Source: Acidobacteriota bacterium
GTDB lineage: Bacteria; Acidobacteriota; Thermoanaerobaculia; Multivoradales; J023
Direction of reading: 5' to 3'
Assembly (NCBI GenBank): GCA_029263395.1
Contig: JAJCXO010000211.1
Coordinates: 1 to 50,327, forward strand
DNA length: 50,327 nt
Of this stretch, positions 1-50,327 are shown piece after piece. The position numbers were made by a program, and so were the translations under genes. Below the pieces are notes generated by a model that ran no database searches, was not told where the DNA came from, and was given only the letters and a program-made list of their open reading frames with translations. Within the stretch, counting starts at the first letter, position 1. Every line of letters begins with the position of its first letter.

Positions 1-1173
1 ATAGTTGTATGCCCACTGGCCTATCAAAGTGCTTGCGGTGAAGCTCTTCTTCGTACTGACTCCGTAGGAAGTGTTGGCGTACTCCTGGGCCCCCGGCGCA
101 CTAGGCACCTGAGAAACGAAGTCAATGAGCTTGTAGGTCCAGTCGTAACGACCTCCGGTGGGTAAACGTAGGCTCTGGATACCGCCAGAGAGGGTTGACG
201 AGGACCCCGTCTCATAGCTCATGGTGTAGGAGGTACTCTCGGGTTGCTTGAACTCCGTTAGAAGCGGCGCGGTAATCGTGGTAGCAGTCGCCGTATCGCA
301 ATTTGGCGGAAAGAAGCGGTGGCGGTCGATCACCGTAGGCGTATGCACTAGATCATAGGTCGCCTCAGCGCCACCGAATGACGCCAGCTCAACTTTGGTG
401 ATCCGGTCACCAGTGAGAAACACGGTATGACTGCGGCTGTGGGAATCCGTGATCTTCCACTGACCGGCGGTGCTGTAGTCGAACTTGACGTGATGATCGG
501 TCGCGAACCGATCAAACATCCGGGTGATCCGCCAATCTCGATCTTCTGGCGGTGATCCACCGGGTGAAAAATCGTGAAACTCATGGATGGTGCCGTCTGG
601 GAAATCGATCTGATAACAGGCAGTGGAGCCACCGAGCGAACCCGTACAGCCACTCGTCTGGTAACGCATCCGCAGATAGGTCCCGTCGGTCGAGAACCAA
701 GTGTCCGATTGATTGCCGTAGCCGGGGTGGAGTTCTTCAGTAAAAAAGATCTCGCCGCCATCGGGGCTGAAATAGGACCGGGACGAAAACCCACCACCGG
801 GATCGCGCTCCTGGCCTAGCTTGCCGGGTTGGATACGCCAACCGAATCCGGCGTTGGTTTGGGGCTCCCGAATCGGAATGCTGTAATGGTGATTGCCGTC
901 TGAATCGGAACACACAGCCTTTTCGTGATCCCAGCCATTGGAGGAGTAAACGAGTGAGAGCTGAAAGGAGAGGTTCGGCCCAACAGGGTAGCTCTGGCCT
1001 ATTGGAACGGTGAGCGTCAAGCCGCCATTGAAGAGGTTGATGTGGTCGATGTCGCCAATCTGGTAGGCAGTGTCGGCATTGAGGCCACGCTGTTGTGACG
1101 GGAATTGTTGAGCCTGGGCGGTAGCCGATAAGCTCAACGCGAGCGAGAAAAGAAAAGCTCCTAGCCGTCTCAT
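1..1173 (-). CDS. RHS/YD-type secreted protein, N-terminal part (runs off window)
   Basis: The frame is open from an ATG at 1173 to the window edge, at least 391 residues with no stop. The protein starts with a signal peptide (MRRLGAFLFSLALSLSATAQAQ), then a segment typical of the N-terminus of secreted RHS/wall-associated proteins: DIDHINLFNGGLTLTVPIGQ, later YSTAGQWKITDSHSRSHTV and LRLPTGGRYDWTYKLID. The ATG overlaps the stop of the upstream gene (ATGA), and GGAGG lies just ahead of it, so the two genes are co-translated. YD repeats and a C-terminal tip would lie outside the window, so any toxin or adhesin activity is unknown. The RHS-like assignment rests on the N-terminal pattern and the resemblance to the pair at the other end of the window. 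Confidence 0.75.
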   Translation of the reverse strand, partial: MRRLGAFLFSLALSLSATAQAQQFPSQQRGLNADTAYQIGDIDHINLFNGGLTLTVPIGQSYPVGPNLSFQLSLVYSSNGWDHEKAVCSDSDGNHHYSIPIREPQTNAGFGWRIQPGKLGQERDPGGGFSSRSYFSPDGGEIFFTEELHPGYGNQSDTWFSTDGTYLRMRYQTSGCTGSLGGSTACYQIDFPDGTIHEFHDFSPGGSPPEDRDWRITRMFDRFATDHHVKFDYSTAGQWKITDSHSRSHTVFLTGDRITKVELASFGGAEATYDLVHTPTVIDRHRFFPPNCDTATATTITAPLLTEFKQPESTSYTMSYETGSSSTLSGGIQSLRLPTGGRYDWTYKLIDFVSQVPSAPGAQEYANTSYGVSTKKSFTASTLIGQWAYNY

Positions 1174-1622
1174 TGCCCATCCTCCACATCATCCCAACGG
1201 GTGGTGTCGCCGGTTTCGAAGCTGTCTTTGAACAGCAGGCCGGTGGTGATGACGGTGATCTCAGCGCTGGCCATGCCTTCGCGCCCGTCCGAGATTTCGT
1301 ACTCGATCGTGCAAGACTCGGAGGAGCGGATGTCAGGCGTCAGGATGACGGTGCCAAAATCTTCGGTCACCGTGCCGGAGCAGGTGGAATCACCGACGGT
1401 GACGTCCAAGGGATCACCGTCGAGATCCTCGTCATTGGCAAGGACGTGGATGCTGAGCGGGTCGCCGGTGTGGAAGATGGTGTCGTCGAAGGCTACCGGG
1501 ACGGTGTTGCATTGGGCGGTGGCTGGCACCGCAGCCACAAAGACCGCCAGGCTCCACACCATAAGCCAAGTATTGGATTCACTTCTTTCGGATGTAAAAC
1601 GACGTACGCATCGATATGACAT
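1170..1622 (-). CDS. Small secreted protein with one cadherin/Ig-like domain
   Basis: A 150-aa protein. The start at 1622 is supported by GGGAGGGG directly upstream. Residues about 19-37 form a signal peptide ending ATAQ. Residues about 42-125 look like a bacterial cadherin/Big_9-type Ig-like domain, with the characteristic ANDEDLDGDPLDV and SCTIEYEISDG stretches. The tail (LLFKDSFETGDTTRWDDV) matches the short F-x-D-x-FE-x-GD-x-x-x-W ending common on secreted proteins of Acidobacteria-like genomes; its role is not known to me. The stop overlaps the ATG of the RHS-like gene by ATGA, so the two products are probably made together and may work together outside the cytoplasm. Function beyond protein-protein or surface binding is not visible. 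Confidence 0.7.
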   Translation of the reverse strand: MSYRCVRRFTSERSESNTWLMVWSLAVFVAAVPATAQCNTVPVAFDDTIFHTGDPLSIHVLANDEDLDGDPLDVTVGDSTCSGTVTEDFGTVILTPDIRSSESCTIEYEISDGREGMASAEITVITTGLLFKDSFETGDTTRWDDVEDGQ

Positions 1623-1960
1623 AGCCCCTCCCTAGATGATGCTGTTCTGAGTCCTATTGACGAGCTCCCTATGCCCACGAGTGCCACTAGATCTTTACCC
1701 TTTTGTTGGTGCTTCGCGCCGCCGTACCACACTCTGGCAAGAACTCTTCCCAGTAACTCTGCCACAAGCTTTGACAGCTGTTTATTCGTTTTTTCCGGGG
1801 AAACTCCCGGTAGAGTCATTGAAGCCGCTGGCTCTTTCGCCGCCAGGGAGTTCTGTGCACCCCAGGCCTCAAACGCCATCAATGCGATGGGCGGAGACTG
1901 ATAGGGCGGAATCGGTCAGCTCACCAGCACAGCCGTACCGCAAGAGAAAGGAGGACGACA

Positions 1961-2020
1961 TGAACATCCAGACGAAGATCCATAGTGGCTCCGCCGCGAT
2001 GCTTGACCCAGCAGGATAAA
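1961..2020 (+). CDS. Possible micro-peptide (19 aa)
   Basis: ATG at 1961 is preceded by AAAGGAGG six nucleotides away, the best Shine-Dalgarno sequence in this part of the window. It opens a 19-codon frame, MNIQTKIHSGSAAMLDPAG, ending in TAA. The peptide has a basic N-terminal half and a small-residue/DP-G tail. It is too short for any family call. It could be a short peptide precursor or leader, or a remnant of a longer gene. The convergent neighbour is an HTH-TPR regulator, with a hairpin between them. Only the ribosome-binding site supports translation, so confidence is low. Confidence 0.3.
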
Positions 2021-2085
2021 GGCTTACGTCGGCCGGACTGCTATCGGTTTCTGTCGGGTCGATCAAGCTAGGTAGCGCTGGCAAG

Positions 2086-2109
2086 GGGCCGGAGAAAAAT
2101 CTCCGGCCC
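2086..2109 (-). terminator. Hairpin at the 3' end of the HTH-TPR regulator
   Basis: A 9-bp perfect GC-rich stem (GGGCCGGAG / CTCCGGCCC) closes a 6-nt loop. It begins five bases past the end of the minus-strand regulator gene. No T-tract follows in either direction, but the loop is T-rich on the minus strand. Its position between convergent frames fits a (possibly bidirectional) terminator. Confidence 0.45.
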
Positions 2110-2113
2110 AAGC

Positions 2114-3739
2114 CTATCGGGCTAGCTGAACCAACGGGTCAAGCCTCATGGAATGCCGAACGCCCTGAAGAACCTGTTGCGACAATTCAATTTCCAGTAG
2201 AGCTTTGGCCAGCATTGCAATAGCAGTCGTCGTCTCGGGATAGAGTTCTAGAGACCGCAAAACTGGGACGATCTTGGTTGCCATCGAGAATGCCACGTCC
2301 CACTGCTTGGATTCGGTATGGAGAATTGCACGGTCCAGGCAAGTCAAGGCCTGGTAAGTATTGTGGCCAAACTCCTCGAAGCCGGCCTCAGCTTCTAAGT
2401 ACAACCGCTCAGCAGCACCAACCTCACCAAGGCCGTGCCGAATGTTGGCCTCAATCCACTGGAGTTGGGGAACTCCCAGCGGATCCTCGAGACCTGAATG
2501 AAGGCTTTTTGCGATGTCAAGCGCCTCGGTAGCCTCACAATAATCGCCACCCCGGGCTAGCAGGTTCGCCAGATTGGCAGAGCCGATGAATGCCAGGTGA
2601 AGATCCTCTTCGCAATTGAGCGCATTCTGAGCCGCTCCAAGCGTCGTGATCGCTGCCTCGAGCCGGCTAGAGTATGTGTGAATAGAAGCAGCCTGAATCA
2701 AAGCTTCGGCTTCTCCGCTACGGTTGCCGTAGGCCCGCGCGATCCACCGAGAGCGATCAACCAACTCGAGGGCCTCTTCATATCGGCGCTGGAACATCCT
2801 CAGGGAGCCTTCCAAAAAACATATCTCGCCAACAATCTTCTGATCCACCTCAGCTCGTGGCTGCCGCCATTCCTCATCGGCCACCGCAAACGATTGCTCC
2901 GCAGCTACAAAGTCCAACGCCAACCGATGCGCATTACCGAGCCAAGCCCAGCCGAGGGCACGCAAGTCGTGGATCTTGTCGCCGTGCGCCTCTTCGCTGT
3001 CCTCCAGACTGATCAGAGCCAACTTCGCCAGCTCGATGCCTCGTTGGCGATCACATCGCCCTTCTAGCCGAGACTTGCGGCGCAACAGATCGAAAAATAC
3101 CGGCGAGCAGAAGAGGAAAGCCCTCACTTCCTTTCGCTTCTCCTCTGGCGACAAGTCTCGGATTCGGCGCCAGAGATCCTCGGCATAAAGCTGCTCGTAC
3201 CGTTGTCCGTCGACTATGGTGCGGCGAGGCGGCGGTGTTTCGAGCTCGGGATAGGCCTGCCGCAGGCGCTTCAGATAAACCCAGGCTTCGGAGGTGCTCA
3301 GCTCGCCAGCCAACGGATCAGAAGCTCCACATATCGACGGTGCGATCCGCGCCTGCGAAGGCGTTTTCCCCATGCACCGTCGGTAGGCTGCGGTGAACGT
3401 CGTGTGATAGCTGTAACCAACTTCGCGGCCGATCACACCGATTTCGAGGTCGCTGCTGCGCAGGAGCCGATCAGCGATCTCTATCCGCGCGCCTTCGATG
3501 TACAGCTTGAGCGACGTCCCGGTGATATCCCGGAACTCCACCGATAGCGTGTGATCACGGATTCCTGCCGCCTGCCATGCGCGGGTTGCACTGAGTTGGG
3601 GATCGAGTAGATGCTCCTCCACGTAGACCAGCAGCTTGGCTAGCCGGTGAGACAGCCGCAGGCGATCACGGCGAATCCGTTCCAATGTCGGAGCGGCAGC
3701 GGTCAACACCGTTTCCTTGATCCCTTCCCACACCATCAT
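2114..3739 (-). CDS. Transcriptional regulator: AraC-type HTH followed by TPR-like repeats
   Basis: A 541-aa soluble protein. Residues about 25-130 resemble an AraC/XylS double helix-turn-helix: a first helical pair around LSATRAWQAAGIRDHTLSVEFRDITG, then GVIGREVGYSYHTTFTAAYRRCMGKTPSQAR, the typical second HTH with its conserved G-x-(S/T)P-like ending. Residues about 190-540 are helical and rich in A/L/E with TPR-like spacing (for example AGFEEFGHNTYQALTCLDRAILH), probably a sensing or protein-interaction platform. AraC proteins normally carry the HTH at the C-terminus; here it is N-terminal, as in some large TPR regulators. No membrane segment or kinase domain is seen. The target is unknown; the phased dyad array just upstream is a candidate but this is untested. 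Confidence 0.7.
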   Translation of the reverse strand: MMVWEGIKETVLTAAAPTLERIRRDRLRLSHRLAKLLVYVEEHLLDPQLSATRAWQAAGIRDHTLSVEFRDITGTSLKLYIEGARIEIADRLLRSSDLEIGVIGREVGYSYHTTFTAAYRRCMGKTPSQARIAPSICGASDPLAGELSTSEAWVYLKRLRQAYPELETPPPRRTIVDGQRYEQLYAEDLWRRIRDLSPEEKRKEVRAFLFCSPVFFDLLRRKSRLEGRCDRQRGIELAKLALISLEDSEEAHGDKIHDLRALGWAWLGNAHRLALDFVAAEQSFAVADEEWRQPRAEVDQKIVGEICFLEGSLRMFQRRYEEALELVDRSRWIARAYGNRSGEAEALIQAASIHTYSSRLEAAITTLGAAQNALNCEEDLHLAFIGSANLANLLARGGDYCEATEALDIAKSLHSGLEDPLGVPQLQWIEANIRHGLGEVGAAERLYLEAEAGFEEFGHNTYQALTCLDRAILHTESKQWDVAFSMATKIVPVLRSLELYPETTTAIAMLAKALLEIELSQQVLQGVRHSMRLDPLVQLAR

Positions 3740-4531
3740 TCGATCCTACTTGACATTTCTCCTCAGCGGCCAACTCCTGGCGGCGGTACGGCGGCACCAG
3801 ATAGGCAACTTGATGACTAGATTCGGTTCTACTTACCAACGCGGAAACGACTCGCTTGGGTGATCAAGATGCCTCGAAATGGCCGAAAGATTCGGCCGCG
3901 ATGGGGCGCCTCTGAAGTTTGTGCGCGACTTGAATGAAATGGTGCAAAACGGCGTTTTATGGAACGATTTGACCTGGAATTGCCTGAAAAAGTTTCGCCA
4001 ATGGGCTGACGGACCGTCCTGAAGCTCTTGGGTAAAATGACAAAGAGGTGCCGGACCGTCCTGAAGGTCTTGGGCAAAATGACAAAAGGTTGACGGACCG
4101 TCCTGAAGCTCTTGGGCAAAATGACAAAAGGTTGCCGGACCGTCCTGAAGGCCTTGGGCAAAATGACAAAAGGCTGACGGACCGTCCTGAAGCTCTTGGG
4201 CAAAACTTTTAGAGCCCGCCGGACGGTCCTGGAAGGCTTTGGCAAAACTCTTAGGGCTCTCCGGACGGTCCTTGGTGCTCGTGGAGAATCGTTCGAAGCT
4301 CGCCGAATGGCGTGGGAACCCCAGGCACATCAGTTGGAGCTTGGCGGACGGCCTGCCGACGTTTGAGCCCAGGGTTCGCCCCACCCATCAAGGTAGCTCG
4401 ATCCCATCCATCTGTGCTCTCAGCACCACCTCGTGACTGGTCGTCGTTACCCCACCTTCTGATTAGGCTATGATCCATTGAGACTCTCGCCAACCCGTCC
4501 AACGTGTTGTCGTGAATTCCAAGGAGATACG
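3740..4531. other. Gene-free region with phased repeat array, 792 bp
   Basis: This stretch lies between the divergently oriented HTH-TPR regulator and the universal stress protein gene. Its open frames arise from a 42-bp repeat (a multiple of three), so several frames stay open together and none has a credible start or family. The array occupies about 4011-4304. The flanks should hold the two promoters. A well-placed AAGGAG sits at 4521-4526 for the gene starting at 4532. Confidence 0.6.
4011..4304. repeat. 42-bp tandem array of GGAC(C/G)GTCC dyads
   Basis: Seven 9-bp dyads lie at exactly 42-bp spacing: 4011, 4053, 4095, 4137, 4179, 4221 and 4263. The first five read GGACCGTCC and the last two GGACGGTCC, which is the same sequence on the other strand. 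Between the dyads, units 1-4 share a core like CTTGGGCAAAATGACAAAAG. Alternate units share small variants (flank TGAC or GCC before the dyad; GCTCTT or GGTCTT/GCCTT after it), giving an 84-bp higher-order period. A degraded copy is visible near 4303 and a GGACGGCC near 4346. It is not a CRISPR array, because the units contain no unique spacers. Confidence 0.9.
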
Positions 4532-5440
4532 ATGGCTCACAAGATCGAACGAATTGTCGCAGCCACTTCACTCAACATGGCTAGCGATCCGGTGGTGCGG
4601 GCGAGTCATGCCCTGGCGAAGCAAACCGGTGCCCAACTACACATCTTCCATGCCTTCCCGCTACCGATGGCCTACTACGGCTCACCGATGGGCATGACCA
4701 ACATCGACGCCGAAACTCTCGATACCGAGCGTGCTCTACATGTGGCACAAGCGCAGGAGCAGATGCGAAGAATCGGCCTAGAAGAGGACGAGATGTACCC
4801 CGTCCTGATCGAAATTGGAGCTCCGCACCGTATGCTCTTGGAGGCGGCCCGACCGCTCGAGCCAGACCTGTTGATTGTCGGTAGCTCAGAAGCCCAAGGA
4901 CCCTTCGCGGAACACCTCGGCTCAACTGCCGAACGCGTCTTGCGCAAAGCGACCTGCCCCGTCTTGGTGATCAAAGACGATTCGCACTTGCCACCGGCCA
5001 AGGTTCTGGCACCGGTTGATCTGTCCGAACTATCGGAGAGCACTCTACGCTGGGGTCTCGAACTCCTCGAGCAGTTCCAAGGGGCAGAACCGCCGGATGT
5101 CGAAGCCCTCTTCGTACTCAGTCGATTCGATCGTGAGGGAAGCTCTCAGTTCAGTGCCGAACAAATCGACCGCTTTGCTGCGGACGAGCTAGGTCGATTC
5201 CTCATCCGTCTCAACGACATCAGCCAAGAGATTCGGCCAGAAGTCTTAGTTGGCCAGGCACGCGACGAGATTCTGCAACACCTCGAAAATCATCCCAAGG
5301 ATCTGGTCATTCTAGGCACCCATGGACGCAGCGGCTTCGAACGCCTACTGCTCGGTAGCGTGGCTTCTGAGATAGCTCGACGGTCTCCGACAAATATCCT
5401 GGTGGTTCCGCCACCTTCTGCCGCGCAAGGTGCCGCTTGA
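4532..5440 (+). CDS. Tandem universal stress protein (two UspA domains)
   Basis: A 302-aa cytoplasmic protein with two UspA (PF00582-type) domains. The start at 4532 (MAHKIERIVAATS) is chosen over an upstream ATG because AAGGAG lies 7 nt ahead of it. In domain 1 (about 1-148) the nucleotide-binding loop is GSSEAQGPFAEHLGSTAE, a variant of G-x2-G-x9-G(S/T). In domain 2 (about 155-300) it is canonical: GTHGRSGFERLLLGSVASE. Usp proteins bind ATP or act in stress adaptation; no enzymatic activity can be assigned. It is monocistronic, downstream of the phased repeat array, which may bear on its regulation (inference). The nearest downstream gene is a PilZ protein 225 bp away. Confidence 0.9.
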   Translation: MAHKIERIVAATSLNMASDPVVRASHALAKQTGAQLHIFHAFPLPMAYYGSPMGMTNIDAETLDTERALHVAQAQEQMRRIGLEEDEMYPVLIEIGAPHRMLLEAARPLEPDLLIVGSSEAQGPFAEHLGSTAERVLRKATCPVLVIKDDSHLPPAKVLAPVDLSELSESTLRWGLELLEQFQGAEPPDVEALFVLSRFDREGSSQFSAEQIDRFAADELGRFLIRLNDISQEIRPEVLVGQARDEILQHLENHPKDLVILGTHGRSGFERLLLGSVASEIARRSPTNILVVPPPSAAQGAA

Positions 5441-5665
5441 TCTCGCACCGTTCGAGCACACTCAGTATGATGCTAACCTTCTGTTTCCAGTTTGATTCAG
5501 TGGTTCCCTTGGCAGGGCGGAAACATCAACCCTTGGACCTCGATGTAGCCCTGCCTCTTGCTGGAGACCAGCCCTGTGCTGGAAACTTACTCCATACTGG
5601 AACCCTGGCCCGTGCTAGAGACCTGCGCCTCGATGCTTCTCAATGCCGTGATGTAGCCCTGCACC

Positions 5666-6718
5666 GTGAACGAAGACGTCGAAATCAGCGATATTCGCTT
5701 CGAATCTCTGAGAGTGCCGATCGACTGCATGGTCGATCTGCATTTCGAGACATCGAGTCAACCGACCCGTCTGAAGGCCGCCAACCTTTCGATGAGTGGG
5801 ATGTTCCTCCGCACCCGAGAAAAGTTCGCTCCGGGTACGCTCTGTAGCGTCCACTTCGAGCTCCAGCAAGGCCAGCCGCCGATTCGAGGACAAGCGGAGG
5901 TTCTATGGAATCGAGAAAGTAGCCACGGGCCAGACCATCCTCGGGGCGTTGGCGTCCGCTTCTTAGAGCTCGACCTAGACAGCAAATACGCCATCTCGCG
6001 CCTGGTCGATCGTTATCTACAGCTCGACGGTATGCCAGTGCAACTGGCCAACATCGACACCAAAGTCTGGACACGTCTCACCAAGCGACCGACCGAGGAC
6101 ATCGACGGGCAGGCTGTGGTGGGCAACAACGGTTCGGGCAGCGAATCGGAACCTTCACGCCGTAGTTATCCAAAGCCCGCCTTGCTAGCCGGAGTGTTTG
6201 GCCTCGGTCTACTCATTGGCTCGCTCAGCAGTCTGTGGCTGCTTCAAGGGTCCACTCGTGCCTCGCAAGAGATGACGGGTTTAGCTCCACGATCCTTCGG
6301 GCACAACATTACAAGCAATGTTCCAAGCACTGTTCCGAGCACCGGGCCAGCCACCGAGAGCTTACGAGAAGACCCACGGACTACGATCCATACCGCAATT
6401 GACGAATGGGCTCGTGCCTGGTCTCAGAAAGACGTCGAACGTTACCTCAGCTGTTACTCGGCAAACTTCGAGCCGCCAGCGGACCAGACCCAGGATGCCT
6501 GGAAGGCCCAAAGGCGCGAGCGTTTGACTCGCCCAGGGGAGATCGAAGTCGAGATCTCCGACGTCACGATCGAGCCCGTGACACCAGACCGAGCCAACGC
6601 TCAATTCAGTCAAACGTTCACATCGCCCGGATATCGCGACCAGGTGATCAAAGTCCTAGAACTGGTCAAAGAGAACCAAGCCTGGAAAATCCTCCGAGAA
6701 GAGGCTCAGTTGCCCTAG
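5666..6718 (+). CDS. PilZ domain - transmembrane - NTF2-like (Cds6 type) protein
   Basis: A 350-aa protein starting at GTG 5666, immediately after an in-frame TAG at 5654. Residues 5-125 form a PilZ-like domain: the N-x-S-x-x-G motif is present (N40LSMSG45), but the N-terminal arginine motif is R11-x4-R16 instead of R-x3-R, so c-di-GMP binding is uncertain. Residues about 172-193 are one transmembrane helix. After a Ser/Thr/Pro-rich linker, residues about 237-348 resemble the NTF2/SnoaL-like domain found at the C-terminus of L,D-transpeptidase-like Cds6 proteins (WARAWSQKDVERYLSCYS; a trailing QAWKILREE). The layout suggests a cytoplasmic signal input and a periplasmic sensor or binding domain. 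Its TAG overlaps the stop of the convergent aminotransferase gene in a shared CTAG. Confidence 0.75.
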   Translation: MNEDVEISDIRFESLRVPIDCMVDLHFETSSQPTRLKAANLSMSGMFLRTREKFAPGTLCSVHFELQQGQPPIRGQAEVLWNRESSHGPDHPRGVGVRFLELDLDSKYAISRLVDRYLQLDGMPVQLANIDTKVWTRLTKRPTEDIDGQAVVGNNGSGSESEPSRRSYPKPALLAGVFGLGLLIGSLSSLWLLQGSTRASQEMTGLAPRSFGHNITSNVPSTVPSTGPATESLREDPRTTIHTAIDEWARAWSQKDVERYLSCYSANFEPPADQTQDAWKAQRRERLTRPGEIEVEISDVTIEPVTPDRANAQFSQTFTSPGYRDQVIKVLELVKENQAWKILREEAQLP

Positions 6719-7935
6719 CTGACTCGCCTGAGCCGGCGACAGATCTCGCTCACGGTCTTCACCACCGCCCGGCGCTCATCGCCGGTCATGCCGGGGAAAA
6801 TAGGTAAGCTGACCGTCCGCTGCCAAACTTCGGTGGCAACCGGCAGATGTTCCGGTCGCCAACCAAAGGTCTCTTGGTAGTAGGGATGCAGATGTAGTGG
6901 ACGCCAATGCACCGAGAAGCCGATCCCCGCGGAACGCAGTTCTTCGAGGAAGGTGTCCCGATCGATCGTCAGACGCTCCAGCCGTAACTTGATCTGGAAC
7001 AGGTGCCAAGAGTGGATGCGGTCTTCGGGCACCCGAGGCAACTCGACCTCTTCAGCGTCGGCCAGATCGTTGATGAACTGGTGGGCGATCTCTTCTCGCT
7101 CTAAACGCATCTCCTCGGCACGCGCTAGCTGGTGGATACCCAACGCTGACGCCAAATCTGTCAGGTTGTACTTGTAGCCAGCGGCGACGATGCGGTAATC
7201 CCAGGCGCCCTTCGAAGTGTAACGACCCCAAGCATCGTTGGAGAGGCCGTGCAGCGACAAGGATCGGATCCGGTCGGCGAGCTCGTCACGCTCGGTCACC
7301 ACCATGCCACCTTCGCCGGTGGTGATGGTCTTATTGGCGTAGAACGAATAACACGTGACATCAGCGGTTTGTTCTCCACAACGCTGCCACGGGGCATCCG
7401 GGTGGGGTCGCCATGCTGCCGGGAAGGCATGGGCAGCGTCTTCGACGATCCACAGACGATGTTGATCGGCAAAGGCACGGAGTGCTGTCACGTCGAGCAT
7501 CCGTCCACCGACATGTACCGGCACAATTCCCACCGTCTCACCAACTTCACCCAAGGCGTCCGGCAGCGCCCCAGCTTGCAGTTCAGCGAGCTTGTGTTGC
7601 GCATCTTCGAGGCTCATGTTGAGGGTGTCCGCATCACAATCGACCAACAACGGAACTGCCCCGGCGTACCGAATGACTTCTGCACTTGCGGCGAAGGTCA
7701 TTGTCGGTACCAACACCGCCTGCTCACTGGCCAAACCAAGAGCTTCGGTGGCGAGATGGAGACCGGCGGTGCAGGAATTCAGGGCAACCGCTCGCCTGGC
7801 CCCAACCGCCTGGGCAAAAAGCTCTTCGAAACGCCGTGTTCGCGGCCCGCTGGTCAACCAACCCGACCGCAGGGTCGCTACCACTTCTTCGATCTCGGCC
7901 TCACCAAGCTGCGGCCGAAAAAAAGGCACCTGCAT
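6715..7935 (-). CDS. DegT/DnrJ/EryC1/StrS-family PLP aminotransferase
   Basis: A 406-aa fold-type I aminotransferase that transfers an amino group to nucleotide-linked keto-sugars in surface-glycan or natural-product sugar pathways. Visible features are ALNSCTAGLHLA (phosphate-binding region), E165-D166-AAHAF (D166 contacts the PLP ring nitrogen) and SFYANKTITTGEGG with the PLP Schiff-base lysine K202. Length is typical. AAGGAG lies upstream of ATG 7935. It is the last gene of a minus-strand run (receptor, kinase, RmuC, aminotransferase). No sugar dehydratase or other nucleotide-sugar gene is adjacent, so the exact sugar cannot be named. Confidence 0.9.
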   Translation of the reverse strand: MQVPFFRPQLGEAEIEEVVATLRSGWLTSGPRTRRFEELFAQAVGARRAVALNSCTAGLHLATEALGLASEQAVLVPTMTFAASAEVIRYAGAVPLLVDCDADTLNMSLEDAQHKLAELQAGALPDALGEVGETVGIVPVHVGGRMLDVTALRAFADQHRLWIVEDAAHAFPAAWRPHPDAPWQRCGEQTADVTCYSFYANKTITTGEGGMVVTERDELADRIRSLSLHGLSNDAWGRYTSKGAWDYRIVAAGYKYNLTDLASALGIHQLARAEEMRLEREEIAHQFINDLADAEEVELPRVPEDRIHSWHLFQIKLRLERLTIDRDTFLEELRSAGIGFSVHWRPLHLHPYYQETFGWRPEHLPVATEVWQRTVSLPIFPGMTGDERRAVVKTVSEICRRLRRVS

Positions 7936-7979
7936 CGATCACTCCTTCAACCCTCGAGTTTGCAATTCGATCCCGATCC

Positions 7980-9260
7980 TCAGCGCTTCGGCTCCTCGGT
8001 AGCATCGATCCCAACCGGCGGCCGGATACCACCCGCCAGCGCCTCGACTTCAGCCACCTCGCCAACCGCCGCCCCCAACTCTTCGAGTCGCCGTGCGGAG
8101 GGCAGTACTCGTCGTTCGAGCGAGCCTACCGCTTGGTTGTAACTCTGGGTAGCTCCTTCCAGCCCTTTTCCCATGCGGCGTAGATGTTCGAGAAATCGCA
8201 GCAAACGATCGTGGAGCTCGCGGCCGGAGTTGGCGATCTTCAGAGCGTCTCGTGCGATCTGATGTTGACGCCAGCCAAACGACACCGACTTGAGGAGCGC
8301 CAACAACGTGACCGGGGTTGCCGGCAGTACACGGTGCGCCAATGCAAACTCCAGAAAGTCGGGATCGCGTTCGAAGGCGCTTCCCAGGATGGCCTCGTTG
8401 GGTACGAACATCACAACGAAGTCCGGAGCACTCTCAAACTGCTTCCAGTATTGCCGTTGTCCGAGCTCGATCGTGCGCTGGCGTAACGCCTTGAGATGTG
8501 CATCCAGATGAGATCGGCGAGTTGCTTCGTCGACGGCCTCAACTGCCTTGAAATAGGAGGTCATCGGTGCCTTGGCATCGATCGGCAAGGTACCACCTCG
8601 GGGTAGGTGAACCACCATGTCTGGACGCAGGCCTTCGATCGTCGGTTGCTCAGAAAAATCGACATGCTCCACCAAGCCTGCCATCTCGACCACGCGCCGG
8701 AGCTGGACCTCGCCCCATCGCCCCCGCACACTCGATGACTTCAAGGCTTGCTGTAACCCGACGGTGGTGGACTGCAACGAGTCATGGGCTGCCCGCAATA
8801 AAGCGATCTCACGCTGGAGGCCATCGTAGGCGCCGCGGCGCTCTTTCTCGATCTCTCGGACCTGCCCACCAAAGGCTGCAAGGGCCTTCTCCATCGGCTC
8901 CAATGTTTGCCGCAGCTGCTCGCCGGAACGATCCATCAAGCTCCGCGAGCTCTGCTGAAGGACCTCGCCAGCCAACGCCTGGAAACTGGTGCGCAATTGT
9001 TCATCGGCGGTGTGAATCCAGGCTAGGCGCTCAGCGTCCGCAGCGCGTTCCGCCTTGACCGTCGCGAGCTCAAGCTGGAGCGCCTCGACCTCCTCCAGCC
9101 GTGATTCATGGCCCTCTGTGTGTTGGCGACACTGATCCAATCGCTCCGATAGGAGCAGGATACGACCGCGGTTCCACAACCAGGTGACCAGAACACCCAG
9201 CAGGATTCCGACAAGAAGGGCGATGACGGCAGCGCCTACCAACTGCAAGGTGGAGTCCAA
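7980..9260 (-). CDS. rmuC: RmuC-family DNA recombination protein
   Basis: A 426-aa protein starting at TTG 9260, with GGAG upstream. Residues 5-28 form one N-terminal transmembrane helix (VIALLVGILLGVLVTWLW), followed by a long coiled coil (about 35-160) and the RmuC domain (about 165-400), with GRWGEVQLRRVVEMAGL, the conserved DMVVHLPRGGTLPIDAKAP and FVVMFVPNEAILGSA. RmuC proteins limit recombination at inverted repeats and have a PD-(D/E)XK-like nuclease core; the DAK in LPIDAKAP is consistent with that. It lies 44 bp from genes on both sides and probably shares a transcript with them. Biochemical role is poorly defined in the family. Confidence 0.9.
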   Translation of the reverse strand: MDSTLQLVGAAVIALLVGILLGVLVTWLWNRGRILLLSERLDQCRQHTEGHESRLEEVEALQLELATVKAERAADAERLAWIHTADEQLRTSFQALAGEVLQQSSRSLMDRSGEQLRQTLEPMEKALAAFGGQVREIEKERRGAYDGLQREIALLRAAHDSLQSTTVGLQQALKSSSVRGRWGEVQLRRVVEMAGLVEHVDFSEQPTIEGLRPDMVVHLPRGGTLPIDAKAPMTSYFKAVEAVDEATRRSHLDAHLKALRQRTIELGQRQYWKQFESAPDFVVMFVPNEAILGSAFERDPDFLEFALAHRVLPATPVTLLALLKSVSFGWRQHQIARDALKIANSGRELHDRLLRFLEHLRRMGKGLEGATQSYNQAVGSLERRVLPSARRLEELGAAVGEVAEVEALAGGIRPPVGIDATEEPKR

Positions 9261-9304
9261 AACGACTCCAGTCTACCTGCGTGAGGCGAATTTGGAACCT
9301 GTCG

Positions 9305-10483
9305 TCAGGCGGCGCCTTCCTGAATTCGCGGCTGCTCCTCGAAAGGAATCTCCAAATGCACCAACACGCCACCAGCTTTCCCATTGGTCAACTCGAAGTG
9401 GTGGTCGTCACCATAAATCTGCTCGAGACGGGCACGGGTATTAGCCAGCCCGACACCTTCCCGAATCACGGTATCGGCCAAACCGGGGCCGTCGTCCGAC
9501 ACCTGAAGATCCAGACGGTCCCCATGGCGTCGAGCCCGGATAGAGATGCGACCCGCCGCCGACCGCATCGCAATGCCGTGTTTGATCGAATTCTCGACCA
9601 AGGGTTGCAAGATCAGCCGCGGAACCTGTGCCGTCATGCAGGCCGATTCCACTTCCTCTTCGATCCTCAACCGGTCACGGAAACGGATTTTCTCGATCGC
9701 CAGATAACGATTGAGGAACTCCAACTCCGACTGCAAGGAGACCTGATGTCGGTTGTCTTTTTCCAGTGATAATCGCAACAAGTCGGACAACAGCGAAATC
9801 ATCCGGTCGGCAGCCTCGACATCACGATGCATCAAGGCCGAAATCGCGTTGAGGGTGTTGAACAGAAAATGCGGCTGTAGCTGCATCTTCAACACCTCGA
9901 GGTGGGCCAAGGCAAGCTGGGCTTCCAGGCGGGTCGTCTTGTGCTGGCGCTCGCGATACTTCTCGTAGTACCAAAGCGCATGGATGAACGCAACGATGGC
10001 GAAATAGGGCAGCAGAAAGATCTCGATGCCTCCGAGAAGGTATCCCGGCAAGCCATTCAGGATCTCGAAGGACAACCGGCCGCGGCTCACTCCTGTGACG
10101 AACGAGTTCTTGATCAACATCAAGACCAAAAAAGTCAACGATACGACCAATCCACTAGCAACGTGGATCGGTATCCGACTCAGGTGCTTCTGACGCTCAA
10201 AAGGGAACCTGCGCGTGACTTTGTAAATGAACGGAAAAAGCAAACCCCAGATGTACCAGTCCAGGAACGTCGAAACCACTTCGCCCCATACGATCTTCTT
10301 TTGGTTGGCCAACGCATCAGCAATGATCGGACTGACAAACAGAAGTCCGATGAAGGTCCAGCACCCGAGGTAGAGGCCCCAGCGCCAACGTCGACGTCCG
10401 AAGTCAGGGCCGCCTTCTCGCACCTCGGGCGAAACTGGCGTTCTGGTTTCTCCACTGCGGGTCGAATCAGGACGATAGCTCAA
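9305..10483 (-). CDS. LytS/YpdA-type sensor histidine kinase (His_kinase family)
   Basis: A 392-aa membrane protein. The start at TTG 10483 lies four bases past the stop of the receptor gene; no nearby ATG exists. About four transmembrane helices are seen (roughly 38-52, 73-88, 107-124, 150-172). A short coiled coil leads to the PF06580-type phosphoacceptor box LKMQLQPHFLFNTLNAI with H205. The HATPase domain follows: LILQPLVENSIKHGI (N box) and VSDDGPGL / GVGLANTRARLEQIYG (G boxes). Such kinases normally act on a LytTR response regulator. None is encoded in this window, so the partner is elsewhere. The coupling to an Oar-like receptor gene suggests a shared condition of expression rather than proven signalling. 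Confidence 0.9.
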   Translation of the reverse strand: MSYRPDSTRSGETRTPVSPEVREGGPDFGRRRWRWGLYLGCWTFIGLLFVSPIIADALANQKKIVWGEVVSTFLDWYIWGLLFPFIYKVTRRFPFERQKHLSRIPIHVASGLVVSLTFLVLMLIKNSFVTGVSRGRLSFEILNGLPGYLLGGIEIFLLPYFAIVAFIHALWYYEKYRERQHKTTRLEAQLALAHLEVLKMQLQPHFLFNTLNAISALMHRDVEAADRMISLLSDLLRLSLEKDNRHQVSLQSELEFLNRYLAIEKIRFRDRLRIEEEVESACMTAQVPRLILQPLVENSIKHGIAMRSAAGRISIRARRHGDRLDLQVSDDGPGLADTVIREGVGLANTRARLEQIYGDDHHFELTNGKAGGVLVHLEIPFEEQPRIQEGAA

Positions 10484-10487
10484 GTGT

Positions 10488-13358
10488 TCAGTCCCAGGTC
10501 AGTCGCAGGCCGAGGCGTAGGACGCGAGGGCTCAACGTTTCTCGTGGCACGTTGACCAAGGGGCTCGTCAGCTGACGTTCACGCTCTAGAACCTGTCCCG
10601 CGTTCAACACGTTGAAGACGTCGAAGCTGATCGCTGGACGCAGCTTACCGAAGCGTAGCTCCTTCTCGAAGCGCAGGTCGAGTAAAATCACATCGTCGAG
10701 GCGGAAACTGTCAGTGCGCTCGGTCGCTTGGACCTCTCGAAGACCATCATCCTCGATCACCGCGACGCTGTAGGGTAGGGGGAAACCTTCGCGGCCCCGA
10801 AGATTTGCAGCCACATCGAAGCCCCAGTCGCGACGCGGCGCAACCTGGTACAGCGCGAAGATATTGAACGCCCAACGGCTGTTCAGAAACAGACGGCCTC
10901 CTGGCGTATCCGGCGCAACGATATCGCCGTCGGTGTCCGCCAAACTGACCGCGGCATCTTCGCCTTCGGCGGCCACAACATTAGTCGGATCATCAAAGTT
11001 CCTGAACTCACTACCGACATTCCAGCGCCAATCGCTCATCGTCACATGGCCACGGAGCAGCCATTGGCTCGCCAAGTGACGAGTCAGTCGCAAGGTCGTG
11101 GCGCGATAACTCTGCTGGCGATCACCGTTGAGTAGCAGGTTGCCGCCGGTCAACTCGACACCGTCTCGCAAGCCGTAGACGGGTGCAGAAAACGGATCTC
11201 CATTCGGCAGGGTGCCGGTGACGACTGTTTCAAGCAGGTAATCTTGGGCAAATGCCGGACGCACTTGGCCACGCTCATCACGAACCAATCGACGAGTTTC
11301 GAGGATCCCTGTCACGTTGCGGTCGACATGCTCGACTCCGAATTCAACTCCCGAGCGCAGGCTATGCTCGAAGCTGAGGCGCAGTTCGTCTGTGCGCTCT
11401 GGATCGAGCTGCTGGGCGGTCCGGTGCGGTGAGCCGCCAAAACCGGTTTGCACGGAATTGACTCCGTTGTAGGACAGCAGGAAGTGAGGCTCGGTCGGAT
11501 CGAAACGATCGTCACGATTACGGTCGTCGAAGCCGAGATAAATCTCGGTTTCGGCCGCTGGGCTGAGTCGGCTCACGAGATCGGCATATAGCTGCGACGC
11601 GAACATGCTGTAGCTGGCACGAACAATGGAGCGCCCTTCCTCGCCGATGGCATAGGCCAGAGCAAAACGAGGTGAGACGCTAGACCATTCGACCGGGACG
11701 CCAACGCCACCAAACTCAACCGCCGGCAAGAGTTCGGGGAACAGTGGGTTCGACCCGACCATACCCCCGACATTGCTACCTCGCTGAATATCGTGCCGAA
11801 CACCAAAGTCGAAGGTCAGATGATCGAAGGTCATCGAATCCTGGACCCAAAAGGCAAGACGGTCCTGTCTCACTTCGAACTCGACCGGCCGCTCGAGGCG
11901 GACGATATCGAATGGTGTCCCGAAGTTCTCACCGGCCAGGTGCAGCAGGCTGTCCCGCCCCCACCGCTCGGCCGTCGAATGATTCACCTGCTGATCGCTG
12001 AGGCCGAACCTCACCTCATGGCCAGCAACTGCCGTGCTGCGATAGAGCGCACCGTCGGCCCACCAGGTCCGCGAGTCTTGGCCATAGAGAAATTCGCCGT
12101 AGGTGCCTCGCCAGATACCGTCCCCGCCGAGAGCAACCTGCTCGTCGAGACCACCCAGGGGAACCCGTGCCGTGCCACTATCGACCTGCGTATACCGAGC
12201 GGTGAAATAAAGGTTCGAGGTCGGCAGCAAACTGCTCTCGAGCCGCAGCACCTCACTTGGTCGGGACTCGAGAAGTGTCGTCTCGGAACTGCGGTCCGGC
12301 CCGGCGCCTTCCCCCGACAAGTTCCTGTCGCCGTGATGGTAAGCGACAACCGCCGAACTAACACCAAATTGTGCGTTGAGCTTGAGCGCAGCGTTGTTCG
12401 CGTCCGTATCCTCGACCAAGCCACCCACTGAGCGACGTCGGATATCTTGGGTCTCATAGGTGGCCCAGGCCCACAGGTGATCGCGCACCAGTCGACCGCT
12501 GGCATCAACCCCGAGTTCGGCTACGTCCAGTATCTGCTGGTAGCCGAGGTTGCCTACACCTTCTGCCAATGCACGACTGGGGGATGACTGCCACCCACCG
12601 TCAGTCATCAGCATACGAGCTCCAGCCTGGGTGTCATTACCCCCTTGGCCGGTCAACAGATTGATATGAGCCCCCGGTGTACTCAACGAAACATCGCTGC
12701 CGCCGGTCGTCACTTCGATCGCTGTCGCCGAGCTCATCCCCAAAGCCGTCACCGGCTCGGCCACTCCCCCACGATTCGTGACATCAGCACCATCGAGCGC
12801 ATAGGTCGTCTGCCCATCGTCGGCTCCTGGGGCGACGAAAGTGGCGGAGCTGCCATCGATAGCGCTGGCGCGATCGGTCAGGACTCCGGCTGCTCGAGCG
12901 CCCACCGACCATGGATCATTAGCCACTGGAATGGTCTCGAGCTCGGTCGGACCCACCACAGAGCGGCCAGCGGTAGGTGTCGAGAAACTGGAAGGGGGCT
13001 CACTGGTGACCACGATGGTCTCCTCGACGGACGCGCTCATTTGGACTTGAACCGTGGTCACCCGCCCGAGCCTGATGTTCACCGGCTCGTAGGTCGCCTC
13101 CGAATAGCCCTCTTGTGCTACCTGGATGGTGTAGCTACCCGGCTTGAGATCACTAAACTGAAAAACCCCCTTGTCGTCGGTTGCAACCTCCCATGCGTCC
13201 TTACCTCGCCTCAAAGTGACGATTGCCTCGGCCAAGTGTTTGCCTTCAGCATCAGACACTGTCCCCACGATCTCGCCAGCATCGAGCCGTGCGTACCCAG
13301 GGTGCGCCAACATCACCAACAGTAGACAAAGAATCAAGAATGCGCCGCGCCGAATCAT
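10488..13358 (-). CDS. Oar-like TonB-dependent outer-membrane receptor
   Basis: A 956-aa protein with a signal peptide (residues 1-23). A carboxypeptidase-regulatory-like (Ig-fold) domain spans about 28-112 (IVGTVSDAEGKHLAEAIVTLRRG, ending GRVTTVQVQM), followed by a TonB-box-like ETIVVTSEPP. Next come a plug domain (about 125-235) and a long barrel rich in aromatic and alternating residues. It ends RVLRLGLRLTWD, an aromatic-rich terminal strand typical of barrels. ATG 13358 has GGAG upstream. Substrates of Oar-like receptors (peptides, proteins, glycans) are mostly unknown. It begins a minus-strand run with the histidine kinase, RmuC and the aminotransferase. A second receptor of this type lies at 21719-24697. 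Confidence 0.85.
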   Translation of the reverse strand: MIRRGAFLILCLLLVMLAHPGYARLDAGEIVGTVSDAEGKHLAEAIVTLRRGKDAWEVATDDKGVFQFSDLKPGSYTIQVAQEGYSEATYEPVNIRLGRVTTVQVQMSASVEETIVVTSEPPSSFSTPTAGRSVVGPTELETIPVANDPWSVGARAAGVLTDRASAIDGSSATFVAPGADDGQTTYALDGADVTNRGGVAEPVTALGMSSATAIEVTTGGSDVSLSTPGAHINLLTGQGGNDTQAGARMLMTDGGWQSSPSRALAEGVGNLGYQQILDVAELGVDASGRLVRDHLWAWATYETQDIRRRSVGGLVEDTDANNAALKLNAQFGVSSAVVAYHHGDRNLSGEGAGPDRSSETTLLESRPSEVLRLESSLLPTSNLYFTARYTQVDSGTARVPLGGLDEQVALGGDGIWRGTYGEFLYGQDSRTWWADGALYRSTAVAGHEVRFGLSDQQVNHSTAERWGRDSLLHLAGENFGTPFDIVRLERPVEFEVRQDRLAFWVQDSMTFDHLTFDFGVRHDIQRGSNVGGMVGSNPLFPELLPAVEFGGVGVPVEWSSVSPRFALAYAIGEEGRSIVRASYSMFASQLYADLVSRLSPAAETEIYLGFDDRNRDDRFDPTEPHFLLSYNGVNSVQTGFGGSPHRTAQQLDPERTDELRLSFEHSLRSGVEFGVEHVDRNVTGILETRRLVRDERGQVRPAFAQDYLLETVVTGTLPNGDPFSAPVYGLRDGVELTGGNLLLNGDRQQSYRATTLRLTRHLASQWLLRGHVTMSDWRWNVGSEFRNFDDPTNVVAAEGEDAAVSLADTDGDIVAPDTPGGRLFLNSRWAFNIFALYQVAPRRDWGFDVAANLRGREGFPLPYSVAVIEDDGLREVQATERTDSFRLDDVILLDLRFEKELRFGKLRPAISFDVFNVLNAGQVLERERQLTSPLVNVPRETLSPRVLRLGLRLTWD

Positions 13359-13611
13359 GTCTGCTCCGTCCAGCTCGGGAAGTGAAACTATCTGGAATCA
13401 TACTCTAGGGCGCAGAAACCTCGTCCCGCAACGGCGGCATCTGGTGGCAACATCCAGGCGACCTGAACCACACAGAGACGACTCGCCACCTGTCGATCGC
13501 TATCCGGCCCAAAGTCATTCTGCCCGCGCGAGAGTTGTGAATAGCTGCTCGGTACCCGGATCGAACCGGTGGCGGTCTCAGAGCAGGATCCAACGGGCAC
13601 TCAAGATCTGC

Positions 13612-13839
13612 TCAACGTTCGTCGGAGTTTTCGAGCTGCTGGACGATCTGATTGACCTCCACCTCGGCCGTTCGGATCTTGCCTCGACACAACTCGAGAA
13701 GCTCCGTCGCACGACGCAGTTCGTCAGCCAGTTGGTCGATATCGATCCCATCGCCATCGATACGCTCGAGAATCGATTCGAGCTCTTTCATCGCGACACC
13801 GAAGCTCGGCGTCTGTTGATCCTTGGATTCGGCGTTCAT
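13612..13839 (-). CDS. xseB: Exodeoxyribonuclease VII small subunit
   Basis: A 75-aa, highly helical and acidic protein with the XseB signature: SFGVAMKELESILERIDG, then DIDQLADELRRATELLELCRGKI, and an acidic helical tail. It joins the large subunit to form exonuclease VII, which degrades single-stranded DNA from either end. ATG 13839 overlaps the xseA stop by ATGA, the usual coupling of the two subunits. Length matches the family (about 70-80 aa). Confidence 0.92.
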   Translation of the reverse strand: MNAESKDQQTPSFGVAMKELESILERIDGDGIDIDQLADELRRATELLELCRGKIRTAEVEVNQIVQQLENSDER

Positions 13840-15290
13840 GATTTCTCCGCCCGACTGTTCTTCTCCAACCGACCATTATTCTCGACCAGACTGGTCTTCT
13901 GCACCAGACTGTCGAGAGTTCCTCCAGCGAGAGTCGTCACGATCCGATCTCCCGGCTGGACTCCAGATGGCTCTCGGACGATGTTATGACGACTATCGCG
14001 GGTAATGCTGAAACCGCGCTCGAGGACCCGCTCCGGCGAAAGCTCAGCGCACAGTCGAGAGACGCCCTTCAACACAGCCAGACTCTCGCGCAACCGGCCG
14101 GTCGCCACCCCGACGAGGCGGCGTGCGACCTGCTCAGGGCGACCACGATGACGATCGACGAGGCGAGGTGCCGCGACTCGCATCCGGCCGGCCAACTCCC
14201 CCGTCACTCGATGCGCTTCGAACAATCGTTGGCGACTGGCGCGGCCAACCAATCGTGCATGGTGGTCAACGGTTCGGCTTGCGCCTTGCAAGCGTAATCG
14301 CGCCACCGGTGCCAATTGCTCGCATCGCCTCAGGCTCTGCTCTGCTTGCTGCAACTTTTTTCCCGCCAACTGCCGCAGCGCTTCGCCGCAAGCCGCGATA
14401 CTGCGCTCGGCGAGCGCCACTCGCTCGATCAAGAATTCGGCAACCTTGGTCGGCGTCTTGAAGGCTAAGTGGCTCACCTGATCTGCAATCGACTGGTCGA
14501 TTTCGTGGCCTAGGCCGGTCAGTACCGGCAAGGGGCTCCGCGCTACCGCCTCGGCGATTCGCCGGCTATCGAACGCAGCCAGGTCCGAACGCGAGCCGCC
14601 GCCCCGGATCAACACAATCACTGCCGGCGCCTGCCCTCCACTTGACGATAGGTTCCCAAAACTCCGCAGTGCCGCAACAACCTGTCGCTCAGCCTCAGCT
14701 CCCTGCATGGCAGCATGCACGAAGTGGACTCTGAAGCCGTAGCCGCTTTCCACCAGGCCGGCTATAAAATCATGGTAGGCCGCGCTCCCGCTGGAGGTGA
14801 TGAGGCCAATGTCCAATGGTACGTCAGCTAAGGCTAGCTGCTGGTTGCGGTCGAGCAATCCGGCCTTCGCCAGGGTTGCCATGGTTTCGCGCCGTCGCTG
14901 TTCGAGCAAACCGAGAGTGAACAGCGGGTCGACGTCCCGCACCACCAGCTGTAAACGCCCAGCCGGGCCGTAGAAGTCAACTTGCCCCCAGCATCGGATC
15001 TGCTGCCCGTCGACAATCTCTTGGCCGCTGGCGGATAAAGAACGCCGTACCCGGAGGTGATCACGCTGCCAGATCACCGCATCGATCTTGCCAACGATGC
15101 GATCAGCTCGCCCCTTTTCGACCAATTCGAAATAGAGGTGCCCACGCTGGCTCTGCCTGGCACGTTGGACCTCACCAACAACCCAGATTCCGTCGAAGGC
15201 GTCGACGACGACCTCGCGGATCTCCTCGGTCAGCTCCGAAACCGAATAGGTAGCCTCGTGACCAAGCCCGCGAGCCTGGCCACTCCCCAA
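13836..15290 (-). CDS. xseA: Exodeoxyribonuclease VII large subunit
   Basis: A 484-aa nuclease subunit. The N-terminal OB-fold (about 14-115) starts YSVSELTEEIREVV and includes VWVVGEVQRARQSQRGHLYFEL-like spacing. The catalytic domain carries GLITSSGSAAYHDFIAGL, then IRGGGSRSDLAAFDSRR, and LTGLGHEIDQSIADQVSHLAF, close to the family pattern R-GGGS-x-(E/D)DL ... GHE-x-D-x-T. One departure is S for the usual E before D in the RGGGS loop. The long helical region that binds XseB follows. The start is TTG 15290, the only early in-frame choice, four bases after the stop of the upstream hypothetical gene. Confidence 0.92.
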   Translation of the reverse strand: MGSGQARGLGHEATYSVSELTEEIREVVVDAFDGIWVVGEVQRARQSQRGHLYFELVEKGRADRIVGKIDAVIWQRDHLRVRRSLSASGQEIVDGQQIRCWGQVDFYGPAGRLQLVVRDVDPLFTLGLLEQRRRETMATLAKAGLLDRNQQLALADVPLDIGLITSSGSAAYHDFIAGLVESGYGFRVHFVHAAMQGAEAERQVVAALRSFGNLSSSGGQAPAVIVLIRGGGSRSDLAAFDSRRIAEAVARSPLPVLTGLGHEIDQSIADQVSHLAFKTPTKVAEFLIERVALAERSIAACGEALRQLAGKKLQQAEQSLRRCEQLAPVARLRLQGASRTVDHHARLVGRASRQRLFEAHRVTGELAGRMRVAAPRLVDRHRGRPEQVARRLVGVATGRLRESLAVLKGVSRLCAELSPERVLERGFSITRDSRHNIVREPSGVQPGDRIVTTLAGGTLDSLVQKTSLVENNGRLEKNSRAEKS

Positions 15291-15294
15291 AAAC

Positions 15295-15834
15295 TCAGTG
15301 ATAGCTGGCCAGCTCCGAGGATGAGGTCAACGGCAGCGTCTCCGCCCAATCCGCGGCAGCACTATCCTCAGCAAAGCGGGCACTCATGTATTCGATCGCC
15401 TCGTCTCGCTTGGTGAACAATCGCCAAAGAAACGTATGACCAGCAGGGGCGGTGAAGTACGAATAATGCTCCACACCATCGGCAAAGTCTGGCTTCGAGT
15501 TGCCGTTGACACCAACGCAAACCATACCGATCGCGCGGTATGCCAAAGCCAAGGCCTTGAGAGAATCTTCGTAATCGCTGAGCTCTTCAGTCGACAGTGC
15601 CGAGTGGTAAACCGCCAGGCGATTGCCGTCTTCGTTCGCCAAGTGATTGTAGGGAACGTCATGGCGATCCATCGCATCTTTGGTTTCAGCAGTCGTCACA
15701 AACACGTCGTCGGTGCCGACAACTTTGTAAGCGATCGCGTAGGTGTCGTCCTCGAATCGAGGAAAAACTTCTCCGAGGAGACTTTCGTCCTCGACAGTGA
15801 AATAGTAGAGGTGGGTATCCAATCGTCTTTTCAT
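15295..15834 (-). CDS. Hypothetical protein (179 aa)
   Basis: Family not recognised. The start is set at ATG 15834 (MKRRLDTHLYYFTVEDE) because GGAGG lies upstream; a longer reading to 15924 adds a basic segment that looks non-coding. The protein is soluble, slightly acidic, without signal peptide or membrane helix. Features include YAIAYKVVGTDDVFVTT, a central helical stretch EELSDYEDSLKALALAYRAIGM, and an aromatic segment HYSYFTAPAGHTFLWRLFTKRDEA. The stop is four bases before xseA, so it is probably the first gene of a three-gene transcript with xseA and xseB. A role linked to DNA repair is only guilt by association. Confidence 0.7.
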   Translation of the reverse strand: MKRRLDTHLYYFTVEDESLLGEVFPRFEDDTYAIAYKVVGTDDVFVTTAETKDAMDRHDVPYNHLANEDGNRLAVYHSALSTEELSDYEDSLKALALAYRAIGMVCVGVNGNSKPDFADGVEHYSYFTAPAGHTFLWRLFTKRDEAIEYMSARFAEDSAAADWAETLPLTSSSELASYH

Positions 15835-16049
15835 AGACCTGCGAACCTCCATCGAACCGAACGATGGCCCACATCGAGTCATCGTGGATCTGCAGTATGG
15901 TTGGGAAGATCGGAGCGGATGCACCGACCCGTCTTATGATAGCAGCTTTTTGCGTCCTCTAGTAGGCGCCCGCTGACTGCACCACCGCTACCAGGCTTGA
16001 TACACTGTGTCGCGTGTTTGCCATCCTCCTTTAGGGGGTTTTCTCTGCG

Positions 16050-19000
16050 ATGACTGACGTCCAGTTGCCATTACCGAGCCTCAATCTTCCCGTTGCCTTG
16101 CTGCGGTTGTGGCCTGCAGACAGTGAGGATCGGCGATCGAAGATCATTGCTGAAGAGCTTTTCAGCCTTCCGGGTGTCGTTCAATTGGAAGAACGGGTCT
16201 TCGCGATCTTGCCGATTGATGGCCGCGCTTCGGTGTTTGACACCGCCGTACTGATGAGTACCACCTTCTTGGAGCGCCTGGCGTCCCAACGGATCGACGA
16301 AGCTCCAGGGATCCTCATCTTTCCGGCCGAGGTCATCCAACATGGCGACGTCATCGTGTTGGTCAGAGACGCTTTGGTCGAAGACCTCGATCGGCAGCGG
16401 CCGCACGTTCCCTTGGGTGAGATTGCCATGACCGGGTACGCTGCCAGCTGGCTTCACGGTCGCTACCAGATGGAGAAGCTAGATCTCTACTCGGGCCCGT
16501 CCGGTCGCCGGGTGCCGTTTTTTCGACTGCGGGGCAAACAACGCCGGGCCATGCCTTGGCACAATCCCAAATTGCTGGACCGGCGCGTGAGAGTACGTCG
16601 CCCGGAGATCAGCGCGGCCTTCGAAACAACTCGATCTCCGGGTGCCTACCTGGTCCAGGGACCGCTCGGTGTCGGTAAGACCCACGCCGTCTGGCACCAT
16701 CTCGAGACTGAACCGGGACCCAAGATCTGGATCAGTGTCGGCAGACCGCTGCTAGGCACTCCCTTCCTGGGCAGCCATTTGGCGAGCAAGCTTCGAGAGC
16801 TGGTGCCCCGGGCGGTTCCGGAGGCTGCTCTCGAGTTACTCGAAACCGTGTCTCTCGATCAGGCAGCAGAAACCCTGGTCGAATGGATGGAGGCCGCGAC
16901 CGAGCGCCTGGAAAGTCCGCCGTGGATTGTTTGCGACATGGTGCAGACCGCGACAGCCGGTGATTTGGAGTTGTTGGGGCATCTAGCTGCCAGCACCCTA
17001 CCCTGCGGGTTGATGCTCATTCAGCGCAGCGGCAAGACGATCAACGAAGCCCTCAGCAATCTCCCCGTGATCGACATCCCCGCGATGGGCGAAGACGAAG
17101 CCACCCTACATGCTCGTCGTTTGATCGAAGGCCTGTCATTGGACCCCGAGATCGAGTCGAGATGGGTCGCCGCTGCGGCCGGTTTCCCGTTCGCCCTCGA
17201 AGAAGGACTCGTCGGCCTGGTGCACCGTGGCTTGATCCGCCGAGTTTACGGTAGCTTCTTCTATGACGGCAGCGACGATGTCGAATACAAACCGTCCCAA
17301 CGCCTGATCCGTCATGTGGAAGCAGAGATTCGACGGTTTGGCGAACCTTTACCCTTACGCATTCTGGCATTGGCTGGACAGACCATCACCCCGAGCCATC
17401 TCGACCTCACCTGCACCAGCTTTGGTGTACAGCTGAAGGATGATTGGTACCAGCCATTGATCGCTGCTGGCTTGTTGCAGCAGACCGCCTCACCTTGGGG
17501 TCTGGGACTCGAATTTTGCTGCCCTGCCTATGCCCGGGCGCTCGCCGGTACGGTGACCTTCGAAGCCGCCGCCTCCCTGCGTCGAGCGCTGGGCCGAGTG
17601 ATTACCAGAGAACCCAAGAACCAAGAAAAAGGATGGGCGACCTACAGATTACTCGCCGGTACCCCCGAAGCTTTGCATCCGCTGCTCGACTTGAGCCAGG
17701 ATTCCAGCAACGATTCGACTCGAACGGATCTGTTCGAAGCCTTGCTCAAGGAGTATCGACAGCATCGAGGGCGCGGCGGAGCTCCTGCAGCAGAGCTCGA
17801 CATTTTGTGGGCAATGCTGCCCACAGGACGTCGCTTGGGCCGGCTCGCCGAGCTGGAGTTGGAGCTGAACCGCGCTATTGCCCTCGCTGTGGGGCAACCC
17901 AAACGACATATCGCGCTCCTGACCTTGAAAGCGGAGCACGACCAGGAACGTGGCCGCTTCAATGAAGCCGAAAAAGCCCTGCGTCGGGCGCTTGCCACCT
18001 CTTCGGATACCAGCGGCGACAAGCAGCGTGCGATGCTTTTTATTCGTCTCGGAGACCTACTCAAGCAGACCGGGCGTTTGACTGAAGCGCGGGAGGTCTT
18101 CGAAAGCCTCTTGGAAGTCGTAGATCGCCAAGAAACGACGTCTGTCGGGGCGACCTGCCACTTTCATATCGGAAACATCGCGTTGCGAGAGATGCACCTC
18201 GAAGACGCAATGTTGCATCACAAGAAATCCGAAAAAGTGCGGCGTGCGCAGAATCTGTTCAAACCGCTCGGCGCGTCCTTGACCGCTCTCGGTGCGGTTG
18301 CCATGGCGATCGGCGATTACTCCAAAGCTCTCGAGTACTATCGCGAGGCGCAAAATATCATTGACAAACATGGTGGTGATGTCGAGGAGCTGGGTTTTGC
18401 ACACCTCGGTTCGGCTCGCGCCTTGGGATACCTCGGCAATCACACCGAGGCGACGAAGCTCCTGCGGCTAGCCTTCGAAGCACGGCATGGTCGTGACGAC
18501 GTCGTTGGCGAAGCGATTGCCCGTCTCGACATGGCGTCCAACCAGCTCAACCTCGGCAAGGTCGAAAAAGCACTACGCGAGGCAAGACAGGCACATTTTC
18601 AACTGAGCTTGGTGGCCGAAACCTCACTTCTCGGCGACGCGGAACAACTTCTAGGCCGAATTCTCATGCGTCAGCATCAAGAAACTGAAGCACGCTTGCA
18701 TCTCGCGGAGGCCTACAGAATCCACCGTCGACACGACGATCTCACGTCGGCAGCGATCGATAGCGCTTGGCTACTGGAACTCGCGATGCAGAGCAACGAC
18801 AGCAAAGTCATCCTGACTTACAGTGCGGTGCTCGAAGAGCTGCTACAGAAGTTGCCCTATCCGCCAGCCGGCGAGATGCTCAACTTCCGCCTCTACCGGG
18901 CATTCGATTGGCTGCGGCAGAATGAAACCGAGATCGAGACGTTGGAGCCCATCCGATATCTGCGACGCGCCTATCGCGAGCTGATGCGCAAGACCAGCTT

Positions 19001-19103
19001 CCTCGCTCCCGAACTCCGGCACAGCTTTCTATATCAGATCCGGGAGCATCAAGAAGTGGTCAACGCAGCCGCCGAGAACAACCTTTCACTGCCTGGCCTT
19101 TGA
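16050..19103 (+). CDS. STAND-like P-loop ATPase with C-terminal TPR repeats
   Basis: A 1,017-aa cytoplasmic protein. Residues 1-165 form an N-terminal domain I cannot assign. Its second half (GEIAMTGYAASWLHGRYQMEKLD ... VPFFRLRGK) has a loose resemblance to the end of class III cyclase domains, but no catalytic metal or purine motif is visible. Residues about 185-450 look like an AAA/NACHT-type ATPase with Walker A G204PLGVGKT211. Residues about 600-1,000 contain TPR units (for example ALLTLKAEHDQERGRFNEAEKALRRAL, LGDLLKQTGRLTEAREVFESLL, ALEYYREAQNII). Such proteins act as signal-dependent scaffolds or regulators. It is monocistronic and overlaps the convergent P450 gene end by 18 bp. No DNA-binding or effector domain is seen. 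Confidence 0.75.
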   Translation: MTDVQLPLPSLNLPVALLRLWPADSEDRRSKIIAEELFSLPGVVQLEERVFAILPIDGRASVFDTAVLMSTTFLERLASQRIDEAPGILIFPAEVIQHGDVIVLVRDALVEDLDRQRPHVPLGEIAMTGYAASWLHGRYQMEKLDLYSGPSGRRVPFFRLRGKQRRAMPWHNPKLLDRRVRVRRPEISAAFETTRSPGAYLVQGPLGVGKTHAVWHHLETEPGPKIWISVGRPLLGTPFLGSHLASKLRELVPRAVPEAALELLETVSLDQAAETLVEWMEAATERLESPPWIVCDMVQTATAGDLELLGHLAASTLPCGLMLIQRSGKTINEALSNLPVIDIPAMGEDEATLHARRLIEGLSLDPEIESRWVAAAAGFPFALEEGLVGLVHRGLIRRVYGSFFYDGSDDVEYKPSQRLIRHVEAEIRRFGEPLPLRILALAGQTITPSHLDLTCTSFGVQLKDDWYQPLIAAGLLQQTASPWGLGLEFCCPAYARALAGTVTFEAAASLRRALGRVITREPKNQEKGWATYRLLAGTPEALHPLLDLSQDSSNDSTRTDLFEALLKEYRQHRGRGGAPAAELDILWAMLPTGRRLGRLAELELELNRAIALAVGQPKRHIALLTLKAEHDQERGRFNEAEKALRRALATSSDTSGDKQRAMLFIRLGDLLKQTGRLTEAREVFESLLEVVDRQETTSVGATCHFHIGNIALREMHLEDAMLHHKKSEKVRRAQNLFKPLGASLTALGAVAMAIGDYSKALEYYREAQNIIDKHGGDVEELGFAHLGSARALGYLGNHTEATKLLRLAFEARHGRDDVVGEAIARLDMASNQLNLGKVEKALREARQAHFQLSLVAETSLLGDAEQLLGRILMRQHQETEARLHLAEAYRIHRRHDDLTSAAIDSAWLLELAMQSNDSKVILTYSAVLEELLQKLPYPPAGEMLNFRLYRAFDWLRQNETEIETLEPIRYLRRAYRELMRKTSFLAPELRHSFLYQIREHQEVVNAAAENNLSLPGL

Positions 19104-20462
19104 ACCTGGACGCCGGTCTCGAACGATCACTTTCAAGCCATTTGCTGGCTGAAACGCGATACCGCGTCGGACGGGCCCAGTGGAGCCAGCTGCAAGCTCG
19201 AGTTCCAAACGCTGGACGAGCGTTCCAGTCACAATCGCTAATTCGAGTTGCGCCAATCCCATCCCGGTGCACAACCTCGAACCGCCACCAAACGGGACCC
19301 AATCACTGGTCTTGATTTTGTGGTCGAGAAAGTTTTCGGGGTCGAATTGTTCGGGATTTGGGAAAACGTCACTGCGCCCTACCTCCTGGAGACACTGTCC
19401 GATCGGGGTACCAGCTGCAATACGGAATCCACCAATTTCTATGTCTGTTTTGGCGAGACGAGGTCCAGCAAAAGGTCCGATCGACTGAAACCGCAGACCT
19501 TCTTGAATGACGGCATGAAGGTAAGGCAGCTGCCTGAAGTCCTCAGGCCTGATCGGTCTATCGCCCAGGACTTCATCGAGCTCATGACGTAGGCGATCAA
19601 AGATCCGCCGATCAGACAGCACCCCAACCAGAGTCCAGGCCAACCCTTTTGAAGTAGTCTCCGACCCGCCGACCGCGAGCGCAGCCATTTCGTGCACGAT
19701 CGCTTCGCGGCAATCGCCCTCGTCTTCATAAAGCTCCGCTGCCACCAGCGCCGACAACACATCTTCCGGTTCGGTAGCCGTTGCTTCAGCGGCCCGACGG
19801 CGGTGCAAAACTCGGATTGTCGAATCGAGAGCGGCATATAGCTCATTTCGAGCGATCAGGAACCGGCCATAGGGACTAAACCGTCCCAAATTCCACTGCA
19901 ATGGCCGAGCTTGTACCGCCGTTGGCTGCAGAGCGATGAGGAATTGCCGAGCAAGCGGTAGTAACTGTGCTGCCGGTTCCTCGTCGAGAGGACCAAAGAG
20001 GACTCGGGCTGCCGTTTCGACCGAAATATCATTGAGATAGGGCTGCAATGGAAACGCTTTGCCGATCGGCCAGCGAACCAGTTTTTCTTCGGTGAGCTGG
20101 TGAATCAAGCCGGCATGTTGAAAGACTCGCCGACCGCCAAAGTGAGGAATCATCGCCCGTCGACGGTCGGCATACTCCGGACCGTCGAGCGAAACACTCG
20201 CCCGGCTTCCGAAAAGGTAGGCCAAAATCTTGTTGCGAATTTCGCCTGCGACAACGCGATCCTCGGGAAATCTGTACAGTTCATTCAGCGCCGCGGCATT
20301 ACACAGGAAAACCCAACGTCCCATCCCGAGCAGGTTCAAGGAGAAAACATCCCCGCACTCAGCTCGCGTTTGGGCCAATAGCCCAAACGGATCTTTCATA
20401 AAGCGTGCGGTCTGCTGGATCCGCGACAACCGCGGCTCGGGGGGAGCGGGTAGAACATTCAT
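19086..20462 (-). CDS. Cytochrome P450
   Basis: A 458-aa soluble heme monooxygenase. It shows an I-helix oxygen-binding segment (ALAVGGSETTSKG, with the acid-alcohol-type pair ET), the K-helix E-x-x-R (VIQEGLRFQS) and the heme loop FGGGSRLCTGMGLAQ with the thiolate ligand C398. No N-terminal membrane anchor is present, so it is a class I type needing separate ferredoxin/reductase, none of which is nearby. ATG 20462 follows AAGGGAG. The 3' end overlaps the convergent ATPase gene by 18 bp. menB is the next gene upstream on the same strand, 193 bp away. The substrate cannot be told; the two-gene proximity does not prove a quinone-related role. Confidence 0.93.
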   Translation of the reverse strand: MNVLPAPPEPRLSRIQQTARFMKDPFGLLAQTRAECGDVFSLNLLGMGRWVFLCNAAALNELYRFPEDRVVAGEIRNKILAYLFGSRASVSLDGPEYADRRRAMIPHFGGRRVFQHAGLIHQLTEEKLVRWPIGKAFPLQPYLNDISVETAARVLFGPLDEEPAAQLLPLARQFLIALQPTAVQARPLQWNLGRFSPYGRFLIARNELYAALDSTIRVLHRRRAAEATATEPEDVLSALVAAELYEDEGDCREAIVHEMAALAVGGSETTSKGLAWTLVGVLSDRRIFDRLRHELDEVLGDRPIRPEDFRQLPYLHAVIQEGLRFQSIGPFAGPRLAKTDIEIGGFRIAAGTPIGQCLQEVGRSDVFPNPEQFDPENFLDHKIKTSDWVPFGGGSRLCTGMGLAQLELAIVTGTLVQRLELELAAGSTGPVRRGIAFQPANGLKVIVRDRRPGSKARQ

Positions 20463-20483
20463 GGCATCTCCCTTGACAACCCG

Positions 20484-20497
20484 GGACCCTTGGGTCC
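20484..20497. promoter_or_regulatory. Dyad just upstream of the P450 gene
   Basis: GGACCC-TT-GGGTCC has two perfect 6-bp arms with a 2-bp centre, 22-35 bp ahead of the P450 start codon. The spacing is too tight for a hairpin, so an operator for a dimeric repressor is the better reading. This is inferred from symmetry and position only. Confidence 0.25.
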
Positions 20498-20570
20498 GCC
20501 CACAGTCTTGGTACTAAGGAGGTCAGCGACGAACTCCGGACCGTCTCGCGCCGCAGGTGATAGACGCCGC

Positions 20571-20590
20571 AAGACTAGTCTTCAAGACTA
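20571..20590. promoter_or_regulatory. Nested palindromes between menB and the P450 gene
   Basis: AAGACTAGTCTT (20571-20582) is a perfect 12-bp palindrome. It shares an arm with TAGTCTT-C-AAGACTA (20576-20590). Three half-sites of one 7-mer therefore alternate in direction. It lies 109-128 bp upstream of the P450 start. It may be an operator; a terminator for menB is less likely because no T-tract follows. Confidence 0.3.
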
Positions 20591-20655
20591 CCATTCGATC
20601 GGAGGCACTCAGCGTAATCGGTCCATGTTGCCCAGCGACTCGGCCTCTAGTACCT

Positions 20656-21546
20656 TCAATAACGCCAAGGAAACTTGGTGAAGTCTCGCTGACGTTTCTC
20701 CACGAAGGCATCACGCCCTTCTTGCGCCTCATCGGTCATATAGGCGAGGCGAGTTGCTTCGCCGGCAAAAATCTGCTGCCCTGCCAGGCCATCGTCACAG
20801 GCATTGAACGCGAACTTCAGCATACGAATCGCGGTTGGGCTCTTGGTGTTGATCTCCTTCGCCCAAGACAGGGCGAACTGCTCGAGCTCAGAGTGCGGTA
20901 CCACGGCGTTGACCATCCCCATCTCGAAGGCTTCCTGGGCGGAGTAGTCACGACCGATAAAAAAGATCTCGCGCGCCCGCTTCTGCCCGACCTGCCGCGC
21001 CAGAAGTGCTGAGCCGTAGCCACCGTCGAAACTCGCAACATCGGCGTCGGTCTGTTTGAAGATGGCGTGCTCATGACTAGCGAGCGTCAGGTCACAAACG
21101 ACGTGCAGACTATGGCCACCGCCAACCGCCCAGCCGGGGACTACAGCTATGACCACCTTCGGCATGAAGCGGATCAAGCGCTGCACCTCCAAGATGTGGA
21201 GGCGTCCCAATTGGTCAGGATCGGGGCCGTCCGGTCCTTCGTATTGGTACCCGTCACGACCGCGGATTCGCTGATCTCCGCCGGAACAGAAGGCCCAACC
21301 GCCATCTTTTGGGGAAGGACCATTGCCACTCAGTAATACACAGCCCACGTCGCTCCATTGGCGGGCGTGATCGAGCGCGGAGTGCAGTTCGTCGACCGTC
21401 TGAGGACGAAATGCGTTGCGGACGGCTGGCCGGTCGAAGGCAATTCGCACGGTACCTTGATCAAGGGCACGATGATAGGTGATATCGGTAAACTCGAAGC
21501 CTTCCACTGGTCTCCAAGCCTGGGCGTCAAAAATCTCAGAAACCAT
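20656..21546 (-). CDS. menB: 1,4-dihydroxy-2-naphthoyl-CoA synthase
   Basis: A 296-aa crotonase-fold enzyme that cyclises o-succinylbenzoyl-CoA in menaquinone synthesis. It keeps the MenB-specific blocks: FDRPAVRNAFRPQTVDEL, GWAFCSGGDQRIRGRDGY, AVVPGWAVGGGHSLHVVCDL (oxyanion hole), QTDADVASFDGGYGSALLARQVGQKRAREI, and the C-terminal EGRDAFVEKRQRDFTKFPW that completes the active site in the trimer. The start at 21546 (MVSEIFD) is chosen because AGGAG lies 6 nt upstream; the ATG at 21552 would overlap the Shine-Dalgarno sequence. No other men gene is in the window, so the pathway is scattered. It implies a menaquinone-using respiratory chain. Confidence 0.95.
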   Translation of the reverse strand: MVSEIFDAQAWRPVEGFEFTDITYHRALDQGTVRIAFDRPAVRNAFRPQTVDELHSALDHARQWSDVGCVLLSGNGPSPKDGGWAFCSGGDQRIRGRDGYQYEGPDGPDPDQLGRLHILEVQRLIRFMPKVVIAVVPGWAVGGGHSLHVVCDLTLASHEHAIFKQTDADVASFDGGYGSALLARQVGQKRAREIFFIGRDYSAQEAFEMGMVNAVVPHSELEQFALSWAKEINTKSPTAIRMLKFAFNACDDGLAGQQIFAGEATRLAYMTDEAQEGRDAFVEKRQRDFTKFPWRY

Positions 21547-21669
21547 GAACATCTCCTGACAGGTAGACAACATCGACTGAGCGACGGATTTGTACCGCCG
21601 AGACTAGCTCACAGACACCCGCCGGGACCACTCGTGATCAAATTGGGATCGCCTTAACCAATAAAAGCA

Positions 21670-21696
21670 AAGCCGAGTCCGTTATGGACTCGGCTT
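21670..21696 (-). terminator. Rho-independent terminator of the second Oar-like receptor gene
   Basis: An 11-bp perfect stem (AAGCCGAGTCC / GGACTCGGCTT) with a 5-nt loop. On the minus strand it is followed by a T-rich tract (TTTGCTTTTATT). It starts 23 bases after the receptor gene stop. Confidence 0.9.
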
Positions 21697-21718
21697 GACT
21701 CGAGCGATCGTGGTCGGA

Positions 21719-24697
21719 CTAGAACGTCAACCGAACGCCAGCCTGGAATTGGCGGGGATCGCCGAGTCCACTCTGGACGGTACCGTCAAAGTTGAACACC
21801 AAGTCGACCGCGCCGGGCTTCAAGAAGTTCGAACTGTTGAACATGTTGAAACCCTCGAAGATGACTTCGAGGTCCCGTTCACCAAGTTGAAACACCTTCG
21901 ACAGCCGCAAGTCGACCGAGGAGAACTTGTTGTTCTTACGACCAAGGTTGCGACGAGTGACGGTGCCATCCGCATTGATCCGATCTTGCGGCGAGGCGGC
22001 AACGGCGCCGGTCTCGGTGATCGACTGCGGTTGTGCCGAGCGGTAGGTGAATCGACTATTGACGTTGATCCCCCACGGTGCTTGCCACAGGACCCAAGCA
22101 TTAAAACGATCCCGCTGATCGCGATCCGAGTAGCTCCATTCGGCATCAAGATCCGTGATGCGGGCATACCGGAACGAAAAGGGATCACGCTCGTTGTCGT
22201 CGTCAGACTTGTCCTTGGAATAGGTGTAGTAGGCCTGGAACTGAACCTTCCCAGCCCGTTTGGTGACACCTACTGTCGCTCCAGAATAGCGACTGGATGC
22301 AGTCGACTCGACAACAGTCAGGGTGTTGATGCCGTTAGCACCGCCTGGCGCCAGACCCGAAGACCACGGCGAACCCAACAACGGATCGTTGCGGTTGGCA
22401 AACCGCGTTAGGTAGTCGGTTTCGGCATAGTTGTACTTCAGCAACATCGACACATTGGTCGCAACCTGCCGTTCGACTGCCACTGCAAAGGAGGTAGTCC
22501 GTGGGTTACGGAAATCCTCGTCAAAAACAAAAACGTCTGGCAGGAAAGGATCGCCGACTGAGCTCTGAGGGATCAACTCCGTGATCGGTGGTGGCGCACC
22601 CAGGATCGGAATCAGCGCACTGTTGCGAAAGATGCTCTGTCCGCGGCTGCCATTCGTCGACCGACTCGAGGCCAAGGCTAGACCGGGAATCCGCGCATAG
22701 TAGAGACCCGCATTGGCCCGCACGACCGTCTTGCCATCCCCCTTCGGGGCCCAGGAAATGCCGAAGCGTGGCTGCCACATATCGTAGTCGGACGGAACTT
22801 CGCCATCGGACGGGAACGTCTGTCCACCCACCGTCTGGCCGATAAACGGGGCGTAGAAGACTTCGCTCGCTGGGGTGATCGGATCAGGCTGGATCTGCGC
22901 TTCCCAGCGCAGCCCAAGATTCATCGTGACATTGGCTGAAGGTTGCCAGGTATCCTGGATGAAAAACGCAGGTTCTTCTTGAGTGATCGTCTGGGTTCCA
23001 GACTCTTCGACCGACAGACCCCCAACTCCAGCCTGCTGTAGATAAAGCAACACTGGACCCGTGATGTCCGTCCCAGCGGGGCAGGCCCCGCTTTGTGACG
23101 AGCTACCGTCAGAACATTCGACGTAGTTCGGGTTAGCGGCATAGTTCAAGAAGCCGTCAGTGGACCCGAAGATGAATCGACCGTTGGCAAAACCGATAAA
23201 CGTCTGAGAGGCAGCGGTCTGGTTGTACTCGATGCCAGCCTTCACGCTGTGGTCACCAGCCAACCACGAAATGTTGTCGTTGAACTGCCAACGCGTGTCG
23301 TGGTACTGCACCGGGATGAAAAACGGCATACCGAATCGATAGGAGCGTCCGAAGTCGAAGGCGATGTCTGGGAACGGACGATCGGTGCCGGCAATAGTCG
23401 GCCCTTCGTAAGGCCGTGGGCGATCCTCACGGGCAAACTGGAAACGTGCTTCGTTCAGAAAGGTCGACTTGATGTTCGAGATGAACGACCCGTTGATCGA
23501 CCATGAAGAACTCTTCTCAACGGCGTTGGCAGAGGCGCCCCACGAGTCGACATCAAACGTGCCGTTGCCCTGTTCAGAGTCGGTGTAGTTGAACCGCATG
23601 GTCAGCAAGTTCTTGCTGTCGCTGTGCCAATCAACCTTGGCGATAGCGGCAATGTGATCGTCGGTACGATCGATCGGCGCATTCTCGTTCGGACTGCCCA
23701 AGGCTGCCAGCGCATCGACGACCCGCTGTTCGATCCGAGTCGGGTCGCGCTGCTTGGTCGAGTTACCTTCTTGCAAGTCGCCCGCTACGAAGAAGAACAT
23801 GCGATCTGCCGAAAGCGGTCCACCGATCGTGAAACCGATCTGGCTCTGATCAAAGTCGAACTTTGGCTCTTTGGTGCCGTCTTCCCGCTCGGCCTCGGTC
23901 GACAAGGAGTCGTCCTTGTAGAACAGATGAGCGGTTCCCTTTCGGTCATTCGAGCCTGATTTGGTAACCACGCTGATAAAGCCTGCCGAAGCACGCCCGA
24001 ACTCTGCTGGAGCACCATCGGCGATGACGACAAATTCTTGCACCGCATCAATATTGGAGGTGAATGCCGGGCGCTGGCCGCCGCGCTGCTCGCCGAAAAA
24101 CGGATTGTTGAAGTCCGCCCCATCAACCATCACATTGTTTTGGATTCCGCGTTGGCCATTGACCGTCAGCTCGTCACCATCAGGGCCCTGCACGATCGAT
24201 ACGCCGGGAGTGAGCTTTGTGAACTCGAGGAAGTTGCGCCCGTTGTTGGGAATGCCTTCGATGGTCTTGCGGTCGACCCGCACCGAGTTCGTCGTGTTAG
24301 TCGTCTCGATCAACGGTGCTTCGCCAGTAACAACAATCTCTTCTTCGGTGGCCGAAACCGTCATCGTCAGATTCAGGTTGATGGTTCGGCCAACGGTCAG
24401 CTCGATGCCTTCCCGCACCATGGTCGCGAAGCCTTCGAGACTCGCTGTGACTCGATAGGGACCGAGCGGTAGCAGCAAGCCACGAAAACGACCGCGGGAG
24501 CCTGTAATCAACACCTGCTCGAAATTGGTTGCAGTGTTCGTGAGTGTCACGGTGACCCCTGGCAGCACTGCCCCGCTTTCATCAGAAATGATGCCTTCGA
24601 TTACGCCAGTCGTCGCCTGGGATTGACCCAGAACCGAGGGTGCCAAAATCAGGCTTACCGCCAGGACAAATGCCAGGAAACGCTTACTCCGCAACAT
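21719..24697 (-). CDS. Oar-like TonB-dependent outer-membrane receptor
   Basis: A 992-aa protein. The start at 24697 (MLRSKRFLAFVLAVSLILAP) is fixed by AAAGGAG upstream and by the signal peptide that then sits at the N-terminus. A carboxypeptidase-regulatory-like domain spans about 32-115 (GVIEGIISDESGAVLPGVTVTL), followed by EEEIVVTGEAPLIET (TonB-box-like), a plug (about 125-230, with VNGQRGIQNNVMVDGADFNNP) and a large barrel. It ends in RQFQAGVRLTF, with the C-terminal aromatic typical of outer-membrane barrels. It ends at a strong terminator and is divergent from an Omp85 gene. Ligand unknown. Confidence 0.9.
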   Translation of the reverse strand: MLRSKRFLAFVLAVSLILAPSVLGQSQATTGVIEGIISDESGAVLPGVTVTLTNTATNFEQVLITGSRGRFRGLLLPLGPYRVTASLEGFATMVREGIELTVGRTINLNLTMTVSATEEEIVVTGEAPLIETTNTTNSVRVDRKTIEGIPNNGRNFLEFTKLTPGVSIVQGPDGDELTVNGQRGIQNNVMVDGADFNNPFFGEQRGGQRPAFTSNIDAVQEFVVIADGAPAEFGRASAGFISVVTKSGSNDRKGTAHLFYKDDSLSTEAEREDGTKEPKFDFDQSQIGFTIGGPLSADRMFFFVAGDLQEGNSTKQRDPTRIEQRVVDALAALGSPNENAPIDRTDDHIAAIAKVDWHSDSKNLLTMRFNYTDSEQGNGTFDVDSWGASANAVEKSSSWSINGSFISNIKSTFLNEARFQFAREDRPRPYEGPTIAGTDRPFPDIAFDFGRSYRFGMPFFIPVQYHDTRWQFNDNISWLAGDHSVKAGIEYNQTAASQTFIGFANGRFIFGSTDGFLNYAANPNYVECSDGSSSQSGACPAGTDITGPVLLYLQQAGVGGLSVEESGTQTITQEEPAFFIQDTWQPSANVTMNLGLRWEAQIQPDPITPASEVFYAPFIGQTVGGQTFPSDGEVPSDYDMWQPRFGISWAPKGDGKTVVRANAGLYYARIPGLALASSRSTNGSRGQSIFRNSALIPILGAPPPITELIPQSSVGDPFLPDVFVFDEDFRNPRTTSFAVAVERQVATNVSMLLKYNYAETDYLTRFANRNDPLLGSPWSSGLAPGGANGINTLTVVESTASSRYSGATVGVTKRAGKVQFQAYYTYSKDKSDDDNERDPFSFRYARITDLDAEWSYSDRDQRDRFNAWVLWQAPWGINVNSRFTYRSAQPQSITETGAVAASPQDRINADGTVTRRNLGRKNNKFSSVDLRLSKVFQLGERDLEVIFEGFNMFNSSNFLKPGAVDLVFNFDGTVQSGLGDPRQFQAGVRLTF

Positions 24698-25015
24698 CGC
24701 AACTCCTTTCAGCTCGTCCGTCTTTCGGCCCGTCCATCGGTTGGTTCGATGGGAGGATCGAAAGCAAAAACATACGGTTAATGTATGGTTCAGAATACTC
24801 GGCGAGGGTCGCAAAGTCCAGCTAGCAGGCCAGGTCCAAAGGCCGTCTCGAGGACGGCCTCCCGCAAGCTTCACCCTCTAGGATCGGCAGAATCTCTGCC
24901 CCTCACAAGGATTGGTCGCGACCCTCGGCCACAGCAGCTGATTCTGGGAACAACGCTCGACAGAGCTGATAACGATCGAGCTCGGTTGGCTCGGTGTTTG
25001 CTACCGAATAGTGGT
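24698..25015. other. Divergent promoter region, 318 bp
   Basis: This separates the start of the minus-strand receptor from the start of the plus-strand Omp85 barrel. Open frames crossing it are extensions of the two genes with non-coding-like composition. A dyad CATAC-N7-GTATG lies at 24771-24787. I cannot place -35/-10 boxes with confidence. Confidence 0.5.
24771..24787. promoter_or_regulatory. CATAC-N7-GTATG dyad in divergent intergenic region
   Basis: Two perfect 5-bp arms surround an AT-rich 7-bp centre, about 75-90 bp ahead of the receptor start codon and well upstream of the barrel gene. The position suits an operator or promoter element serving one or both genes. The arms are short, so it could be chance. 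Confidence 0.22.
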
Positions 25016-26335
25016 ATGTGTTTTCGTTTGACTCACCGTGCCTCCAGTCTCGTCGTTTCCATCCTCGTCGGAATCCTGAGCATCGGATCAACGATGCTAG
25101 GCCAACCCGCGGCAGCTCAGACTATAGAGGTGAGCTCAGAGGCAAAGCAGCCCAAAGAACCCTCCACATCCGAGACTGAGTCTGCTGAGGAGGCTGAGCC
25201 CTCTGAGCAGGCTGAGTCCCCTGAGGAGGCTGAGTCCCCTGAGGAGGCTGAGCAAAAAGAAGAGCCACGAACCGTCAACCTGATCATTCAAGGTACTGAT
25301 CCAGACCGTTGGAATCTGGACCTAGGCGGCGGCTGGAACGATAACGACGGTCTGTATGGCCGGATTGCTCTGTCGACCAACAACCTCCTCGGCCGAGGGG
25401 AAGTACTCGGGGTCAAGCTCGAGCTGGGTGACGATCGAGAGTTCTATGAGCTCGAGTATCGGAAGCCGTTCCTGTTCGGACGCCGTCAGTCCCTCGGCCT
25501 GCGTCTATTTCAGGACACCACCCAACGCCCAGTGGCTGGCGACGCGGATTTTGACCAGCGGCGAGCCGGCGGTGAGCTATCCTACGGTCGCCGTTTTGGC
25601 GCTCATCACGACTTCGACATTGATCTCCGGATCGCCGATGTCGACCAGACCGAATCAGCGCTGGATTCGAGTGGCCAAACCACGACCCGGCAATCTTCTT
25701 ATGTCTATTCCGCGATCCGTCCGAGATGGGTCTTCGATCGATTGGACCATCGCGTCTCCCCATTTCGTGGTCTGCGTCTCGCAGGCTCTCTGGAGATTGC
25801 CGGCGGCGCTCTCGGCGGCGACAGCGGCCTAGTCAAACCGATCGTTGGCCTGACCTGGTTTCGCCCCATCACGGGCCGCCCCCTCCGTTCGACATTCAGT
25901 GTGCGCACCCGACTCGGCTGGCTGACGGAAACCGGCGGTGAGGTCTTCCCACAACAACGCTTCTTCCTTGGTGGCGAAAACAGTGTGAGGGGATTCCTTC
26001 GCAACTCGATCGCTGCGGTCGACAACGACGGCAGCCTAGCCCGCGACCCAGAAGGCTTCCCAATCGGCGGCGAGAAGCTGGCACAGCTCAATCTGGAATT
26101 CCACCTACTGCTCGGAGGTCCCTTCCGGCTAGTGCTCTTCGCTGACGCCGGCAGTGTCACCGCCGAAGGTCAGAGTCTGGACTTCGACCGCGCCCGTAAG
26201 AGCGCTGGCGGTGAGCTACGTCTTCAGCTCAAGAAAATGCCAGTACCCTTGCGCCTGGTCTACGCTCACAACCTGGATCCCCTGCCGGAGGATCGCTTCA
26301 AGAACTTCAGTTTCAGCTTTGGGCTGTCCTTCTGA
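25016..26335 (+). CDS. Omp85-superfamily barrel (surface antigen D15 type) without POTRA domains
   Basis: A 439-aa protein. The start at ATG 25016 puts a signal peptide at residues 1-35 (ending PAAAQ); a longer reading to 24785 is non-coding-like. Residues about 40-84 are a Ser/Glu/Pro linker with 6-aa repeats. Residues about 90-439 form the 16-strand-type barrel domain: GGWNDNDGLYGRIALSTNNLLGRGE at its start, RQSSYVYSAIRPRWVFDRLDHR, the hallmark loop-6 motif FFLGGENSVRGFLRN (V-R-G-F), LFADAGSV, and the final aromatic strand FSFSFGLSF. Omp85 proteins insert or export proteins and usually have one to five POTRA domains; none fits in the short N-terminus here. Partners and cargo are unknown. 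Confidence 0.85.
   Translation: MCFRLTHRASSLVVSILVGILSIGSTMLGQPAAAQTIEVSSEAKQPKEPSTSETESAEEAEPSEQAESPEEAESPEEAEQKEEPRTVNLIIQGTDPDRWNLDLGGGWNDNDGLYGRIALSTNNLLGRGEVLGVKLELGDDREFYELEYRKPFLFGRRQSLGLRLFQDTTQRPVAGDADFDQRRAGGELSYGRRFGAHHDFDIDLRIADVDQTESALDSSGQTTTRQSSYVYSAIRPRWVFDRLDHRVSPFRGLRLAGSLEIAGGALGGDSGLVKPIVGLTWFRPITGRPLRSTFSVRTRLGWLTETGGEVFPQQRFFLGGENSVRGFLRNSIAAVDNDGSLARDPEGFPIGGEKLAQLNLEFHLLLGGPFRLVLFADAGSVTAEGQSLDFDRARKSAGGELRLQLKKMPVPLRLVYAHNLDPLPEDRFKNFSFSFGLSF
25193..25264 (+). repeat. 18-bp in-frame tandem repeats (acidic linker)
   Basis: Four 18-bp units encode AEPSEQ, AESPEE, AESPEE and AEQKEE. Units two and three are identical in DNA (GCTGAGTCCCCTGAGGAG). They form the flexible acidic linker between signal peptide and barrel. 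Copy-number change would lengthen or shorten the linker without a frameshift. Confidence 0.85.
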
Positions 26336-26354
26336 TAAGCCTATCCAAGAAGAC

Positions 26355-27515
26355 CTATTCCGTCAGCGTGCCAAGACGCCCGTCGGGACCCGCGGCCCAG
26401 CCGTTGCAAGGAGACGCTTCCAAGGAGCCACTCCCAAAGGCAACACTGTTGTAGTTCACCGTACTAATTGCCGCCCAGGTTACACCACCGTCAAACGAAA
26501 TATCCGAGCCGGACGTACCAACCGCCATCATCATCTTCCCTTCCGAGCCTAAAGCCATCGCAACTGCTGAGCGATAGCCCGACGGCCCGAATGACTCGAT
26601 CAGCGTCCAGGAGACTCCTCCATCAACAGTGCGGGCTGCGTTGCGTTCCACCGCTTCGGGTTGCGTATAGTCACCACCCACCGCAACTCCACGGTCTGCA
26701 TCCGCGAAGGCAAGCGAAAAGATTCCCTTCGAGCTCTCGCCGGACAACATCGGCGTCGATGCCACCTGCCAGCTCTGGCCGTAGTCGCTGGAACGGAACA
26801 CCCGCGCTGCGGAACCACCGGTCCCGAACCAGGCATGGCCGCCAGCCATGACGGCAATGCCCGTACCACTGGCGGCGAAGCCCGCTTCTCCGGCTAGCGC
26901 GGGCGGCATCCCTGCCGACGGCACCCTCTGCCAGGATACGCCGCCATCTTCGGTCGCCAACACCGTAAATCGCCCGTCGACCGGATCGCCATACACCAGA
27001 CCGTGGTTGGCATCCCAAAACGCCATGCCATCAAAAAAGCCCTCGGGCCAAGGATTGATGAACTGCAAGTCCCAAGTCACACCACCATCCACTGTTTTGT
27101 AGATGCGGGACAGCTCGCCAGGTCCAGCGCCCATCAGGTACGCCACATCTTGCGAGAAGGCATCCACATCACGGAAATCTAGATCTTCACCACCCGACAC
27201 GGTTTGCATCGTCCACGTCGTGCCGCCATCCAGCGAACGCCCCCAGGTTCCGCCAGTGCCACTCACCCAAACCACATCGCCATCGCCAACTACGCTCAGG
27301 CCACGAAACGATGCGGTAGTTCCTCCGTCTAGAGCTTTCCACGTTCCACAGGACGCACTGTTGATACTTGGCGGCGCGACGTCCGACGGAGTGACGTTCG
27401 GTAACGACTCCGCGGGCGGCGAACTTGCTACCTCGGGGCCACAGGCAGCAACGATCATCAGGATCGCCAGGCACACGATCTTCGAAGGGCGATGTTTGAG
27501 CTGGTATTTCTTCAT
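26355..27515 (-). CDS. Lipoprotein with YCF48/BNR-type beta-propeller repeats
   Basis: A 386-aa protein with a lipoprotein signal (LMIVAACGP; lipidated C25). Residues about 60-385 are repeated blades of the YCF48/sialidase BNR type: S-x-D-G-G-x-T-W motifs recur (SLDGGTTWTMQ, TVDGGVTWDLQF, TEDGGVSWQRV, SSDYGQSWQVA, TVDGGVSWTLI, SFDGGVTWAAI). The fold is a beta-propeller used for binding; YCF48 helps photosystem II assembly in cyanobacteria, but there is no photosynthesis context here. GAGG lies upstream of ATG 27515. It faces the Omp85 gene end to end with a 19-bp gap. Function unknown. Confidence 0.85.
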   Translation of the reverse strand: MKKYQLKHRPSKIVCLAILMIVAACGPEVASSPPAESLPNVTPSDVAPPSINSASCGTWKALDGGTTASFRGLSVVGDGDVVWVSGTGGTWGRSLDGGTTWTMQTVSGGEDLDFRDVDAFSQDVAYLMGAGPGELSRIYKTVDGGVTWDLQFINPWPEGFFDGMAFWDANHGLVYGDPVDGRFTVLATEDGGVSWQRVPSAGMPPALAGEAGFAASGTGIAVMAGGHAWFGTGGSAARVFRSSDYGQSWQVASTPMLSGESSKGIFSLAFADADRGVAVGGDYTQPEAVERNAARTVDGGVSWTLIESFGPSGYRSAVAMALGSEGKMMMAVGTSGSDISFDGGVTWAAISTVNYNSVAFGSGSLEASPCNGWAAGPDGRLGTLTE

Positions 27516-27714
27516 GACAGGATCCTCGGCAGGCCATCTCTAGAGTAGCGCTCCTCTGCCTCGAGCAATTCTCCAGAAAAGATCACTCATCGATGGCACC
27601 ATTGCTTTCCGCTGGACAAACTTTTCACCTACTTTAACCCAGCCGACCTTCAGCACACTCCTCCCGTCTTGCCAAAAGGAACCGCTCACTATCGCTGACT
27701 ATAATGTTCCCACC

Positions 27715-29874
27715 ATGAGCTCTAACCCAACTTCCAGCACGCACTATCGGGCCTGCAATCTCTGCGAAGCCATCTGTGGTCTCGAGATCCAAGTTGAAGA
27801 CGGCGAGATCACATCGATCCGTGGCGACGCCGACGACCCGTTCAGTCGCGGCCACATCTGCCCCAAAGCGGTGGCGCTGCAAGATATTTATCGTGATCCG
27901 GACCGTATCAAGCATCCGATGCGGCGGACGGCCACCGGCTGGCAACGCCTGGAGTGGGATGAAGCGTTCGATTTCGCCGCGGAACGTCTGCGTGCCACAC
28001 AAGAGCAACACGGAAGGGATGCCGTCGGTGCGTATCTCGGCAATCCCAACGTTCACAACTACGGCTCTATTCTCTACGGCCCGCCGCTATTGCGGACACT
28101 GAAATCACGCAACATTTTCTCAGCCACGTCCATCGATCAGCTGCCACACCATGTTTGCGGCTACTTTATGTTCGGTCATCAGCTGCTGCTACCGATTCCC
28201 GATATCGATCGCACTGACTTTTTGCTGGTACTGGGTGGCAACCCTGCGGTCTCCAACGGCAGCCTGATGACCGCACCCGACGTCAAAAAACGTCTCAAAG
28301 CAATCCGCAAGCGGGGCGGCCAACTGGTGGTGGTCGATCCACGATACACCGAAACTGCAAAACTGGCGGACCGTCATCTCTTCGTTCGCCCCGGTAGCGA
28401 CGCCTTGCTGCTCGCCGCGCTGCTCCACACTATCTTCGACGAAGGACTAACATCAACTCGGCTCGTTGGGATCGTCCGAAATGATGTTGACCGCAGTGCA
28501 GAGCACGAAGGCTTCGACACCGTACGCAAGATCACGGCAGCCTTTCCCCCATCTAGAGTCGCAGAAGCCACAGGCATCGCAGCCGACGAAATCCGCCAGC
28601 TGGCACGAGACTTCGCGACCGCGCCTTCGGCAGTCTGCTACGGACGCCTGGGAGTCTCGGTGCAAGAGTTCGGAACGCTATGCCAGTGGCTGGTCAACGT
28701 TCTCAACATCGTTACCGGCAACCTCGATCGACCGGGCGGTGCCATGTTCACCCGACCTGCGCTCGATCTCGTCGCTCGGCCCTATGGCGGCGGCAGCTAT
28801 GCCCGCTGGCGAAGCCGAGTCTCAGGGCTACCGGAGTTCGGCGGCGAGTTACCGGTTGCGGCGATGGCCGAAGAGATGCTGACACCAGGCGAAGGCCAGA
28901 TTCGCTCCCTTGTCACCGTTGCCGGCAATCCGGTGTTGTCCACCCCGGATGGACGTCGGCTCGAAAAGGCGCTGGCTGGGCTCGAGTTCATGATCTCGAT
29001 CGACTTCTACATCAACGAGACCACCCGCCATGCTGACCTGATTTTGCCACCGACCAGTACTCTCGAACACGATCACTACGATGTCGTCTTTCACACACTG
29101 GCGATCCGCAACACAACACGATATTCCCAGCCAGTATTCGAGCCGGAAGAGGACACTCGTCACGATTGGCAGATCTTGACCGAGCTCCGCTACCGCCTCG
29201 AAGATGACCCGAAACGACTCGAGCGCGGCCCATCTCTTGAAGACGGCCCTGCCCAAACACTCGATGCTGGTCTACGAGCGGGACCTTATGGAGACCGAGC
29301 CGGCGCCGAGGGCCTGTCTCTCTCGGCGCTCAAGGTTGCCCCACACGGCATCGATCTCGGGGCACTCGAGTCCTGCCTTCCCAAGCGCCTGAAAACCCCG
29401 GACCAAAAGATCGATCTTGCTCCCACAATCATCGTGGACGACATCAAGCGCCTCGGCAACCGTCTGAATGAGCTGAGCGCTCCAGGATCGATGGTGATGA
29501 TCGGACGCCGTCAGGTTCGCAGTAACAATTCCTGGATGCACAATTACCCTCGCTTGATGCGGGGCAAAGATCGCTGCACCCTGTTGATGCACCCCACCGA
29601 TGCCGAGCGTCTCGGCGTCTCGACCGCCGATCGCGTGACGATCACATCCAAGATCGGCTCAATCACTGCTCCCCTTGAGCTGACTGATAACATCATGCCG
29701 GGAGTCGTGAGCTTGCCTCATGGCTGGGGCCACGGGCGTGAAGGTACCCAACTGGCGACCGCCCGCAACAGTCCCGGCGTCAGCCTCAACGACATCACCG
29801 ACCCCTCCCGGATCGACGCGGTGAGCGGCAACGCATCCGTCAACGGCCTGCCAGTCGAGATCGTCGTCGGTTAA
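27715..29874 (+). CDS. Molybdopterin (bis-MGD) oxidoreductase, catalytic subunit
   Basis: A 719-aa cytoplasmic enzyme of the DMSO reductase superfamily. An N-terminal [4Fe-4S] site uses C14-x2-C17-x3-C21-x27-C49 (RACNLCEAICGL, then GHICPKA). The molybdopterin domain follows (about 55-500): FLLVLGGNPAVSNGSLM, VVVDPRYTETAKLAD, FVRPGSDALLLAALL. The C-terminal MGD-binding domain (about 585-719) has NNSWMHNYPRLMRG, then TADRVTITSKIGS and VSLPHGWGH. The likely metal-ligand region reads IDQLPHHVCGYFMFG; whether C is the Mo/W ligand is uncertain. No Tat signal and no FeS or membrane subunit gene follows. The substrate (formate-like or other) cannot be assigned. Confidence 0.88.
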   Translation: MSSNPTSSTHYRACNLCEAICGLEIQVEDGEITSIRGDADDPFSRGHICPKAVALQDIYRDPDRIKHPMRRTATGWQRLEWDEAFDFAAERLRATQEQHGRDAVGAYLGNPNVHNYGSILYGPPLLRTLKSRNIFSATSIDQLPHHVCGYFMFGHQLLLPIPDIDRTDFLLVLGGNPAVSNGSLMTAPDVKKRLKAIRKRGGQLVVVDPRYTETAKLADRHLFVRPGSDALLLAALLHTIFDEGLTSTRLVGIVRNDVDRSAEHEGFDTVRKITAAFPPSRVAEATGIAADEIRQLARDFATAPSAVCYGRLGVSVQEFGTLCQWLVNVLNIVTGNLDRPGGAMFTRPALDLVARPYGGGSYARWRSRVSGLPEFGGELPVAAMAEEMLTPGEGQIRSLVTVAGNPVLSTPDGRRLEKALAGLEFMISIDFYINETTRHADLILPPTSTLEHDHYDVVFHTLAIRNTTRYSQPVFEPEEDTRHDWQILTELRYRLEDDPKRLERGPSLEDGPAQTLDAGLRAGPYGDRAGAEGLSLSALKVAPHGIDLGALESCLPKRLKTPDQKIDLAPTIIVDDIKRLGNRLNELSAPGSMVMIGRRQVRSNNSWMHNYPRLMRGKDRCTLLMHPTDAERLGVSTADRVTITSKIGSITAPLELTDNIMPGVVSLPHGWGHGREGTQLATARNSPGVSLNDITDPSRIDAVSGNASVNGLPVEIVVG

Positions 29875-29923
29875 TGGGACCGATCTCTCACTCCCCGAGG
29901 CCATCCTCTGCTAGCCTCAGACC

Positions 29924-30880
29924 ATGAAGAAACTGAAGTCTATTGTCTTTTTCGGCAGCCATGAACTCGCAGTGCCCGCACTCGACACCATGCTCGCTCT
30001 CGATCTCCTGCCTAAACTGATCGTAACGCGGCCCGAAGCTGGCATCACCATAGACAGCCACGAACCGTTACCGCATCCGGTACGCGACTGGGCCAAGGAA
30101 CAAGGGGTCGAGACCGTCAGCTCACCGCGATCCCTCGAACCCGCTTTGCAAGAACGCATCGCTGGGCTCAGTCCAGATCTGCTGGTCATCGTGGATTATG
30201 GACGAGCTCTGCCGCCGGCCCTGCTTTCTGCCGCCCCATTAGGCGCGATCGAGATCCACCCTAGCCTACTCCCCAAGCTGCGCGGCGAGCATGCCTTGCG
30301 TTACGCTATCGCGACGGGGGAGAAGAAGACCGGAGTCAGCGTCATCGACGTCAATGACGAACCTTGGGCAGGCCCCGTCTTGATGCAAGAAGATCTCGAA
30401 CTCATCCCAACCGAGACTTTTGACGATCTTTTGCCACGTGCCGTTACGCTGTCCAACAAGCTACTGACAAAGATCCTCAAAAAACTCGACACCAGCAAGG
30501 GTAAGGTCAAAGGCAAAGCCCAGGACGAGAAACACGCCAAGGTCGTGCCTCTTCTCGGCAGCCAACATCGCAAGACCCCTTGGTCGCTGACAGCGGTCCA
30601 AGTCTGCAATCGCTTGCGCGCCTATCCGTCGATCGGTCTGATCGCCTATTGCAAATACCGCCCGGTCGAGATCCTGGCTGCCCGTGCAATGGATTGGATC
30701 GACGCTCCCTACGGATCCTCCGGAACTTACCTCGGACTGCGCCAGGGTAAGCTGGCGATGCTGTGTGGTAATTCGACGATCCTCGGCGTCGAGCGCGTGC
30801 GACGGCCCGGCGGCGAAGTCCAGTCGGCGTCGAACTTCGCTCTCGTCGAGCAACTGCAAGTTGGCGACACCCTAGCCTAA
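29924..30880 (+). CDS. Formyltransferase-fold protein (Fmt-like) with altered catalytic residues
   Basis: A 318-aa protein with the two-domain layout of methionyl-tRNA formyltransferase: a Rossmann-like N-terminal domain (KKLKSIVFFGSHELAVPALD, IEIHPSLLPKLRGEHALRYAI) and an Fmt C-terminal-like domain (about 215-315, TPWSLTAVQVCNRLRAYPSIGLIAY). In Fmt the catalytic residues are N, H and D in INVH-S-LLP and G-L-D-T-G-D. Here they read E110, H112 and W148 (IEIH; DEPWAGPVLM), so only the histidine is kept. It is either a changed-activity formyltransferase or a non-catalytic binder, and is unlikely to be the housekeeping fmt. It lies 49 bp after the molybdopterin enzyme and 15 bp before a glycosyltransferase, suggesting one transcript. 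Confidence 0.78.
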   Translation: MKKLKSIVFFGSHELAVPALDTMLALDLLPKLIVTRPEAGITIDSHEPLPHPVRDWAKEQGVETVSSPRSLEPALQERIAGLSPDLLVIVDYGRALPPALLSAAPLGAIEIHPSLLPKLRGEHALRYAIATGEKKTGVSVIDVNDEPWAGPVLMQEDLELIPTETFDDLLPRAVTLSNKLLTKILKKLDTSKGKVKGKAQDEKHAKVVPLLGSQHRKTPWSLTAVQVCNRLRAYPSIGLIAYCKYRPVEILAARAMDWIDAPYGSSGTYLGLRQGKLAMLCGNSTILGVERVRRPGGEVQSASNFALVEQLQVGDTLA

Positions 30881-30895
30881 GCGGGTTCTTACGCG

Positions 30896-30967
30896 ATGTC
30901 AGAGTCTTGCGTGGTGACAGAGTCTTGCGCGGTGACAGAGTCTTGCGCGGTGACAGAGCCTAGCGTC
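30896..30967 (+). repeat. 18-bp tandem repeats at the start of the glycosyltransferase gene
   Basis: Four in-frame 18-bp units begin at the start codon. Units two and three are identical (GTGACAGAGTCTTGCGCG), unit one differs mainly in its ATG, and unit four is diverged. They encode repeats of V-T-E-S-C-A. Each unit begins with GTG (ATG in the first), so a translation start could occur at any copy. Confidence 0.9.
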
Positions 30968-31891
30968 GCGGCGATTGTCCTCAACTACAACGGCAAGGAC
31001 ATCACGCTCCAGGCGATCGCCAGCCTGGCGAAGATGTCCTATCCCAACGTCGACATTCTCCATGTCGACAATGGATCGAGTGATGGATCAACAGAAGCCG
31101 TCGCCGAAGCGTATCCCGACGTCAAAACAGTCCGAACCGAGCAGAACATCGGCCCGGCCGGAGGACTCAACCTCGGCATGAAGGCGGCGATGGAGGCAGG
31201 GTACGACTACCTGCTTTTTCTCAACAACGATATCGAAGCCGACGCCGCCATGCTCACCGAGCTGGTGCGATCTGCTGAGAGCTCGCCAGACATCGGCTGT
31301 GTAGGCCCCAAGACGTACTTCTTCTGGGATCGCAACCGCATTTGGTCGGCGGGAGGCATCTTGCGTTTTCGCGAGGCGGCGACTCGAGAGCGCGGTATGG
31401 GCAAACTCGACAAAGGCCAATACGATCGCGAGGAAGACGTCGATTTCATCAGCGGCTGCGCCATCTTGATTCGCCGCAATGTCTTGCATGAGATCGGCTA
31501 CTGGGACCCACAGTTCCAACTCGCCGGCGAGGATGCCGACCTCTGCATGCGCCTCAAGCAGCGAGGCTACCGCTGCGTCTATGTGCCCAAGGCCAAGTTA
31601 TGGCACATGGTCTCTCACACTGCGGGCTCCTATGTCGCACGCCGTACCTTCGGCACCGGCCGAAGCACCGCTCTATTCGTGCGCCGTTATGGCAGTCTCA
31701 AAGACTGGCTCACCTTCATACCCGTCATGAGCGCCGCTTTGCCCTTCGCTTTCCTACGCGAACTACCCAAAGGCAATCAGGGAGCAGTGTGGGCCAAAGC
31801 CAAGGGAGTCCTCGCTGGACTGAGGACGCCTCTCCTACCGCCCCCGGGGATTGAAGACTCCGCCAGGGCGCTGACGCCGCCTGCCCACTGA
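30896..31891 (+). CDS. GT2-family glycosyltransferase
   Basis: A 331-aa GT-A-fold transferase, rhamnosyltransferase-like. The domain begins at residue 24 (VAAIVLNYNGKDITLQAIASL), with ILHVDNGSSDGSTEAV, IGPAGGLNLGMKAA, the nucleotide-sugar/metal motif FLNND112, and EDADLCMRLKQRGYRC as the acceptor-side ED motif. The C-terminal 50 residues contain one hydrophobic stretch (TFIPVMSAALPFAFL) that may contact the membrane. Residues 1-22 are a repeat-encoded tail not belonging to the fold; GTG at 30950 would give a start close to the domain. It probably acts in surface polysaccharide or lipid-glycan synthesis; substrate unknown. It is probably co-transcribed with the two upstream genes. Confidence 0.9.
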   Translation: MSESCVVTESCAVTESCAVTEPSVAAIVLNYNGKDITLQAIASLAKMSYPNVDILHVDNGSSDGSTEAVAEAYPDVKTVRTEQNIGPAGGLNLGMKAAMEAGYDYLLFLNNDIEADAAMLTELVRSAESSPDIGCVGPKTYFFWDRNRIWSAGGILRFREAATRERGMGKLDKGQYDREEDVDFISGCAILIRRNVLHEIGYWDPQFQLAGEDADLCMRLKQRGYRCVYVPKAKLWHMVSHTAGSYVARRTFGTGRSTALFVRRYGSLKDWLTFIPVMSAALPFAFLRELPKGNQGAVWAKAKGVLAGLRTPLLPPPGIEDSARALTPPAH

Positions 31892-32031
31892 AGACTAGGG
31901 TCTCGCCGGATGACCTATAACACCTGTTCGTCCAAAGACACGATACACATCGATTGACGACACAACGATTGACGGCACGCCTGGAAGGAACTCTCCTTGA
32001 CGTCGGGGTGAGTGGACAGCAATAACCTTTC

Positions 32032-32049
32032 GGGCGGAATAATCCGCCC
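32032..32049 (-). terminator. Short hairpin at the 3' end of rsmI
   Basis: GGGCGGA-ATAA-TCCGCCC is a perfect 7-bp stem directly adjoining the rsmI stop codon, between convergent genes. No strong T-run follows on either strand, so termination is plausible but not certain. Confidence 0.35.
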
Positions 32050-32730
32050 CTAGCCATCGCGCCCGACAACCACCACCAACTCGCCTTTGACCGAAGGTCG
32101 CTTGCTGAGGATTGCGTGGAGCTCCGACAGCGGCCCTCGCAGGACTTCTTCGTGTAATTTGGTGAGCTCGCGGCAAACGGCGGACGGCCGATCCCCGAAC
32201 TCTGCCAAGGCATCGGACAGGCAGGAAATGATGCGATGCGGCGACTCGAAAAACACCAGCGTATGCTCGAGTTCCTTGAATCGCCGAAAGAACTGCCGAC
32301 GGCGCTTGACACCTTTGGCCGGCGGAAAACCCAGGAAGGTAAAAGGGTAGGGTGGCAACGCCGACACCACCAACGCGGCCAGAATCGCTGACGGCCCCGG
32401 AATCGGCTCGATACGAATGCCTCGCGCCGCCGCTTCGCGCACCAACAGAAACCCAGGATCGTTGACCAATGGAGTTCCGGCATCGCTCAAGATCGCCACG
32501 GTCAGGCCCTGTTCTAAAGCTTCGACGAGTTGCGGTAGTCGACGACGCTCATTGTGGTCATGCATCGACAACATACGCTTCTTGACTCCGAGGTGCGCTA
32601 ACAACCGGCCACTATGACGTGTATCTTCACAGGCCACCAGATCAGCCCGCTCGATCGCCGATCGCACCCGCGGCGAGACATCGTCTAGATTGCCGATCGG
32701 CGTGCTGACGATCACCAACTTACCACTCAT
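32050..32730 (-). CDS. rsmI: 16S rRNA (cytidine1402-2'-O)-methyltransferase
   Basis: A 226-aa SAM-dependent methyltransferase of the tetrapyrrole-methylase fold that methylates the 2'-OH of C1402 in the ribosomal decoding centre. Signature blocks are VSTPIGNLDDVSPR, ADLVACEDTRHSGRLL, ILSDAGTPLVNDPGFLLV, PIPGPSAILAALVVSALP, FLGFPP and VFFESPHRI. It is shorter than the E. coli protein (286 aa) and lacks the small C-terminal domain, a common variant. GGGAG lies upstream of ATG 32730. It is divergent from the SurA-N-like gene, with 160 bp between. Confidence 0.95.
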   Translation of the reverse strand: MSGKLVIVSTPIGNLDDVSPRVRSAIERADLVACEDTRHSGRLLAHLGVKKRMLSMHDHNERRRLPQLVEALEQGLTVAILSDAGTPLVNDPGFLLVREAAARGIRIEPIPGPSAILAALVVSALPPYPFTFLGFPPAKGVKRRRQFFRRFKELEHTLVFFESPHRIISCLSDALAEFGDRPSAVCRELTKLHEEVLRGPLSELHAILSKRPSVKGELVVVVGRDG

Positions 32731-32890
32731 GAAAACAACTCCCTACTCTCTTCTTTCGTGGACATCGGCGGCGGAAAGCGTTCGAGCTACAATCGCTATC
32801 AAGGCCCGTCGTTCTGAGACACCCAAATTGTGGCCACCTACATCGTCGGACAACCATATCGTTGCCATCTACAGGCAGAGCATCAAGTTT

Positions 32891-33631
32891 ATGCCGAGAG
32901 TTGCCCCGTCCGTTCACTATCCACGCCTCGATTGCGCCGCCTTCTGCTTTGTCGCGATGCTAACGGTGATGACAGTGCCTGCAGTGACGACTGTATATGC
33001 AGACACCGTCATCGATCGCGTCGTCGCGGTGGTTGACGAAGAATCCATCCTGCTCTCGGACATTCGGCGGGTCATCGGACTCGGGCTGTTCGAGAGCGTT
33101 CCCAACGAAACCGATGCGCAGCAACAACGTCGGGTGCTCGATGGCTTGATCGATCATTGTCTACGACTCCACGAGGTTGAGCGCCACGACTTCGGCCAGC
33201 TACCGACGGACGAGGTCGACCGCCAGGTGGAGCGAATTCGCGCCAATTTCGACTCTGAAAAAGCGTTACATGACCGCCTACAAAGCTTGGGGCTCGACGA
33301 GGAAAGCCTGCGGCTCCTGGTTACCCGTCAGCTTCGGGTCCTGGTCTACGTCGAAAAACGCCTCGGTCCTCGGGTGTTCATCAATCCCGACGATATCCGC
33401 AACTACTACGACACGGTCTTGACCGCTGAAATGAAGCGCCTCGGCCTCGAAACTCCGCCGCTGGACGCCGTCCGTGAACAGATTCGCGACGTGCTGCACG
33501 AGCGCGAGCTCAATGAGCACATCGAAGACTGGACTGAAGAATTGCGACTAAAGGCCGATGTTGTGGACTATCTCCACCGAGTCGATACCGAGCTGCCTCC
33601 GGTCGTCCAACGCATCGAGCTCGATCACTAG
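32891..33631 (+). CDS. SurA N-terminal-domain-like periplasmic chaperone lacking PPIase domains
   Basis: A 246-aa protein. The start is set at ATG 32891, which gives a signal peptide (residues about 15-35, LDCAAFCFVAMLTVMTVPAV, cleaved near VYA-D); the upstream extension to 32690 has no coding character. The mature protein begins DTVIDRVVAVVDEESILLSDIRR, the classic SurA-N opening. A helical core follows (LDGLIDHCLRLHEVERHDF, then VERIRANFDSEKALHDRLQSLGLDEESLRLLVTRQL), and then a C-terminal helix (VREQIRDVLHERELNEHIEDWTEEL) equivalent to the SurA C-terminal segment. The parvulin PPIase domains that normally lie between are missing. It probably helps outer-membrane protein folding (inference). 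It is convergent with the transglycosylase gene, 16 bp apart. Confidence 0.8.
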   Translation: MPRVAPSVHYPRLDCAAFCFVAMLTVMTVPAVTTVYADTVIDRVVAVVDEESILLSDIRRVIGLGLFESVPNETDAQQQRRVLDGLIDHCLRLHEVERHDFGQLPTDEVDRQVERIRANFDSEKALHDRLQSLGLDEESLRLLVTRQLRVLVYVEKRLGPRVFINPDDIRNYYDTVLTAEMKRLGLETPPLDAVREQIRDVLHERELNEHIEDWTEELRLKADVVDYLHRVDTELPPVVQRIELDH

Positions 33632-33647
33632 ACCAATCTCGGAAGGG

Positions 33648-36092
33648 CTATTTGCCGGGATCCCGCGTCGTCGACCTCACCGAAGGATCCGCGTCCACCA
33701 GATCCAGCAGCCGCTCGGGATAAAGCTCGCGGTAGTGCGAACGGCTTGTCAGCACTTTGGTCAGGTAGCCTCGAGTCTCCCGAAAGCCCACTTTGCTGAG
33801 ATATTCCTCCGGTTCATCGCTCAGGCAGTAGCGACGCCACAATGCTGATTGCGGCTCGCCCGCGTTGTAGCCAGCGATTACCTGCGGTACTGAGCCGTCA
33901 AACTCTTCGGATAGCTCTCGCAAATAAGCCGCACCCAAGGTGATCGAGACTTCAGGCCTCTCGAGATCGTGCGGTTTTAGGTCTTTGATACCGATCCGTT
34001 CTGCCACTCCCCGGGCGGTCGGAAGAATGAACTGAGTCAATCCGCGGGCCGATGCACCCGAAAACGCCGTCGGGTCGAAACGGCTCTCCTCACGGATGAT
34101 CGCGGCCAACAAGTGAGGATCAACGCCCTGCTTTTCAGACTCCGTGAGGATCAGATAGCTGTAGCCGAACGGGAACAACAAACGACGAAAAGAGTCAGGC
34201 AAAAGCTGCGTAGGCACCGGGTCGGGGATCCGCTTGCCCAAGATCTCGGCAATGTAGAGGGCGCGCTTGGTATCCCCCGACTGGGCCAACACAACGCCGC
34301 CGGTAAAAGCGAGTCGCGGCTGGGCGACTGGAAAATGCTGCAATACAACCGACCCACCTTCCTCGAAAATCCCCAGGGCCAGTAGCATTTCCTCCGGCTT
34401 ATTCAGGGCGGCCTGCCACAACGGCCAATCCGCGGTTGGCTCCCGAGCCAGCCTCAGGAAAGGGATAGCGGCCGGGTCGGCCCAAACTCGTTGCTCGAGC
34501 TTCTGCCAGGCCCGGCGCCCTTGAGAGTGCTCTTCACCGAGCAACAGCCACGAGGCGTAGAGACCATCAATTTGATCGGAATCGGCAAGCCGCGCTGCCG
34601 CTGCCCGGGCCACCTGCGCGAGGCTACCAGCGGTGAGGCGAGCGAGGGCTGCAGTGCCGAAGGGATGGTACGGATCTTCCTCGAGCGCTGCGATGTAATA
34701 ACCGACCGCTTGCAACGGTTCGCTTCGTTCTTCCGCCAACCGGCCACGCCAAAAGGCGAGCTCTTGGGAGGACACCTTGCCGAGTTGTGCGGCGCGATCT
34801 AGCCAGGCTCCAACGCGCTCGGTATGCCCCTGGACTAACTCGGAGCTGGCCAGGAACAGCAATGCTCGCGCGGCGACACTGGTGCGCCGATGCCGGATCA
34901 ATGAGTCGAGCGCCGCCAAGGCTTTTGCTTCATTGCCGGCCAACCATTCGAGCCGCAGACTGCCGACCAATGCGCCATCCGTCCAGCGCCCTCCTGGATC
35001 GAGGCGGTAAGCTTGATCGAAACCGGCGGCAGCTTGCTCCCAGTCGTCGGCCAACTCCAGGGAACGAGCCCGCTGGTAGATCACTTGGGCTCGCAAGGTA
35101 GGACTTGTGGTCGTTTTCGCCAACGCACCGAAGGCGGCGGCAGCGGCGGTATAACGCTCCTGCCAAAAGTGGCTGCGGGCTAGCGCGTAGCGACACTCGA
35201 AGGCCTCTCGTGCAGTGATATTGGACCTCGAAAAAGGCACCGTAGCCCTCGCCAGGTGCTGGATGGCGCTCGAGAATTCTCGATGTTCGTAGAAGCTCAA
35301 GCCGATCAGCAGATGACTACGGGCACCCTTCTCCTCCGGCAGCCAACCTGCGATTTGGGTCGCCGCACTAAGCGCGATGTCGTCGCTTCGACTCTCTTCC
35401 AAAAGTCCCAGCAACTGCTGTTCTGCTCGTACCCTATCGCCGCTCTGCGCCGTACACTCTGCGCGCATCAGGCTGAGACGGCGGCGGTCGCTACGCCGGA
35501 ATCGCTGAGCGTTCAATGCACCTAACAACCGACAATCGCCGCCTTCCGAAATGGTCCGTTGAAGCAACCGCATCGCGGGCGCCTGCAGGGCCCTCGGCGG
35601 ACCGCCACCGAGAAGAGTTGCAGCCAACCCCGCCGCTACTTCCGGATGCCCGAGCTCATATTGTTCGCGAGCCAGCCGGTAGCGACTGTAGGCCTCGAGC
35701 GCTGGCGTGGCGCCCATACTGGTAGCAAAGGCTTGCTGGGCCTCTTGCCGTCGATCGAGGAGCAACAGCAGATGGCCTCGCAAGTAGTCGAGGCCGATAC
35801 GTCGCGCTGACTCGGGATCTTCCGCCAGCACTCTTTCGACAGCCTGAAGTGCTTCCTCGTGGTTGCGTTCGACTTGTTGCTCGACCAGGGTGATGCGCAG
35901 ATCGCCAGCCATCGCGGACCGTGCGCCGATCAACAACAGCACGGCGAGGGTCGAAAAGACTGCAGCTACCGAGACATTATTGGCTGGACCACAGCGGGGG
36001 CACCGAGCAAAACTCAAGCGCTGGCGTGCCCAAAGCTGAAGGGCCACCTGGCGATACGGGATGGAGTCAGTCGATCCGTTCCACACGACCAC
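33648..36092 (-). CDS. TPR-containing SLT-type lytic transglycosylase
   Basis: An 814-aa envelope enzyme that cleaves peptidoglycan to 1,6-anhydro-muropeptides. The start at GTG 36092 overlaps the murA end by 26 bp. A hydrophobic segment at about 40-60 (VAAVFSTLAVLLLIGARSAMA) is the signal or anchor, after an unusually long n-region of about 38 residues. Residues about 65-630 are TPR-like helical repeats as in the Slt70 superhelix. The SLT catalytic domain (about 650-790) contains IIREESRFDPTAFSGASARGLTQF with catalytic E669, GAAYLRELSEEF, and VIAGYNAGEP. Coupling with murA links cell-wall synthesis and turnover in one transcript. Confidence 0.93.
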   Translation of the reverse strand: MVVWNGSTDSIPYRQVALQLWARQRLSFARCPRCGPANNVSVAAVFSTLAVLLLIGARSAMAGDLRITLVEQQVERNHEEALQAVERVLAEDPESARRIGLDYLRGHLLLLLDRRQEAQQAFATSMGATPALEAYSRYRLAREQYELGHPEVAAGLAATLLGGGPPRALQAPAMRLLQRTISEGGDCRLLGALNAQRFRRSDRRRLSLMRAECTAQSGDRVRAEQQLLGLLEESRSDDIALSAATQIAGWLPEEKGARSHLLIGLSFYEHREFSSAIQHLARATVPFSRSNITAREAFECRYALARSHFWQERYTAAAAAFGALAKTTTSPTLRAQVIYQRARSLELADDWEQAAAGFDQAYRLDPGGRWTDGALVGSLRLEWLAGNEAKALAALDSLIRHRRTSVAARALLFLASSELVQGHTERVGAWLDRAAQLGKVSSQELAFWRGRLAEERSEPLQAVGYYIAALEEDPYHPFGTAALARLTAGSLAQVARAAAARLADSDQIDGLYASWLLLGEEHSQGRRAWQKLEQRVWADPAAIPFLRLAREPTADWPLWQAALNKPEEMLLALGIFEEGGSVVLQHFPVAQPRLAFTGGVVLAQSGDTKRALYIAEILGKRIPDPVPTQLLPDSFRRLLFPFGYSYLILTESEKQGVDPHLLAAIIREESRFDPTAFSGASARGLTQFILPTARGVAERIGIKDLKPHDLERPEVSITLGAAYLRELSEEFDGSVPQVIAGYNAGEPQSALWRRYCLSDEPEEYLSKVGFRETRGYLTKVLTSRSHYRELYPERLLDLVDADPSVRSTTRDPGK

Positions 36093-37320
36093 CTAACATC
36101 TGCAATTTTGATTCCATTTGCTCGTAGCCACGATCGAGGTGGTAGATACGGTGGACGGTCGTCTCACCTCGAGCCACCAATCCGGCCAGCACCAGACAAG
36201 CCGATGCTCTGAGGTCGGTTGCCATTACCGAGGTCCCAGTGAGCGCGGCCGGACCATGAATGCGAGCATAAGTACCGTCGATACGAATATCCGCCCCCAT
36301 ACGCACTAGTTCCGGCACATGTTGGAAGCGATTTTCGAAAACTGTCTCCGACACCGTCGAGACGCCCTCAGCCTGTGTCATCAGCGTCATGTACTGCGCT
36401 TGAAGGTCGGTGGGGAACCCGGGGAAGGGCTCGGTGACAATGCTGCGGGGCTTCAGCACCCCGTCGTTGCGCACCCTGATGTGATCGTCACCGACCTCCA
36501 CCTGGGCGCCGATTTCGTCCAGCTTCGCCAGCAAGGGTGCCAGATCGGCAGACCGTGCTCCATCGACAGTGACGTCACCACGAGTCAGAGCGGCTCCGAT
36601 CAAGTAGGTCCCATCTTGGATCCGATCGGGAATGATCGCGTGGGTGGCACCACCGAGCCGATCCTGGCCTTCAATGACAATTGTCTCCTCGCCAGCGCCT
36701 TCGATCACAGCCCCCATGGCGGTCAGCATCCGCGCCAAATCGACAATTTCAGGTTCGCGGGCACAATTCTCGAGCACTGTTGTGCCCCGCGCCATCGACG
36801 CTGCCATCAGTAGATTCTCCGTCCCGCCGACCGTCGGCTTCAGGAAACGGTGACGGCACCCCTGCAGACGGTCGGCCCGCGCCTCGACGTAACCGTGCTC
36901 GATTGTGACTTTTGCCCCCAACGCTTCGAGCGCGGTGAGATGCAGATCGATCGGTCGCACGCCAATCGCACAACCGCCCGGCAACGAAACGCGCGCATGA
37001 CCACGCCGCGCAAGGAGCGGGCCGAGCACCAGGACGCTGGCGCGCATCGTCTTCACCAGTTCGTAAGGTGCCTCGTCGGGGTTGGCCCGACCGGTGGGGC
37101 GCAGGATCACCGCATCTCCGAGACGTTCGTTCTCGACTCCAAGATGCTCGAGTAGCCGCAGCATCGTGCGGATATCCTGCACCGACGGTACATTGTGCAA
37201 CTCGACCTCGGCATCCGCCAGCAGGCAAGCCGCCAGTACTGGCAGCGCAGCGTTTTTGGCGCCGCTGACAGGGATCGTCCCCTGAAGCCTGGTTGGGCCA
37301 TAAATCCGAAGTTTCTGCAT
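36067..37320 (-). CDS. murA: UDP-N-acetylglucosamine 1-carboxyvinyltransferase
   Basis: A 417-aa enzyme adding enolpyruvate from PEP to UDP-GlcNAc, the first committed step of peptidoglycan synthesis. It shows SGAKNAALPVLAACLL (K22), VSLPGGCAIGVRPIDLHL with the catalytic C117 that fosfomycin alkylates, VGGTENLLMAA, GFPTDLQAQYM, and RASACLVLAGLVARGET. The cysteine is present, so the fosfomycin-sensitive form is expected. It lies 26 bp after the phosphatase gene and overlaps the transglycosylase gene. Confidence 0.96.
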   Translation of the reverse strand: MQKLRIYGPTRLQGTIPVSGAKNAALPVLAACLLADAEVELHNVPSVQDIRTMLRLLEHLGVENERLGDAVILRPTGRANPDEAPYELVKTMRASVLVLGPLLARRGHARVSLPGGCAIGVRPIDLHLTALEALGAKVTIEHGYVEARADRLQGCRHRFLKPTVGGTENLLMAASMARGTTVLENCAREPEIVDLARMLTAMGAVIEGAGEETIVIEGQDRLGGATHAIIPDRIQDGTYLIGAALTRGDVTVDGARSADLAPLLAKLDEIGAQVEVGDDHIRVRNDGVLKPRSIVTEPFPGFPTDLQAQYMTLMTQAEGVSTVSETVFENRFQHVPELVRMGADIRIDGTYARIHGPAALTGTSVMATDLRASACLVLAGLVARGETTVHRIYHLDRGYEQMESKLQMLGGRVERID

Positions 37321-37346
37321 GCCGCTCAGGTTCCTCTGTGAGGCAG

Positions 37347-39041
37347 TTAATGGCTACTCGGTAGTAACGGTCGGCGATCGACGCCGTCGAGATCCGATGG
37401 CGGTGTCACTCCGACCAAACCGGCCACCGTAGGAGCCACATCGACGGTGAACACAGGCTCATCGATGACTGCCGGAAGCGGTTTTGGCAACCGCAGCAGC
37501 CACGGCACCCACCGATCGTAGTCGTAGGGCGAGCCATGGGTCGTGATACCGCTCCGAGTGCGCAAGGTGAACGGTTCGAGCTGCACCAAAATGTCGGCAC
37601 TATGCTCAGGATGAAAACTGTTGGCATAAAGTCGTTGCATGGACTCCTCGCCGGCATACCCTTCGAGTTCGGAACGAGTCCACGCCCGCACGACGAGGGG
37701 GCATTCTTCGATCCATTTACGGGTTTCAGCCTCGAGCTCCGCCGGATCGACACCTGCCGCTGCCACTGCCGATCGATCGAGGTAGAACGACTGTAGGTAC
37801 CAGGCTTGATCGCCGAATCGGGCTCGCAGCCGTTGGTCAACTTGCTGGAAACAGGCGATCTCAGCAGCGCCGAAACGCCGGGCAGCCAACCCCTGGGCCT
37901 TTGCCACTTCGGGTACCGGCACCACGCCATGATCGGCGCTCAATGAGATCAGTGTGTTGTCTAAACCGATCCGCTGGTCGATGGCCTCGAACAAATCCCC
38001 CAACAGTCGATCGAGGCGCAGCAACGTATCCAACACCTCTGGGCTATCGGGCCCGTAGCCATGCCCCACTTTGTCGAGCGCCGAAAAGCCGAGTCCCAGG
38101 AAATCGGGATAGGCATCTTGTCCCAGCTGCTCACCGTCGATCAGCGCGACGGCAAAGTCAGCCAGGTAAGCGTCGCCAAACGGCGTGTCACCGAAAAGGA
38201 CATCGTAGAAGCCGGCATCCGGCGTTGGTGACGCGCTCCCGAGCGGATGCGGAAAGGGATCCGCAATCGGTTTGAACTCGAGCGCTTCGAGTCCATACGC
38301 TTCAGCGTGCGTCATCACCTCGGGAAGTGGCTCCCAAACCTGACCGAAGTAGCGATCTGGGAATCGTTGTTGGTGGTAGGCCACAAGCCAAGCAGGCTCG
38401 TCATCCTGATAATACTCAGAGCTGGTGAAGAGCCCGTCGTCATCGTCCGACCAATAGACGGCGTCCGGTCGCTTGCCGCCGGTGAGCACCGCGCCACGGT
38501 CCTTGCCGCTGGCAGCGAAGACCTTGGATTCGGGGTATCGTCCCTTCAACCAATCGCCGAGCGCTGTCGCCTCCACTGCCTCTGGTGACGGATCGTCCCC
38601 CACTGCCCAGACCTCATCTTTCGATTCCCGATCGAACCACCAGTTGTTGACGATGCCGTGTCTCGAGGGATGAACCCCGGTGGACAGCGTCGCGTGCCCA
38701 GGTGCCGTGGTGGTGATGGCATGATCGTGGCGCGCCTCAGTGAACACCACCGATTCTTCGAGCAGACGGGCGAGGCCGTGTTTGAGCAGCGGCCGGAACC
38801 GCACCAGATAGTCTGCCCTAGCTTGATCGATCACCAGGAAGAGGATCAAACGTGGCGTGCCTTCGGGCGGTGGTTCGACAGATGTAGTCAGCGAGTCGAC
38901 GGTAGCGGGCGACTCTGGAGGAGGCGCCTCCTCAGCACAGCCGACGAGTCCAATGAGAACCAGGAGCGTCCAAACCAGCAGTTTCAAGTCGAAGCCGACC
39001 GGATCTTCCCCGTGGTTTGATGGGTGCAAGCAAGCCTTCAT
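37347..39041 (-). CDS. PafA-like alkaline phosphatase superfamily lipoprotein
   Basis: A 564-aa protein. The start at ATG 39041 is chosen because it puts a lipobox (LIGLVGC35) near the N-terminus; a reading from 39284 adds a repeat-rich non-coding-like segment. Catalytic features are LVIDQARAD (metal ligand D72), HAITTTAPGHATLSTGVHPSRHGIV with the likely nucleophile T112, LGLGFSALDKVGHGYGP, and SLSADHGVVPVPE (second metal pair). These match the PafA-type alkaline phosphatase/phosphodiesterase group, which hydrolyses phosphate monoesters in the periplasm. It precedes murA by 26 bp, so it is probably in the envelope transcript. Substrate preference cannot be read from sequence. Confidence 0.85.
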   Translation of the reverse strand: MKACLHPSNHGEDPVGFDLKLLVWTLLVLIGLVGCAEEAPPPESPATVDSLTTSVEPPPEGTPRLILFLVIDQARADYLVRFRPLLKHGLARLLEESVVFTEARHDHAITTTAPGHATLSTGVHPSRHGIVNNWWFDRESKDEVWAVGDDPSPEAVEATALGDWLKGRYPESKVFAASGKDRGAVLTGGKRPDAVYWSDDDDGLFTSSEYYQDDEPAWLVAYHQQRFPDRYFGQVWEPLPEVMTHAEAYGLEALEFKPIADPFPHPLGSASPTPDAGFYDVLFGDTPFGDAYLADFAVALIDGEQLGQDAYPDFLGLGFSALDKVGHGYGPDSPEVLDTLLRLDRLLGDLFEAIDQRIGLDNTLISLSADHGVVPVPEVAKAQGLAARRFGAAEIACFQQVDQRLRARFGDQAWYLQSFYLDRSAVAAAGVDPAELEAETRKWIEECPLVVRAWTRSELEGYAGEESMQRLYANSFHPEHSADILVQLEPFTLRTRSGITTHGSPYDYDRWVPWLLRLPKPLPAVIDEPVFTVDVAPTVAGLVGVTPPSDLDGVDRRPLLPSSH

Positions 39042-39234
39042 GACGAGGTTTATAGCATTCAACTCACGTAAATCCCAGCGTTGACAACATCTAGCAGAGG
39101 AGCGCTCTGGATGCGCCGACACTCCCACGAACAGCCTAGGCAGGCTTCGACCCGTGAACAGGACCTCACAGTTGACGCCAGCATATCGACGATGCTGTTC
39201 AGGCTCAGGGTTGACTTCCCGCCGCCCGGGATCA

Positions 39235-41649
39235 ATGCTTCCGACCATATCTGGAATCATGCTTCCGACCATAGAGGCTACCAAATCAAAGAGGATTCAT
39301 CCGTTGACAGGAGCACCTGCCAGCACACCGCGAGCCGATACACCGAGAGCCGAAGCTCCAAAAGCCGAAACCCCGAGGCCTGTCGGGACTAGGGCCCAGC
39401 TTCATCGACTCGAAGAGCTGCTCAGCCAATCCGAGATCTCTCCTGCCAAGCTGTCCGACTTGGCCGAGCCGGAACGTCTCGCGCTGCTTTTCGAGATCGA
39501 GATCAGGTCGCTATTACGTACTCCGCAGAGTCCCCCAACACAGAGTCAATCCAGCACGGCGCCGACACCTGCCAAGCTATTGACTGTAGCTCGAGACGCG
39601 GCAATGGCCGGAGTACTGCCGTTAGCGACACCGGCCTCGCTTCGAGCTTTCCTCGACCGCCTCGAAGTCCGCATACGCGACGCTGGGGCGTGGGCCCGTG
39701 ATCAACTTATGTGGTGGCAACCCTTGCCGACACCGACCGACTCAGAACAACTTTGGGCTCAGATAGCAGCAGCCGACCGCTTCTCTTCATCCGAACAGCT
39801 AGTGGAGACTTTTGCCACGAAGTCCTGGCTGGCCCTGCCACAGCTGCTGACAACCGCGGTCTGTAGTGATCTTCATGATCAACTGGAGGCGGCCTACCGC
39901 AGCGAGTATCTGGCTCTCGAACGGGCTGGCGTTGGTGCTGGCGAACGTGTTTCATCGAGCCGGAGCGACGCCGTGCTCTACCTGACTGGCCACGAGCCAC
40001 ACTTGCTGCATGCCGCGCCGCTGGCGGCGGCATGGATCCAATGGTTGTTGAACCATCTCGGCGACCAGCTAGCGAAAGTCGCGCCCGAACGGGCGATCTT
40101 CCCACCCGCCAAGGTGATGCTAGCTCGCTACCCTGCGCCCTCCGCTGGCTACCATCCGCATCTCGACAACCCTGGTGGAGACGATGACAACGGACGAAGC
40201 CTGACGCTAGTCCTCTATCTCAACAGTCCAGAAGAGCCTTGCCGGGGTGGTGAGATCGCTTTGTGGGATACGGGCCAGTCGACCACCTCCTCACCAACTA
40301 ATGTATTCCCGGCCAATGGCGGCTCAGCAATTTTGTTCGACTCCCGTGCCATCCCTCACCAAGTGCGGCCACTGCGGTCCGGACCGGCGCGCTGGGCACT
40401 GACCCTTTGGTTCAACGACACACCTCAACGACCGCCTGAGCCACCGCTCCTGCCAGAGGCCTCACTCACCGATGTTCTCCTGCCAATCCCATCGCCACCC
40501 CTGCCCGCTGAGGCCGTCCTCTTTCATGAACTCGACGACACCACGCCTGCCGGCACCATCACCGTGCGAGACGTCCCGCAAGCACCCCAGCGGGTTGGCA
40601 TTGTCAGCACGGTCTATCGTGCTGGCGTAGCGCTCGAGAACTGGTGCCGCCACCATCTCGGTCTCGGCATCGATCATCTGGTGCTGATCTTCGATCATCT
40701 CGACGAGCCGGCAGAGACCGAGCTTGCCCGACGCTTGATCGATCGATATCCCGCCGATCGTCTGACCGTGTGGGACGGAACGAACGTGGCCAAGGATCGC
40801 TGGCCGCTGCTCGACGACACGGTTCGCCGTCCCATCGAGCACGTCGCCCGATCCGGTGCATCGAACCATGCGATCGCCGCCCGCCAAGCACTCAACGCTA
40901 GCGCTGTGCTCGCAGCGGCCCGTCTTAGCACCTTCGATGACGCACCGCTCGACTGGCTACTCCACCTCGACGCCGACGAGCTATTTGCCCTCGAAGGAGC
41001 GGGTCGAGGCGGCGCTACTCTTCGCGAACATTTTGCAGCCGCATCACACGCCGGCCTCAGCTGCCTGCGCTACGTCAACCACGAGCTGTTGCACCGGACC
41101 GGTACCAAGACATACTTCAAGCTCAATCCACGAGTCGCGGCATCCAAGCTAGGCGCTGTGGGTTGGTCCAAGCTGGTCGAGTATCTGAAAATGTCCCAGA
41201 CCGATCCACGCCCCTACTTCACTGGCTACTTCAACGGCAAATCCGCCGTTGCCGTCGCTCACGGAGCCAATGCCGCCGGGGTTCACGGTTGGTCCCTCGA
41301 GGCACCAAACGCCCAAGCCAGTCGCTTCCTGGCCGGTCCGTGCGTGCTGCACTACCATCTCGCCTCGCGCACCGCCTTTCGTGCCAAATATTTGGCAGTC
41401 GCGAACTCCGACGCACCACCCGGATCCCAGCTGTTCGAGCCCTCGCCACTCGAAGTGTCGATTCGCGACGAAATCCTGGCTCTACAACGCGCTGGCACCG
41501 ATCCCGAAGCTCTCGCCCACCGTCTCGACCAACTGCACGCTCGCAGGACGTCCTTTTCCGACGACGATATCGAGCTACTAGAGTCAGCCGGCCTGATCAC
41601 GAGCCCAGATCTGGAACATCCGCTGCCTAAGTCTCGGAACAGCCGCTAA
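39235..41649 (+). CDS. 2OG-Fe(II) dioxygenase (prolyl-4-hydroxylase-like) fused to a glycosyltransferase
   Basis: About 804 aa from ATG 39235; the frame extends to GTG 39154, and ATG 39259 is another option because Shine-Dalgarno sequences are weak. Residues about 45-195 are helical, Pro-rich at first. Residues about 200-395 form a P4Hc-like double-stranded beta-helix: YHPHLDN with H309-x-D311, [22 protein letters not shown] with distal H375, and R386 ([11 protein letters not shown]) for 2-oxoglutarate. Residues about 455-760 are a GT-A glycosyltransferase of the Glyco_tranf_2_4/GT92-like type: [32 protein letters not shown] with the D579-A-D581 motif, and a late CVLHYHLAS. No signal peptide is visible, so it is probably cytoplasmic. 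It is followed after 32 bp by arginase. A role in hydroxylation plus glycosylation of one acceptor is inference. Confidence 0.85.
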
Positions 41650-41681
41650 TCAGCCAGCCACCCCATTCTCTGGAGACCGCC

Positions 41682-42596
41682 ATGACCGACTCGACTCAGC
41701 CACCCCAGAATCCTTCCGTCTGCATCGTCGGCGCCCCGATGGACCTTGGCCAGTCCCGGCGCGGTGTCGACATGGGTCCCAGCGCCCTGCGCTACGCCGG
41801 CCTGCAACGTCGCTTAACCGCCCTTGGTTGCCGGGTCAAAGACTGCGGCAACGTTGAGGTCCCGGTGCGCGACACCCTACCGCGAGCAGGCGGTATGGCC
41901 TTTCTACCTGCTGTCGTCGAGGCCTGCGAAGCCATCTACCAAAAAGGCATCGAGGCGATCGCCAACGGTGACATACCGTTGTTCCTAGGGGGTGACCATT
42001 CCACCGCCATCGGTACAGTCGGCGCCGCCTCTCACGATCGCCGTACCGGCGTGCTGTGGATCGACGCCCACGGTGACTTCAACACGCCGGACACGTCTCC
42101 CAGCGGCAATATCCACGGCATGCCGTTGGCCGCCCTCACCGGCCATGGAATCCCCGAAATGGTGGACCTTGGCCACCCCGGCCCCAAAGTTCTCGCCCAA
42201 GACGTGATGCTGATCGGTATCCGTGATCTCGATACCGAAGAGCGCGACTCGCTGCGCGCTAGCGGCGCCGGCGTCTATACCATGCGCGAAATCGACGACC
42301 GCGGCATTGGCCCGGTCGCCCGTGAAGCCGTCAAACGTTTGGAGCACCTGCCCCGCGTCCATGTCAGCCTCGATCTCGACGCTCTCGATCCACGCGAAGC
42401 TCCCGGCGTCGGCACCCCGGTCAGCGGCGGTCTCACCTACCGCGAAGCCCACTTGCTGATGGAGATCATCGCCGAGTCCATTGCTGTCGGCTCCATTGAC
42501 ATCGTTGAAGTCAACCCCATCCTCGACCACAGCAATCGAACTGCCGAGTTGGCCATCGAATTATTGCTGTCGCTGTTGGGGAAAACGATCATCTGA
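41682..42596 (+). CDS. rocF: Arginase (ureohydrolase family)
   Basis: A 304-aa binuclear-manganese enzyme converting arginine to ornithine and urea. Family motifs are [35 protein letters not shown] (ligand H), [25 protein letters not shown] (ligand D-A-H-x-D plus the arginine-specific S-G-N-x-H-G-M-P), and [20 protein letters not shown] (D-x-D ligands). These substrate motifs favour arginase over agmatinase. TGGAGA lies upstream of ATG 41682. It is probably co-transcribed with the dioxygenase-glycosyltransferase gene. It ends 69 bp from the convergent RHS gene. Confidence 0.95.
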
Positions 42597-42665
42597 GTCT
42601 CGGACAAACACCGTCCAACGAACCTATAAGCGAATAAGGCTGAGTTATGACGGTGAGAATCTTAC

Positions 42666-45600
42666 TCAGATCAACGACGCCACGAACACCTGAACGTGAT
42701 TTTGTAATGCAAATCGCCGCGCATTGTTCCACGCCCCCTGAGCGGCTGGATGCCTCTTCTTGAAGCCGTTCATGGTGATGAACATCGCGAGGTGAAAGCC
42801 GTAATGCCTGGCGTGGCGAATCATTGCATCGAACTGTCCGCGATTCTGTCCAATGGCGTTGGCACTGCGTTTGAAGTCGCCGATGATGAAGGTCTTGTCG
42901 CCTCCAAACCCCTTATCGGCGTCTTCCGGAGGAATGGCCGAGAAGATGAAGTCAGGCCTCTTGGACTGCCGGCCCGGCCCCTTGGGATTCAAAGGATCCA
43001 TCGCCGGACCACTGCCCAACGGACCATTGCAATCGAATAGACCGTTGTTCAGAGCCTGCCCCGACACCTCCTGAACGCCCACTTCGAACCAGATATAGTC
43101 GAACGCTGCAGGAATGAACCGATCCATGAAGTCACAGATGAGATCGCCAACCAGCCACTCGAAGAAACTACCCTGATCACTCGGCCAATAGCTGCTGCCT
43201 TGCGTCAGACTCGCAATCGAGGGTGCCATGAGAGGCAGCATACCCGTCAGCAGATCGGCCACGGCCTGGCCAATCACCTCGCCAATTTTCTCCTTTACCG
43301 TCTGGCGGGCGTATTGGACCGCCGCGGTTTTGATCGCGGCGACGATGTCCGAAACCGACATCGAGATGTTGATCTCCACCAAGGAAAACAGCCCGGTAGG
43401 GTCCGAATACAGGTAGGGGTTCGAAAATGCAAAGGCATAGTCGTTCAGGGTCTCGGGACGAAGGCGCGCTGGTTCAACAGGGTCACGGCTGAGCAAGCGG
43501 CCAACCTGAGGATCGTAGTACCGTGCCCGCAGATGGTAGAGGTCAGTCTGCGCATCCAGCCACTCGCCATGGAAACGGAAATCGCCGCCCAACACCGGAT
43601 CCAAGGACGCTTGCGAGCCCGACGACAACCGGATGTTGCCGAAGCCATCGTAGTGAAAACTTGCGACGGCAGCGCCACTTGCGTCGGTAAGACCGATGAC
43701 CGAACCCAGCGCGTCGGTCAGATAGTAGATCGGGCCATCCGGGCCATGCCGCATCAAGGGTTGACCACCGGCATAAACGTAGCCGGACTGCAGAACGCCT
43801 ACCGGATCGGCAATCAAGTGCACATGCTCCAAGGCAGGGCTGAACGTGGGAGCCACTAGCACCGACCGCTGCCCCGCCGCGTCAACTACGCTGGTGCGTC
43901 GGCCCTGAGCATCGTAAGCGAAACGGACGAGCTCTTGCCCGGTTGCATCCTCGACGCGCAGCAACTGATCGAGGCTGTCGTATTCGAGCCCGCGAGTTTC
44001 ACCATCGCGAGTGAACGACGTCAACCGGCCATCGGCATCATGAACGTAGGTTTCGGCACCCGAAGGCCCCGTCACACTACTCAGCCAGAATCCCTGACCG
44101 TAGGCGTATGTCTCAGCACCCGCTGCATTGGAAAACGCCTGTCGATTGCCTGCGGCATCGTAGGTGTAGGTAATCGTTTCGAGGAGGTTGTCTGCACTGT
44201 CGTGGAAAGCTTCTTCGGTCAAACGCAACGCAGCGTCGTATTCGAGCAATACGTAGGATCCGTCTTCACGCGTCACGCGCCGTGGCTCCCCGATGCCTTC
44301 TCGTTCGTAGGTTGTGGAGCTGATGACCGCTCCGCCAGCAGCCCGGTGGACCACCGCCATCAGCTGGTCACGATCATCGTACGAGTAGGTCGTCGTGACA
44401 CCATTAGGGAGTGTGCGGTTGGTCAGCCGATTGACGGCGTCGTAGTCCATGGTGGTGGTACCACCCAGCGGATCGACGATCGAGGTCAAATTTCCGACCT
44501 CGTCATAACCATATCCAGCAACCTGGGCAGGAGCGGAGGGCGAAGCCTGTGCGGTGATCGACAACACGCGTTCGTTCAAATCGCGGGTGTACTGCACACT
44601 GCCACCCGAGGGGTAGTCGATCTGCTCGAGAGACGTGGCCCCGTTGTATGCGTAGGTTGTCGTTCCGGTGGCGTCGATCGTCTGGGCCAGAGAATCGTCA
44701 CCATTCCAAGTGAGGATCGCCGACTCACCCAACGACGAGGTCCGACCGATGGGGCGAAACGCGTCGTCGTAGTCGAAATCGACCGTTGTCCCCGAAGGCC
44801 TGACTTTCCGATCGAGCGTCGAACGCGGTCCCCAGGTCAAGGTGCTGACGCCGCCGTCCGGAAACGTTACCGTCTTCAGCATATCCGTCGGCGTATAGGT
44901 GAAAGTTCGACCCAAACCGGTTGGACCGATCATGGACAACAGATTTTGATCGATCGGATCATAGGTGTAGGTTGTAGGGTTCGCTGCGAGATCGCTCGCC
45001 GTAATCAGCTGGCCGTTGGGATCGTAGGCAAATGTCCGAACATTACCGCCCTGGTCGACGATGCGAGTCGGATAATCTTGCGCGTCATCGAACGCACTGG
45101 TCAATAAATAGCTCGTCTCGATGGTCGAGCCGTCGGGAAACGTCGAAAGGATCGGCAATCGATGAGGTGAAAAAAGGACACTGGTTTCCCGCCCGAGAGG
45201 ATCTGTTACGGTCGTCTCGTGCAAGGTGTAGGACGTCGTCCAGGTGTAGTCCCGGGCATTGGTCCCAGAACTCCAGCGGCCAGCTTCGTCGTATGTAAAA
45301 CGAGCGGTGTGGCCAAGAGGATCCGTGGTCTCGAGCACCCGACCGACGGGATCACGCTTGTAACTGACCTCTGCACCCCGGTCGTTGGTTGTCGAGCTCA
45401 GACGCCCGGCCGCGTCGTAGACGAATTGGTGGGAGTTGCCTTCCGGGTTGGCTTGCTCAACCAAACGTCCAACTGGGTCGCGCGAGAACGATGTCTCACG
45501 ATTGCCAGGCATATTCCAACCCACCAGTCGTCCGGTGGTCGACAGTTTCCTCTCCTGACGTCCTAACGTCGGCCCATCGGTTGCAGTCCATAAGGTACCG

Positions 45601-48290
45601 AGCCCATAGGATGCATCGACGACCGTTCCGGTAGCGTACTCGGTGCGCGTTTCTCGATCTAACTTGTCATAGGTCAACGCGACCGAGAAGTTCGGGCTTT
45701 GCATCGTCGTCAGGTTCCCACCAGCGTCGAAGGTAGAGGTGGTGGTCACCCCGAACGGGTTGGTCTGGGTTCTTGGATTGCCGAACGCGTCGTGGTCACC
45801 GAACGTGTAGGTACCGAAAGGGCCACTCTCCGAAGTCCTTACGCCACCTGGACCGTAAGTGAACGCGATCAACAAGTTTCCGGCTTCGTCCCTCTGCTCA
45901 AGCAGATTCCCGGTAGCGTCGTAGGTGAAATCATACTCGGCACCGGTCGGGTAGGTGACGTTGGTCACCCTTCCACCGCTGTCATACTCGTAGCTAGTCG
46001 TGAAATTCTCGATGGGCTCGTGCGCGGGATGAGGATCGATCCGGGAGAGTATTTCTCCGTTTTCGTAAGTGAATTCCGTCACCAAACCATCAGCTTCGAT
46101 GATTCGATCAATGTCTTCGAACTCGCCGTACTCGTAACGAGTGGAGAACCCCAAACCATCGGTCACTCGAGTAACCTTTCCAAAGTCGTCGTACTCATAG
46201 GTCCGGGTTCGGCCGGACGCATCGAGTAGGATCTCTCGGTTGGCTTCGAGATCGTGTGTGAAACGAGTGCATTGATTGTTGGCGTTACACGTCCCCGTCC
46301 ATCGATTGTCTTCGTCGTACTCGATGGCGGCGATCCGGGTACCATCGGGGGTGATGATCGTTTCGAGGTAGTGGTCGCCGATGTATTCGAACGTCGTGAC
46401 CTGTTCTTCCTGATCGATAACCCTTACCAAGTCCCCGCCTGCGTCGTACTCGTAGGTCAAGAAGTTGGACCGCGGGTCCAGGATTCGAACGATTCGATTC
46501 TGGGCATCTCGTTCGAATGTCAGACCGATACCTCGCGAGTGGTTGATTCCCGTATCGGAAACGGTCAACACATTCCCCTGGGGATCTTTGATCGTCGTTA
46601 GGCCGGCACGCTCGTCGACCACATACTCAGTACCGTCGGCGGCGGTCAAACGATACGTCTCAGGGTTGTGAATGGTCGTGATGTCCAGCCCCCAAAGCTC
46701 AACCGGGCCGGGGAAGCTGCCTACCACCAGGAGATCTTCAGTACGTACATCCAGCACGTCGAGACGAGCGAGCGTGCCGGCGAGCGGTTCGTAGGTTACA
46801 GTGACGATCTGCGGTGGTGCTGCTATCTGGCATTGAGGGGATATTCTCGGCTGGAAGCGAGCCACATCCCCATCCGGAAAGGTGACTACTACGATGTGCG
46901 TCCGGGCTGGCTGGATACAATATGTCGGTATCAAGCCCGGCAATCGCTCACCGCGCCAGAAAGCACCCGGTGCGATGTTCTCTTGGACCCGGAAGTCGCT
47001 CAAGCCGAGCGTCCAGCCGATGCCAAAATCGCGGTTGCGCTTCTCACGGCTGTCGTAAGTACGAATCACCTCAAAGTCCACCCCGACCACCGGTACTTCG
47101 AGGTCGAGGATCGGCAACGTAAAGTGACCGATCTTTTGCTCGCCTTCTAACACGACATCGATCGCTGTCGAGGCCGACTGGCCCGCGAAGTCGGTTGCTC
47201 GAAGCCTTATCTGATAGAGGCCGTTAAGCATCAACGTCGGATCGAAAGTCGTCAGCACGTCGTTGGCAACCGGTGTATCGCCGGTCGCAAACGTCGTGAA
47301 GTTCGACTCACCACTCAGCCGGTGGGCAAGCTCCCAGCGTTCGAGGAGATCGCTGCGCACCGAGCCGATGATGTCAGTGAAGGTGATGATGTTCGCCCCA
47401 TCCGCGGGACTCGAGATCACCACTTCAGGCGGCGGCCCGACGTTGCGCATCACCAGCGTTGTGTCTTCGGTGGCGTAAACCCAATAGCCCTTGCCGCGCG
47501 CCATCGTCTGGAGAGTGTTGGCCCAGTCGGGAGCATCGACGTCATAAACCTTCCAGGCATCTTTCGGGGTGGCGGACTCGAAGCCATAAACCCTTTGAAA
47601 CTTGCCTACAATCGACGACAGCGCCGCTAACACTGGCCGGTCCTGAGCCAATGGATAACCGATCAGATTCCAGCCCGCACAGAGCTGGATCGAGGTCTCG
47701 GCGGGCTCGGTGCCGGACACTGCCAATGGATCGGGGTTGGTAGCTTTCAGCCAGAAACCGATGCGATGATCGATAGCGTTTAGATCGCTGGCCGGCAAAT
47801 CAGCTGGATCGTAGATCCGCCAAGGAGCAATCGTGTCGCAGGCGTCGTAAGCGTAGGCCAACGAGAAGTTGCTGGCGACCACTGGCAAGAGAACTGCAGG
47901 GTCGATGCTGTCAGGCTGGTCGGGTACCGAAAGCAGATGCCAAGGTGCACCCGGGCCAACACCCGCCGCGGACGGTAGCGAAGGTACAGGCGGAATCGAA
48001 GGACTACTCGAGGACTCGTCCGGGCTCCCAGCCCAAGCGTCGGATGAACTGGCAGAGGCCAGTTGAAAGATGCCGGACTCTGGCCAGGCATCTTCGACCG
48101 ACGGCAGGCGTGCCAGCAGGTTCGACACGATCGACGGCTCACCTTGCGAGACGCGAAGATTGGATGCTCGACGCACCTCATCGGACCACGCATCCCCTGC
48201 CACCATCGGTAGCAAGCAGGCCAACAAAAGATGGGCCACCAGCCTTCTATGCTCTCTCGAGGGGTCAAATATGCGGCCGTGTCTTCGCAT
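42666..48290 (-). CDS. Secreted RHS-repeat protein with C-terminal PD-(D/E)XK nuclease-like tip
   Basis: A 1,874-aa protein. An N-terminal signal peptide (about 15-37, LVAHLLLACLLPMVAGDAW) is followed by a Ser/Pro linker, a region with PGAPWHLLSVPDQP and GWNLIGYPLAQDRPVLA, and an Ig-like segment (about 300-400). Then come more than twenty YD/RHS repeats (YEYDDFGKVTRVTDGLG, FTYDATGNLLEQRDEAGN and similar). The RHS core near 1,620-1,660 is YHLRARYYDPQVGRLLSRD, ending NPYLYSDPTGL. After the core a 220-aa variable tip ends in K-RPD1780FIF, then IIGD1805FK1807RS and GQFDAMIRHA, the PD-(D/E)XK pattern with its trailing Q. This is the layout of polymorphic toxins. No immunity gene follows the tip: the next gene is arginase on the other strand. 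Confidence 0.85.
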   Translation of the reverse strand: MRRHGRIFDPSREHRRLVAHLLLACLLPMVAGDAWSDEVRRASNLRVSQGEPSIVSNLLARLPSVEDAWPESGIFQLASASSSDAWAGSPDESSSSPSIPPVPSLPSAAGVGPGAPWHLLSVPDQPDSIDPAVLLPVVASNFSLAYAYDACDTIAPWRIYDPADLPASDLNAIDHRIGFWLKATNPDPLAVSGTEPAETSIQLCAGWNLIGYPLAQDRPVLAALSSIVGKFQRVYGFESATPKDAWKVYDVDAPDWANTLQTMARGKGYWVYATEDTTLVMRNVGPPPEVVISSPADGANIITFTDIIGSVRSDLLERWELAHRLSGESNFTTFATGDTPVANDVLTTFDPTLMLNGLYQIRLRATDFAGQSASTAIDVVLEGEQKIGHFTLPILDLEVPVVGVDFEVIRTYDSREKRNRDFGIGWTLGLSDFRVQENIAPGAFWRGERLPGLIPTYCIQPARTHIVVVTFPDGDVARFQPRISPQCQIAAPPQIVTVTYEPLAGTLARLDVLDVRTEDLLVVGSFPGPVELWGLDITTIHNPETYRLTAADGTEYVVDERAGLTTIKDPQGNVLTVSDTGINHSRGIGLTFERDAQNRIVRILDPRSNFLTYEYDAGGDLVRVIDQEEQVTTFEYIGDHYLETIITPDGTRIAAIEYDEDNRWTGTCNANNQCTRFTHDLEANREILLDASGRTRTYEYDDFGKVTRVTDGLGFSTRYEYGEFEDIDRIIEADGLVTEFTYENGEILSRIDPHPAHEPIENFTTSYEYDSGGRVTNVTYPTGAEYDFTYDATGNLLEQRDEAGNLLIAFTYGPGGVRTSESGPFGTYTFGDHDAFGNPRTQTNPFGVTTTSTFDAGGNLTTMQSPNFSVALTYDKLDRETRTEYATGTVVDASYGLGTLWTATDGPTLGRQERKLSTTGRLVGWNMPGNRETSFSRDPVGRLVEQANPEGNSHQFVYDAAGRLSSTTNDRGAEVSYKRDPVGRVLETTDPLGHTARFTYDEAGRWSSGTNARDYTWTTSYTLHETTVTDPLGRETSVLFSPHRLPILSTFPDGSTIETSYLLTSAFDDAQDYPTRIVDQGGNVRTFAYDPNGQLITASDLAANPTTYTYDPIDQNLLSMIGPTGLGRTFTYTPTDMLKTVTFPDGGVSTLTWGPRSTLDRKVRPSGTTVDFDYDDAFRPIGRTSSLGESAILTWNGDDSLAQTIDATGTTTYAYNGATSLEQIDYPSGGSVQYTRDLNERVLSITAQASPSAPAQVAGYGYDEVGNLTSIVDPLGGTTTMDYDAVNRLTNRTLPNGVTTTYSYDDRDQLMAVVHRAAGGAVISSTTYEREGIGEPRRVTREDGSYVLLEYDAALRLTEEAFHDSADNLLETITYTYDAAGNRQAFSNAAGAETYAYGQGFWLSSVTGPSGAETYVHDADGRLTSFTRDGETRGLEYDSLDQLLRVEDATGQELVRFAYDAQGRRTSVVDAAGQRSVLVAPTFSPALEHVHLIADPVGVLQSGYVYAGGQPLMRHGPDGPIYYLTDALGSVIGLTDASGAAVASFHYDGFGNIRLSSGSQASLDPVLGGDFRFHGEWLDAQTDLYHLRARYYDPQVGRLLSRDPVEPARLRPETLNDYAFAFSNPYLYSDPTGLFSLVEINISMSVSDIVAAIKTAAVQYARQTVKEKIGEVIGQAVADLLTGMLPLMAPSIASLTQGSSYWPSDQGSFFEWLVGDLICDFMDRFIPAAFDYIWFEVGVQEVSGQALNNGLFDCNGPLGSGPAMDPLNPKGPGRQSKRPDFIFSAIPPEDADKGFGGDKTFIIGDFKRSANAIGQNRGQFDAMIRHARHYGFHLAMFITMNGFKKRHPAAQGAWNNARRFALQNHVQVFVASLI

Positions 48291-48326
48291 TGTTGTTCCT
48301 CATCCTGGCTTCAAGCCTGCATCTGG

Positions 48327-50327
48327 TCAGGGTTCGTCGGCACAGGCCGCCGGTCCGAGGTATTGGGCAGAGATCCGGTTCTGACCTGGTAAGCGATAGT
48401 CGGTGATCCGAATTACCGCAAAGCCGGAAATTCGGTACTCAGTGTTGTTCCCTTGGCCTTGTGTCTGATCCCAGATCGCCACCACGATGTCTCGGGTCAT
48501 GAGATCGTCCAGAGCATCTCGTACTGACTTGGCATTGGAGACACCGGGCTTGCCTTCCACTGAATCGCCGACCGAGAGCACCTGGTCCGAAGGATCGTTC
48601 GGATTTTGGTACGAATTACTGTCTCCCGGCGGAGTCAGGCTGTCGACCAGGGTCGGCGTACTCGGGGAACCGGTCCAGGTGAGCCAGCCGAAGTTGCCAG
48701 GCTGGGTACCATTGAAGATATCGACGACTTCGTCACCATTATTCACGCCAACCAGCGTGTCTTGGTCGAGTGCGATGGGATAGATCTCGCACTGATCGAC
48801 GGTAAAGGTTGCGGTTTGTGTCGAATTGTTACCGCACAGATCTTCAGCATTCACCACCAAGGTGTGTCCACCTAGGACATCTACCGGCGTACCGCTGACA
48901 TAAGGCGCACCATTCAGGGTAATCGTCACGGGCCCCAGGTGCGTGTCGGAGACGGCGATCACCGGTGTCACAACGAAGTTCGAGATATCGCCATTGGATA
49001 CACCTGTAATCGTGATCGCGGGAGGCGTCTTGTCGATCGTGAACGCTCGAGTCTCACTCGACGAGTTACCCGCCACGTCGCTCGCTGTCACCACCAGCGT
49101 GTAGTCGCCTTCCGCTGTCACCACCGTTCCGCTGGTGAACGGCTGACCGTTCAACGTGATCGTCACAGAGTCCAGATGCAGGTCCGTCACGTCGATTACC
49201 GGCGTCACGTCAACATTCACGCAGTCACCATCAACGAACCCGGTGATCGTGATCGCGGGGGGCGTCTTGTCGATCGTGAACGTCAACGTCTCCGACGAAC
49301 TGTTGCCGCAATCGTCAGCCGCCGTTACAACCAACGTATAGTCACCTTCGGCGGTGATTGGCGTGCCACTGGTGAATGGCTGACCGTTCAGCGTAATCGT
49401 CACCGGCTCCAGATGCGTATCGGTGACATCGATCACGGGCACAACATCAGTGTTGACGTTGGCACCATCGGTAATCCCGGTGACCGTGATCGCGGGTGGC
49501 GTCTTGTCGATTGTCCAACTCTGTGTCTCGCTCGACGCGTTGTCACAATCATCGGCCGCCGACACCGACAGCGTGTAGTCACCTTCCGCCGTCACGGTTG
49601 TGCCGCTGGTGAACGGCTGGCCGTTCAAAGTGACCGTCACCGGACCCAGGTGCGTGTCGGTGACGTCGATCAACGGCGTCACATCCACATTCACACACTG
49701 CCCATCCGGCACATCGCTAATCACGATCGATGGATCCGTTTTGTCGATTGTCCAACTCCGCGTCTCGCTCGACGCATTGCCGCAATCGTCTGTCGCGTTG
49801 ACTTCTAACGTGTAGTCACCCTCGGCAGTAACCGAGGTACCACTGGTGAACGGCTGGCCGTTCAAAGTGATCGTCACCACGTCCAGGTGGGTATCCGTCA
49901 CATCGATCACGGGCACAACATCCACATTCACACAATCACCATCCGGCACATCGCTGATCGTGATCGATGGGTCCGTCTTGTCGATCGTGAACGTCCGGGT
50001 TTCACTCGACGAGTTTCCTGCCACGTCGCTTGCCGTCACCACCAGCGTGTAGTCGCCCTCGGCCGTCACAACCATACCGCTGGTGAACGGTTGACCGTTC
50101 AGCGTGATCGTTACCGAATCCAAGTGCAGGTCCGTGACGTCGATTTCGGGCGTCACGTCCATATTCACGCAGTCACCATCAACGAACCCGGTGATCGTGA
50201 TCGCGGGGGGCGTCTTGTCGATCGTGAACGTCAACGTCTCCGACGAGCTGTTGCCACAGTCATCAGCCGCCGTCACAACCAGCGTATAGTCACCTTCGGC
50301 GGTGATTTGCGTTCCGCTGGTGAACGG
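48327..50327 (-). CDS. Secreted protein of tandem Ig-like repeats (start outside window)
   Basis: The frame is open to the right edge (at least 666 aa); an internal GTG near 50276 is not the true start because the repeat pattern continues upstream without a stop. It consists of 79-aa Ig-like units: TITLNGQPFTSG, VTAEGDYTLVV, TFTIDKTPPAITITG, VIDVTDTHLDSV. These are typical bacterial Ig-like domains of surface or extracellular stalks. A non-repeat C-terminal domain of about 165 aa follows, with YPIALDQDTLVGVNNGDEV, GDSVEGKPGVSNAKSVRDAL, NTEYRISGFAVIRITDYRL and SAQYLG; I do not recognise its family. The stop lies 36 bp before the RHS gene on the same strand, a pairing that mirrors the Ig-like/RHS pair at 1-1622. 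Confidence 0.8.
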   Translation of the reverse strand, partial: PFTSGTQITAEGDYTLVVTAADDCGNSSSETLTFTIDKTPPAITITGFVDGDCVNMDVTPEIDVTDLHLDSVTITLNGQPFTSGMVVTAEGDYTLVVTASDVAGNSSSETRTFTIDKTDPSITISDVPDGDCVNVDVVPVIDVTDTHLDVVTITLNGQPFTSGTSVTAEGDYTLEVNATDDCGNASSETRSWTIDKTDPSIVISDVPDGQCVNVDVTPLIDVTDTHLGPVTVTLNGQPFTSGTTVTAEGDYTLSVSAADDCDNASSETQSWTIDKTPPAITVTGITDGANVNTDVVPVIDVTDTHLEPVTITLNGQPFTSGTPITAEGDYTLVVTAADDCGNSSSETLTFTIDKTPPAITITGFVDGDCVNVDVTPVIDVTDLHLDSVTITLNGQPFTSGTVVTAEGDYTLVVTASDVAGNSSSETRAFTIDKTPPAITITGVSNGDISNFVVTPVIAVSDTHLGPVTITLNGAPYVSGTPVDVLGGHTLVVNAEDLCGNNSTQTATFTVDQCEIYPIALDQDTLVGVNNGDEVVDIFNGTQPGNFGWLTWTGSPSTPTLVDSLTPPGDSNSYQNPNDPSDQVLSVGDSVEGKPGVSNAKSVRDALDDLMTRDIVVAIWDQTQGQGNNTEYRISGFAVIRITDYRLPGQNRISAQYLGPAACADEP
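49024..50327 (-). repeat. 237-bp tandem coding repeats (Ig-like units)
   Basis: The landmark TTGTCG recurs at 49030, 49267, 49504, 49741, 49978 and 50215: five steps of exactly 237 bp with no insertion or deletion. Units are highly similar at DNA level. The block around 49267 and the block around 50215, four units (948 bp) apart, encode almost the same protein stretch, showing a larger duplication. Confidence 0.93.

Follow-up and report, generated by a model that had tools for sequence, protein, structure and literature searches.

Does a single bacterial protein hydroxylate a residue and then glycosylate the new hydroxyl? The question is raised by a gene in an Acidobacteriota bacterium (assembly GCA_029263395.1, contig JAJCXO010000211.1, positions 1 to 50,327; this whole stretch of 50,327 nucleotides is here called the window). 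A single open frame on the forward strand encodes 804 amino acids, with a 2-oxoglutarate (2OG) oxygenase domain and a glycosyltransferase (GT) domain in one chain. The original prediction was that the two could act in succession, with eukaryotic parallels in Skp1, whose hydroxyproline is made and then glycosylated, and in the lysyl hydroxylase LH3, which has both kinds of domain. The gene, its parts and its downstream neighbor are listed below, with identities to homologues from three other genomes (L001, G386 and G425).

39235..41649, + strand: fusion gene, comprising an N-terminal region, a predicted PHD-type 2OG oxygenase, a linker, a predicted GT2-like glycosyltransferase and a C-terminal tail
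39235..39375, + strand: residues 1-47, Pro/Ala-rich, nearly all without counterpart in the closest homologue
39376..39786, + strand: residues 48-184, N-terminal region, identity 64% to L001, 35-37% to G386 (alignment-dependent) and 32% to G425
39787..40434, + strand: residues 185-400, predicted PHD/EGLN-type 2OG-Fe(II) oxygenase domain (family and conserved residues)
40159..40167, + strand: H309-L310-D311, predicted Fe(II) ligands (motif, homologue alignment)
40357..40359, + strand: H375, third predicted Fe(II) ligand (motif, homologue alignment)
40390..40392, + strand: R386, predicted ligand of the 2OG C5 carboxylate (aligns with an EGLN1 arginine)
40435..40584, + strand: residues 401-450, linker; 11 of its residues are proline, and 5 of these are invariant in all four homologues
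40585..41454, + strand: residues 451-740, predicted glycosyltransferase domain (PF13704); its homology to standalone GTs of genome G221 extends through most of the domain
40969..40977, + strand: D579-A580-D581, DxD motif (two homologues have DAD and two have DSD)
41455..41646, + strand: residues 741-804, C-terminal tail, less conserved (homologue comparison)
41682..42596, + strand: arginase-family gene, 32 bases downstream of the fusion gene stop

The start codon of the fusion gene is uncertain, as the frame stays open upstream of 39235 (GTG at 39154) and the protein of the closest homologue has its start near residue 46 of the window protein. The remaining landmarks are where they had been placed: H309-x-D311, H375, R386 and the DAD motif (579-581) all have the residue numbers first given to them, and 32 bases do separate the stop of the fusion gene from the ATG of the arginase gene (PF00491, E 2.4e-75). 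A membrane helix is not evident in the fusion protein, the maximum mean hydropathy of any 19-residue stretch being 1.33. The 804-residue protein has no NCBIfam match at E up to 1. Its PHROGs matches, to a 2OG-oxygenase family (E 8.7e-6) and weakly to a "DNA endonuclease" family (E 0.0068), both lie over the oxygenase domain. A GGDEF_2 match in one of the four homologues (E 0.01) was taken as chance. Predicted structures were too poor to interpret (pLDDT 37.2 for the full-length window and L001 proteins, 43.8 for the GT region), and thus the DSBH and GT-A folds are inferred from sequence families.

Is the fusion real? The same domain order, uninterrupted by a stop, is present in L001, G386 and G425, whose proteins are 73, 48 and 45% identical to the window protein. 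L001 is the Acidobacteriota MAG OFTM268, and its fusion protein is identical to that of genome G397. All four fusions keep HxD...H...R and D-A/S-D. Assembly error had been raised as an objection to the prediction. The recurrence of one order over this range of identity, with the catalytic residues kept and with different neighbors in two of the three genomes, leaves almost no room for an assembly error or a chance joining of two genes.

Counting the window's own genome, 4 of the 72 genomes searched in the order have a full-length fusion; for the class the figure is 4 of 148 (any match, 7 of 148), and for a sample of the phylum it is 2 of 396 (any match, 8 of 396). The four come from two genera of two families. 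Six further genomes of the phylum sample have partial matches to the fusion protein. Open reading frames were read at several such loci: the partial matches at L004 (a receiver-domain-like stretch) and L008 (helicase-like) were set aside as chance, and L005 and L006 were taken as standalone oxygenases and L007 as a standalone GT pair, rather than fusions; L009 and L054 are one and the same oxygenase of G334. Plasmids and phages gave no match (E up to 1e-3), and no relative was confirmed in the viral contigs scanned. A contig scan for exact occurrences of peptide patterns taken from the window protein recovered L001 only; such a scan reaches close relatives only, so G386 and G425 were either missed or absent from the data set. 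When a split version of the fusion was sought with the GT alignment, the matches beyond the four fusions were weak and partial, in 4 of the 148 class genomes.

In a tree of oxygenase domains, the four fused domains make up one side of a branch with support 98/98 that is present in 96% of 200 bootstrap trees; this support covers the split of the four only and not their place among other oxygenases. One sequence in that tree, L048, was cut to 149 amino acids, and L020, L057 and L054 sit on long branches. Between the window protein and L001, dN/dS is 0.156 for the oxygenase and 0.171 for the GT, and the N-terminal region and the tail have higher values, 0.219 and 0.378 respectively; these values are rough because dS is near 1, and more distant pairs, near or at saturation, were not used. 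By this rough measure, both domains are under purifying selection in the pair. G386 and G425, which belong to one genus, are 47% identical in the oxygenase and 55% in the GT, about as far apart as each is from the window protein, a distance that may reflect horizontal transfer or a divergence of long standing.

A fusion is by itself no proof of a common substrate, and conservation is lower in the linker and the tail than in the two domains. The domains might be merely joined and act on different substrates. We consider this very improbable, since the fusion has been kept in two families of the order, down to the most distant homologue at 45% identity, with both sites intact.

What kind of oxygenase is joined to the GT? 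PF13640 (2OG-FeII_Oxy_3) matches residues 295-394 (E 6e-18, 66 bits; curated Pfam cut-off 27), and PF13640 and PF13704 each match all four fusion homologues (E up to 0.1). In a search of solved-structure sequences, the top matches of residues 241-400 are EGLN2 (E 1e-12) and EGLN1 (from 3.1e-10), followed by 6ey1/6f0w from Trichoplax (3.4e-9), 4iw3, the PPHD of Pseudomonas (1.5e-5), and 6iuq, a chain named prolyl 4-hydroxylase (5.5e-5). The available text of PMC7864055 gives 6f0w as the Trichoplax enzyme and 4iw3 as PPHD. A four-row profile of the fusions ranks the same solved families as the single sequence does.

The window protein coincides with EGLN1 at R243-x-D245, Y299-P, H309-x-D311-N-P, G-R321, Y328-L-N, G-G, H375, R386 and W392. 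Most of these positions (R243, D245, H309, D311, R321, Y328-L-N, G-G, H375, R386 and W392) are common to the standalone bacterial oxygenases L005 and L030, and R243, D245, Y299, H309, D311, R321, Y328, H375, R386 and W392 are invariant in all four fusion homologues. We take the EGLN1 arginine aligned with R386 to be Arg383, follow the usual numbering for the metal ligands of EGLN1, and assign R-x-D to the finger loop. Arg383 of EGLN1 is described as binding the C5 carboxylate of 2OG (PMC10952196, available part). Based on its closeness to EGLN and PPHD and on the active-site and finger-loop residues in common, we place the 2OG domain in the PHD/EGLN type by sequence and conclude that it is probably a prolyl hydroxylase.

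Outside the fusions, PHD-type matches with E below 1e-30 were found in 12 of the 396 phylum-sample genomes (any match, 43 of 396); among the 12, G132 is itself a row of the query, a stop interrupts the match in three, and the match in G215 is divided between two frames. In the four fusion genomes, the search gave no full-length PHD-type match besides the fused copy (G397 being only 86% complete). The window genome and G397 each have one further weak partial match.

The other half of the protein matches a single GT family at E up to 1, PF13704 (Glyco_tranf_2_4), at residues 465-588 (E 1.1e-7, 32.6 bits; curated Pfam cut-off 27.5). This family is broad: of 14 control genomes, 7 have a match scoring above the cut-off. 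The DxD motif is kept in all four fusion homologues. A four-row GT profile aligned with a standalone G221 GT over 239 columns (hhalign probability 96.6%, E 4.9e-10, a single comparison). That GT is one of two in tandem (L007, 314-1279 and 1276-2280) of the same family as the fused domain; the pair is homologous to it and has no hydroxylase domain, and the first GT matches PF13704 alone. No solved GT structure was matched by the sequence of the window protein or by the four-row profile. With a score above the cut-off and a DxD motif, the domain classifies as a PF13704 GT2-like glycosyltransferase, and its family membership suggests a GT-A fold.

How might the two domains work together? We postulate a soluble, cytosolic enzyme that modifies protein in two steps. 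In the 2OG domain, Fe(II) would be bound by H309, D311 and H375 and 2-oxoglutarate by R386, and the target, a prolyl residue in a protein, would be hydroxylated while positioned beneath the R-x-D finger loop. The GT domain would bind a nucleotide sugar and a divalent metal through its DxD motif and would then glycosylate the hydroxyl just made. Having both domains in one chain could speed the hand-over and make glycosylation dependent on O2 and 2OG. The two domain families, the catalytic residues, the conservation of the fusion and the lack of an evident membrane segment are all consistent with this model. We see an even chance, more than for any other reading, that the protein is an O2- and 2OG-dependent soluble prolyl hydroxylase whose protein product is glycosylated by the fused GT, where the proline target, the protein substrate, the sequential action and the sugar are the parts we infer.

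Other 2OG proteins were noticed along the way. The window genome has a second fusion of this general kind (L018; contig C187, 1423-3168, - strand), in which a GT4-type GT (PF00534/PF13692) is followed by a 2OG-Fe(II) domain (PF13640) and which adjoins an SGNH-hydrolase-like ORF. Like the window fusion, it has a GT and a 2OG domain in one chain, but its GT is of the GT4 type and comes first, and its oxygenase is of another subtype: the two oxygenase domains align with an hhalign probability of 6.5% and E 0.0057, and the A6 profile matches with E 1.5e-4 over 50 positions. The same genome encodes a 524-residue 2OG-Fe(II) protein (L019; contig C231, 907-2481, - strand), whose C-terminal part is unassigned, with methyltransferase-like and SGNH-like ORFs beside it, by reading. 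In G246, a large ORF (L072; 1-1935, + strand) has a sulfatase-like start, by reading, and a 2OG-Fe(II)-like region at its end.

Because a GT4-2OG fusion lies beside an SGNH-hydrolase-like ORF in the window genome, fusion alone does not imply protein modification, and a glycan-directed role has to be considered. The substrate of both domains could be a small molecule, a lipid or a glycan of the cell surface, with the 2OG domain hydroxylating a sugar or aglycone that the GT extends, and no protein being modified. PF13704 GTs often build glycans, and a substrate protein is not evident near the fusion gene. However, the fused oxygenase is predicted to be of the PHD type with an R-x-D finger loop, unlike that of L018, and no glycan cluster was seen in the flanks read in the window (36000-45000), in L001 (about 6 kb each side), in G386 (9.7 kb upstream, 7.8 kb downstream) or in G425 (almost only downstream, as the gene is at a contig end). 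We regard the glycan-directed role as possible but unlikely.

Could the neighbors reveal the function? The survey of homologues that had been suggested bore out the domain order in three further genomes, whereas neighbors are conserved in the closest relative only. MurA-like, phosphodiesterase and arginase genes are common to the window and L001/G397 alone. The gap between fusion and arginase genes is 28 bases in L001, and an arginase kept in the closest relative only says little about function. By reading, the G386 gene has an adenosine-deaminase-like ORF upstream, and the G425 gene, at a contig end, has a sigma-factor-like ORF as a neighbor. A conserved neighborhood is thus ruled out, and function cannot be read from context. 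Farther along the window (42666-48290, - strand), reading of the ORFs showed a 1874-residue protein that resembles RHS/YD-repeat proteins and ends in a distinct C-terminal part; it may be a polymorphic toxin.

The linker brings up another explanation. Five of its 11 prolines (401, 417, 421, 424 and 438) are identical in all four homologues, a pattern compatible with self-modification. The hydroxylase might be a regulator that senses O2 or 2OG and hydroxylates itself or a partner, thereby switching a GT whose acceptor is unrelated. In animals and in protists, O2 sensing is a described role of PHD-type enzymes (PMC7864055, available part), but a plain structural linker would also have conserved prolines. 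We consider a regulatory role of this kind decidedly unlikely.

If the postulated prolyl hydroxylation and glycosylation do occur, which protein is the acceptor? Pseudomonas PPHD hydroxylates EF-Tu, according to the available text of PMC7864055. All 9 of the EF-Tu N-terminal loci inspected have the switch-I proline of the APEE motif; they come from 6 genomes, some with the fusion and some lacking it. We take this proline to be the PPHD site; its presence in fusion and non-fusion genomes alike does not discriminate between them. EF-Tu is a candidate acceptor in the broadest form of our proposal, in which one fused bacterial enzyme carries out O2-dependent hydroxyproline (Hyp)-linked glycosylation of a cytosolic protein, as a counterpart of the protist Skp1 pathway. 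We hold this broadest form tentatively and with some doubt.

No bacterial PHD-GT fusion was reported among the matches listed in open-licence literature (titles and abstract starts), and this silence is weak evidence of absence. Both domain families are already known, as are, from the available text, an animal hydroxylase-GT protein (LH3, PMC6082870), protist fusions of consecutive enzymes, and cytosolic Hyp-glycosylation as an oxygen readout in protists (PMC8724618). A bacterial PHD-GT enzyme, if our proposal is true, would suggest that bacteria, too, invented or retained Hyp-glycosylation chemistry. The fusion is one protein in which both the hydroxylation and the glycosylation step can be assayed, and it gives a handle on the function of bacterial PHD-type enzymes, for which EF-Tu is the only substrate named in the available text.

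The known systems resemble the window fusion in different ways. In LH3, the GT is at the N-terminus and the hydroxylase at the C-terminus. An accessory domain lies between the two sites of LH3, and the enzyme acts on collagen lysine (PMC6082870, available part). LH3/PLOD3 and mimivirus L230, as described in the available text, each have a lysyl hydroxylase and a GT in one chain, and to this extent the parallel originally drawn with LH3 stands. It does not extend further: the 40 sequences from the search of solved structures include no PLOD chain, and the window protein has the reverse order, hydroxylase and then GT. EGLN1 and EGLN2, the Trichoplax PHD, Pseudomonas PPHD and the PhyA of Dictyostelium and Toxoplasma appear to be of the same oxygenase subtype as the window fusion, which has the Fe and 2OG residues, the R-x-D finger-loop residues, HxDNP, YLN and W in common with EGLN1. 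A GT fusion is not mentioned for these enzymes in the available text, whereas the window fusion has a GT.

The parallel with Skp1 gains weight from the predicted PHD/EGLN type of the 2OG domain, which is also the type of the enzyme that hydroxylates Skp1. In Dictyostelium and Toxoplasma this enzyme is PhyA, and it acts on Skp1 ahead of glycosylation (PMC7864055, available part). The Skp1 pathway is eukaryotic and acts on Skp1, whereas the window fusion is bacterial. The initiating GT also differs, as it is pp-alphaGlcNAcT in Dictyostelium and a predicted PF13704 enzyme here; a GT2-family enzyme adds the second sugar in Dictyostelium. The GTs of the Skp1 pathway are soluble in the cytosol, and its consecutive (odd-even) enzymes are frequently fused in protists (PMC8724618, available part). 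By our reading, a hydroxylase and the first GT may be counted as such a consecutive pair, and the hydroxylase-GT idea thus has a precedent. PHD-type hydroxylation followed by cytosolic glycosylation in the Skp1 pathway would parallel the two steps that we propose for the window fusion.
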